A stretch of 64,000 nucleotides of DNA from Chlorophyllum brunneum (taxonomy: Eukaryota; Basidiomycota; Agaricomycetes; Agaricales; Agaricaceae), in contig OY756140.1 in NCBI GenBank assembly GCA_963576785.1, forward strand, positions 3,472,001-3,536,000, given 5' to 3'. This document shows positions 1 through 64,000 of this stretch, in pieces. Each line of letters opens with the position of its first letter. Position 1 is the stretch's first letter. Under the pieces are notes generated by a model. The model did no database searches, had not been told where the DNA came from, and worked only from the letters and a program-made list of their open reading frames with translations. The position numbers and the translations under genes are program-made.

Positions 1-600
1 AGCGCAATAACTTCCTGTCCATATCTTAAACCCGATCTACATTGTCTAGGGCCAAATTTGGGGGGAGGGGGTTGCAAGATCGCCAGTGCTTGAAATGTCC
101 CCCCCCCTCCCCAAAACCATGATATTGTTTTCACACCATTTACATAAAGGCTGTACGGTCATGTCTTTATCGCGATGTTTCTTAGTGTCCCATGTTTTCG
201 GTCGCCTAACACACTCTAAAGGCCACGAGGTACAGTTCAATCTGTACATCGGTTCTAATTAGTCTAAGACTCAGCCAGATAAATGAATAACTTAGTAGCT
301 CGGAGAGGAAAAAGAAGACCGGGGCTAACCATGCAGACGTGGGCTTTCCATGAAACGCTGGATCGTTCTACGCTCGATAAATGTCGACTTAGGCATACTT
401 CTTTCCAAAGAAACCACCTTGCCGAGTTCTCCGCCGGTCTGGGGTTCTTCTTTCGAGTCTGTTCCTCCACGGTCATGGGCTCAAATTATCGCACCATAGG
501 GCTCAGACCTTACATCTGGAACTGGAAGCATACTAGAACCCGGAAAGAAAGTTATAAATCATTCGTCCAGATATCGAAGACTTGATAAAACATTAACGTT
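1..600. other. Intergenic, no gene recognised
   Basis: Short open frames here have no recognisable domain or splice support. The only structure I see is a G-tract near 58-75 facing a C-tract near 100-115, which could form a hairpin. The right end is the 3' flank of the minus-strand HsbA-like gene. Confidence 0.5.
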
Positions 601-1312
601 CTATGAATATGCAGCGATGGCGGTAGCGAAGGCAGCAAGGAGCTGAGCTCTTTCGGCATTTGCTTCGGGTAATATCCCCGCCTGCAGGAGGGTTGTCATA
701 AGGGTCCGATACAGTCAGCAAACATTAAACAGTCAAAGGATGCATAAAGAACACATACGGGAGCAATTGCAATCAGAGCATCTCCAAGTGCGATAGCGCT
801 AGAGTTGAGTCTGATTAAATCATTCTTTATGATGCCAAGGAGGCTGCCCAATGGCCCGAAAGGCTGAATGATATTCTTCCTAGCAACGATTTCCTTGAGG
901 CCGTCTTCGACAATAGGTATGATTTCATCAACAGCGTCGAGGACACCTGTACCATCTTCAATAGAGACGGGGGTAGGAACTGTCTGTACTAACTAGGTTG
1001 CTGCCACTATATTCATGTCAATTGGACTTACTTCGACGTCAGCCGTTGTCTTTCCAAGATCAGGCAGGATGATCTGAACCCGGGCATGAACCGCCTATAT
1101 GCTAGGTAAGATATATCCTTGTGCAAATAAGAATAATGTCTGACCAAGCCCGCAACCAGGGTTCCGCCAATGGCAGGGAAATTGGTGATGGCATTATCCA
1201 AGGCGGTCACCTCGTTTTTGATATTATTGAGGTCGTTCAATGTATCTTGAACGGTTGCTTGGTGGGTGAGTATGATGGTAGAGAGAAGGCAGAGAAGAAA
1301 AGTAAACTGCAT
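601..1312 (-). CDS. HsbA-like secreted cell-surface protein
   Basis: Four exons (1312-1145, 1094-1032, 983-759, 681-601) sum to 537 nt, giving a 178-residue protein. It begins with a signal peptide (MQFTFLLCLLSTIILTHQ). The rest is an all-helical, Cys-free domain with the pattern of the hydrophobic surface binding protein A family: an N-terminal helix (TVQDTLNDLNNIKNEVTALD), a central DEIIPIVEDGLKEIV helix and an Ala-rich C-terminal helix ending in AFATAIAAYS. Family knowledge: HsbA was described in Aspergillus as a secreted protein that adsorbs to hydrophobic surfaces and recruits hydrolases; related proteins are cell-wall proteins. All introns are GT-AG with family-consistent phases. It is a single gene with a TATA box upstream. 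The family assignment rests on length, signal peptide and helix pattern, not on catalytic residues. Confidence 0.8.
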
Positions 1313-1357
1313 GGTGGACTAGTGACTTTGGGATGCACTCCCGATCGTGCGCACTGC

Positions 1358-1364
1358 CTTTATA
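1358..1364 (-). promoter_or_regulatory. TATA box of the HsbA-like gene
   Basis: TATAAAG on the minus strand lies 46 bp upstream of the ATG at 1312. The position is right for a fungal TATA-type promoter of an inducible secreted protein. Confidence 0.5.
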
Positions 1365-1369
1365 TGCGG

Positions 1370-2694
1370 TAGTTTCAAAAGTTGTGAGCCTAGAAGCAAA
1401 GTCAATCACTCAGGCCTCATCGCGGGGGAGGTAAGGGGTCCATAAGTCACTGGAGATGACATGAGAACTGCAAATGAGAGGATTTTGAAGCTAACAAGAG
1501 AGTTCTAGGCCGGGCTTTGCACTACGTGCTAGCATGTCAAAGTCCGGTGCTTGGTGAACCAAGAAGGGTATTTAATCTCAACATGATTGGTTTAATCTCC
1601 TGCATAGATCACGGGTTCAGAATGTCCCAAAATACACACTCCTTACCATGTTCACTCTGGTGTTACCTGCGCTCTAGCAAATACCCACCCCGCGGCAACC
1701 CAGCGACCTCTGAGTCATGTTGATATCCGCGTTGACGAGGTTGAACCTGTTTGACGTACGGTTATAGTGTAAGACGGTTCAGAATCATCATGCCACTGGC
1801 TCACCGTACGAAAAAAATCCACGCCCTTGACGCGCACCCCTTCGCTTCCAGCTTGCGTCTCCCCTGCTCCTGAGTATTGAATATTGAATATCGAGCACTC
1901 GTTCTCACCTGTCTTCTGGTGACCTGTGGAAAGAATTTTGAAACATTGGTGGTAGCCCGGCAGACTTCAACCAAGATTTATGCACGCCAACCAGTCTCGT
2001 GTTTGAAATATTCAAGGAGGGTGTCCTCCTTATACCCTTCGTGGGGGTATAAGGCGTACTACGTATGCGTCTGCTTTAGGAGACTATGAGCCCTTGCTAA
2101 TCATTATCAAGTCTCGTATTCGCGTTCTTGGACCCTGTTATGTCAACTCTGCCACCCGGACGTTGGTGTGCGTACACCCGCGTCTCTCAAGAACTTGAAC
2201 GTGGTCCTATAGTTTCACTCAAGCTGTGCCATGGGATACTACAGGAGAAAAAGTAGAAACTTGCACTTTATATCACTGTGACCTGCTTCTTGGAAAAATC
2301 AAAAATAGTTGCCGACACCAAATCAATTCTTGCGACCTAGCGACATTACTGTAAAGTCCCTGCCAATATCGGCCATTCAGGAATTCTGAGAGTACTCTAG
2401 CCATAATTGGTGTTGGAAATACCTCGTGCCTGATGGATATCAGTTTCATGGAAGGTTTTTGGAGCGTGGGGTGGTGCACATCAGCAAAATGCCGTATGGT
2501 CATTTATGTAACTGATCCAGAAAACGAACGTTTGAACTATGGCTGGCGTAAGATCTGAATAGGGCTAGCTGCATTTTTCTGGTGATTGGCAGTTATATAG
2601 TCTCAGTGACCCAACATCCTCAAAGTTCCTGCTGCCCCTTTGCACTGGGTCCCTCAAACTTCCCTGTCACATACCGCGTCTCATTTTCATCCTA
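1370..2694. other. Intergenic, promoter side of two genes
   Basis: No coding region with domain or splice support was found on either strand. The segment separates two divergent genes. An upstream first exon of the membrane-protein gene, carrying its signal peptide, may lie in the last few hundred bases, because the visible first exon lacks one. Confidence 0.4.
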
Positions 2695-4002
2695 ATGGCA
2701 ATGAGTGGGCGTGTCTCTCGGGCTACGGCAGTAGCTACTTGTCAGGTCTCTGATGGAAATGATTGGGCATGGATGAACAATGAACAGAACAAATCTCCCT
2801 GTTCGATGGCTGCATCCTTACTGGATCCATGCAAGACGGTTGATGGTAGTAAGTCATACAGTAATTTTGATAGTGTACCTCGCTGACAAACCACTGCTGG
2901 GGTGGAAGGCTACGAGGTTACTCCCCTGTCTTCCGGGAGGAAGTATACACCCCCTACTAATCAGACGGCCAACACCTGTTCCTGGTATGCTCTACCTTTC
3001 TCCGCGTATGTTCTCTCTGACACTGTTTCCTGAGCTCCTGGGCTGTTTACAACCTGCTCAGTGCATGCTCTAATTGCCAGGGCTTCATGGATAGTGTAGT
3101 GTCGTATGTGTACATAACTCGAGGTTGGGAAACTTATGTTTTTAACGGGATGATAAACTAGCTGGCAAGGCTGGGCTGTTAATTGTGGATCCTCTCAATC
3201 AGTGGGTAGGTAAGCATTGGTACTGGTATCCGTCAATTTAATTCTGATAGGAGCCAAGTCCATATCCTGCCTACATACAACCACCCGACTTAGCAACTAT
3301 TCCCTCCTGGGCAGGCGTCAATCGTAAGAGTCACTCTGGCTACCATTGCAAGAATTGATTTTACAGCCGCATCTCAGCTGCAAGATGGACAGACGGACGT
3401 TGGAACATGGAAAGTGCCCAGAGTTATATGAAGAACAGTACGCATAGGTGAATGGAAATGAATGTCAGTATCTCATGTTGTGCCTTTCAGATCCCCAGGA
3501 TATCCCCCTACGTCCGGTTCCAGTTGCAAAACACAACAATCACTTGGGCGCAATCATAGGCGGTAGTGTGGGAGGTGCAGTAGCCCTTGCAATTGGCATT
3601 GGGGCACTACTCCTTTTGTCTTGCAGGCGCCGGAGGAATCGGCTCAATCAGCAGACAGCCATAGGCCAGACTGTCCCTGAAGTCGATAGTCCTCCCTACT
3701 CTTATCCTGAAGCTGAACTGGAACCTCCCGCATACTCCGACGTACTCAATGAGCCCGAAATTGGGGATGGACAACTCCTAGATGTAGATGCAGAGAATCC
3801 TACTACTGGTGCTCGAAGCGGGCCACTCGGGCAGCGACGAGAGAAGAATAGACATTTACGCCAGCCACCAGCCCAATATGTTGCGACTCCTTCACCCACC
3901 GCTGTCCCTGACGGTGGAACGGGACGTAGGAGTAAGAACCGGCAACCGAGAATCATGAACCAAACGGTAGCTAGGGGAGGAAATCGCAAGCCTCGGCGTT
4001 GA
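2695..4002 (+). CDS. Cys-rich single-pass membrane protein, Agaricomycete family
   Basis: At least seven exons join in one frame. Junctions I can support: 2845/2909, 2984/3035, exons starting CTGGCAAGG (after 3150) and TCCATATCC (near 3257), and the donor at GTACGC (about 3438) to the acceptor at 3490. The ectodomain reads SPCSMAASLLDPC, then TCSCSWAVYNLLSACSNCQG, then PPDLATIPSWAGVN, then RWTDGRWNMESAQSYM. This is the conserved order of a large mushroom-specific family usually called 'transmembrane protein'. It ends in a juxtamembrane stretch, one membrane helix (AIIGGSVGGAVALAIGIGALLLL), a CRRRR stop-transfer and a roughly 130-residue Pro/Arg-rich disordered cytoplasmic tail. The layout resembles a wall sensor or receptor, but no function is established. 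The start is uncertain: no signal peptide is visible after 2695, so a 5' exon is probably missing. Confidence 0.75.
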
Positions 4003-4628
4003 ATTATTTTGGGCATAACGAAGGGCTTGGGTTTTGCGAAAGATGATCATTTCGTCTCGGAAGGGCTGGGGGGGGGGAGGGGCCCACAGGATGATTGCCC
4101 ATGGCCTTTCATGAATCTGTGTTACCATAGTTCTTGGGCAATTTCCAGTCGTCCTTGATGATTTATACACGTTGCGCAAGCATGGATTGTGAAAGATGGT
4201 GTGCTCTAAAGACCACGATGGCCCCCAATCTACCTTGCGTGTTCCGTGTCCCGAAATCCCATCTTCGCAACAGAGGCTCGTCAAACCCGTAGTAATGCTT
4301 CGACACGCCATCGTGAATGTAGTCTATCGCCAACATGTACCGCTGTCCATCTGAGGCGTCCTGAGCTCCGTCAAAGCGTACTACCAAAAATGCGGTGATC
4401 GCTCGCAAGCGTTTTCTCCTTGTACATTCGTCGTGTCTCTTCGGGGTAATATGCACAGAGCGCTGGGGAAGCACTGTTCCTGGGCTAATTGTACGTCTAG
4501 GGTTCGAGCTGAGAAAAAGAAAGTAGGGGTGAAGGAAGTTTCGGACAGAGCAGAGGAAGTAGGAGTCAAAGATGGTGTAATTGCCAGGAACTCGTCGCAG
4601 AGGAAAGATGTAGATACGTGCGTATCGA
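4003..4628. other. Convergent 3' intergenic region
   Basis: This lies between the 3' ends of the membrane-protein gene and TRAPPC6. It contains a G-tract (4066-4080). A minus-strand open frame at 4163-4474 has protein-like composition (MLAIDYIHDG, YYGFDEPLLRRWDF), but I see no start context, splice partners or known domain. Confidence 0.4.
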
Positions 4629-5543
4629 TCACACGTTTTTGGGTAGTTTGATTTGGAATGTGCCTAAGCATACGATGAGATATGAGAGAAGTATAGGAAC
4701 AAGACAACTTACACTGTGGTAGCGATGTGATTTCTGGTGTTACAGTGCCGTTGTAACCCAGCCGAGATAAAGCACCTTTGATGATGCCACCGGGCATTGC
4801 TGTGTACTGAACAACGATCAGTAGAATTCTGGCACTTAGTAAAGGGGACGTACGATCTTGGCTCGGCGGATCGCTTCTGCTCTGCTTTCCCAAGATGAAA
4901 TTCTGGTTACGGGTTTGAACTGGTTGTCTTGTAGGACGTAGATTCCCTGAAAGGACGTAAAAAGCAATCCAAAAATAGGGGATCGGGAGCCATACTCGAT
5001 GATTTGTTCGTAGATTATCGACTTGTTTTTCCCAAAACACGACCCAGATGTCCTTGCAGATGAATTTGATGACGTCCAGTGTGTCCGCAAACATCGCTCG
5101 ATCTCGACACAGTCTAAACACGAGTTAGAATGAGAACGACTAACAAGTATTTGGATGTACTTTTCGGTAATATTTGACCCGATATGCACGCCGATGCTCT
5201 CCAGCCTAACCCTCAGAGCCTCCTCGTCCTCGTCTAGCGCTGCCTTGCCAGTTGCGCTCCCGCTCTTGGATGCCAGACTTGTAACGCTGTCCCTGGCGGA
5301 TTCTTTCTTCAACGGAAGAGGCGGAGGAACAGCTGCAGGTGGGGGTACGAGTCCGGCTTCAATCATCTCCTGTTCGAGTTTCTTTGCTCTTGCTGTTGCG
5401 ACCGCTGCGGATGTTCTGAGTGTATTTACCATTTCGATAACAAAATAGTCCATCGCGGCGCTGTCTACGTGCCTCTGGGGCGGGTCAGCGAGTGCTGCTA
5501 GCGAGTTCATGGGAGGTGCCTGGACGGACTGGCGGGCAGACAT
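4629..5543 (-). CDS. TRAPPC6: TRAPP complex subunit 6 (Trs33/TRAPPC6)
   Basis: Five exons (5543-5161, 5113-4996, 4946-4854, 4806-4713, 4663-4629) total 723 nt and 240 residues. The C-terminal 160 residues are a Bet3-like TRAPP fold. Marker blocks are RVRLESIGVHIGSNITEKL, DTLDVIKFICKDIWVVFW with KQVDNLRTNH, GIYVLQDNQFKPVTRIS and a final PQCTFQIKLPKNV. TRAPP is the tethering complex and Rab guanine-nucleotide exchange factor of ER-Golgi and Golgi traffic; Trs33 is a core subunit. The N-terminus is extended by about 80 residues with a Pro-rich linker (PPPAAVPPPLPLK) and a Ser/Asp-rich stretch; the human orthologues are about 160 residues. It is divergent from UBR1 with only 53 bp between start codons. 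Confidence 0.92.
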
Positions 5544-5596
5544 GGTAGGGAGAGATAAACAAATAAATAAATAACTAAATAACTAAATGAGGGGTT
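5544..5596. promoter_or_regulatory. Compact bidirectional promoter, TRAPPC6/UBR1
   Basis: Only 53 bp separate the two divergent start codons, or 95 bp if UBR1 starts at the second ATG (5639). The interval is AT-rich, built on repeated AAATAAATAAATAACTAAATAACTAAAT units. Core promoter elements and both 5' leaders must therefore lie in this segment or overlap the neighbouring coding sequence. Confidence 0.6.
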
Positions 5597-8500
5597 ATGA
5601 TCTCATCCTCGTCGCAGCCAGCATCCACCGCCACCACCATGTCTGCATTTTCCTCAATCTTCCCCAACATCCGCAGACCACAGCCCTCAGCGCTGCCCCC
5701 GCAGCCAGACCAGCTCTCCGACCTCCGCTTTGCACTCGAGGTCATGCCTGGCTCGCGGAAATATGTCTTTACACCGGGCGCCCGCGCTGAAATCTTGGCG
5801 AAACTTTATTCGAGTTTTCTCGGAAACTATCCACAATTGTTCTTGTCTGGAGGAGCGGGAAAGGTGCCTCAGCATATGCTGCTGTCAGAACATCAAGCTT
5901 CTGCGGCATCGAGTGTTGGTGTTGGTGCTACTGGAGGTCCAGTCACTGGGAAGGAGAAAGAGGATGCAACTGTCCCTGGGCGACCTTGTACACACATATT
6001 CAAGAAGGGAGAATGTTGTTTTCGGTGCAAGTGCGTGGTAGCTTTATCCCTTGCATGACTATCTTGCTGACGCAATGTGAAGGGACTGTTCCTTGGATGA
6101 TAGTTGCGTCCTATGCGCTAAATGTTTTCATGCCACAGATCACTCAGATCACAACGTAAGCTTTTTCATTGCCCAACAACCAGGTGGAACCTGCGATTGT
6201 GGCGACGAAGAGGCATGGCGGATCCCGTTGGCATGTCCGCATCACCCACCATCACCTCATTTCGAAGAACTTGCAGAGGTCTTCAAAGCTGGTCCACGCG
6301 TCGCATCACGGCCTATGCCCCGCGATATCCCTTCCGTCCAGAATTACCCTTTCCGTGCTCAAATTCCTGATGATTTACGAGCTATGATGCACCGGACCAT
6401 TGGTTTTGTGCTGGATTATATCCTGGATACGATGGATTACTCCCCTGACGAGCCGGGGCCTCCGCTCTTGGAGAGTGATCTCAGGCTACAACCTACGGCA
6501 GACCCGATGACGAAGGATCAGTACTGCGTCATCGTCTGGAACGATGATAAGCATTGTTACGACGAGCTCATCAAAATGCTCTGTGATCTCACCAACCGGA
6601 CGAGAGAGGAGTCGCTGGATGTGATTCAGAAGATTGATGACACGGGTCGCGAAATTATCGACATGAATACCAATGTTTCCAAACTATACGAAATGGCCAT
6701 GTCGATCGCACAAATTGACTTGGGTGTTACGATACGCCGCGCGTACGATACATTCTGTGAGCAAGTCGTGTCGGTATTGATCGAATGGCTTGCGGACCTG
6801 GCATGCTGTCGCATTGAAGGAGACGCGATGGTGATCAAGGAGATTATCGCTGCCGAGTTGCTCTCCACCAGGAAAAAAGAGATGGGGTACCCAATCAACA
6901 CGCGGTCGCCGCTATATATCAACGATCCAAGTCCGGCTAGGATTGACGCCTTGTTTCTGTATCATACACGATTGTGGAAGAAGCCGCGGTTGTGTATGAA
7001 GGAGGTGTATGCAACTGTTACGGCACTGAGTCGGAACCACAAGCTAGCAGTTGGTATGTCCTACGCCATCTCTAACTGGGCTTATCGCTTATACACTTCC
7101 AGCTGGGCATTTTGCGAATGTCTACCACAGGGTCATAGACGCCTACCTCCTCGTCGACCGTGAAGCAGAGACCTCAATAAAATACTTCGCCCTTCAACTA
7201 TTTACTACTCCATCCGTTGCAGGTCACATCGTCAAGAACCACAACCTTATCTCTCGCCTCCTCAATATCATATCTTCCTTCTTCACGAACCAGATCTCCG
7301 AGAAACACATCCAATACCAAACATCCTACACAGGTCCCTTGGATGTCGAATCCTACCCATTCAAGTCCAAACGTTTCATGCCTGTATTCAGCGATCTGCG
7401 ATACCTATGCCATACTGAACCCGTACAAGAAATGATCGCGCGTAACCGCGACTTTATCGTTCAATTCGCTAAAACCTGTCAACTCTTCATGTGTGTCAAC
7501 CCAAACAAGCGTGCAGTGACGAGTCATGTCGAATACGAAACTGACGCTTGGATATCCGTCTTCAACGTAACCCTTTCCCTCTCCCGCGTTATCAAAGTCT
7601 TCGGCGAAGCTTTTATCAAAGCTAACCCATCACAATTGGTCTCTGCGATCAAGCACGTCGTCCACGCTATACTTCTCGTCGTCACTCTCGCAGAAGACCG
7701 ACTTGACAAAACAAAATTCACACAAGTAGTATTTCACAGAGTCGATTTTGGTGGGAGCCCGTATCAAATCGTGCAGTTTGATGTGCTGGAGGGTTGGGTT
7801 AGCTTTCACCATTCGTTACACTGGTTGCTCGCGGAGTTGTTGAAACATACGCAGTTGTTGAGTCCAGAGGCGCTGGATACTGTTGGGTGTGACAGTTTAA
7901 GAAGTGTATTTTTGGGGCATGTGAGCGAACAGGCAATTTTGACGATTGTTGACTTCCCGCTTCGAGGTGAGTCTCTTATGTATTGGCGTTGACTCTGTTA
8001 ACCCGGTTTTTTATTTATTTATAGTACTTGCGATGATCGCACAAATACGAACAGGCCTCTGGGTTCGCAATGGGTTCGCGATCCGTGGCCAGCTGCTGCA
8101 TTATCGGGATTATATGCTCCGCGAACTTTGCTATGACCAAGACCTCTTCGTCCTTCAGACCTCACTCATCCTCGTGGACCCCAACACCATCTTCGTCACC
8201 ATCCTCGACCGTTTCGGTCTCCTTGACTACTTCTCCGGTACCACAACACACGACATATTTGAACCACAGCAATTATCAAGCATGGTTGAAGAAGTTCTAT
8301 ACGTCTTGATCGTGATTTTGAGTGAAGATGCCAGTGCGCAGAAAATGCCGGTCGAAGGTGCAGTGCGGAGAGAAATTGTCCACGCCCTCGCGATGGGCCC
8401 GTGTACATTTTCGGATTTGGTCAAACGCGTTGCAGAGAGACTTGTGGATGATGTATGTTTCGAGAGTATGCTCACTCAGGTGGCCAATTTCAAACCACCA

Positions 8501-11428
8501 GAAACTGCAACGGATTCAGGGCTCTATGAGCTCAAGAATGAAGTGTACGACGAGGTTAATCCATTCTTTTACCACTATACACGGAACAAAAGGGAAGAAG
8601 TGGAGAATGTCTTGAAGACGCGATTAAGGAAGAAAACGGGTTCACAAGATCCCGTAATTGTACCGAAGAGATTTGGCGTAACGGAGGGTGAGGGCGTTTT
8701 TGGTCGGTTGACGGAGGCGCTTGAGAAGGAGGTGTTGGTGCAGATCATGTTCTATTCGTTGGAGAATGTGTTGAAGGCGACAGAATTGAGTGGTACAACA
8801 CCCCCTTCTGCAGAGGCGATACTCGATCAAGCGCTACACCTTATTATGCTGGCAGTTGTAGAACGTAGGGAAAAATTCGCCAGGCTGGCGGCGGGCATGA
8901 CTTTCAGTGGCAGAGACGGTACAACAAGGACGTTGATGGATGTCATCTGTACCTTGGAACATTACGACAAGTACAAGCTTTACCATTCGCGCGTTACGTG
9001 GGTCCTAGACGAGCTAGACAAGTACGCTCCCGAAGACATCAGGAAACGTAGAGTTGTCCCCGATCGCACGCGTACACCGCAGATCGGCGTCGAGGAAGCA
9101 AAGAAACGTGCGGCCAAAGCGCGTCAGGAGGCCATCATGCAACAGATGAAGGCCCAGCAAGCGAGCTTCGCCATCAATTTTGACGATGTTGGCGAGGATG
9201 AGGACGAGATTATGGAAGAGGCAAATGAGAACGAACAGATCAGTTTCGGGACGTGTATTGTCTGTCAGGAGGATCTCAACTCGAGCCGAGGATTCGGTGC
9301 ACTGAGCTTGATTCAGCCTAGTAGGCTATTACGCAAGCAACCCGACATCCCAAGTTCGTACCTCAACGAGGTCCTGCAGATGCCTAGTTCCCTGGATAGA
9401 GGATCACCCATCCCACCTGTTAGGTTCCCACCGACACAGAAGGATATCTTGGACGCATCAAAACAGAACCTAGCGCCTAATTTTGAAGGATTCCCCTCAT
9501 CGTATACAAAATTCGGCTTATACGGGTCGGTATGTACGCATATGATGCATCTGGAATGTTTCCAGGTCTATAGTATTTCCATCCGACAACGCCATCGCGC
9601 CCAAGCTACGAGAAACCACCCAGAGAACATCCCGAGAAAGGAGTACATCTGCCCTCTATGCAAGAGTCTGGGGAATGTCATCCTACCGGTAACAAATCCA
9701 TCTCGGACAGCGCTCAACACAGTGCCATTCACCGATTGGATTAGGGCGGCGGGAATCAGCATTCTCAAGAGTAAGCCTGACCCGCTGATGGATGCGCTAC
9801 AGTTCAAGAACGGGACCGGCGAGTTCGTCTTTTGGGGTGTGCAAGATCCAGGGTATGCGCTTGCGTTGAGGAATCCGGACCGATGGGGTGACGTAGATAC
9901 GGCAAAAATGCTTGATACACTCATGAGTGTATGCAAGTCGTTCTCACAGCAGACGAGGCATCTACGAGATCGACCCGAACCTGAGGCGGGTGACAGAGGT
10001 GCTGGGATATACCTACCAGAGGAGTTAATCGGTTACACGATTGCTGGAATTGAGGTTGCGCAGCGGGGTGTGAATGTTGATAATGGTGGACTTGGGGCGG
10101 ATAATCTTACGGAGGCGCAGATGCGGATGATACGAGGCCTATTGGTGTGTTTGTCGAGGCTTGCCGCGATGCAGTTCAAGGGACGCCCTGATGAAGGCCG
10201 CGATGCGATTCGACAGGCCATTATCAAGCGCCTTCTCCCTGAGTGGAGCCGGATCACCTTGACATCATTCTCCTACCCATTATTACTCCGGGATCCGTTT
10301 ACTATCCTCGTGGAAACAGCGGCGGTTGCTCCGGAAATGATCAAACACATTCTCGTGCTCACCTACTACGCGTGTTTGGCTCGGACAGCCATCGGTCTCA
10401 TCTACATTCTTACTAAAACACGGAGTTTCAACACGCCATACGTTGCTAACAGGACTCATGAGGACATTTTTGGGGATGTTCGCATGTTCTTTATGTCAGT
10501 CGTTCGACACTCACCCATATTCGAACATACGGCCATGCTAGCCTTTGAATCGTTTGGTGAAGCGCGTATCGACAAGCTCCTCTATCAGTTCACACTCCCC
10601 TTCCTCCGCCGAGCCGCCATCCTATGCCGGTCCATCCTTCCATCTTCATTCCCCACACCAACACTTCACGGCACATCCCAAGCAGACGAATACACACGCC
10701 TACTCGACATGCTCGGCATCCCCCCTCTCGCTGATCTTCCCAATCAAGACACGTTACAAAACGCGCTTTCGGGTTGGTGTGCACACTATGGCCACTCACA
10801 AGCTGCGTCACAACTCAATTGCGGAGTGGTGTTGGAGTACCCAACAATATATCGCATGACACGTCTGCCAATCGTGTTGGACAGTCTCTTTGGCCAACAA
10901 GACAAGGCCTTGACATGTCAGAGGTGCAACACTGTACCAATGGATGCTGCGATTTGTCTCATTTGTGGTGCTACGTGCTGTTTCCAAAGCTATTGCTGTA
11001 CGGACATTGATTACAACGAGCGCGGAGAGTGTAACATGCACACGCGAGAGTGAGCCCTGAAATCATTAATATCTCGTCGTCCTGCTAATATTGATTGTCT
11101 CAATAGGTGTGGCGGAATGATTGGTGTTTACTTCCTCGTGAAACGCTGCTCATTGCTGTTCCTTAATGCCGGAAACGGGACCTTCGCGTTGGCACCATAC
11201 ATGGATGGAAATGGCGAAGTAGATATATCGATGAGGTACGTGGACGCGCGAACTCAGGGTGTAGGCCTTACTAACGCGTTTCGTATTGTTAGACGCGGAC
11301 GGCGCCAATTTCTGCACTCAGCAAGATGGGAGGATGTTCGGAAAACCTGGCTCAGTCATGGCATACCAACGATCGTAGCGAGAAAGCTGGAAGCCACCAT
11401 TGACCCTGGAGGATGGGAGACGTTCTAA
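5597..11428 (+). CDS. UBR1: UBR1-type N-recognin E3 ubiquitin ligase
   Basis: Six exons (5597-6030, 6083-7053, 7103-7966, 8025-11049, 11107-11235, 11293-11428) give 1,852 residues, close to yeast Ubr1 (1,950). The domains run in the canonical order. The UBR box (residues about 130-205) has the zinc-ligand pattern CTHIFKKGECCFRCK, CVLCAKCF, HSDHNVSF and CDCGDEEAW. The ClpS-like N-domain reads YCVIVWNDDKHCYDELI. The RING-H2 begins CIVCQEDL, with CTHMMHLECF and YICPLCKSLGNV. The C-terminal cap has a Cys-rich cluster (LTCQRCN, ICLICGATCC, ECGGMIGVY). Family role: it recognises type 1 (UBR box) and type 2 (ClpS-like) N-degrons and polyubiquitinates them with an E2. Both substrate sites are intact. 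The start may instead be the ATG at 5639. Confidence 0.95.
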
Positions 11429-11715
11429 GTGGTCCCATCTTCGTTTCCCTCTACATTCCACGTCCTGGCGATTCCGACGGACACGATGACAAAGCACTGC
11501 TTTTAATAAAGCGCCACGGAACCCCAGTTTCGTTGACGCCGATGTCCTGTTTCCTTGCCTCCTACCTCGTCGGTAACGCGATTTGACCGCTTCTGAATCT
11601 TTTCATTGTTTGCTCAATCTTCTAAAACGCATAGTCAGTTGTACGATCACCATGGACTGTTGTGACAATGGGGTAGAAGTTTTCTCGGGTAATGTGTAAT
11701 ATACAAGGACATATA

Positions 11716-14222
<2,507 letters not shown>

Positions 14223-16271
14223 ATGAAATACTCCAGGCAGCTGTATGCTATAATATCTTGCGCTATCCTGGCATCTGGTACAGTCAATGCAGCCAGCGCA
14301 GATGAATGGAAGTCAAGGTCGATCTATCAGGTTTTATTGATCGCTTCCTCGATTAGGGGACGATATGCTGACACAAATGATCAGGTTGTCACAGACCGGT
14401 TTGCTAGAAGTGATAATGCCACATCTCCGTGCGATACATCACAGCGTGTGTATTGTGGCGGTACATGGAAAGGAATTACAAGTCACCTCGACTACATCCA
14501 AGGGCTTGGCTTCGATGCCCTCTGGATTTCTCCGGTCGTCAAAAATATAGAACAAACAACACCCTACGGGGAAGCATATCATGGGTTGGTAGTGGAATTA
14601 GTAACATCGCATCGAATCATTGATGGCTTCTACCTTAAGGTATTGGACACAAGATCTCAACGCCCTAAACTCCCACTTTGGTTCACCTGATGATCTCAAA
14701 GAACTCGGTACTGCACTTCATTCCAGGGGAATGTTTCTGATGCTCGATGTAGTCGTCAATCAGTAAGGGATACCCTCGCCACTATCCCTGTACTCATCAT
14801 CTCTCAGTTTCGCCGCCTTGAACACCACCGACCAGCGTGGTGTGGATTTCTCCCCAATATTGCCCTTCAATTCTCCTTCTCAATTTCACCGAAAATGCCT
14901 CATCAAGAACTACAACAATCAGACTGACGTAGAGCAATGTTGGCTGGGGGATGACAAATTCCCACTGGCGGACTTGAACACCGAGGATCCAACTATTGTT
15001 CAGACCATGAACGATTGGATCAAGAACATAGTACAAGCATCTGGAGCTGATGGAATAAGAATTGATACTGCAAAACATATCCGAAAGGACTTCTGGCCTG
15101 ATTTCGTGAAGTCTGCCGGGGTCTACTCTATTGGCGAGGTCAGTCTCGGGTCTCATGGCGTTACTGCTCGTGTGTTTTAAACCCATTCCTAGGTCATCAC
15201 AGACCAAGTCTCATATGCCTCAGAATATACCCGTAAGGACAATGATATTTTTGTTGCCATCGATTATCACTCAAGCCATCCACTAGAGGTTTTGGACAGC
15301 GTCCTGGACTATCCATGCTACTTCGCTCTAACCAAGGCCTTCAATTCTCCATCGGGCAATTTGTCAGCCTTGGTGGACGTTCTCAGTAATGCACAATCAA
15401 GCTACAAGGGTGGCGCTTTTTTCACCGGTTCCTTTTTGGAAAATCATGATCAGCCGCGGTTCCAAGCTACTACTTCGGATCAAGCTGTATCTATCATTCC
15501 TTTCTCCTGGATTAAATTATTATTTACTTGAGCGTTACAGCTCGTCCGGAATGCCATTACTTGGACCTTTGTCCAAGACGGAATTCCCATCTTCTACTAT
15601 GGTGCGCATCGCTCATCTTTGATGTCTGATACCGATACACTAGCCTTATACTTGTTAGGACAAGAGCAAGGCTTTCAAGGTGCACAGGATCCTGCGAACC
15701 GGGAAGCGTAAGCCATCTCTAGCACGTATTTTAAACATTCTTCTGATTTCATATTTCTCGTTCAAGGCTGTGGCTTACCGGGTATATCACCTCAGATAAA
15801 CCCCTTGTGAAACATGTGCGTGCGCTTAATGCGGCACGGAGAGTCGCGATTTCCAAGAACACTAATTTTTTGTCAAACCCAGTATGACTCAACTGCCCGT
15901 CGCAATACCTATGCTAATCAGTTACTGAGTAGGCTAAATTCATCCCCCAAGCTGGCTCATCAACCCTCGTGATCTCTAAACCTCCGCTCCTAACTTTGCT
16001 GACGAACATCGGGTCAAATGGCACGAACTCTGTATCTACCTCCTGGACTATCCCATCATCATCGGGCCTATACAAGCGCAACACCGTACTCGTTGATATT
16101 CTCACATGCACCACCATACCCGTAAATAATAATGGAGACCTCATGGTTCAGGCTGACAGTGGGTCACCGAAGGTGAGCATGCGAGTCCCACATACACCCA
16201 CACCGTCTGCCTCCGACGTCATCAAATCATCCCCCACCACTCATCCTACATTTATTTCATTCGCCCGTTGA
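14223..16271 (+). CDS. Secreted GH13 alpha-amylase
   Basis: Nine exons (14223-14330, 14385-14584, 14640-14762, 14808-15138, 15193-15486, 15541-15601, 15659-15707, 15767-15881, 15933-16271) sum to 1,620 nt and 539 residues. The N-terminus is a signal peptide ([20 protein letters not shown]). Hallmarks of the Taka-amylase-like group follow: [18 protein letters not shown] (region I), [10 protein letters not shown] with the Asp nucleophile (region II), SIGEV with the acid/base Glu (region III), and ENHDQPRF with the transition-state Asp (region IV). It hydrolyses internal alpha-1,4 bonds of starch or glycogen outside the cell. There is no recognisable starch-binding module. The roughly 110-residue C-terminal part is a beta-type domain C. 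The sequence after GEV is diverged ([18 protein letters not shown]). Confidence 0.9.
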
Positions 16272-17144
16272 CTTGACAATCGATGTACAACGCCCACCGA
16301 CGCTACCCAAATATGCCTACTACATTTAACACATGCATCAATATCTGACGTTGATCTCCAAATCCAGGTATTGATCCCCGCCTCCGACATTTCAACTCAA
16401 GATGGCTCGCTTTGTTCGACTGCGGGAGTAGATAATAACAGTAATCATGCTGGTCGTCAGGGAGCGAACTGGATAAACTTGATATCAAGTGCTGTGTTGA
16501 TCACAGTGGTCAGCGCCTATCTGGCTGAATCAAGCCTTGTTTTATAAACACGTTCCCAAGTCTTCGTTAAACCATGGCGACAGATGGATCCGTGATGAAG
16601 TGGGTTTTCTGAACAGGATTGACGATGGACAAGCATAAAAAGTGGTGGTTGCTTGAGTGATGGTGTAGTATCTATTTACCGGACATGAGTTATTGGACGG
16701 TGGACATTGTGTATTTTCCGTTAGACATGGACTCAGCAAGTTCGAACATAAATAATTGATCATCGTTAATATGATATTGGATCCTGAACGTTTCGTCCAC
16801 CCTTAATACACCGTAGATACCAGACTATCATTACAAGAGGGGGTATACGTTTACTGTCGTTCGCTCTATAAATAATACATGTATCGCACTACCACAGGGA
16901 CAATACGATAACGCAGCACGACAACGAAGTAAATGGAGAACCAAAGAAAGAAAGGCAGACAAGTGTACAAATCCACAGAACGAAGGTAAATAACCGTGCA
17001 TGCTGTCGAGGACGATGGGGTAGACTCATGATAATCGTGAAGTCGTAAAGTGATAGAGATGAAGAGTAAAATCAATACCTGCCTCAGGGGACTTGCGACC
17101 AAAAGGTTCAATCCCCAACCTACGATGGCCACACTCCCCCCAAT
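16272..17144. other. Convergent 3' intergenic region
   Basis: This lies between the alpha-amylase and the PH/CRIB gene. I searched the minus strand for a kinase domain that would complete the PH/CRIB gene as a PAK and saw none (no glycine loop, HRD or DFG motif). No other gene is supported. Confidence 0.5.
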
Positions 17145-18926
17145 CTAGAACCGATGCTGATTCTCGTGGTCGCCAATCAAGGTGGTCCCAGATGTAACAG
17201 AGAAGGGGCGACATCGACGACGATACGTACGAGATCCAGTACTGTTACTACTATTACTACTCACATAGCTCATATCGAGCTTGCAAGCAGTACACTGCAC
17301 TTTGTTGTAACACATGGAACAAGAGGGTCCTACAGGCTTGATTGGGCTCTCCCCGGGTAAAGTCATCACAGGAGATGACGTATGACCATCACCACGCGGC
17401 TGTTCTCTTTCCTTTTCTTCGATCTCTTGTACTTCCAAACTTGTCTTCCACTCATCAGGAAGACCCTAAAGTCAAACACTTCGGTCAACTCTGCCCCCCA
17501 AGAAGCCAAATGGAGGAGGGGTAACGCAGGTTTTACTCACAGTGAACGCCTGGGACCTGGCGTCCCAACTCACATGGACATGAAACTCGAATCCGGTCGG
17601 TGCACTGATATGCGGCGCTCGTCTGCTGCGTGTGGCAATGAAATGATTCCACTCCTGGAGATCGGATGTGTTTGGAAGGGAGATATAATATCTGCGATTA
17701 TCAGAAGTCGTGAGGCGTAGGACGAAGGGCTTCGAGTTGAGTTTGAGTTGAGAAACATCAATGATGTGCGGCAATTGAACGGTCACGTCCGGATGAGAGA
17801 ACTGATGAATGGCATCACCGCCCCATCGATGAGTCGATGGTCGTCGTTTGATGGGAGATATCAACATAAAATTAGAAGGCGCGCACGAAGAAGACAATGA
17901 AGGTGAGGTGAGATAATTAGTCACCAGTCAACTCGAGCTGAGTAGTAGACGGAACAAACCTGGGTTTTGAAGATTCGAAGGGTTCGGGAGGTCAAGACAA
18001 TGTAGCGCGAGCGCCAGGCAGTCAAGAGCGGGTATCTCCCAGGTCGTTTGACTTGATAAAATCCCTCGAGCAACGCCGGAGGTGGCGATGAGTTCGCCAG
18101 ATTGCCAGTTGGACGTGTTGAAGAATCGAAGACGAAACGAGAGGTAGAGGTAGTGGAAGCCGAGTTGCTTCGCTTGTGCACGCCGTTAAGGGGTTTTTTC
18201 ACGTACGAGTCGTAAGATGCACGGTTAGGAGAAAAAGACTGGCGGTGGGTTGGCGTATGGCTGAGTTCGGAGCTCGCTCGATGGTTTGTACCAAGCGAGG
18301 ATCTGCGGTTAAAGGATTCCATACGGTTGCGCAGGGTAGACAATCGGCTGCTGTTGCGGAAATAGTCGTCACTGGTAAGATGGACCTCGTGTAGGAAATT
18401 GAAGGGGCCACTGAAATTTCCTAGACGAGAACGGGGGTAGATGTCGTCTTGCCAGTCATAAAGAACTGCGTCACTCTCGAACGCTAGGTAGCACTTCTTT
18501 CCACAGGAAAATTCGAGGAAAAGGCATGCCGGTTTGAGGTCTATCCTCTCGATGTTGGTGATTGATTTGAGAGGTATACGTTTCAATAGTCGTTGTGACA
18601 ATGAGTGCTGTTGAGTCTTGAGAACCGGGATTGAGGGTCAAGGGAAGGAAGTTACGGAGAACACTTACGTGTTGTATGAGAAGAGCATTTTCCACCAGTG
18701 TCAACCGCCTCTTTTTCCATAACCTCTTGGTTATCGTGCCAAGCCCCCGGATGCGTACGACTCCGCTCCGTAGAATATTGGCGTCCTTCGACAAGTCAAT
18801 GGGGTCCTTTCCTATGTTCATGGAGGGAGCATTCTTGAAGCAAAGCATAGTCTGAGTCCGCAAGCCAGGGGCACGTAGGGCACGAGGTTGGAGATGGCAG
18901 GCGGGTTGATATGTTCGATGAAGCAA
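17145..18926 (-). CDS. PH/CRIB-domain Cdc42/Rac effector without kinase
   Basis: Spliced minus-strand gene, about 500 residues. Supported junctions: LIQH (GTAAGT donor) to HSLSQRLLKRI; a donor after RIFKTQ near 17958; and AFT (GTGAGT donor near 17545) to GLPDEW at about 17454. Order of parts: an N-terminal PH-like domain (SGVVRIRGLGTITKRLWKKR to ESDAVLYDWQDDIY), a CRIB-like segment (RLGNFSGPFNFLHEVHL), a Ser-rich linker, a PH domain (EGFYQVKRPGRYPLLTAWRS to SDLQEWNHFI) and a clear CRIB motif (ISAPTGFEFHVHVSW then FTGLPDEW). CRIB motifs bind GTP-loaded Cdc42/Rac and PH domains bind phosphoinositides. In Cla4/Skm1 kinases this tandem precedes a PAK kinase domain; here a stop follows a Ser/Thr-rich tail. 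The start is uncertain (18926, or ATGs at 18848 or 18818). Confidence 0.75.
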
Positions 18927-20169
18927 GGTAATGGTGTGGTTAAAGTAGTCACTGGTAACACCCTGTTAACTGTAACGCCGACCGATCAGATCGTTGGCGC
19001 GGATGGCACCTGCAGGATGTGGAATTGTGATAGAATGTCAGTGCTTAGACACAGAGGGTGACGAGTGAGCTCGAGGCTGTGACCCTTGTGAAATTACATA
19101 CTGTTTTAGCAGAACCCATCAGGGATGTTGTCCACCTGGGCCTCGGTTTGGTTGTTGTTGCGCTTTGAACCGGATATAGATGGCGCATGCCCGCTGACAT
19201 GTATGGAGTTTGACCGTGAAACGATCAAAATGCGGAGCCTGTGAACGTCTGTTCGGCCTTGAACGTGATGGGAGCTGGTCCTTCCTGTCCGCCTCGCCTG
19301 AATAGTCTTCGGATCATGACCAGAACCGCAACAGCTACCGCTCCAGAATAGATGAAGGGGGCTAAATCACGGTGTTGTTCGAACATCTAACCTGCCGGCC
19401 GTTCATACTGCCCTGTGCAACAAGCCGCAAGGAATGTTTAAGCCAGGCTGTTAATCCTGAAACAGAGTGTTGTTGAGCACAGAGAATCTGGAAGTTCCAT
19501 TCAGCAAGGAGATCCTCGCGAAAAAGACAGTATTACAGTACATATATTTGAATTCATGCACGACGCAGGCATTCGCGTGGTTTCACTCGGGCTTTAACGG
19601 GAGCAGTGATTGTGATCATGTTTCGGGCATATTACGCAGATTGACTGCCCGAGGATATGCATCTCAGATGTTGTTGGTAGGAGGTTCATATATCACTGTG
19701 CACCTTGTGCTTGGGATCGAGTTCAGGCGTCATATAGCGTGCCAAATGCGGACACAACCTTCCCACAGTCATCCAGAAAGACCAGTCAACAACGAACATT
19801 AATGAATTCTGCTAACATGTCCTGATTACCTCGACGTCTCGGACTGATGCTCAGAGCTGTGCTGCGATCTGCCGGCTTCTATCATGTTCGTCCACCTGAA
19901 CAGCAGCTATCCCTATCCGAAGCCCCTTTTCACGAGCCAGTTGTTCGTGATGGACCAGACAAGCAGCTGCGCGGGGGTCGAGACGCAGGAATATCTGGCA
20001 GTGAAACATGGCTCATGTCATGAACTCAATTCTGCCACAGCACAGGCATGAACTTCTTTGCAGCTTCCATTCCCTGCTTCGAACCTGGCCTCTCCCACGA
20101 CGCCTTCTGTCCTATGACCAGGCCTTGACTCATATGGGCCTCTGATCTCCACATCTTTCATCTTCCCAA
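18927..20169. other. Intergenic promoter region
   Basis: This lies between the divergent PH/CRIB and oxidoreductase genes. Open frames (for example 19467-19802) lack any recognisable domain or splice context. No tRNA-like B box or repeat family was recognised. Confidence 0.4.
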
Positions 20170-22226
20170 ATGGCTGCTACTTCAGATTGTGCACTCAATG
20201 GATGGCATCCAGGAGAGGCATTTGTGCAAGGGATCATGAACTTACCTTCTAGGGTCTCGATTACCGCGATTGTCAACCATCTTCCCGAGCAACACCGACT
20301 GTTTCATACGACGCGTTTACCCTTTCTCCCAGTGACAACTCTTGACGAACGTGGCCGTCCTTGGGTTTCTTTACTCACTTCCAGGGACGGGAAACCTCAA
20401 TTTATCAGCAGCGCCAGTCCAACAGACCTTCATATCAAGGCTTATGTCTGGGATAGTGACCCTATCCTTCATAATCTGACCCGTATCCACGGAAAAGCGT
20501 CAGGCAAGCCGGCACTCATCTCTGCTATCGGAATTGAAGTGTCCACCCGAAGGCGGAACAAGTTTGCTGGACACGTCCTGGAGGCAACAGTAGAAGATAA
20601 GACGTTGACACTGAATCTCGCGGTTAATCAAGCTCTTGGGTACGCGTATAACCTGAACTTGGTTCCTTGTTCTGACGGCATAGCTGTTCGTAGTCTATGT
20701 CCCAAATATATCAATCTTCGTAGTTTAGAGTCCTACCAACTAGCAGTGCCTCGCACAACCCACGAGAAAAAGGAGCTCCAGCCGGGGGAACGTTTACCCC
20801 AGGATGTGATCGACTTCATTGACAAAGCTGACACTGCCTATCTTGGTACATCATATGTTGCACGCCTGGAAGACGAAGAGAAGTTCCCATCCCACGTTGG
20901 AATAAACCACCGGGGAGGCAGACCCGGGTTTGTTCGTGTGAAACCTGCCGATGGTCTAACACTCGTGCTTCCCAACTACAATGGTAAGCGGCGTTTTCAA
21001 TGATTTCCGATTTTCTATCGACAAATCTTACAGGGAACCGCCTCTTGAATTCTATGGGTAACATTCATGTAACCCCCCTAGCTGCTCTCGCTTTCCCATC
21101 ATTTACTAGTGGTTCTATCCTATACGTCACCGGCGAGGCTCAGAATCTCTTCGGTCAACCAGCTCGCGAAATTATGCCTGAGTCTAACGTGGTCACTACA
21201 ATCCGAGTTTCTGGATATACTTTCGTCGAGAACGCTTTACCGCTACGTCAAGCGCCCAACGCCACTGTGACCCGAAGCCCATACAGCCCTCCCATACGCT
21301 ACCTCGCTGAGGAAACCCCCCCCGAAAATCGATACAATGATATCATTCTCACTCTTCTTAATGCCAAGGTTCATAACGATACTCTCGCCACCTTCACATT
21401 CGAGTCCTCCCGACCCATCGAGATAGCTCCAAGTCAAAACGTCGTTTTGGAGTTATCAGAATTTCTCCGAGTACACTCGCACAAAATCCTAGATTGGGTC
21501 GAGGGTAAAGCCACCGAAAATGACGACTGCGTCAGGACTTGGACTGTATCAATTCCACCTACGCAACAAAAACCCCGAATCTTCAGCATCACTGTTCGTC
21601 AAATCAAGGGCGGCCTAATTACGCCAATACTGTACAGAATCGTGGACAAGTTATCTGAGGGTCGGGTTTACAACCAAGATATCCCCTTGGGCTCATACAA
21701 TCTTAGTGCCCGCCTTCGCGGTATTGGTGGAGATCTCCCAGTCCCAGAACCTATTCCTGTTTGTGATGGCGGGAAAAACTTACTGTGGATTGCAGGTGGA
21801 ATTGGGATAACGCCGTTTCTTAGCTTGACTCGGTATGTGAGCCAGTGGGCGGAGATGAATGTCGGATTATGGGATATCGTACTGGTTCTTTCTACCAGAG
21901 AACCTGACTCGATTCTATTGCTTCTTTCCGAAGCTTTCCATGTCTTAAAGGGTGTCCAGCAGTTGTCAGACTTTTCTTACACGCTACACCTCTTCGTTCC
22001 TTCGTCAACAGCAGTGTGTGTACCCAAGTCCTGGCCGAGTGCCATCAAGGTTTTCATTCACGACGGTCGCCTCACAACGGATGGGTCTTTCTTCTCCAAA
22101 ATTGGAGCCAAGGAGAGGGAGCCCCGTATTTGTGGCCCTCTTCCTTTCATTTTGACGGTCATGGAAGCAATGACAAATGCTGGTGTTAACCCCGAAGATG
22201 TTAAACGCGAGCGTTTTACGTATTAG
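20170..22226 (+). CDS. FMN split-barrel / FNR-like fusion oxidoreductase
   Basis: Two exons (20170-20983 and 21034-22226) give 668 residues in frame (NYNG to NRLLNSMGN). Residues about 50-330 form a pyridoxamine-phosphate-oxidase-like FMN-binding split barrel (LPFLPVTTLDERGRPWVSLL; DTAYLGTSYV; HVGINHRGGRPGFV). Residues about 370-668 form a ferredoxin-NADP-reductase-type module with an FAD-domain segment and a nucleotide-binding motif, LLWIAGGIGITPFLSL, ending CGPLPFILTVMEAM and RERFTY. The inferred role is electron transfer from NAD(P)H through FAD to FMN on an unknown acceptor. No C-terminal 2Fe-2S Cys motif is present. Similar fusions are annotated as oxidoreductases in fungi; the substrate is unknown. 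The gene stands alone. Confidence 0.85.
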
Positions 22227-25200
22227 GCTCATGGGCGACCCTGATTGTCTGTATAAACAACAGCAGTAATAAAGCCACCATGTCAACCCTGTGAAAACTT
22301 TTGTTTCAACAAAATTAGTACAGCGCCGTCATAAATTGATGTTATGTTATTTTCGGTGTTGGCGCACTTGATTGATCCTGGCTGGTCAAAACTGGAGCTG
22401 TACATGTAGACGGGATTATCAGATTGTGAGTGGATAACAGATAGTCTCCTTGCACCGATCACATTGAAGAATCGCGATCTTGAGGCAGGTCCTTACCTGT
22501 ACACCTGTACGTGCCATTTACACAGGAACCATAGTGGAATAAATAGAACAGGTGTTTTTGCACAGCAATGTTGGGTTAGAGCGCTTGATGAGGAAAGATG
22601 AGAATTCAAGTACACTGATCACCTTGACAGCAGTCACCGCGGGAAGAATCCAACTTGATGGGCTATTGAGTACAATACATTTTCAATGATACGATATACA
22701 CGGTTGGTTGTTCAGCTCGATTGTTGAACGTTGAACAGTGGAGTTGTCACGATCAATATATCACACATGAAATGATGAAAAATACATCACGACCACTTTT
22801 AAATAATAGGTAAGCGAAGGTTGATTTGAGTATCGTCGGAGCATCCCTGGTTGAGGGTTACGGTAATGGTCTTTGTGATCTTCCCTCGAAGGGCAACGCT
22901 AATATAGGCGAGGAGCTTCACCTGTTGCAGACGAGTTTCGAGGGTCGACGCGAGGCCCAGGTGCTCAATGACATTGGAGACAAAGATCACGGAAGGACTG
23001 CCGGTTCTACCGCTCCACTATCAGACATACATCCGGAAAGAAATATCCGAGAAGCTACGAGCTTGGTCAAAGTCGATTATACTAGTGGACATATTTGATT
23101 GTGCCTCTAGCTCGGTTCGGTGTGGTTGTCATCATTATAAGGACGAGGAACCAGTTTCAACGCAGCCTGAGTAGGAACGAAGACAGACTGCCTTCTTTGA
23201 TTGTAGATTGATATAATATCGTCACAAGTGAGGAAATGGACCACAGGAAGTCAAGGTACGGTAGTGGGGACGATTCACCCACGGGATCCAGGGGCAGTTA
23301 GTGCAAGGGGCGGCTAGAAATAGGATCCTCCAAAGGGTATACGTTGCAGCCCAAAACATTGCAGCCGAACACGGTTACTGGATACTTACCATCTGACTAG
23401 GATCAGAGCTGATGTGTTCAACTTCCTAGCGCCAGTTATGGCCCAGAATTAGCGCAATGTGTAGTCCGAGGCATAGGGTTTCGAATCTTCAGGGAGCCGC
23501 TCCTCGGTCAAATCACCTGTAACCGTTTTGGGTCCGGCAGCATCATCTCTATCTTGGCATCAACATACACTTGAATTTCCCCGCATGAGTGGTGTCCATC
23601 TGGAGATAAACCATCGACACGAGCTGGCTCGATGGCAGCCCACATATCAGCTATACCGAAGTCTGTAATTTTTCCCGGGAATTTTATTGCTGCCTCTTGA
23701 GCCTCGTCCCCAATGCCTTGACTGGAGCTAATAGAGATCCTGATGAGAAATTAATCACTGATAGTCCTGGTAATGGTTGTAATGGTCCTACGCAATGTGA
23801 TGCCAGGGACCAGCAGCACTCGCCCCGAACGTGTTTCCGGCGTAGCCATTCATATGCCTACGAATTACGAGCAATGGGAGGAGAGGAAGAGTACCGGAAG
23901 CCATAGGGAGCGCCTGAGAAGAGAGTAATTTATCCATTGATTGAATTGATTGATGGGGGGAGGGACTGTACTCTTACCGAGGTCTGTGAAGGTCTTCATC
24001 ACTTGGTGAATAGACTCATTATTGGAAGAGAGATAGTCTAGGCTGCGATGAACGACGAGAAGGAATAACAGTACGGGAATTCATATCCCAAACGTCAATG
24101 GCTGGAGTTGGTTGTTGAAATATAGCTTACATTGTAACCAGTAACGTGTTTCTGGTGAGAGAACTAGCTCGAATCCGACGGAAAGGAACCAGGAAGAACC
24201 CAGACGTGATGGTGACTCCGAGAGCGGATGAAGCACGCGAATTTGGCGGAGCCACGAAGCCAGAAGGGTGGGGAGAACCTAGTGACATCCCAGCTATTTT
24301 ATAACATTACGGACCCAGTCGAGGGCACCATCCTCGAACTTGAGCCCTGATCGGAAAGGGCCCAGCGAATTTCCTATGATAGTTGGTGACGGCGGGAGAA
24401 ACTCCCTGCCAGCTGACCGAGAATACCCAAATCTCTCAGAAGATTAGAATTACCTGGATTACCCGCGCAATGGTGGAAGTTCGAGCTGTGACTGGCAGAC
24501 TGGCACGCGTTCCCCAACTTTGTTGAAAATCCATATGTTAAGCTTGGTACCGTTCTTTCCAAATACCCATGGGTTGCAGCATCTTTAGCATGAACTTACA
24601 TACCTCCAGGCCTCGAGGCGAAGAGAAGGAGACAAGAGACTTCCCACACCCTCACGAAAGAAGTGTGCCACCCGCTCACCCGATCTCTCGGTCCATAATA
24701 CGTCACAGTGGACAATTGCCAAGATCTCCCTTTAGTAAATTCGTGCTCGGGATGAGAATTGTGCAATTGCGCCCAAGGGATCCCTTGAAAATGGACCGAG
24801 AACCTGTGGAAGAGGCTCTATGATTGGATTATCCTTCGATATGCTAGTGCGTGCCCTCCCGGGATCATACATGTGTTGTGTTTGAGTCATTGGGCCTGTC
24901 GGGCTGCCCCCCGACCTGCCAGCGGCGAAGAAGGTTGGGCGAAGCAGCATGTTAAAAACTTATACGAGGGTGTTGAATCGAGTTCCCAGTGAAATAGCTT
25001 TGGAGACTTATACCCCATCACAAGAGGTTAGCTCTCTGCAGGATCCACTTGTTTTTGTTCCAGTATCCTTTGCAAAGTGTCGAACATCTCCAGCAATCGT
25101 TCCGGTGGGAGTGTTCATGCAATCCAGGTCAACCATTCGGGCGGACTTAGTAAGACGGATATTGGATTCTGGCTGGACATGGTAAAATCCCGGGTGATCG

Positions 25201-25678
25201 CGTGGGTCGCTGAGGGGTATAGCCACTGCTGTTAATGCAATGATAAAGGCCGTTTCATACATGCTAGTCAAGAACTGACAGGATTAAGTCGAAAGTGGGA
25301 TAGTAAAATGGTGTCAATGGCCCTATGCTCAGATTCAGCCTTGGATGCCTAACTCTGTGCGTGCGGATTCCAACTAGGTCTCTACCAACGGGTTTTTCTC
25401 TTCCAGTACTCTGAGTGTCGTCCACCACCCCTTTTGGTTGCATAAATGGCTTTAATGAGCCCTGGACAGGCAAAAGCCTGTACCACACCCATGTAATCGC
25501 ACAGATTCAAACGCAGACCACACAGAATGATCTCCTCGAGACAGTCCAACGGCGGGTCAGTGCAGTGTATAGAAGTAATAAGCCAAGGCCTAACGTGTCA
25601 ATGGTTCTGATTCTCTCGTTAAACGCGATCTGTCGTGTTGTGTTTTGCTACATTTGACTATCTCCTACGTTTACACAT
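22227..25678. other. Gene-poor accessory interval
   Basis: About 3.4 kb with no intact gene I can support. Minus-strand reading frames between 24250 and 22800 hold scattered protein-like stretches broken by stops, such as TEERLPEDSKPYASDYTLR near 23460-23520 and HLGLASTLETRLQQVKLLAY near 22900-22970. This suggests one or more decayed genes. A minus-strand frame at 25008-25271 begins with a hydrophobic leader (MYETAFIIALTAVAIP) and could be an exon of a small secreted protein, but no partner exon was confirmed. Confidence 0.35.
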
Positions 25679-26416
25679 TCAGGGCCGTGCACCATCGGAC
25701 AGAGTTCCAGCTTTGGTAGCCTTTACGGCCGCTAGTTCATCCATCTTTTCGATCCACGACACTATCCTAGGTGTGGCGAGTTCCTTCCACTCCACAACCA
25801 TTCTGAGGTCAGCAAGTAACGGGTAGAGGAAAAAGTCCGCCCAGCTTGGCCTCAGGCCGTATGCATATCCTTCTGGAGCCATCAAGGTTTCAATAACTCC
25901 AAGGTAATTGCGTAATTTCTCAACGCCATCCTTGATATTGTTCCTGACTTCCGCATCAGAGGGGTGGCCATCATCCAATGCTTGCACTCGTGGCTTAACT
26001 ACTCCATATTCCACGGTTGGGAAACCTGGGGAAGACTAGGTTAGAGCAGGCATCTCGGTAGTCCACAACCACTTACCCAAGAATGCTATCAAACTGACCA
26101 TTTCCCACATCTTCTCCTCGACGGCAGCACCTCCTTCGCCCGAAGAGATATGAAGACTGGGGTTTGGGGCTGTGCGGTCGATGAACCTCACGATGGCGTG
26201 GCTTTCGCGGAGGAGAATGTCGTCGACTTTCTTGCCGCCGATTTCGTGGATTACGAGCGTCGGGAGGAACCCAAAGGGGTGATATTGTTTCGCAAGCTCT
26301 GCATGTGGGGTGGTGGGGACCTGACGATATTTCAACCCCTTGTGCTGTAAGCCCAACGCGATCGTACGAGTGAATGTAGAGTAGGGGGTCCCAATGAGGG
26401 TGTAAGGGTAGGACAT
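25679..26416 (-). CDS. Glutathione S-transferase
   Basis: Two exons (26416-26077 and 26025-25679) total 687 nt and 228 residues; the intron splices LIAFLG to FPTVEYG. The N-terminal thioredoxin-like domain reads YTLIGTPYSTFTRTIALGLQ, then HPFGFLPTLVIHE with the cis-Pro, then the glutathione-contacting RESHAIVRFID (Glu-Ser pair). The C-terminal helical domain contains LRPSWADFFLYPLLADLR, the usual GST capping-box region. It conjugates glutathione to electrophiles or works in redox detoxification. The Tyr/Ser/Cys catalytic position near residue 11 (TPYSTFTR) has Ser, so a serine-type mechanism is possible. The class was not resolved. Confidence 0.88.
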
Positions 26417-27969
26417 ATCGTACGATGTGGTCAGCGATATGAGATTGGATGAAAGATGGGATTTACAAACTTGGGTCGTGCATTGTGTGCACCGGACTAT
26501 TACGAATCCGATTCACTCAAATCACATCACATTTCAGAGAATTAGAAATACATTGAACCCTGCACTGCGCAGTTATCACGAGGACAATATTCTAAGTAAT
26601 TCGGACGTAGACCAGAGAAAAAGAAGTTGACACTGGTGCAGGTAAATTCTCTCGTGAGACGAAGAAGCACCGAACCGAGACACTGGTTGGTCTGATCCAT
26701 GTGAGACAGCGGCCGGAAATCGTTATAGATGGGTATGTGTGCTTACAGCCCTGGTATTGATAATAATTTGGAACAGCCGGGGAGAGATCGGCTGGATATC
26801 TGGGATTATGCATGAACTTGTGAGAGATTCACTATTTGAGTAAATATTAATAGCAGAACTGTTGCCGGCAGTTGCCGGAAAGTTAAAAATAGTCGAGGAC
26901 TGCATATCTCCGAATTTAAACGAGTAGTATTAGGCGTCATTCGACCCTAAGGCTTAAGGTCTTAAGGCCCGAACCTCGATTTATCAAATGGTTCGAGGTT
27001 ATTGGTCATGACGGTATGACTTTGGCCGTCGAGCTTGCGAGGACTCCATCATACTTCGATCCGAACCGTTAAACCCTAACCGCAAAAAAAACATGAGGTG
27101 ATTTCAAAAAATCCTAGATGATGTTTCGTCGCCATCGTATTCATCGGCAACCTGTCCGACCGGATATTCCTCCCCGCCGGCCCTTTGTTCACCCATTCAT
27201 CGGCTGATTCTCTGGGAAACACAGTAAAGTAAAGCGTGACTCGGTAAAATCTCAACGTGGCCAAGCGATCCATGACATGGACAGGCAAGTTTAATATTGT
27301 GGTACCGGCGGAATTTTGTATTGCTTGTAACAGCCGCAGTGGGAGATGACTTACGACTGTTGATGTTCCTTATTCAGTCCATAGCCGTATGAAGAATGTG
27401 TCTCGATTACCTCGCTCCTGGCGAGAATGACTGGAGTAGTTGTCGGTGTTGACACGGATCGTCAAGATGTCACGAAAGGGGCATATAATAGCAACGGAGA
27501 GGGTTGCGAATTCCGGAGAATTTAGATACCAAGCATATAGAAAATGTGGGTGGCATGGAGCGCGTTCTTTCCATACACCGCTTCAACTTTGATGCCGACG
27601 TGCGGGTGTCGATGTGGACTGCGGCGGCTTTCCCCGCTCTTCACCCTCGTTGAATTGCATCCACATGCTCTGTCATTTGAGCCAAGTTCTAATCCAGGGA
27701 TTGATGTACAAGAATCATCAAATTTTTGTGTCTAGCTTGCGCAGAATCTTGTACAATGAGAGTAATACTCAGGGATAGATTTAGAAAGAAACGTGGTTTC
27801 CCGCACTCGAAGAGGGACACAAATTCTCTGTTTAGGGTATCTCTTGATTTGGAGCTCGCCCACAATTGAGGACTCCGCATTTTCCGTAAAACCCTGCCAA
27901 AAATAGAGCTAGTTCTTTGAGCAAGAAGTCAGAAACCATGGGGATGCAGGGCAAGGGAGAACACTCACC
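26417..27969. other. Intergenic, no gene recognised
   Basis: No coding region with domain support was found on either strand. Around 26950-27000 there is a small AT-rich cluster of TTAAGG units and a perfect 8-bp inverted repeat (26972-26979 with 26993-27000). Confidence 0.4.
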
Positions 27970-29001
27970 TTAAACAGCGAGCACTTCGGAAACAGACAGC
28001 TCCTCGTAGGGACAAGTTGCAGGAACGTTCTCGTCCATAAGGAAGTACTGTTCCAATTCACGAGAATCCGGCTCCCCATAATTCTTCAAGTCAGGGCTAA
28101 CGGGGATTGGGTCATATTTGGCCAACAGGTTGCGCACTTTGGCAAGGGCCGCAGCACGCTTCGCATCGGAGGAGAACAAGATATCGAAAATCCACTTGGG
28201 CTGGAATACAATGGAAACGCCTTTGGCGAAGCGGCTACGTCGGGTCTGATGGGCCGGTGTTTGAACAACGGTGAAGAAGGGTTCACCCGCGAAGCAGAAA
28301 CACCATTTGGCGTCATCGATTGTGCGGGGAACATGAAGAGGCCAAGGTTTCTGATCAAGCTTGGCGACACCGTCAAGAAGCTTCCAGAAAAGGTTCTGGT
28401 ATTCTTCCACACTACGCGGATCTTCGTTTTGCTTAGCAAGAAGAACGAGAGAAGTGTTGGGACCTAGGCTGCGTGCCTTAGGCAAATAGTCCGAGAGGCA
28501 GTGCGCCAGCTGGCGGACGTGCCGGGGATCCGAGAGGTCGTCAGAGTCGATGAAGGTGTAAACTTGGTTATCGGCCTTGTATCCTTTGGTCGCGTATATG
28601 CATGGGAATACCAATTCCTCATCAAGGAGGACGCGACTGTACTCATCATACGCAATTCGCTGCCAGGTGCCCTCGGGGTAGAGTTCAGTAACTTGAGCTC
28701 TGTAAAAAGAAAGATACAGTCAGATGGAACCTCAATGAGGTTGAATTCTTCGACGAACCTGGTCAGGGGCTTGACGGGAGCAGATGGCCCAAGAGGAAGC
28801 TTTCTCTCAACAGCGACCTATGGAACGATGTCAAGTTCCATTTCATTCAACGGACCGGGGTTTAAAGCCTACCTTTGCATCGAATACTTTGCTTTTTACC
28901 TTTTTGGCCACAGCTGGAAGACGTTCGTACGTCACGATTGTAAGCAGGGCAAGGACGACACCGCCAACAACACATGAAGGGAGAGTGAGGGTATAAGACA
29001 T
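27970..29001 (-). CDS. YqcI/YcgG family protein with N-terminal membrane anchor
   Basis: Three exons (29001-28873, 28817-28759, 28699-27970) sum to 918 nt and 305 residues. Residues 1-30 (MSYTLTLPSCVVGGVVLALL) look like a membrane anchor or uncleaved signal. The rest matches the YqcI/YcgG family: RIAYDEYSRVLLDEELVFPC, IYATKGYKADNQ, HCLSDYLPKARSLGPNTSLV, FWKLLDGVAKLD, CFCFAGEPFFTVVQTPAH, and a C-terminal ELEQYFLMDENVP. The family is widespread in bacteria and patchy in fungi; its biochemical role is unknown. A TATATAA (minus strand, 29051-29057) sits 50 bp upstream of the start. The membrane leader is the feature that differs from bacterial members. Confidence 0.82.
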
Positions 29002-30788
29002 AGTAAATGAGGCCTAACACTGTTGCAGAAGCGATAGACATGTCTTCCTGTTATATACCTGGAGGCCCAGAAGCCTTGAGCAAAGCGTTATTCTCCCATT
29101 GGTGGTCAACACTGAATATACATGGATGGCTTCATGGTGGTCGTGTGGTTATTTCCTCTCGTAGGTACCACGCATCAGCTTCTGTCATCAGTAGGAGAGT
29201 TTTGGAAGCACGTATATTTTCTGCTCCAATTGAAAGGCACTAAAAGTGGCCAAGCGAATTCTATGGGCTTTACAGGTCCGAGCTGACCTGGTGGTTGCCC
29301 AGCATGCAAAGCAATGTTTTCGTTCGGCACACCACCCGATGATCTCAGGCCGCCTTAGGGCTTCCTGTCAAATGAGCTGCGCCCGTCATGAGATGATAGC
29401 GCTTAACATTTTTCACCATGTTAAGAATACCTACACGTCTAATTTAAGCACGTATACGAGTGGTGAATACTCATTGAAGGCCAACCTCGCAATAAAGAAG
29501 TACTCGGCAAATAATTCTGTCAGTGGCATCCTATGAGAGAGTGGAGCTTGTCTTCGCAGTGATACAGGATAGCGTACCGTCCGATCAGATAAGGACTGCG
29601 CCTCTGATATTGCTGTCCATGGCAAGACCTTGATTCTCAGGTCATACTTCGAACAATGAAGGATTTCGTCTCGGCATATCAATTTCGGCCGTCAACTTTG
29701 GATATTCAGGTTCTACCCAAAAACAAAAGTGTCTTTCGAGTAGAGATGTTACGTTGGGTATTGAAACGTAATCACCGCCGACAATGACTCGCATCAGAAG
29801 GATAGATTTTCGTGGGCGTCCTGTGATCATTTCTGGCCATCGTCATGAAAAGCTTTCGGAGCATTTTTGTATCAAACATACATACTGGCTGTATTGGATT
29901 CAGCCAGCTGGATGGGCGGGAAAGAAGGCGATTTCGCATCAACTATGCGGATAATCTGGCAGTGTGAGTCGACGTTGAACAAAAGGACTAGCACATCCAT
30001 GCCGTTGCCGCGGGTTGCGCTCCTTTTTTTGTACCACGTGGGGCTCGTGGGGTCTGTTCAAGACTCGGAGGGCTTTGTTGCGAAGATTCTTCGTAAGGGT
30101 TTCAAGGTCGATCTGCTTCCGTTCTATTCTGAGGTCGGTGATGAACAAGGCGACATTACTTGGCAGACGTGTAAAGACAGCGAGAACGACGGCCTGTTGC
30201 TCAGCATTCTGGAACAAACCACTGACAAAATCGAGTCGCAATCGTGGAGAAGTACTCACCCGGTATTGGACGAAGACGAATGAGATGCACATAATTTCAT
30301 GTCATCTTCACGATGTTTGGCTCCGGGGCTGCTGCCAAGCTGGGTAGGATACGGTAATATACCGAAGCGAAGGTTGAGTCACATCCACGTTTTCCTTCTA
30401 TTTGTTGAATCTTGATCCTTTTGGTATCTGTGAGCCTAAGCAGTTCGTCGTACAGTCGCAATGCGCCTTTCGATCTTCGTTGACGCGTTCGTTATAACTG
30501 ATTGGACCTTAGCCTAAACGGGTAATCCCACGGGTTCCTGTGATAATCCGTGTCAAAAACTCGTATTGTCGCTCATGGCGCTGGAAGCGCTATATCTCAT
30601 CTAAACCTCAACTATCCTGCAAGAATTGTTTCGACTTGTATCACCCTTATATCACCGCAGCAAGATAACAAGGCCTGGACGCTTGCTGTTGATTTCACCA
30701 AACTACGGACACCTGAACTACTACGCGTGACTCCTACGTGGCGTCTGCCAAACCTGAGTTTCGGTGCAGTGCTGCTCACATCGTGACG
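29002..30788. other. Intergenic with unresolved minus-strand coding-like stretches
   Basis: The minus strand from about 30470 to 29640 carries coding-like segments in different frames (ALRLYDELLRLTDTKRIKI near 30440; RLPSNVALFITDLRIERKQI near 30150; IVGGDYVSIPNVTSLLERHF near 29760). They could be exons of an unrecognised gene or the remains of one. I found no domain and could not build a consistent splice model. The right end is the promoter of the GH47 gene. Confidence 0.3.
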
Positions 30789-33367
30789 ATGGCGGAATAT
30801 TACGAACTAGAAGAGACTGCCCTACGACACAGACGAATCGAAGACGATGTTGGGGTGAATGGAGTTTTCGCAGGGGATGATGTAGGCTGAGTTTATTTTA
30901 CAAAACTTCAATATTTATTCACGTTGACCTCTGGATTTGCAGTACCATCCTCATAAACCGCGGAGAAGAAGACTTGTTACTCTGCCTAAAGTCTTTCTTG
31001 GAATCACCCTTTTTGTCTCAATTGCCCTACTTTATCAGGTCGGCGGGTGTGGATTATCTACTAGAATCTCACTTACGTTTCCCTTGTTCTTGTAGTACGG
31101 CCATATCCATGTCCCATTTTTCCCTTCCGCGGACAGCTGGAATCCCTTACCTACCAGGGGGAGGTTCACTTCTGGAGTTGATGCACACAAGCGAGGCGCA
31201 ATAGTGGAGGCCTTCAAGGTGAAGCTTAACAAGTCACTTGCTCTGACGTTTCTGATCCATGATCTTTACAGCACTCATGGCTGGCTTACGGTTTGTGCAA
31301 TTGCTTTGGAACTACGTTTTAAATCGTTGATTCGGGGATGAATATAGAACAAGATGCCATGGGCGCGGACGAATACCATCCTATGACCCATCGCGGATCA
31401 AATTTCTCAACACATGGTGGAATCGGATACATGGTGATTGACGCGATCGATACGATGTTTCTCATGGGGCTCGAAGACGAATACAAACGTGCACGACACT
31501 GGGTCGCCACCAAACACACGTTTGACCGTGATGGCAACTTCAACACCTTCGAGGCATGTATCTCGTTCTTTTTGCGGGATATGTACTAATTTTTTTCCCA
31601 AACCGCAGACCACTATCCGTGTCCTTGGTGGCCTCTTGTCGATATTCCACATGACCAAGGACCAATTATACCTCGACAAAGCTACTGACCTTGCCAACCG
31701 CATGCTTCCTGTCTTTGATACACCTTCAGGACTTCCCTTGTCCATGGCAAATCTTGGTTTACAACGAGCTGTTGACGATCCTGGTAGAACGGGTCTTGTT
31801 AGCACCGCTGAGGCTGCTACTCTTCAGCTTGAATTCAGGTATCTCAGCCACGCAACTGGGAATTCTGTCTACTGGGATAAGGTCGAACAGGTGAGAACGC
31901 TCGATTTCGGAGTTCTATTTGAACTCATCCGACTTGTTATACAGGCGATGAGGGTTCTTAAAAGTTCCAAGCAGCCTTCGAATCTAGTTCCTATTTACAT
32001 GAAGTACGTCCCGCGGGTATCCAACAACAGAATTGAAATCAACTTGTATCTGTCTGCTTTCAGCGCCAACACTGGTCTTTTCTTGGACTCAGAGATCCGT
32101 CTAGGTTCTCGCGGTGATTCATATTATGAATATCTATTGTATGTCCTTTTTTTACGTTGATACTCGTGCCCATGCTAATCTTCGTTCTGCAGGAAACAAT
32201 ACCTTCAAACTGTACGTATGCTTATTCCTTGGGTTCTGATTCGTTTACGATCATGCTCGACGCTAGAATCAAACAGAACAGGTGTACCGTGAAATGTACG
32301 ATGCGGCTATGCAAGGCATCCATGACAAGCTTCTTGTCAAAGGCGTCAAGGATGACCTAACGTTTACAGCGGAATTGTTGCCCACCCATTCCCAGGAACC
32401 CAAGAAGTATGTCTCATCCTGTGTTCTGTTGTCATTTCTTCAATCAATTCAATGTTCTCAGCAAATACACGCTCTCGCGAAAACAAGATCATCTTGTGTG
32501 CTTCCTCGGCGGTTCTCTTATGCTCGGTGCAACGACGGCAGGCGCTCGCGGGACCCAAGTCTCACGGCCTCCTCGAGAGAAGCAGCTTACGAACATTGGA
32601 AAACGGGATTGGAAGACTGGGTATGAATTGATTGAAACGTGCGTCGACACCCATAGCACTGAGACGTAAGTAAATGCAGAAGCTCGGTTATGCTCTGATA
32701 GATGCTCCATTCTGACTTCTTGGCTTCTCTTTGTGTTTTAGGGGACTTTCGCCCGAAATTGTATACTTCTATTCGCCAGAGGAAACTCAGGGACTAGGTG
32801 CGGAAATCAAGGCCGACTGGTACATTAAGGGTGCAAGGTCAGCACAAAGTCGCTTTTTGCCCTAAATATCAACCAATGAATGGTTATGATGTTTCTTCAG
32901 ACCAGGCGCATGGCCAGTATATGACGCGCGATATATCCTCCGCCCAGAAACTGTAGAATCAATCTTCCTCGCGTACCGGCTGACAGGAAACTCTCGGTAC
33001 AGAAAACTTGGTTGGAAGATCTTTCAATCAATACAGAAATACTGTCGACTAGAGGAAGGAGGCTACGCAAGTGTGTTGAATGTAGACGATGTGAATACTC
33101 GAAAAGACGATAAGATGGAGACATTCTGGCTGGTACATCGTCTCCCCTTTCAACTTTGTTTCGGACGTGGCTCACGAATGCGCAGAGTGAAACTCTCAAA
33201 TATTTGTATCTTTTGTTTGAAGATGAGAGCGTAATTCCACTGGACGGTGAGGCGTTTCGACAGTCAAAGTTTGAGTGACGCTGAATGATCGGCTAGAATA
33301 TGTTTTCAACACTGAAGCCCACCCACTACCGATATTTACGCCGAACCATCCACTGGCTGATTTCTGA
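30789..33367 (+). CDS. GH47 alpha-1,2-mannosidase, type II membrane protein
   Basis: More than ten short exons were rebuilt (30789-30881, 30943-31038, 31096-31218, 31272-31290, 31347-31553, 31609-31890, 31945-32003, 32064-32138 and on to a last exon ending VFNTEAHPLPIFTP...ADF at 33367). Residues 1-31 are cytosolic and the following YHPHKPRRRR plus LPKVFLGITLFVSIALLYQ form a type II membrane anchor. Catalytic-domain landmarks are AIVEAFKHSWLAYEQDAMGA, HGGIGYMVIDAIDTMFLMGL, FETTIRVLGGLL, ADWYIKGARPGAWPVYDARY with YILRPETVES, and SETLKYLYLLF. The enzyme trims alpha-1,2-mannose from N-glycans in the ER or Golgi (Mns1 type), calcium-dependent. The intron after NTFE appears to use a GC donor (31554, GCATGT). 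Confidence 0.92.
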
Positions 33368-34489
33368 GAAATGTCATCACACGGGAAATAAGTTATTTAC
33401 GGGGATGATCGGGCCACCATAGCTGTGGTTGGTCTGCATGCGCTGCTCCATAATATGGGCCTCAAGTTAACTTATTGTTTGTGAATTTTGGGGCACGAAC
33501 CGATTTAGTCTCCTGCTTTGCAGCCCCATTTTCGTTCTCCCATACCACATCTATAGTTTAGACAATTTCTCTCCCAGTGCTTAGCGTCATCTGCGCCCCT
33601 AAAATAGCCGGACGACGTCTGTCTGCGTTATTACACCCCAAGTTACTTATCATCGCCAGCGACCACATTCTCCTCGTCCCTTCTGAATGTCTCGGTAGAT
33701 CAGTAGCTGATCTGGTCATCTGGAGTTCTTTCATTTCAAATCCAAACCAAGTCAGTCAGTCAGTCACTGGGACCGTCTACCCGAAGGTCTGAGCATTGAA
33801 AACCCACACGAGCTTCTCTCATTCATTTCGACCTGGATGGATAATCTGGAGATACCCGGCAAGACGCAAGATAGAACTTGCCCGACGTGTCGCAAACCTC
33901 GCGCAAGGTACATAGATCATTGGGCAAATGCTTCTGAGCCATATACCGTCAAGTTGAGGCTACTGACATTGGGGCCCACGCAAAGCACGATCCACCGAAG
34001 AATCTGGGGGAGCTTCAAATTTTCAACCCTGGAATGCGTTCGCGGGCCCATACGACACTTAGGGGTTGGTGTTACTGACCGCGTTGTGGACCTAGGGAAG
34101 GTGTCAAACGACCCGAAGCCTTTGAGCCGTACGCGTTTTGTCACAAGTGCGTAGAAGGCATCCAATAAGATTGGATGGTGCGGGCAGTTTTTTTTGTCGA
34201 ACAGGGAGAAGATTGAACATAGCTTTTCCCAAAATCATCTTGATCCGTGAAACGGTCATCCCGGGGAAGACTTGTCTAGCGCGCGACGTCATGTGGGAAG
34301 TTCGCTGGTGCAGATTGTTGACGACGTATATGTTCAATCTTCCTGACTGTTGAGTCTGAAGGAAAAAGTTTGCTTCCACCGAGCCGCTGCTTGCAGTATC
34401 GGCGATCGGTATTGGTGTTGTGGAAATCAGGTGTACCAACACCAGATTACCATACATGTCATGATCCTCCGACCTCGTGTAACTTGTCC
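33368..34489. other. Intergenic, no gene recognised
   Basis: This lies between the mannosidase and the NLR pair. Open frames on both strands (plus 33837-34154; minus 34104-34493) are of moderate length, but I recognise no domain. Part of it is presumably promoter or 5' exon of the first NLR copy. Confidence 0.4.
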
Positions 34490-36289
34490 GCAACCACGAC
34501 CCTCCACATTCTCGAAAATGCGCACGACTTCGTGCTCAACAATCCTCAATTCGTGGATAACTCCCAAAATATTCAAGTCACCAACAACACCATTGTTCTC
34601 CCTGCCAGTGGTCACGGTCAAGGACGGTCTTTCCGTCCCCTCGGTCGCTCCAAGCCCTGACATCCACCACTTAAGGACTCAGTATTCTCTTGGAGGCTTC
34701 CATACCTGAGGCTATGCATGACTCCTCCGCCCGCCATCCGCCCCCACTTTGCCACCCCGGCACAAGAGAAGTTTATATATCTCGCATTCTGTCATGGGCA
34801 GGCGCCGGTAATAACGCCAACGCTGATGGGAGCAACGGCAACAACAGCAAGGCTGAAGGCATGAAACCCACCGAGCCAAACAGTCAGTTCGCCAAGCGTG
34901 TCCTGTGGCTCCAAGGTCTGGCAGGCGTAGGGAAATCCGCTGTTGCTCAATCCTGCGCCGAAGCCCTGCAGGCCGCGGTTGATGCTGTTGGCCTCGGAAT
35001 ACTTGGCGCTTCCTTCTTCTTCTCTCGTCCTAACTCGCGAGACGACCCAGACATGTTCTTTACCACCATTGCGTATCAACTAGCGAATCGAATTACAGAA
35101 TTTGGAGATATACTGGACGGGAAGATTAAGAGGGACCCAACTCTCGTCGATAAAGCTCTGCCGCAACAGTTCTCGGAACTTATTGTCCAAGCCTTGGAAG
35201 ATTCCAGGGGAAGGGGGAGGGAAATTGGGGAGCTTGTGATTATCGTAGATGGGTTGGACGAATTCGCCGACAATGCTGCTCAACAAATTATCATCGAGGT
35301 TACCACAACCCCAGTCCGAGGGCAGTCAACCCCATCCCGTTGGATGATCTCCAGTCGTCCAGAACCCCACATCGTTTCCGTGTTCAACTCGCCTGATGTT
35401 CAGCCACTGTGCCTCAGCTTCGACCTGCCAATTTCGCGTGACATTGATAATGAAATATTTCGATACCTCTTGGACGAACTCTCGAAGACTCAGCAGGAGC
35501 ATGGGTTATCTCCATCGTGGCCGTCAATAAATGACGTTAGCACACTTGTCAAGCTCTCTGCGGGGTGGTTCATTTATGCAGCCACGATGATCCGATTCAT
35601 ACGTCAAGAAAACTCGCTGGGCCCAGAGGATCAGCTTCGACTTGTCCTCGAACTCTCGAACTTGGTCAAGTCGGGGCCTAGGGCTGATGGGCGTCCTTTA
35701 GAGAAATTGGATGGATTCTATCGTCTTATCATGGGTCGCATCCCTCCGAAAGTTCTTCAGACCACCCTGAAAATCTTCCCTCGTCACTTCTCTTCCCTTC
35801 GGTGTTGGGGGGAGTTCACGCGTAATTGCTTCCTTGCTTAGCTTATCGGAATCACAGTTCCTCAATGCACGCAGACAACTGCACTCCGTCATGGCGGTAG
35901 GAGAGAATGACTGGGTCGCATTTTACCGTGCCTCCTTTTTGGATTTTCTAAATGACGAAGGAATTTTGGCTGATGGGAGGGGGAGAGGGGTGTGCAGGGA
36001 TCGCGAGGAGAGATACTTATGATGCTGAACAATCCCCATTGCAACAATCGTCGTAAGTGGTACATTTCGACTGGTGAAAGCTCATTTCTTCTGACTCTTT
36101 GTAGGTCGTGTTGTTGATCCGGGGTCGGATGATACACCAATCAACCCTCCGGTTTCGTGACCCGGGGCAAACGCTGGCGTGGTCTACCAATCCCTTGCTG
36201 AAACGTTCTTTTTCCTCCGCCGGCTCGTACCTCTGGATGAGCCGGTGCTTGACGTGCTCATTGATTTTGACTATTCTTTATCCCCATAA
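34490..36289 (+). pseudogene. NACHT NLR paralogue, frameshifted (copy 1)
   Basis: Paralogue of the gene at 36860. The N-terminal exon carries ENAHDFVLNNPQFVDNSQNI and splices (donor after 34610, acceptor before 34676) into GLSILLEASIPEAMHDSSAR. Then follow Walker A (GLAGVGKSAVAQS), an FFF(T)TIAYQL-type sensor helix, Walker B (GELVIIVDGLDE) and SSRPEPHI. Compared with copy 2 it has a roughly 26-residue insertion rich in Asn/Gly/Ala before Walker A. At about 35777-35782 one extra base breaks the frame: IPPKVLQTTLKIF runs to a stop, whereas the +1 frame restores LVTSLPFGVGG and LLSLSESQFLNARRQLHSV. A second shift is needed near 35990, and the C-terminus FFFLRRLVPLDEPVLDVL then ends at 36289. NACHT STAND ATPases act as signal-responsive switches in fungal incompatibility or immunity. 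A sequencing error cannot be excluded, but two breaks favour a pseudogene. Confidence 0.75.
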
Positions 36290-36859
36290 TGTGGCGAGGA
36301 GGTCATAGGCCCATCTTCGCTGGGGGTGAATTTTGTTTCCAAAAAACGTAAACTCTATAATTCCTTTCATCCTTCCGTCACTGACTTTGTTAATCTGCGT
36401 AGGTCCCACCTAAGTACCTTTCGAAAATAATTCGTCCCTACCGTCCCGGCCTTGTCCCCTTTGAATGGGCGTATTCCCGGCGCCAAGAGATGTAGATTGG
36501 GTGAGGTCCTATACCTTGGGACATGGAAAACGGAAGGAATTATGGTACAGGATCCATCCCTGGGCCGTACTGAAGGTTCCGGTTCACCATGATCTTCGGT
36601 TAGGAAGGGGCCCAGGTATACTTGGGGGAAAATTCGTAGTGATTCAAGTTGTGGTGATCGTATGATAGGTCCCTGTTGATATGAAGATGGTGTGAGAGCG
36701 CTTTGAACGTCGCAGGATACAAGAGGACTAGTACAATACCTAACGCACGTTGAGAGCCCTATTCATAGACTGCATCTTATTTGGTTGTGTTGTGCCATCA
36801 CATTAAATAGAGCAACGAGGCGAGGCCAGTGAATTTGCCTCCTACGACTTGCAGTCGCG
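36290..36859. other. Spacer between NLR paralogues
   Basis: No gene is recognised. It should hold the 3' end of copy 1 and the promoter of copy 2. Confidence 0.4.
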
Positions 36860-38974
36860 GTGAAGAAACTTGCTGACATTATGTCTGCTAGTTTTTTCCA
36901 AAATGCACAGAATTTTTCCATCAACAACGCCCACTTTGTGAACAACCCTCAAATCCTCAATTTCTCGACAGGTGGGTCGCGTTTATTCAATGTGACGCAG
37001 GTATCCACTGACTGTTTCTCTCTCAAAAGACTCGATATTTTACTGAAAGCTTCAATTCCCGAGGCAGCACACGATTCCTCGGCTCGCCATCCACCCCCAC
37101 TATGTCATCCTGGTACCAGACAAGACTATATTGCGAAAATCATCCACTGGAGCCTACATCACGAGGATCGTAAAGGGCGCATGCTGTGGATGTATGGCCC
37201 CGCCGGTGTTGGCAAGTCCGCCGTTGCACAAACCAGCGCGGAGAAATTAGGCGATAAATTGGGTGCAGCCTTCTTCTTCCGGATCAACCTTCGGGACGAT
37301 CCCACTCGTTTCTTTACCACGGTGGCCTACCAACTAGCTATCAAATTCACTTCTTATGGTGATATTCTTGCTAGAAGAATTCGCCAGGACCCCAGCCTTG
37401 TTTCCAAGGCTATCACCCAGCAATTTGAGTCTCTTATTGTCACTCCTATTCGAGAACTAAGAGACCAGGGAATTGACATTGGGGAACTCATTGTCATTAT
37501 TGACGGCCTTGATGAATGTGCTACCATCCAGGCCCAACGTGAAATCGTGGAGATTATTGCACGTTCCATTCAGGAACGGTCCACTCCCCTCCTTTGGCTC
37601 TTTTTCAGCCGTCCCGAACCCCACATCACCACCACTTTCACTTTGCCGCATGTATCACCCATCTCCTTTCATTTGGAACTTCCTGTATCTCGGGACGTCG
37701 ATATCGAAATCACGCTCTATCTCAACGACGAACTGGGGAAAATAGGGCGGGAGCACTGCCTGCCTGCGTCGTGGCCCTCAGAGGCCGATATTGGAACCCT
37801 CATTAACCTTTGCGCCGGACTATTTATATATGCTTCTACGATCGTTCGCTTTATCGGATCCCATGACTCGTTGGGCCCCGAGGATCAGTTGGCTGCTGTT
37901 CTCAGGCAGGCAACGAAATCTGCGGGCGTCCTTTCTAGCCACCCCCTGTCGGAGTTGGATGCATTGTATATTCTTATTATGGAGCGCATTCCACCCCAGG
38001 TCCTCCTGGTCACGCAGAAAATCCTGATTCTCACATCCTTTGAACTCGGTAACAATGCCAGAACGGTGGCCAACGTACTGAATCTTTCTGAATCGCAGTA
38101 CCGACATGCGTGTCGCAACCTTCATTCAGTTTTGAAAATTTCACATGAAGACAAAGGGAACCAAGGGCAACTGTTCTCATTGTCGTTTTATCATGCATCA
38201 TTCATGCAATTTATGTGGGATCGCAGCAGGTCTGGAAAGTTCTGTCTGACATCTGAATGTGCTGTTACCTTGCGTAACGAACTGCTCGAGAAACTGAACA
38301 AGGTTCATACTGATAGTGATAGTATGTTTATCTCTCTCAAGTCCGCTCAAGTAATCGTCACACTTAGTTCTTTCAGTTCAACCGCTTGCTGGAAAACCTT
38401 GTGTTAAAATGGAGTTGATCTGGAAAGGAGAGGAGGACGGCATGATGTATCTGTTTCTCGTTAGAGCCTTTCTCATCCTTTGCCAATCAATTCTTATGGA
38501 TGTCGGAATGTCCAAGGCCTTGGACAACTTTGACTATTCCCCAATTCCTCGCTTGGCACCTTGGAATATCGTGAGGATACGTCACCTCGAGGAACCGAAA
38601 TCGGAGGAGAAACTGAATAACGTTGAGTCCATCGTGTCATTGACCAGTCAGACTCCCGCTCACCCGTTCTGTACTTAATTACAGATCCCCAAACGTCCCT
38701 TCCATAAAATGTTCCTATTCCGTTGGGGCATTTGTAAAAGGCCTAATTTTGCCAGTGTGGACTTTCCGCCGTATGTTCTTGGACGTGGAAAGAACAAAGT
38801 TCTTTGCTGGCCTGTGGATGGTGATGTTCTAGAACGAGATGCCCTGCTTCTTGATTACCCGAGAGTCCGTGACATCGTGCGGCGTAAATTTAAGGTATGC
38901 CTTGCATCACTATTCATGAGATTGAGATTGACTGACACGGCAAGAAGGCCCGTGAATCTAGCGAGTCTGGATAG
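36860..38974 (+). CDS. NACHT-domain NLR-like STAND ATPase (copy 2, intact)
   Basis: Four exons (36860-38321, 38377-38621, 38685-38894, 38948-38974) sum to 1,944 nt and 647 residues. An N-terminal Asn-rich motif (QNAQNFSINNAHFVNNPQIL, residues about 14-33) is followed by the linker common in Agaricomycete NLRs, SIPEAAHDSSARHPPPLCHP with GTR. The NACHT domain has Walker A GPAGVGKSAVAQT, FFTTVAYQLA, Walker B GELIVIIDGLDEC, and the sensor 1 region FFSRPEPHI, followed by a winged-helix region (LGPEDQLAAVL; SELDALYILIMERIPPQVL; VANVLNLSESQYRHACRNLH). There is no WD40, ankyrin or TPR repeat domain, so it is a short NLR without an obvious ligand sensor. The alternative start is the ATG at 36881 (MSASFFQNAQ), which puts the motif at the very N-terminus. 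Confidence 0.88.
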
Positions 38975-39671
38975 CTAAACTATACCAATGCCTCGGGGGA
39001 CGTCATTGCATCCATTTACGATGGTATAAATACCATAAATGTATACCCTGACTTGGAATGCCGGACCAGCGTGATTTGAATGTCGGGGGCGAACGTCGTT
39101 TGATGAGGCATGATGCTCTGCGCAGAGGTTTCGAATGTTTTGAGAGTATTTCGTGGGTAACTCGTATCATGTAGTGTGAAAAATTAAACAGACGCAGTAC
39201 ACATGTACACCTCCTTAATCATACACTAGCGGATCAAAAGTATGGTCTCGCTCAGGCAGTATGTGGATTTATGAAAGCGTCAGCACCGCATTTTCTAGCT
39301 CCATCCTTGCTCATGTCGTATGAAGCTACTGAGGGGCAACAGCCCATCGACGATTAAAAAATAGTGGCCCAACGAGAAATATAGGAAATGTCTTCTTCAG
39401 CCCACCACGACAACGGGCTTTCTAACTTCAAACATGGCTCTTGGGTTGAGAAATCGCCAGAAAAAGAATCGCCCAGATGTGTGCTCCAACAAGGTGACTT
39501 CAAGAGTATCGAAGAAAATGCTTCCCGAGTCAACTATGACAGAAACCACCCATAATTCCAACAGTAGGAAGAGGAACCATCGTCGATCAAAGTAACCTGA
39601 ATGTTACAGTTCTACTCCCATCCAGGATACGTCTCAAGACAATCTTCCTCTTCATCGCCTAATGAAACAAA
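38975..39671. other. Intergenic, convergent 3' ends
   Basis: This lies between NLR copy 2 and the HAUS6-like gene. No gene is supported. If the HAUS6-like gene has further 3' exons, they would lie here. Confidence 0.4.
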
Positions 39672-42197
39672 TCATGTCAACATCAGAGTTCGAGTTGAAG
39701 AAAATGAAGAAAATTTACCTATCAAATCAAATCCACTAGAATCAGCAGCCAAGAGCAATTCTCTCAACGTCATGCTCGTCTGTGGTAGTTCGCCTGAATA
39801 ATCTCCATCTCCATGCGATACGACTGCATGTTGCATTTGGCTTTCCATCCCGACTTCCTCAAAATCATCATCGTCCTCTTCATCATCCAACAATGACATT
39901 GAACCGGTCGAAGTGGCGGGTACAAGTGGCAATTCCATCAACGGCTCTCCAACCGCCATCAAAACACTCGATCTCCGTGGCGTACGCATAGTCGACCCAG
40001 TCCTAGGCATCTTCTTCTGCCCCGAAGTCCAAATCCTATTGGGTGGTGGAACCTTAGACCTAGGCGTCGTCAAATCGATATTCTCCATAGAGTCATCCTC
40101 AGTTGCCAATATAATCTATGATCAAAAAAACTACATGAGCCACAAAACTGGGTGTCTGTGGGTGCGTGGGTTCTTACTTTAGACACCTCATCGTCGAACA
40201 GTTGTTTCCTTGTATCAGAAGCGTGCTTGACCATATTATGAGCGAGAGAAGCCCTGATAGATTTTCTAGGCATCTTAGTAAACCGTCGATTCCTGGGCGT
40301 TTGCACACTTTCAGGCCGTTGTAGTGACTTTTGGTAAACCTTGGCTCCGGGTTTAGGTCTAGGTAGTTGGGATATGGGAACATGAGGCTCTGGTGGTACC
40401 ACACGGGGTGCGTGAGGATCTGGTGGTGAAGGGAATGAAGGAAGGTGTTTGCGTATGTGGTCAATTCTTTCTTCAAACGTAGTATGAGGCTCGGGGTTGG
40501 GTAGTGAAAGGCTTTCTAGTAACGATCCATCGACGATAGGCTAAGTAAATGCATCAATAACCGAAAGAAAGGGAAAAAAAACCTGACTCACTGTACCCAA
40601 TAAGTCTCGACCCTCAGTTATCTTCACCCATGGGAGATCAAATACGCGTGGCTTATCCCGACTATGACCCCGCCGACACTCGAATAATTTCACAAGACGT
40701 CCATTCGCGGCCCGAGCCTCCAAAAGCGCCCTCTCGAGTCGTTCATACCTTCTCTCTACTGACACGAGCTCATTCGAAAGTAACGCCCACGCTGGGAGAC
40801 CTATTTTGGTGTCGAGGTTCTGTGTTCGTGGTGAGATAACGGAACGTCGTAATCGTTTAAGTTCCGCTGGATGACGAGCTGCTGCAATCGGCAAAATGAG
40901 CGTCCGAACCGGTTGCTGAAGAAAAGATCAACCACTGAATGAATCAAATGAAAAACCAAGAACTCACTTGAAGTGTATCCTTCGGCAACGTGAAAGCTTC
41001 CTCTCTAAGAGGTAAAGCCCCACCCCCAGGTATGTTTACTCCCGCCAAACGGAAAAGGTTGATAAGAGCAGCTGACCCTTGCTGGTCTTTCCATAATCGA
41101 TTTTGAACATCGTTGTACTTGAATTTAACGAGTGCAAGGAGGGATTCAGTAGGCCGTTCTTGCAGCCTGGTCTTCATTCCTCCTGTGGATATCACGTTCT
41201 ATAAATATGTGAGCAAAACAAGTAAAGAACGTCAAAGGATGATATACCCTCAACAGATAAAGTTTTTGACGTCGCTGGGACAACAAAGTAGCTTTCTGAA
41301 GCCATTCCAGCCTCTGTGTTTGGAACCGACTGAGCATCATATTATATGCAGCCGAAGCAGTCTTTGAAATATCCTAGCAAAACAAAAACATCAACAATGT
41401 AGAAACTGGGATAAATTATAACTGTACTTACAAGAAGCTGTTCCTTCGTATATGCACTAGACTTGCATAACAACACATGCGTAGAAAACGCAACAAGTAA
41501 ACGTTCAAACCTATCTCCTCCTCACCGTCAAGGGAGAGAAAACTTGTACACAAAGTACACATTCATACCTTTCTCCACAACATTCTTCCAACAACGATTT
41601 CCTGACCACAACATCTTTCCACCACCACGCCACCACCATTCCCTGAACCAAACCAACCCTCTCCCTCCTATCAACAACTCGTGTTCCGCCCGCATTCGTC
41701 GATAATTTCCTAGAAGATAAAGACGACGACGACGTGGAGGAAGAGGAGGAAGAGAACAAAGCTCGATGTCGCAACGATTCAAGATACTTGAAAAGTAACG
41801 TCCGAAATGCCACACTATCCGAAGGCTGAGAACACGGATACACAGGCAAAACCTAACCCAAAATAAAATTCCACACAAAATAAACACACACATTATCAAA
41901 ACGATATTTTTTTTTTTGCTGAGGGATTTGTCTGACATTCTTTGCACCAATCTCCAACTGTCCAACAAGAAAGTAACAAATATCTTCCATCATCTTGATT
42001 CGATTCTTCAATCCTTTCACCCGTGCATCGAAGATTTGGTTATCATATTGAGCTTCATTCGCTTGTGGGTAGTTTAATATATGGAGATGTATCAGGAGAA
42101 GAAGCGGGAGTGGGAGATGCAAGAATGTGGACGACATCAAGCGGTCAAGTTTGACGCTCAGGGCCAAATTCAATGGTGGGATGCCCTTGACAAACAA
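39672..42197 (-). CDS. HAUS6: HAUS augmin-like complex subunit 6
   Basis: Multi-exon minus-strand gene. The N-terminal HAUS6 domain reads LLLIHLHILNYPQANEAQYD, IFDARVKGLKNRIKMMEDIC with YFLVGQ, VYPCSQPSDSVAFRTLLFKY with LESLRH, and VAWWWKDVVVRKSLLEECCG. A helical middle follows (SRFQTQRLEWLQKATLLSQR; ESLLALVKFKYNDVQNRLWK; NELVSVERRYERLERALLEA). The long C-terminal part is disordered and basic with many SP/TP sites (ESVQTPRNRRFTKMPRKS; DLTTPRSKVPPP), plausible mitotic-kinase targets. Augmin recruits gamma-tubulin to existing microtubules for branching nucleation in the spindle. The acidic stretch DDEEDDDDFEE is near the C-terminus. The start at 42197 is tentative; MSSTFLHLPL at 42137 is an alternative. 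Confidence 0.72.
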
Positions 42198-42777
42198 ACC
42201 ATAACAATTGCTTCATTGTTAAAGACGCTGACATAACCTACACACTAACCCAATTGAAGTAAAAAAATAATCAGAGATGAACAACTAAAAGCAGCATATC
42301 AGAGAAAAATAAAAAAGAGTAAAGCACAGGAGCATAAGGCCTCGCATCATCATCGTCATATCAATGTACTCGTACATCTCTCGACAAAAGAGCACAATCG
42401 AAACATTAATCAGTACAACAACTACTAAAAAAAACATGTGAACATATATAAACAAGCAAAAAGATCAAATGGGTGGAAAATAGTTTGAAATAATTGGGGT
42501 AACATGGATTGGGAAACGTTTGAGAAGAACGTTGTTGGGAAAAAAAGAGTAGTAGTATGTTCACGAGCCTTAACAGATAATTTTTTCGCCTTTCAGCTTC
42601 ACCACATCAAGTCCATCATCCTCATCCTACACCTGGCGCCACGAAGTCGACGAGGATCAACGAATAAATAGATAGATGAATTCGAGTCCGAATTGATCCC
42701 CCTCGACGTCGAGCTTTCTTCAGTCATAATATGATTACACGGATGGGTCCCAGCCTCGGCCATCATCATATATCGAC
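42198..42777. other. Short intergenic region between co-directional genes
   Basis: It holds the 3' end of the PSP1-domain gene and the promoter of the HAUS6-like gene. It is AT-rich with several A-runs. No other gene is seen. Confidence 0.5.
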
Positions 42778-45321
42778 TTATTGTTCATAAGAGATACCAC
42801 CACCCTGGATAGACGCCATCCAAATCCTAGTCTTGTACAACCTGAACCCCATCGCATAGTTGTCAGGACTCAAGATCAAGCGAGATGGGTGTAGGCAAAC
42901 GCACCTGAACAACTCCCTCACAAGCTCCCTAAAATCAATTCTCTTCTCCGCAATAAAGTAGAACGTCAATTTACGACGATCCCTACCCGGATGTGAGTAG
43001 ACTACAGTGGGGTACACAAGGGACACTCACCATTGGTATTCAGCATCAATAACCTCCATCGGCAACTTCTTTGCCTTAACCTTAGTCTGACACAACTGCA
43101 ACGCCTTCATCTCATCATGTATCTTCGCCGCTAACATCCTAAAAACCAGATCAAATCAGTAACCGTCCAAAAGGTCAATAAGAACAACGTACTGCGTATC
43201 ATGCTGATCAGCCTTCCCAAGAATCATCTTCGGGTTAATCTCCTTCTTCCCTTGACCCTGCACACCTCCTCCACCCTGCGCCCCACCAGGTCCAGAACCA
43301 CCACTACCGGTCGGACTCAACGGACTGTCCAAACCAAACCCAATAGCAGCCGCAGCAGCAGCCGCAATCGCCGCCGAATTCGCCTTTTCCACCTGCTGTC
43401 TCTGCCACTCATCAACCTGTCCAATCGTAATCGTATCATTCACAACCGTACCCAAATCCTTCCCCCTATCAGCTTCCACAATCACCAAATCCCCAACCTT
43501 GACATTCAACGCCAGATTCGTAAGATAGAATAGGTCCGTACGTCCAGCTTTGAATTCCACAATGAAGAGAGGACAGGTAGGTGGGACGGAGTGTAGTGGG
43601 ACACCTTTACCCAATTCGTTGATGTTGGGTTGCTGGGAACCTGAATGAGACGACCCTTGAGACGATTGTTGTTGGTGATGGCCCGGGTGCTGGTGTTGAC
43701 CATGAGGTGGCAAAGAAGGGTTGCTGAGGTTGGTAGAAGCGGATGTTGGCTGGGAGGCGCCCGAGGTGGGGCTCAACGGACTGAGTGGTTCCGAGGCCTT
43801 GCGTTGGAGTTGTTGAGCATAAAATGGCTGTTGTTGTGGATTAATCAACCTCTGGCCCGCAGCAGCCGTAGGTGAGATCGGAGAAGCATTGAGCCCGGGG
43901 GGAGCGTTGGAAGAAAAAGAAGGTTCGCGGTTCCTCAGGTAGGGCACCTGCCCACCTGCACCTGGAAACTTCATCCCTTGACCGGTAACGAATCTCGCAG
44001 TCGAATCTTGCTGCTGTCCCCCATATTGCTGATATTGATCGAATGCAGAGGGACTGTCGCACTCAGATAGAAATTCGCTCTCGCTTGGGGTACCGATCGG
44101 CTGTCTTGAAGAATAAGAGCCCGGAACACCCAAGTTATTGATGGACTGGTAGGCAGAAAGAAGGTCTCGGGAAGGTGGGCTTCGGGATAACGGAGCATAT
44201 ATCGGGAGTGATGCGGGCTGGCTGGGCGGGTTTGTGGATGAAGATGAAAGGGGAGGTTCGTTTGATCCCAAGTTCATGGCACCAAGATCACCTAAGAGAT
44301 CATCATCCGTCAACCTGAGATTACCTCGAGCAAACCCAGAGGAGCGAATTGGCTCTTCGTTCTCATCGGCCAAAGGTGCATTGAAACCAACTATTCCCTT
44401 CCTTGGCTGGACAACACTGACACTGTGTCGCCTGCTCGTAGTACCACTTCCACCTCCACCATTCTCGTCCCTCGGTGGGTTCGTACCAGACCACAGCTCT
44501 CGAAACGCCGAACCATCATCCAACAAGATCTGCCCAACATCTCGACGGAAAGGACTCTGATTCGTCTCTGAAATCCCTCTTGCGTTAAGTCCGTTCCCCA
44601 ACAAATTGGCCGAAGGCGAAGACGACAAAAAATTGTTCGGGGATCGACCCAAGGTACCCAAAGAGCCATAACGGCTCTGGCCGGGTGGTTTAATCTCGCC
44701 ATATCTTCCAGGAATTGTAAGGGGACTGGTGGAGGGATTGGAAAGGAAGGATTCGTTCCAGCTGTTCATCGCGGATGAACCAAGGTACCCGCTTCCAATT
44801 GGTCCAGGTCGACCAGTCGCCAGGGACTGGGACCTGCTGCGGATCGGATCTCCATACGAACGCCCACGACCCAGCGACGATAGGCGACCCTCATAAGTTC
44901 CAGACACCGAGTCTGATTCTTCATCGTCCTCAATTGTAGAAGGGAAGACGCGATCGCGCATCGCAGTAGAAAACTGTGATTGTGAGTTTGCAGAAAAAGA
45001 GGAGCTACGAATGGGGACGGGTTGGTTTCCGCGACCAGATTTGAGTACAGAATTGGACCAAACACCAGCTGTGCCACCACCAAGACTAGAGGGTATAAAA
45101 TGGGTGGCAGATGGAGAAGGTAAAAAATTCTGATCTGATGAATGGGGTGGTTGGCTAGCCGCTCTCTCGCGGAGAGAAACGGGCCCTCCAGTGCCGAGGG
45201 CGCCAGAACCGCGCCCGATGATGCCAGTGGCAGCACCATCAAAACCGTTTGATAGCGCGAATCGGCTTTTGCGGTCGTCATCATCAGAAGGGCCGAAATG
45301 GTGGAGAGGGTTTTGGGCCAT
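42778..45321 (-). CDS. PSP1: PSP1 C-terminal domain protein
   Basis: Four exons. Exon 1 runs 45321-43193; the second starts at 43138 (QMLAAKIHDEMKAL...); the third starts DRRKLTFYFIAEKR; the last gives RLYKTRIWMASIQGGGISYE and ends at 42778. The first 550 residues are disordered: Ser/Gly/Pro-rich, then Gln/His-rich (HGQHQHPGHHQQQSSQ), with an Ala run. The conserved PSP1 region begins IVEFKAGRTDLFYLTNLALN, continues VGDLVIVEADRGKDLGTVVN, and after splicing VKAKKLPMEVIDAEYQWDRR, FYFIAEKRIDFRELVREL. Yeast Psp1 was isolated as a suppressor of DNA polymerase alpha mutations; bacterial PSP1 proteins (YaaT/RicT) act in a protein complex that affects RNA processing and signalling. The fungal function is unresolved. 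The disordered N-terminus suggests condensate or mRNP behaviour (inference). Confidence 0.88.
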
Positions 45322-46183
45322 GGTTGTTGTTCAAATGAACTCGGGGCCTCGTAAAGTGTCGTGAACGGGATGAAATGCCTCAAGCCTGTCGTTGATAGGA
45401 AAGAAGCGGTGTCTCGTGAGTCTACGCCAGTCTATCTGGCGAGTAGGGACCCGAGGTTATATTGAGTAAGCCAAGGGCGGTGGAAAGGGACTCACGGATT
45501 AAAGATAGACTCTAGAACAAGGAGAAAGGGGAATCCAGAAAGAGAGATTTTTTGGTAGTCTAAGGCAGGGAAGTTGTCTAGATGGTGGTGGAGAGAGAGA
45601 GAAAGAGATCTATGAGGGGGCTGAGGTGGAAATGATACTTATGGTGGGAGGACCAAGTGCCAGCTGACCTTGGCCCGGTCACATGCCTGTCACCCCCTAT
45701 AGGGCACAATTCACTCAATATCCAATCCCCGCACACACCATGCCTGCCAGGGCTGAACGCGCTCAACCCCGCTCGAGACGGCGACTGCCATAGCCTCACT
45801 GTCTTCCAACGGGGCAAAGCAACCAGGAGGATTCAGAGGCCTCTTCGGTTGCCCCGGATTTCCAGAATACGCGCATCAGAACAGAGTGATATAACAGTAG
45901 CACCCACCAACGCAATTAACTCGTGTTGAGATGTCGTGTTCAACTCTTGATCCGATTCGAGGTCACGACATTCACAGAAAACGCCACTGGGCCAGTGCGC
46001 CGTCTGGACACGCTCGGGAATGCATGGTGGCGAATGGCTGAAGCTCAGGAAACGACAGCTTCATTAACCGCAAACGTATGAGACCCAAGTACACGATCGC
46101 AAATCAGCACTGCCACCACCTGGGCATCACTCAACCCCACACCTGATCTCTGCAGGCATGAGGTAAGCTTCACCGATAGTCTA
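45322..46183. other. Promoter side of the PSP1 gene
   Basis: Purine-rich tracts (GAGAGAGAGAAAGAGA near 45590-45605) lie upstream of the PSP1 start on the plus strand, that is, a CT-rich tract on the coding strand. No gene is supported. Confidence 0.4.
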
Positions 46184-46795
46184 TCAATGATTGTATCGAC
46201 GCGAATGGGGGATTCAAACCCAAGTCCATCATCAAAACTACGTATCCCGTGTGGAGAGCATTGAACTTACCTTTTGGTCAAGGTTTTTGAGCTTGCCACA
46301 ATGAAGGGAGACGGCTCAGAGTCAGATTCGGGGTCAGGATGGGAGTAGGAGGAGGACCAGTCCAAGTAGAAGCCGGACTTCGGATGATAAGAAAGAGACA
46401 GAGAATCAGCCTTTACAAGATGAGGATGTGAAATCCCGCTCTTATTCTTGCGCAGAACTGATGGATGGCTTGTATAGGATTACGTCGGTGTTGACTAAAT
46501 TGGCGTCGTCGAAGATCAAACTTGAGAAAGTTTGTGTCTTTCGTCTCTGACTGGCTACGCTAGATTCCTTACTCCTACAATAACATGACTTGGCGAAGAA
46601 ACGAAGTTGCACATTGGGACTTCACGGCCCATGGGGCGAACGCTCTTCGGTTTATATCCGTATAACATTTACTTTCCCAAGAGAATATCCACAAGCGGGT
46701 CATCCAGAAGGAACACCTTTCCTTGATGTCGAACGCAGCCCCCTAGTTTCACTGAAAGATCGTGCAATCATACCTAAACGTTTAAAAGCTACAAG
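46184..46795 (+). pseudogene. Inverted partial duplicate of the WDR59 gene
   Basis: Two blocks match the minus strand of the WDR59 gene almost base for base. Block 46184-46315 corresponds to about 55856-55722 (a WD40 exon: CIDANGGFKPKSIIKTTYPV). Block 46316-46795 corresponds to about 54820-54345 (end of the linker, an intron and the start of the RWD domain, MAKKRSCTLGLHGPWGERSS). About 900 bp between the blocks is missing in the copy. The copied RWD stretch still reads open for some 60 residues, but the upstream part carries stops and small indels. The intron is retained, so the copy arose at DNA level, not by retroposition. It sits between the PSP1 gene and the unrecognised gene and has no start of its own. 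Confidence 0.85.
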
Positions 46796-47128
46796 AACTG
46801 TACGTACCAAACCCACCATGGACGCATAGACATATGCATACACACGCATCGCCTTCCCGTTTGTACCTATGGAAAAGCCATCACGACCACCTCAGACCAC
46901 ACCAGAGACACGCCAATACACATTAAGAGAAAGAGGAAGGATTCAAGGTAGCAGACAGTGCCAACCCGAAAGCCTTGATAGACATCTAGGGATAGGTTAT
47001 AGACATGTGCTAGCGTAGTTGAAGTTAAATACATGTGTGTTATTAATTGTCAGTTGATATCACAATGCGAGGGCAAAATAGGGTAGGCAGGTTCTTTGGG
47101 TAGAGACAGTCCAGCTCCGCTTGGCTGA
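46796..47128. other. Intergenic, no gene recognised
   Basis: It follows the right edge of the WDR59 duplicate. I see no target-site duplication or terminal repeat that would explain the insertion. Confidence 0.4.
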
Positions 47129-49250
47129 TTAGCCATGGGATATCCCTGCAAAAGATATCAGCATAACCTCAGACAGATCAGTACCGATATCACATACTGA
47201 TGCGAAACGGCTAGCGGGCGTTGGTTTCTCTGCTGCTACAGTGCTAAGAGATGAACCCTCCTTTGTGGTAAACTCTCGCCATTGAACGAATTTATCAAAG
47301 TCGCTGGAGCGGAGCGGGATGACCCTGAGACCAGCACAACAAAACGACTCAACAAGGGCACCTGTATCAGGGTCATCACAGAGTGTATCCGATGCTGACT
47401 CCACACTGCCAGGATCGGCTGCAAGGTCTACTTGATCGTACTCGGTGTTTGGAGTCGTAGCTGGCCCAGTCTCTTCAAGCAAAGAGCTGGCTTCCGCAGC
47501 GGTGTTCTGAAGCCAAGTAGTGATGCGAGCAGTCTGGTTCTCAGCAACCGTCATTGGCTTTGCCATTCGTTCTGGGACTAAACAAGGTCAGCAGTGTGTA
47601 TGGTCACGAATGATGGTATAATCAGACTTACCATTCAACCAATCAACGTCTCCTGCCACACCATCAGCTATGACTGCTGGCGCCTGCCCATCCTGCTGGT
47701 ATACACCTCGTGGTGGAAATACATACCCACCGCCACTACCACCACCACTTCCACTTCCACTTGTCTTTCTCCATCCATCATCTGGATCATCATCATCACG
47801 ACGAACGTTGTTCTTACCCCCATTTTCCTCAGCTCCTGTCTTCTTTTGCCTCTTTGAAGATACCTCGATGGAGCAGTTGAGCGCTTAGTCTGTTTAGCAG
47901 ATTTGCGTGCGGTTGTCCATATTTCGCGAGGCATCGTATCATCCACATGGACGGATTCAGAAATGTGGCCAAGAAGCTTGCTTGTACTGTCGTCTGATGG
48001 CTGGGGTAAATAACAGATGAGCTCGTTGAGGGTTCTGTCAAGCACACTTGTCCAAGCCTGGACAAACCAGTCATGAAAATACGCTATGGCATCGTCATCA
48101 ACATCAATGATAGGTTGGGTCGGACCAGATTGGACAGGCACTCTAGAGGCCCTGCGGTTATCACAGTAACGGGCGAGACTAAAGAGGTTGTGGGCATACA
48201 TGCATTTGTGTATGTATCCAGAAATTTGCGGAGGGTGAGAGCTGACGTGTTGTAGGGAATAGTAAAATCTGTGGGATGCAGTGTAACAAAACCAGGCAAT
48301 GCTTGTGATGGAGATAAAAGCGGGAGACCTAAGGGACCTGGTCCACAATCCAGGTCACCATTTGGATTTATGTCCTTGACCTCCTTGACCTCGATAACGA
48401 CAAGATTTCTGTTGAGTCGAGCTATCCGTTGGAACCGGGAACCAAGTACACTCAGACCCCGCCAGGCCCCAGATGCATGGAATGCCGCCTCCTGATATGC
48501 TAATTCTTGAGCCAGTCCTTGTCTCCACTTTGACTCAGCATCTGCCATAGGAGCTCCAAATGAATCAGATAGACTTGGGCCGATGAAGAGATTGATTAAA
48601 ACGAGCTTTAGTTCGGCTGTACCAACTGCAAGGCTAGTCATCAAATCTTCTGTTTTGATATCAACCATGAGCGTCCAATCAGGAAGGCGTATTCCGACTC
48701 GAGAGGATGAGTCTGTGGACCGGGTGATCACAGATCTGATTGTTGCGGTGACTGGGGTGGATGTAGAGCTTGCAGACGAGGGTGTTGAGAGTGAATGTGC
48801 AAGGTCAGGAACATCCTGTTGGGCTTATGCGGTGTCAGAATAAGCAGGAGAATACAAGAAGTTGCAAGGCTCACCGTTGGGTAGCTTCTTTTCTTGTATG
48901 CGTTCTGCATATAACTTGCGGGTGACCTCAGCCAGTGTGGTGCCACTGTACGCTCCATCGCCATGCACGGTCCAGAGTGCTACATCTGAGCCTGGTACAC
49001 CTGTTGCCTTGAGGAACTCCTCTGAAATCAATGTCTTTGGAGTAAGAAACATGTCTCCATATAAGGAAAAGAGACGGCGCGAGTATTCTTCCTCCTTTGT
49101 TTTTACTGGATGACATGATGAGATATATAGGAGAACTAACGCCCTTTGGATAGATAGGTAAACAGTGTCATCTGGTTTGGGGTGGGCGATATTGAAGTAG
49201 TCTGAAAGTTTGTGATCAAGATTGGGGTAGACAGGAGGGTCAAACACCAA
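47129..49250 (-). CDS. Unrecognised multi-exon protein
   Basis: Spliced minus-strand gene of unknown family. Exon 1 (from 49250) reads MVFDPPVYPNLDHKLSDYFN, then LSIQRALVLLYISSCHPVKT, then GDGAYSGTTLAEVTRKLYAE; its intron (GTGAGC to CATAAG) joins KLPNA to QQDVPDLAHS. Exon 2 has VGIRLPDWTLMVDIKTEDLM, AQELAYQEAAFHASG and RNLVVIEVKEVKDINPNGDL. A frame change near 48250 leads to GYIHKCMYAHNLFSLARYCD and DDDAIAYFHDWFVQAWTSVL. A GTAAGA intron then leads to a Gly/Ser run, YVFPPRGVYQQDGQAPAVIA, and a last exon PERMAKPMTVAENQTARITT ending at 47129. The VVIEVKEV strand after a VDIKTED strand faintly recalls nuclease-like folds, but I do not assign one. The splice near 48250 was not resolved, so a frameshift there is possible. 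Confidence 0.5.
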
Positions 49251-49717
49251 TCATGATTTATGTACAATTATGATCTGAAACAATATATTATTAGAATGGT
49301 AAACTCATACCTAGCACAAAAACTTTGGAAACCAGTCGTACTCGAGCTACCCAAATGTAATACACTCGTAGTATATGTTGTGCATCCGAGATAGACCGCC
49401 CTGGTAGTACAGTGCTAACAATTCTACCGGGATCATCAACAGCTCGTTGTAAAGAAGGTTTGCCATGGATAAGGGAAGTCCTGAAGATGGATCAAAGACA
49501 GGAAGCATGCGTTTGGCCTTTGATCAGGCGCTGAGCAAGAGGACCCTTCATCGGCGAATGCTTCGACGAATGCAGTGGGCTTCACCTCTACACATTGCTG
49601 CGGCTTCTGCCTGACGAATTTTCACTGAACGACATTGCACCCTGGACTTGTTTGCCTGTAGATATATGAACCCTCAGAGTACACGTTCTATAAAGCTTGC
49701 GGATGGCGTAATCAAAT
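49251..49717. other. Intergenic between co-directional genes
   Basis: It contains the 3' end of the dioxygenase gene and the promoter of the unrecognised gene. No other gene is supported. Confidence 0.4.
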
Positions 49718-51232
49718 CTACGGTATTACTAGATCATCCAAGGTACTGTACTGGCCTAATCCCCACTCCCAACGCGCGGCCTTTCTCCCTAGCATCTCAC
49801 GAAAGCCATCAGGATCCGCTGCTTCAAATTCGGCTTCTGTACGAAAGCCGTTTTCAACGAAGCGGAAGATTCCTCCGGGAGAGTAGAAAGCCAATGATGC
49901 GCGAGCATCATTTTCCGGTATCGGTATGTTGCTGTGTGTTATCAATGATGAGGGAATCAGGATTGTCGACGCGGGTGGAAACTCGACCACAAGGCGGGGC
50001 TCATGTAAGACCAGATGTCCGCCTAAGAGAGGGTTGAAGTTTCCCAATGCTACTATGGCGCACCATCCAAACGCCAAATTCATGCTGTCACGATGAGGGA
50101 CGGTGAAAGCTCTTGGGCCATAGTTCGTCGAGAAACATGCGAAAGCGGTATCGTCACTGATGGGTTTGAGCCCCAGAGCCTCTCGCTGCGTCAGAAGCTT
50201 GTTCATGTTTGCCTTGTAATAGCTGTGCAAGGAGGGGGCCCATATATCAAATGCTTCTACATAATGCTCAAGTCAGAGCATATAGTAGCAGTAAAGTACA
50301 AGACTTACGGTCGCAGTATCCCAAAATCCGTTTAACCGCTCGAGATTCCAACAAGTCCCATGAGATCCGGCCGACGTCCTTTTCTACATGCAAGTTGCGA
50401 GCTGACCGCATGCCTTGGGCATATGTGATACCCACATCAGCCGTCCGATATTGTCCTCGCTGATGGAAGCGCTGTTTTGTTGGAAATTCAACTTGATCCG
50501 CATAACCGTTCATGACCTCGAATAGCTCAAGGCAATCTCCAACATAGGTGTCGTCCCTGGGACGACCTGCCAAGACTCCTATGACCCTCTTCTTGTCGTC
50601 CAATAGGGGTATGGGATTCTGTCCTGATCCGATGTGAACAATCGCAGTCACTCAAACACTTGTTCGCTTACCGTTCCAGTTAACCAACTTGTACCCTTGC
50701 ATAACGTGTTGGTCAAGAACAAGCGGCTGATACAGGTTCGGGTGCTGATGTAGGGCGTAATGTGCCCCGTGTTGAACGTGGTACGCAGTGAGATTGACGG
50801 TGGTCTGAAGCTGTACGCTGGATTTCACGACGGCTTGACGGGTGTCTTTGGAAGCTCCTTGTCCACCGCTCTTACTGCGTTGCTTGCGCTCCCGTCGTCG
50901 TCGATGTGAGCCTGCGTTCTTGCCCGGTCGCTTGCTGTAGACATTAGTTTTTGTGGCAGGGGCGCTGCGGTCGGATTCTTCGCAATCGACAACGCTTGCA
51001 GGACGTTTAGACCCCTGGGACGCCTGCAATGTTTCTGGGTCTCTATACAGATCTTCCGTGTCAACCGCCTGTTTCATCAGGTCTGCCAACGAAGGCGTGA
51101 CAACGAAATGAATTGCATGTACGCCCGCATATTCTCGGCCAGACCTTGTCTGAAAAATCGGGTATTAACATTTGAAGCAAGTCAACGTACCGTTCGGACT
51201 TGGTATTGGATTAATTGTGCGCAATCGGACAT
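49718..51232 (-). CDS. 2OG-Fe(II) dioxygenase, probable fungal TET/JBP type
   Basis: Four exons (51232-51191, 51149-50672, 50623-50309, 50253-49718) sum to 1,371 nt and 456 residues. The N-terminus (SDCAQLIQYQVRTTRSGREY, VVTPSLADLMKQAV) is followed by a basic tract of a nuclear type (KRPGKNAGSHRRRRERKQRS). The middle contains GVLAGRPRDDTYVGDCLELF. The C-terminal double-stranded beta-helix has the HxD iron ligands in TVPHRDSMNLAFGWCAIVAL, then LGGHLVLHEPRLVVEFPPAS, the distal His in LIPSSLITHSNIPI and the 2-oxoglutarate-binding Arg in RASLAFYSPGGIFRF. Family knowledge: basidiomycetes carry expanded TET/JBP families that oxidise 5-methylcytosine and are often linked to KDZ transposons. All four catalytic positions are present. 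No KDZ transposase is in the window. Activity on DNA is inferred. Confidence 0.72.
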
Positions 51233-51900
51233 GGAGGACCAATGGCAGATGTGACAAGGTCAACCGTCCAGAAAAAGAGAGGTAACAACACTGGTTCACT
51301 GACTAGGTCCGCGGGGGCAGTCGTAGGTCAGTTCAACGGTGTTGTCGGAACGGAGGGATAATCCGGATGGGATCGGCCTTCTCCCCATCCCGAATGCCGG
51401 AACTCCAACGTTATCATGAGACGTGTGTGAGGCGAGTAACGGCTAGCTTCTCACATTGGTGAACCCACTATGAGAGCGAAAGAGTTCGAGAGCATGGGAG
51501 TACTGGGGAATCCATCGGGTGGGGGAGCACTGGGAATCCCAGCACGTCAGGTCCGAGAGCAAGTGTCCAGGTTGAGGCGATAGGGTAGACGGACGTCTAT
51601 GATACGTAAACCAGCCACCGACGACCAAGCCGTACACTTACTATTGATGTCATCCAAAGGATTCGAGGTGGTGACACATGACTGGCGTAAATATAGCCCA
51701 GGACTTCTAAGAATACAGCACTGACTTTCGTCTATTCCTCTCCCATCGAACCATGCCCCTTAATATCTACAAATCAGTAAACCTACGTTGTTACAAAGAT
51801 AGTGCAAAGACTAATAAATCAAACCATCCAAGTCCGTTCTCCAATGCAATCAATACACCCAAAGGATCCCATCGCGCCGAAGTTGAAACAATCACCAGTC
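51233..51900. other. Intergenic, promoter of the dioxygenase gene
   Basis: No gene is recognised between the dioxygenase start and the 3' end of WDR59. Confidence 0.4.
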
Positions 51901-54900
51901 TCACGACAAAATTAACGATGTCGGAAGTGGCGGCGAAAATGCAAGTCTCGTCGACGGTCGAGTCAAATTACTCTCCTGACTCGAATACGGTATTCCGTTA
52001 CACCAACATCCACATCCGGTCGGACAAATCGGTACTTCCAATGCATCCCAACATGATATATGCGAGACATGATGGCAGTGTAGACAATTCCTCGAAAGAC
52101 CTGATGATGATATATTAAATATATACGTTAGCATAGATACGTCGCTAAGTAACATACCTTTGACAGGTAGTCGACAGATGGAACATAGGGACATTGTCCT
52201 GGGTACATGACATGCATGACATCCGATGCTCTTGTCACGAATAACTTGTCCACAATGAGTGCACGTTTGTACAATGCCTAAGAGTAGATTAATTGCCCAT
52301 CCTCGGCGAAACGATCATCTCAGGACGAGGACTCACCAATTTGATAATGCACACCCTTATTCTCGTCCTTCACATGATCCCTCTTATTCACAGTCTTCAA
52401 CAACTGAATCCTTTTCTCATACATCTGCCACCGAAACAACAACTCCGCATATACATGCACATGAGCAAGAAGCTGCCTAATAAAATCATCCGTAAACACG
52501 GGTTTCGGTCTGAAAACCACACAATGAGTGTCCTGACAACGACCACACAAAACATAAAAACGGCTCACTTTTCTTCATCCGGTGCCTCAAACACCACAAA
52601 CTGCTTCTCACTAACACCGCTTACACCACTAACCCCGCTCTGATTCGAACTGGTCCATCTCAAATTCGGTGGTCTCTTCCCATCACCACCGCCAGCCGAC
52701 GAAGACGACACCGTCGCAATCGGTCCAGATCCACCAGAAATAGACGGTCTAACCTGATGTGGCGGAGGCCCCATCTCTGTCCACGATCGCGACGTAACAC
52801 TCGAAGACATCATCAACAAATACGAATCTTTTCGTTTTCTATACCCCTGACCCACAACTCCTACAGGTGATTCCGGTACCTTCAACTTCTCAGACGAAGA
52901 ACCAATAGATTGTTTATCCGATTGTACCAGTTGGTCTGTAGGTGGGGTTAAAGTCGGGTGAAAGGTATCTTGAACAAATTGTCGACCAGTATTGAATATA
53001 TTAGCCCAAGAACCTCGCGAAGAAGTCGAAGACGAGAGTGAAGGAGCCAGTGCTGGTGCAAGTGTCGGAGCGATAGGGGAAGGTAAACGACCCAATGCAG
53101 GTGAAGGTGGTTGTTGATTAAGTCCTTGTGCGATAGTAAAGTAATCCAGAGCACTCATCCTCGGACTGCGAATGGACGATGGTAGTACGTTTATCGAAGG
53201 TCTGTGAGGTGGAGGCGGTGCCCTCGGAGGGACAGTCATCGTCGCATAAGGTGTCTGCAATATCAAGACAGCCAACATTGCCAACATCTGAACATCCTTG
53301 TTCTTTGCAAAATCATCATATCTTTAAACCATGTCAGCAACAGCCAACGATACCCAACTAAGCACTCACATCTTCATAAACATCTGCTTCGCCAACCTTT
53401 CACATTCTACGTTCACCCATTTCCCCAACGGACCAATATCCCGCAACAACACCAGCAGAGTCCTCCACACCTTTTCATGATCATACCTCCTGTACTCCCT
53501 CGCAACTTTCGCATTCACTTCACAAACCCTCCCCAGTGAATCCGCCTCAAACACATACTCCGCACCAACCTTCTTGTCGGGCCCCGCAAGCCAATTGATA
53601 TTTGACACATACATCATACTCCGTCGCACTTGTATCATCGCAGCATGATTGCTCGTTTGACCAGCCGGAGTACGTTGTTCTCCTACACCACCTTTAAAAT
53701 CGAATTCCCTCCTATCTTTGTGTTGGGAGAGTACAAGAACGCCCGTCGCCACACGAACCATCTCATCACCTCTCTGTTGTCGTCGACTATCCGTAACATC
53801 CGTCCGATCAACAGCGGCAAGCGTGAGTCGTCGAAGTGCATCCGAAAGAAGTGCCGGAGAGGAAAACATTCGTGATTTCGAAGGTTCAATTTGTTGTTGC
53901 TGTTGCTGAAATCGCTCTTCTTCATCTTGTTGCGTTGATTGTTGTTGTGGCTGTGTAGCAGATTCACAATGCTTCGCACCTGAAATATTCCGCAGTACAG
54001 GTCTCGCGAGACGTGGAGGAGCACGGAAGAAACATATCAATTCACCTATACATTATCAGTATATTCCGTTCTTACAACTTTACCAGTGAAAGCACTCACC
54101 ATTGGGGCCAAAGGTACCCTGAGTCGTTCTCGGCTCCGCCAAATTCTTATGATTCCTCAACAAAGACACCGTAACCTCCTTTGGCTTACCCCCCGGCATT
54201 GTGGTCCCAGTGGTAGTTGCAGCTGGAGGAGCATCATCATCCGAAGACTCTCCATCCATGAGTGAAGGTCGACCCGACGGGTCCTCTTCATCCCCAAACA
54301 ATAAAAACCTTAAACAAGCCTCCAAACATGGTCGTTTGCGTTCTCTGATAGCTTTTAGACGTTTAAGCATGAATGCACGATCTTTCAGTGAAACTAGGGG
54401 GCTGCGTTCGACGTCAAGGAAAGGTGTTCCTTCTGGATGACCCGCTTGTGGATATTCCCTCGGGAAAGTAAGTGTTATACGGATAAAAACCGAAGAGCGT
54501 TCGCCCCATGGGCCATGAAGTCCCAATGTGCAACTTCGTTTCTTCGCCAAGTCATGCTATTGCAGGAGTAAGTAATCTAGCGTAGCCGGCCAGAGATGAA
54601 AGACAAACTTTCTCAAGTTTGATCTTCGACGACGCCAATTTAGTCAACACCGACGTAATCCTACACAACCCATCCATCAGTTCTACGCAAGAATGAGAGC
54701 GGGATTTCACATACTCATCTTGCAAAGGCTGATTCTCTGTCTCTTTCTTATCATCCGAAGTCCGGCTTCTACTTGGACTGGTCCTCCTCCTACTCCCATC
54801 CTGACCCCGAATCTGACTCTGATTCTGAGTTTCCATCCTACCTCGAATCTGATCCTTTCCATGAGGACCCACAGCCTCCTGCTGCACCTGCGCCTGACTC

Positions 54901-57313
54901 GACAAATCCAACCCCGAAGCCGCTCTCGAAGTCGAATTCATCCTCGAATTCCCAGCACTATCCGCACCACTCGCAGCACCTGAACTACTCTCCCTTCTAC
55001 TACCCCCAACTTTCACATTAGAAAGCCAAGTAAACGCATCCATGCGCGCAACACTCTTTCCACCAACATTCCCTCTACTCATCGTCAACCCTCTACCACG
55101 ATCGCGGTCTACCGCAATGGGTTTCGTTGTGCTTCCAATCATGAGATTGGAACTGTGTGGTAGAGACATACCAGAACCACTGGTGAATGATGTTCCTGGA
55201 TATGTCTCGAGAGGACTCGCACGAGCGGCGGAACCGACGTGAGGTTGTGCGACTGGATTTGAGGTATGTCGTTGAGGTGGAAGAGGTGCACGAACTTCGG
55301 CCAAAATTGCGCGATTGCCAATTGGATTGGAAAGTGCTGGTGCGGTTCCTTGAGTTTCGGGCGGATTACGGTATGAGATTGTTCCGATTCTTGTTTTCGC
55401 CAGACGTGAGCGACCACGGGTTGGTTCGGGTATGTGGCCGACTTTCTGAAGAACAAGGTGAGTGGAGATGTAGATGAAAACCAAATGACGGCTTACTTGA
55501 AGAGTCTCGTTGTCGACGGGCCAAAAGCGCAGTGTTCTGTCCTTTGACCAAGTAATGAGCTGGAACTCATCTGGTTGGTGGCCGTAAGTAAGTGAGCCGA
55601 CAACATAGAAAATGACGCACCAGGACCTCCCTTCCTCCAAACGAACTCCTTAACTACATCTGTATGTCCTCCAAAGACCTCAACCGGTGCCTCCGAGTCA
55701 TTCCTCGCATACATCTCTAAAGCCGTCTCCCCTCGCTGTGGCAAGCTCAAAAACCCTTGACCAAAAGGTAAATTCAATGCTCTCCACACGGGGTACGTAG
55801 TTTTGATGATGGACTTGGGTTTGAATCCTCCATTCGCGTCGATACAATCATTGATATCCCAGGTTTTGATTGTCTTGCCTAAGGAACAAGTTACCAGCTC
55901 ATTTCGGATATTGTGGGACCAATCGATGCCGTAGATTTTGGCGTCGTGGGCGGTGATACGCGAAATGGGAAGGGAACCTTTCTGGAGGTACAGTTAGCAA
56001 TAAATGCGAGAGTGCGGAGCCAGTGACGAACCCGTCTATCCCATATGAGTACCTCATTGGCGTGAGACGAAGCCAAAATATTACTATCTCTTCGATTCCA
56101 TTTGACCTGGGTGCCACCGGCTGAGATTACAATTCAACTAAGATTCCACATTTAGGAGAGAAAGTATTACCCTTGAACGCAGAAAGACCTGAACTATCTT
56201 CAGCTCAAACCAACACACGATAGACAACCCTTACCAAAGATTGGTCTGCTAGGCTCCCTCAGATCCCAAGCATATACCCATGAGTCTATTCCCGTGCTAG
56301 CTACTATGTCGCATTCCGTCGTATGCCAATTGATGTCGGTTATAGCGCGGTAGTGTGATTTGAGTATGTGTTCGATTGAGGTCTTGCCAACGCGTAAAAG
56401 GTTCCAGATGAGACTGTGGAAAGCATTGGTGAACATAATGAAGCATTAGAGCATACTCACAGTTTTTCGCTCGATGTCGAGACAATGTATTGGTCTCGTT
56501 GAGGGTGAGGATTCCACTGAACGTCCGCAACGTCCCATGTGCCACCCTGAGGAAGGAACCGCGGCACCTCAAGCGGAGATTCCAGATCCAAGATAAATAG
56601 ACCGCGACGTCTACAGAAACGAAGTGTAAGCGCTGGCAACCATGTACATGTGTATTACGCACGCAGCGAGAACTATATCGCGGGAAGAAGGGCTAATACT
56701 CATCTACAACCATTGAGCAGGCGCATAACACGGTCAGAGTATGGAGACTTACGTTCCCAACAGCATCCCCGACCAGGCCCTTCATATCGATCTGTAGACT
56801 GCGCCGAAGATTCGATCCATCCTCAGGAGACGCAGGCTCAGCAGGGGCCTCTGGCAAATCTCTCAGCTCTGAAAACACATCCGCCGAGATGATCCTCTTC
56901 CTAGGCCGTTCCACACTCTCCTGCAACGAAGGACCATGCAAAAGTGAAGTCCGTCGAAGTAAACTCCCAGAATTTGGGTTGGTAAAGTTGAAGTTGAATG
57001 ACGACGCCGAGTTTGGATTACGTTCTAGCGGCGAGAATGAACTGATATCCTCGACTCGGCGTTTTCTATTTCGCTGGGAATAGGAACTAGACATGAACAA
57101 AGTATCTCTGTCGCGGTCGCGTTCTGGGGTTCTTTCAGGTAAAGAAGGCGTCCATGATGGACGTCGTGTGTTGAGATAATTTGAGGACGGTGGGAGGAAT
57201 GATGGTGATGGCTGCGCCTGCCGAGCATCACGCTCCCTATCGCCGAAACTACCTGACTTTGCTGGTGGAGTGAACCGTGGCATGGACGCCAGTTGCGAAC
57301 CTCCGACCGCCAT
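51901..57313 (-). CDS. WDR59: WDR59/Mtc5, GATOR2 (SEACAT) subunit
   Basis: Large multi-exon minus-strand gene. A roughly 190-residue disordered N-terminus (SPERTPERDRDRDTLFMSSS; QRNRKRRVEDISSF) precedes a WD40 propeller: RRGLFILDLESPLEVPRFLP, VQWNPHPQRDQYIVSTSSEK, HYRAITDINWHTTECDIVAS, QVKWNRRDSNILASSHANEV with LIWDRR, DAKIYGIDWSHNIRNELVTC and DEFQLITWSKDRTLRFWPVD. After a Ser-rich linker comes the RWD domain (ELMDGLCRITSVLTKLASSK; KKRSCTLGLHGPWGERSSVF; FPREYPQAGHPEGTPFLDV). The C-terminal part has helical stretches (YEFLFR-like HVYAELLFRWQMYEKRIQLL) and a Cys/His-rich zinc ribbon/RING (CTHCGQ, CSICRLPVKG, CLHCHHVSHISCWDALEV). This WD40-RWD-zinc order is that of WDR59/Mtc5, which relieves inhibition of TORC1 on the vacuole or lysosome in response to amino acids. 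Part of it is copied at 46184-46795. Confidence 0.92.
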
Positions 57314-57427
57314 ATACTGAAGCAGGGTCAGACTGCGCTCAGGGACACCTGACCCAGGCTGTCCCGCAGACTGCGGAGATATTCCTCATAAATATGCTGG
57401 AAATAATCGACGCTCTTTCCTCAGGAT
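57314..57427. promoter_or_regulatory. Bidirectional promoter, WDR59 / serine carboxypeptidase
   Basis: 114 bp separate the two divergent start codons. No TATA consensus stands out. The ATG used for the carboxypeptidase is the one that opens a signal peptide. Confidence 0.5.
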
Positions 57428-59446
57428 ATGAAGTTGTTGGTGTTCTTGCTATTAATCCCTGTTGTGCTCTGCGCCCAACAGTGGCCTCTCAACTCCCCTT
57501 GGCCGGGCAGTCTTTCTGGTACTCCATCTGCATCATGTCCCGGACTCTAGTTCATACGCCACACAGACAATGCTCTCTTCACCCCTCTGAGGACCTGTCA
57601 CTCGTCCCAAGCGAACAGCACATAACTTTGACACATCCAGAATTTCCTAGACACAGAGTCCGAATCAAGAAATCTCACGAATTCTGCGATACAACCGTCT
57701 TGTAAGTATTATGTTTGCTAATCATTCGCCATGTTGCTTAGCTTTTCTACAGTTCGTATTCAGGTTACATAGACGTTGGAGCCCGTCATCTTTTCTTTTC
57801 CTTGTTCGAAAGCCGTAGTGATCCCGACAAGGACGATGTCATATTCTGGACCAACGGCGGTTCGTTTCTGTTCCGCCCAGCCAGCCCAGAGAACACTCTC
57901 TCAAATTTTGGCTATAGGACCTGGATGCTCCTCGTCAGTAGCACTTTATATGGAACTTGGCCCTTGCAGGCTTAAGGATGGCAACACCACCATCTTCCAT
58001 CCCTACTCTTGGAACACCAATGCGAATATATTCTTCATCGATCAACCCGTCGGTGTGGGGTTCTCGTACGCCGACAACGGGGAGGAAGTGGTAAGCGTTC
58101 TCAGAGCGTACGAACCGACAACGAGACAGACGCTTCAGTAGGGCACGACAAAAGAAGCCGCTAAAGATATCGCAAATTTCGTCGCCATCTTTTTCCAGCA
58201 CTTTTCCAAATTCAAAGGACGCGCCTTTCACATGGCCGGCGAATCATATGCGGTACTTCTCGTCCCTATCTTCCTGTAAAAGCACCCTAAACACGCTAAT
58301 ATCAGGGGACGTACCTCCCGATTTTCGCCTCTGAAATTTACGACCAAAATGCTCGCCTTGTCAAAGCAGGTCTTACACCAGTGAACCTGCAATCTGTGAT
58401 GATAGGTTCGTCTAGCCAGAACTCTGTCAATCGACTTTTCCCTCACCCCACCCCTACCCAGGTAATGGTCTAACGGATACGTTCACCCAAGTCATATCCA
58501 GTTATCGGTTCGCGTGTGAATCAATTGCTGTACCCCCAGTCTTGAACATCGAGTACGCCACAATACCCCCTATTGTCAGATCACTTACCAACATACAATA
58601 ATGCAGTACCTGTGTCAAAATGAAACACATCGTACACCCATTCTACCACTTCTTCTAACCTCTATCCATTGAACCTCACCCTAGATCCCTCGATGCAAAC
58701 GATGGGTACAGACCTCCTGTATCGACCACTTTGAACAAACCAACTGTAAAGTTGCTGCCGAGTTCTGTCTCGTTAATATTTGGAAACCCTACTTCGCCTT
58801 CGGTATGAATCCCTACAATATTCGTCTCAAATGCGACGGCGAGGTCGACGAAACCCTTTGCTACCCATCCATCACAAAGTGAGTAAATTGTAAATATACT
58901 ACACCATATATTTAAATGTTCCCCCCGTACTATAAGCAACATCGTCACATTCCTCGACCAACCCCCGACCCGTAACAAACTCGCTATCGACCCCTCCTTC
59001 ACAACCAAAAACTACACCATCTGCAACAAAAACATTGAAAACCTTTTTTTCGATTCCCTCGATTACGCTCATCAAGAAACTCAATTCCACGTCGCCGCAC
59101 TCCTCGAACGTGGAGTTCGCGTTCTAACTTATGTCGGAAATTATGATTGGATTTGTACTTGGTTAGGAATCGAAGCTTGGACTTTGGCATTAGAATGGAG
59201 TGGTAAACAGGTTTTTAATGAACAGGAGTTGAGGGAATGGAAAATTGATGGTAAGAAAGCTGGTGTGGCGAGGAGTGCTGGTGGGTTTACATTTGCTACG
59301 ATTGATGGTGGTGGACATATGGTACGTGGTGTAGTTTGGTTGGAACAGACAAAGCCAATTGATTCTTGTTGGCTCAGGCTCCGTATGATCAGCCGAAAGA
59401 GTCATTGGCACTGGTTCAACGCTGGCTTGCTAGAGAAGATATTTAG
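57428..59446 (+). CDS. Secreted serine carboxypeptidase (S10)
   Basis: Start at 57428 opens a signal peptide ([17 protein letters not shown]). The propeptide contains [20 protein letters not shown]. The catalytic domain shows [66 protein letters not shown], the nucleophile Ser in [20 protein letters not shown], the Asp in [16 protein letters not shown] and the His in ATIDGGGHM, ending [11 protein letters not shown]. The triad is complete. It removes C-terminal residues at acidic pH in vacuole or medium. The last intron runs from GTACGT after GGHM to GCTCCGTATG. To join the signal-peptide frame to the propeptide frame an unusually short intron (33 or 41 nt, ending at the AG at about 57552) is needed; otherwise there is a frameshift. 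Confidence 0.85.
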
Positions 59447-60956
59447 AAATTGGTAGTGTCTGCGTTGAGATGGCAACAGCTCAACAGTAGTCAATGCGAC
59501 CAATAAGAGGTCAAGGGTCTCAATCCTTCATCAGTATAAGGGTCCAGACTTCCTGCTTGGCTTATTGTACAATGATTGGTTGTTGCTTTCGACTTTGACA
59601 ACTCTGGTGGAGACTTCCGACTTTGAAGGTGATATCAATTCTTGGGAGCTACTATATGGGGGTAGTAGAGGTGGCTTGTCGGGATGATTTCGGACACAGT
59701 GATATCATCTGCTTTCCGAAAGACCCTTAAATGGAAATTTTAAAAACTCTTCGAAGTTCAATCCATTCAGTACCATGTCCCATGCATCCCTTGAAGGGCA
59801 GGTTATGGCAACAGTCAAACTTGCAACGAGGGTTGTCTTTATCTAGTGCGAATTATTGAGTGTGAAGTGGAGCAAGGCTCTGATTATCCGATGATCCACC
59901 TAAGCCACCTCAGAATGTTATTCCACCCTGTCTCCGGCGATAGTCATCAGTGGGTTTGGCGAGCGTTCGATTTCGGTGATTGGGGGTGTGCGCGCGATAA
60001 ATACTTAAAACGGGAATATATTTAGTCTTGGCGGAGGTGCCATGCCGCAAACAAAAAAGGCAAGAATCGACGGAACAGAGCCAGATGGAATTTGAATTGG
60101 TAATTACGGTGATCAACGGGACTTCCACGCGTCGAGGGTTGAAATTGAGCGATCCTGGTCGTCACCGAAACGAGAGCGCGTGAAAAAACCAATCAAAAGA
60201 ACTAGGAAAAACTCGTTCATCCTACTGTCGCCTTCTCCCGACGATCAGGGATCTTACCCAAGCCCGACCGGGTATATTAGAGGCTTCCCATGAGGGATGA
60301 TGATAAATCATGATCCAGTGCGACATCTGCGCATGTGCATGAGTCTGCACCGGGTGTCAGGTAGTGTATCAGAAGAAGAAGTTTCATGACTGTCCTTGAC
60401 TCTCACGCAGAAGCTTCTGAGGCTGGCGAACGATAAGGCTTCAGAAGATCACCGCTATGCACAATGGTACCACCTGTGCCTCCGAGATGGTTAGGCGGGG
60501 GCTCAGCGCCGATGTTGATAGCAAGGTGGAGTTGGTATGCAACCAATGTTGTGCGGTCCGGCAGCTATCGGGTGGCAAATAAGAATGCCTGTGACGCCTA
60601 AGATTTCAGGCTTGATATATAACCTACTAGAGGACATGCAAGCGGCCTGACAAACGCCAACGGGAGTGCTAGAGTCATATGTGGCAACTGGGAATGTTGG
60701 GTGGCGCTAGCGTGATAGGGGGTGTGATCAATGTAGTTGCATTCAATATCAGCTTCTTCTGATGGGAATGAGAGAAGAGAGAACAATGAAGAGGCAGTTG
60801 CGAGGCCGAAGGAAGCGAGCACCGACCCCGACGACGACGAGCAAGCGCTAGCAAGGGAGGAGTTTAATTTGAATTAAGTACATACAAACGAAACTGAATT
60901 TGGTGACCATAGCTATTCAATAGCTCCGAATAGTCAAGGTCCCACAGTTTCCACAC
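59447..60956. other. Intergenic, no gene recognised
   Basis: About 1.5 kb between the carboxypeptidase and the G-alpha gene. Short frames on both strands show no domain or splice support. I saw no tRNA or transposon terminal repeats. Confidence 0.4.
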
Positions 60957-61009
60957 TTTTTTTCTCATCCCTCTATCCTCCACTACCATCATCCCCCTCC
61001 GTTTCAACC
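60957..61009 (+). promoter_or_regulatory. Pyrimidine-rich leader of the G-alpha gene
   Basis: A CT-rich tract directly precedes the ATG at 61010. Such tracts mark transcription start regions of well-expressed fungal genes. The ATG context (CAACCATGG) is strong. Confidence 0.5.
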
Positions 61010-62958
61010 ATGGGTTCCTGTATGTCCTCGCCAACTCCCTCGGTGGAGATCAGTGATGAGGAGAAGACCCGTAACAGGGAGATTGACAAGCAGCTCAGAG
61101 AGGTCGGCTCAGTGTCTGTCTTCCTAACTCTACCGCTTGCTAATCGATTTTACCCGCAATCCAGGCAAAAGCAAAGATGGCGGCTCAGGTCAAGGTCAGC
61201 TCATATTCCTTAACTACCAGCGCTGGGGGGGTGCTGATTCATGAGTTAGGTCTTGCTACTTGGGTCTGGGGATTCTGGAAAGTCAACCATCCTCAAGGTG
61301 GGGCAACTGGACTAAAGCGTCAATGCATCATCGTCTAACCCTTCTTCTGGTAGCAAATGCGCCTCATCCACAAAGTACCTTTCTCACAGCAAGAGATAGA
61401 GTCTTACCGACAACTCGTGTTTGATAATATCACCCGGGGCCTGCGGTATCTCCTCGATGCTATGGACGAATTCGAGATCAAGGTCTCGGAGGAAAATATA
61501 TCCAACGTAGAAACCATTGACAATGCTACGGATATTGGTGATGGTGAACCATTCCCAGCGCGGTACATCGAGCCGCTCAAGGCGCTCTGGACTGATCCGA
61601 ATGTACAACGGGCCTACGAGAGAGGGAACGAAGCGGCTCTTCCGGAGAAGTACGTCCCTTAATTGTTATCACCCGGGCCAAGTGCTAACGCTCCTCTAGC
61701 TTACCCTACTTCTTCGCCGACCTCGATAGACTTTTCCAACCCAATTACCAACCCACGGAGCAAGACATCATCCGGTGTCGAGCGCGAACGATTGGTATCA
61801 CCGAAACATCGTTCCACCTTAGGGAAAACGAGCTGTTAATGGTTGATGTGGGGGGTCAGAAGAGCGAACGGAGGAAATGGATCCACTGCTTCCAGGACGT
61901 CACCAGTATCTTGTTCTTGGTCAGCCTGAGTGGGTACGACCAGTGCCTCGTGGAAGACAAGGATGCGGTACGCAACAATAATCTTCTTATATTCCCTGGC
62001 ATCTTTGACACTACGCACTCAGAACCAAATGCAAGATGCGATGACGATTTGGGATTCAATATGCCATTCGCAATGGTTTAAACAAACATCAATTGTGGGT
62101 CATCCAACATTGTTTCTGGCATTTTCTACATGCACTGGCGACAATGCTTGGTTACTGTTGACCGGCGTGGCAGTGTTATTTTGTTCTCACTCTACGGTTT
62201 GCCTGTCTTGCGCGGAGTTAACTAACGACATATCCTTACCACAGATCCTGTTCCTTAACAAAAACGATCTTTTCGAAAAGAAGGTGCCTGTTTCGGATAT
62301 TAAGAGCTTTTTCCCTGTACGTCACTAGTATTTTCCTTCCAAAAACATCTGACTAAATTGACGTAATTACAATTCGTGTACTTGTTTGGGCCTACAGGAC
62401 TATGATGGTGAACCGGGAGATGTGAGGGCCGGAAGGGATTACTTCAAGCGGCGGTTTGCCAAGTTGGCGCAAAAGGCTGGTAGGTCGAAGGAAAGAGAAA
62501 TTTATATCCAGTGAGTATACTTGCTTCCATACTCTATCGTCCCTGGCCGCTGCTCTCCCGCTCTGCTAACCTATTACTAACACATCTCGCCCCTTAGTAT
62601 AACAACGGCAACGGATACAGCTATGCTGAGAGTTGTGATGGCCGCTGTAGAAGGTTAGTCTCCCTTGGCCTTACCCTCAACTCTATTAACTGACCACGGT
62701 TCTTCTTCCCTTTCCCGAACTTGCCGATCTCTAGAGTGAGTGCTCCACCTTTCAATTATTAACGCCCCTTTTTTTTCCTCTGTCTTCTTTTCCATCTTTA
62801 CCCCTTGCTTTGGATGGAAAAGTTGGGGTCCGAAATGGACCAGTGCACCCCGCCTTCGTTCATCCCGTTCATCTGCTGAATGAGTGGACTATCAATTCTT
62901 ACGACGCTGCTTTAGTATCATCTTGCGCTCAAATCTCGAGGTCGCGGCGCTCATCTAG
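61010..62958 (+). CDS. Heterotrimeric G-protein alpha subunit
   Basis: Eleven exons: 61010-61102, 61165-61194, 61250-61297, 61354-61649, 61700-61967, 62023-62094, 62245-62316, 62398-62510, 62598-62653, 62735 (one base) and 62916-62958. They sum to 1,092 nt and 363 residues, the usual G-alpha length. N-terminal MGSCMSS offers myristoylation (Gly2) and palmitoylation (Cys4). Motifs: P-loop VLLLGSGDSGKSTILKQM (Asp where many have Glu), switch I RCRARTIGITET, switch II LMVDVGGQKSERRKWIHCF, NKxD in ILFLNKNDLF, TCAT-type ITTATDTAM, and C-terminal VVMAAVEDIILRSNLEVAAL with final Ile. It couples seven-helix receptors (pheromone or nutrient) to effectors at the plasma membrane. The Asp of VED is encoded by bases from three exons. 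There is no pertussis-toxin Cys at position -4. Confidence 0.93.
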
Positions 62959-64000
62959 TTTATCGACCTGCATTTATCTTCTTTTTTTTTTAACCGGGTG
63001 CTATCTTTATGAACTCCTTTTGCTTGGTTCCTGCTATTTGACCAACTTGCGCCAGTCCCTCGCTCTCTAATCACCCTGCTATTGCTTTTTCTTTCATCGC
63101 TTTCTCATATTGTGTATCATCAACGCTATGGTTCTGGACGTCTTATTGATGGTTTTCTCTTTTATATCATCAACATTATATCAATCAAACTCCGAAAAAA
63201 CACATACATGGGCTATTTAAATGTCGAAACAATTGATTCCCAAACGACTGGGTCCAACCAAATCGCCCCCCAACAAATCCTGCCAACTCGAATATATCAA
63301 TGGATCGGGGTACGGGATCGGCGATCTTATGGAACCGGACACGCGAATACACTACGCGGGGTGGGTTGAATTTTTGCTTGTTTGGGTATTGTGCTTCGGC
63401 CGCTACTCCTTGAATGACGGGTAATTGTGTCATCCCGCAAATGTGCTATGGAACACTCGACGTTAACCACCTTCCGTCCTTCCACTTCCTCACCCACCGT
63501 CATTACACGCGTCACAATCATCCCCATCATCACATTCGCTTGCCACTTCTGGTTGCATTTACACTAATTGCGTATTTTTGGGATGTTCTATGTGACGCTC
63601 TTCTGGAACACCAATTCCTGGACTCGCCGAACCCCCTCGTGGAACGGGTGCACATGCAATACTCTAACCCCCCCCTCCCCCATATATTATTGGTTGAATT
63701 TACGAACCGCTTACTTCACCAACCCCGTACTAAACCGTCCATTCACTCAATTCAACTCTGACGCTATTCATTCTGTCATGCTCCGCCAATTCCACCATCA
63801 CAAACAAAAAACGTTTCTCCGCCGCTGGCCGCCGACGCTAACCGACCCGTCTGTATCCATGTCCAACCCCGTCGTCTCGTCCTGTTGGTCTCGACCACTA
63901 TTGTTGAATGGTGGTGGCTTGTGGCTAACCCTAACGGATCACTGGGATATTTGTATGGTCGACTTTATGACCCTTGATCTCCCTTACCACACCTTTCCGG
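62959..64000. other. 3' flank of the G-alpha gene, no gene recognised
   Basis: Pyrimidine-rich and T-rich sequence on the plus strand. Open frames after 63082 have no recognisable domain. A gene beginning beyond the window could have its promoter here. Confidence 0.4.

Follow-up and report, generated by a model that had tools for sequence, protein, structure and literature searches.

Can a single nucleotide serve as an exon in a gene for a G-protein alpha subunit? The question is raised by a locus of Chlorophyllum brunneum within the 64,000-nt stretch of DNA analysed here (the window), which belongs to a genome of 38.9 Mb in 14 contigs. The gene occupies positions 61010–62958 of the plus strand, with eleven coding exons and ten introns (Table 1). 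When the A at 62735 is included, the spliced coding sequence translates into 363 amino acids without internal stops, and the protein ends in VEDIILRSNLEVAALI followed by the stop codon. This translation matches the Pfam G-protein alpha subunit profile PF00503 from position 2 to 333 of 333 with 410.4 bits (cut-off 48.8), and it contains the motifs GSGDSGKST, DVGGQ, NKND and TATDT, which we take to be the P-loop, DVGGQ, NKxD and TATDT elements of nucleotide binding. Solved G-alpha proteins also match (best E value among the matches listed, 9.4e-89), and the top homologue among the best 120 of 6,485 comes from Leucoagaricus, of the family Agaricaceae, with 93% identity over 96% of the query. By these similarities, the product is a G-alpha subunit of the Agaricomycete group that the homologue sources call GPA2-like or "alpha subunit 4".

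Table 1. Coding exons of the G-alpha gene and the introns on either side of the single-nucleotide exon (positions in the window)
Feature	Positions	Strand	Details
Coding exon 1	61010..61102	+	93 nt, begins MGSC
Coding exon 2	61165..61194	+	30 nt
Coding exon 3	61250..61297	+	48 nt, P-loop GSGDSGKST
Coding exon 4	61354..61649	+	296 nt
Coding exon 5	61700..61967	+	268 nt, DVGGQ
Coding exon 6	62023..62094	+	72 nt
Coding exon 7	62245..62316	+	72 nt, NKND
Coding exon 8	62398..62510	+	113 nt
Coding exon 9	62598..62653	+	56 nt, TATDT; last bases GTA GAA G (G is base 1 of the Asp codon)
Intron 9	62654..62734	+	81 nt, GTTAGT...CTCTAG, branch-like CTGAC 41 nt before its end
Single-nucleotide exon A	62735..62735	+	Middle base of Asp codon GAT
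Intron 10	62736..62915	+	180 nt, GTGAGT...CTTTAG, 3' end lacks a nearby CTRAY-like branch site
Last coding exon	62916..62958	+	43 nt: lone T (base 3 of the Asp codon), then IILRSNLEVAALI, stop (tail A)

The original prediction held that this A lies alone between two introns and restores the frame of the conserved carboxy terminus. Its boundaries proved exact: GTAGAAG ends at 62653 before GTTAGT, CTCTAG runs to 62734 ahead of the lone A and GTGAGT starts at 62736, and CTTTAG runs to 62915 with the T at 62916 opening the last exon. One base thus separates the acceptor AG from the donor GT (CTCTAG-A-GTGAGT, 62729–62741). Splicing and translation with the A reproduced the predicted coding sequence of 1,092 nt, and the flanking introns have the predicted lengths of 81 and 180 nt. 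Joining exon 9 directly to 62916 yields VEVSSCAQ..., out of frame, as had been claimed. The base is needed for both the frame and the family sequence, and the other in-frame routes alter the family sequence. We listed all single introns with GT or GC donors from 62600, AG acceptors and a length of at least 35 nt, and three of them keep the frame: one using the acceptor at 62884, which the original prediction had correctly described as in frame, and two that it had not mentioned, from a donor at 62658 (GTCTCC) and from a GC donor at 62625, the latter deleting part of the alpha-5 helix. A second listing covered inserted exons of 1, 4, 7 ... 58 nt bounded by AG and GT, with at least about 30 nt on each side. 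Two keep the frame: the single A, and an exon of 40 nt whose donor GTGGAC is weak and which lengthens the protein by 13 residues.

A site of this strength is unlikely to have arisen by chance. When the 262-nt gap was shuffled 20,000 times with its dinucleotides kept, the pattern YAG-A-GTRAGT appeared in 0.0002 of the shuffles; its frequency was 0.0017 per 262 nt on both strands of the surrounding 78 kb, where this site is the sole instance. If every GT is accepted as donor, the bare pattern YAG-A-GT is not rare, at 0.09 per 262 nt locally and 0.044 in shuffles, so the strength of the donor carries the argument. The Pfam profile slightly favours the protein reading VED at this junction (410.4 bits versus 407.1, 406.1 and 406.3 for rival proteins), a weak separation because the profile ends soon after the Asp.

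For further evidence on the junction we turned to orthologues, using protein models together with short contigs (1.1–3.2 kb overall) treated as cDNA. Pattern searches for orthologous genomic DNA in the viral_contigs and genome_contigs collections gave matches, none of them from a relative. A homologue search returned 6,485 proteins, and the best 120 were sorted by hand by source into a genome set (n = 66; named genomes or nr) and a transcript-like set (n = 54; short jgi, lgn and ena contigs of 1.2–3.2 kb with an uninterrupted frame of at least 325 codons). Because the window's gene has ten introns, short contigs with an uninterrupted frame are most easily read as cDNA. Among these 120 proteins, which were not selected by tail, the shared MAAVE is followed by D and a tail of 11–13 residues in 54 of 54 transcript-like sequences and in 0 of 66 genome models, 3 of which end before exon 9. 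The genome models comprise 22 that stop after VEE, 3 that stop after VEG, the 3 that end early, 12 with a tail that lacks the Asp and 26 others. One of these 26, the Serpula lacrymans model P0079, reads VED and then continues into an unrelated tail, PPYYVMSASGFN; our regular expression counted it as VED, and we treated it as not having D plus tail. Two tail-directed searches (best 120 of 207 and best 120 of 185), which are biased toward proteins with tails, brought the totals for VED plus tail to 72 of 72 transcript-like sequences, 18 of them from these searches and 54 not, versus 0 of 89 genome models, again including the 3 that end before exon 9. One transcript-like sequence, P0042, was set to tail B (below) by hand.

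Individual pairs bear this out. The closest transcript-like sequence, P0005, is 95% identical to the window protein over 311 aligned residues, and its tail is identical to that of the window protein, with the end again reading VEDIILRSNLEVAALI. Another, P0003, carries VED and tail A, reading VEDTILRSNLAIAALI; it is 100% identical over 291 amino acids to a genome model of Leucoagaricus gongylophorus that lacks this tail and finishes in residues resembling neither tail type. The Asp is invariant in 12 of 12 aligned transcript-like orthologues with tail A and is also present in solved Gq.

The errors in the genome models are themselves informative. If intron 9 of the window's gene is removed and reading continues, GAA G|AG TGA gives VEE-stop; reading through the first donor (GGTTAG) gives VEG-stop, and moving that donor by four bases gives VEGY. 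Genome models of relatives repeat all three outcomes, with VEE-stop in 22 of the 66 models in the first list and 26 of the 89 in the larger set, and VEG-stop in 3 of each. A VEE-stop end presupposes AG or AA plus a stop right after the acceptor, and A-GTGA provides this. Such models come from Agaricales (for example, Agaricus bisporus), Russulales (Bondarzewia), Polyporales (Irpex) and Corticiales (Punctularia). Models from Heterobasidion, Boletus edulis, Coprinopsis cinerea and Psilocybe cubensis fit tail A one base off, and for each of the four, 0 of 2,000 shuffles fitted as well; these were picked for their frameshifted look, and they are the 4 tested of the 8 genome tails with A or V as first residue. 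The tails of P0079, P0150 and P0038 gave no out-of-frame fit, which their first residue rules out. In C. cinerea, one strain has a VEE-stop model and another an out-of-frame one, on bodies identical at 346 of 349 positions, and together the two error types point to both edges of a missing base. In Suillus, Gloeophyllum and Jaapia, the models have the D replaced or a residue added, which supports a missing base less directly for Boletales, Gloeophyllales and Jaapiales. Public models that lack or garble this end include C. cinerea P0016 and P0043, A. bisporus P0002 and Schizophyllum commune P0076.

At the protein level, the orthologue evidence for the exon therefore consists of the division between 54 of 54 transcript-like sequences and 0 of 66 genome models (3 ending before exon 9), the VEE-stop models in four orders and the four out-of-frame tails. 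The support would span four Agaricomycete orders and, more weakly, three more, and the one-base exon is apparently widely conserved in Agaricomycetes.

Several other explanations of the locus have to be weighed against this pattern. One intron from the donor at 62658 to 62915 would be in frame and stop-free and would give VEGYIILRSNL, with Gly-Tyr in place of Asp and one residue more. Six of the 89 orthologue genome models have one extra residue here, such as Suillus with VEGYIVLRSNL, but none of the 72 transcript-like orthologues has a VEGY-type junction, the GTCTCC donor is weak and overlaps the stronger GTTAGT site, and the resulting protein falls 3.3 bits below VED on the G-alpha profile, a small difference; we judge this route very improbable. 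We give still less credence to a single intron at 62654–62884 with the acceptor AATGAG, which would insert the 11 residues VDYQFLRRCFS before the tail. It too is in frame and stop-free, and 8 of the 89 genome models have 6–41 extra residues before tail A, yet its GAG acceptor is weak and an insert before the tail is found in 0 of 72 transcript-like orthologues, none of which was matched to the eight species with inserts. The natural products could instead be the truncated VEE-stop or VEG-stop forms, through intron retention, with the tail unused. The 26 VEE-stop and 3 VEG-stop ends among 89 genome models would agree with that, as would Flammulina filiformis P0046, a VEE-stop protein without a listed contig that might be a cloned cDNA. 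Against it, neither end appears in any of the 72 transcript-like orthologues, many of which conserve the tail, making truncation as the natural outcome scarcely credible; a retained-intron form is possible as a minor product.

The remaining two explanations concern the DNA itself. A base missing from the assembly at the last acceptor would make a single ordinary intron sufficient, and one assembly of C. brunneum was used. A single local error cannot explain why 0 of 66 genome models from many species pass the junction correctly (3 end before exon 9), or why four models fit the tail one base off, and we consider such an error exceedingly improbable. Nor do we see more than the slightest chance that the element is a stwintron (twin intron) whose excision takes two steps, with the A incidental: two consecutive short introns and probably ordered removal would fit, but both introns have complete GT/AG ends, a coding A lies between them, and that A is required in the message. 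We put the probability that base 62735 is a real one-nucleotide exon of the G-alpha gene at about 0.94. The sequence, the reading frame and the pattern among orthologue proteins were observed directly, with the Asp in 72 of 72 transcript-like orthologues and the junction right in 0 of 89 genome models, and they support the original prediction. The presence of A 62735 in the mRNA of C. brunneum would follow from what is seen in its relatives.

The orthologues also revealed two kinds of tail. After the same Asp, 41 of 72 transcript-like sequences have tail A (IVLRSNLETAALI type) and 31 have tail B (AIISKNIRTIML type), and the type of tail does not track likeness in the body. The tail-B sequence P0122 is 99.1% identical over 348 residues to a Suillus genome model with tail A; conversely, the tail-A sequence P0059 is 100% identical over 337 residues to a Lactarius tabidus genome model that ends in IRDIML, a tail-B end. 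This exchange points to tails A and B as possible alternative last exons of one gene; they might instead belong to recent duplicates. In relatives, the one-base exon seems to sit just before the choice of receptor-contacting end. A profile built from 35 tail-B sequences did not find tail B on the plus strand over 15.4 kb from 62600 (best scores 1.9 for stop-terminated matches and 12.4 without a stop, against a member minimum of 26), with tail A scoring 45.1 at 62917 as a positive control. Searches with tail-B peptides by tblastn and with a regular expression likewise returned no tail B near the gene, and only tail A is seen nearby in C. brunneum. We think it reasonably probable, though with appreciably less confidence than for the exon itself, that an ancient one-nucleotide exon, kept across the sampled Agaricomycete orders, forms the junction to either last exon, giving one G-alpha body two interchangeable receptor-contacting tails; this species would have tail A only, or tail B beyond the 15.4 kb from 62600 onward.

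We looked by tblastn for the interrupted Asp position in four paralogues of the same genome (L001/L008, L003, L007 and L010) and did not see it; their alpha-5 region reads unbroken. The remaining G-alpha-like loci gave no clear tail in this search. One of the four, at L007:2686-2790, runs through alpha-5 uninterrupted and carries Glu (VKETILQNAL) at the position usually taken by Asp. Across the genome, G-alpha-like stretches amount to 47 profile matches, counted exon by exon, which suggests an expanded family.

How might such an exon be spliced? The Asp codon GAT of the alpha-5 helix would be spread over three exons, with G from exon 9, A alone and T from the last exon. Two features of intron 10 weigh against the one-base exon. 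The base before a donor is usually G, and before the donor of intron 10 it is A. The nearest CTRAY-like branch site in intron 10 lies 153 nt from its 3' end; each of the other nine introns has such a site 11–45 nt from its end. Most likely, introns 9 and 10 would each be recognized by intron definition, which their lengths of 81 and 180 nt suit, and be excised in succession, because an acceptor and a donor one base apart leave scarcely any room for splice factors on both simultaneously. This stepwise order matches the view of the Arabidopsis authors who, in the available text on APC11, call simultaneous removal of both introns very unlikely and favour intron definition with stepwise removal (PMC4674806). 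As for origin, the available text of a Fusarium study proposes that a base was lost beside a splice site and that a cryptic one-base exon came to the rescue (PMC12940212); a second intron inserted a single base away from the first could equally account for it. The exon probably arose before the split of the sampled Agaricomycete orders.

Documented one-nucleotide exons are few. This one lies in a signalling gene that model and edible mushrooms share; if it proves to be kept throughout a fungal class, it would offer a clean test of how the spliceosome handles an exon too small for simultaneous binding at both splice sites. Without A 62735, the protein would lose the end that faces the receptor. 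The examined public models of this G-alpha gene lack or garble that receptor-coupling end (0 of 89 correct, 3 ending before exon 9), which matters for cloning or deletion. The two-tail arrangement in relatives, if confirmed, could let one G-alpha serve two sets of receptors.

The single-base exon of placozoan cox1 lies between mitochondrial introns, which are not processed by the nuclear spliceosome. Single-base exons of this mitochondrial kind, cox1 among them, are reported to occur (PMC5436844). Stwintrons of Ascomycota, which consist of one intron lodged within a splice element of another (PMC5639578) and leave no exonic base between the two, resemble the present case in having two consecutive short introns at one place with probably ordered removal; they differ, as far as the available description goes, in that both G-alpha introns are complete and leave a coding base between them. 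Alternative final exons that alter the end of a G-alpha protein are described for vertebrate GNAO and cephalochordate GNAS (PMC5896119), and the Agaricomycete relatives differ from these, as portrayed in the accessible text, by exchanging only the last residues after a shared Asp, with the one-base exon apparently preceding the choice. In the literature searched, made up of titles and abstracts and few subscription papers, none of the one-nucleotide exons listed belongs to a G-alpha gene or to the nuclear genes of a basidiomycete.

Nuclear one-nucleotide exons are documented in land plants, in APC11 (PMC4674806) and VPS55 (PMC8831610), and in CYP621A of Fusarium, an ascomycete (PMC12940212). 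The original prediction had called such exons extremely rare and pointed to one well-documented plant case; APC11 is such a case, but VPS55 and CYP621A show that it is not the sole one. In the available text, the two plant exons share with the G-alpha exon a single base between AG and GT that is needed for the frame and missed by annotations; they are conserved across a wide group, as the G-alpha exon apparently is, and in APC11 the base is also A (PMC4674806). They belong to other genes and another kingdom, their splicing was proved by cDNA sequencing and for APC11 also by mutants, and as described there no choice of last exon follows the base (PMC4674806, PMC8831610). The CYP621A exon, by the accessible account, is likewise fungal, supplies the second base of a codon within a conserved motif, is wrongly annotated and was found through the frame of orthologues; its base is G, it comes from the genus Fusarium and SRA reads confirm it (PMC12940212), whereas the G-alpha exon has an A and draws its support from models in four Agaricomycete orders and, more weakly, in three more. 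The one-base exon of the G-alpha gene is a new case beside the known one-nucleotide exons of plants and Fusarium.
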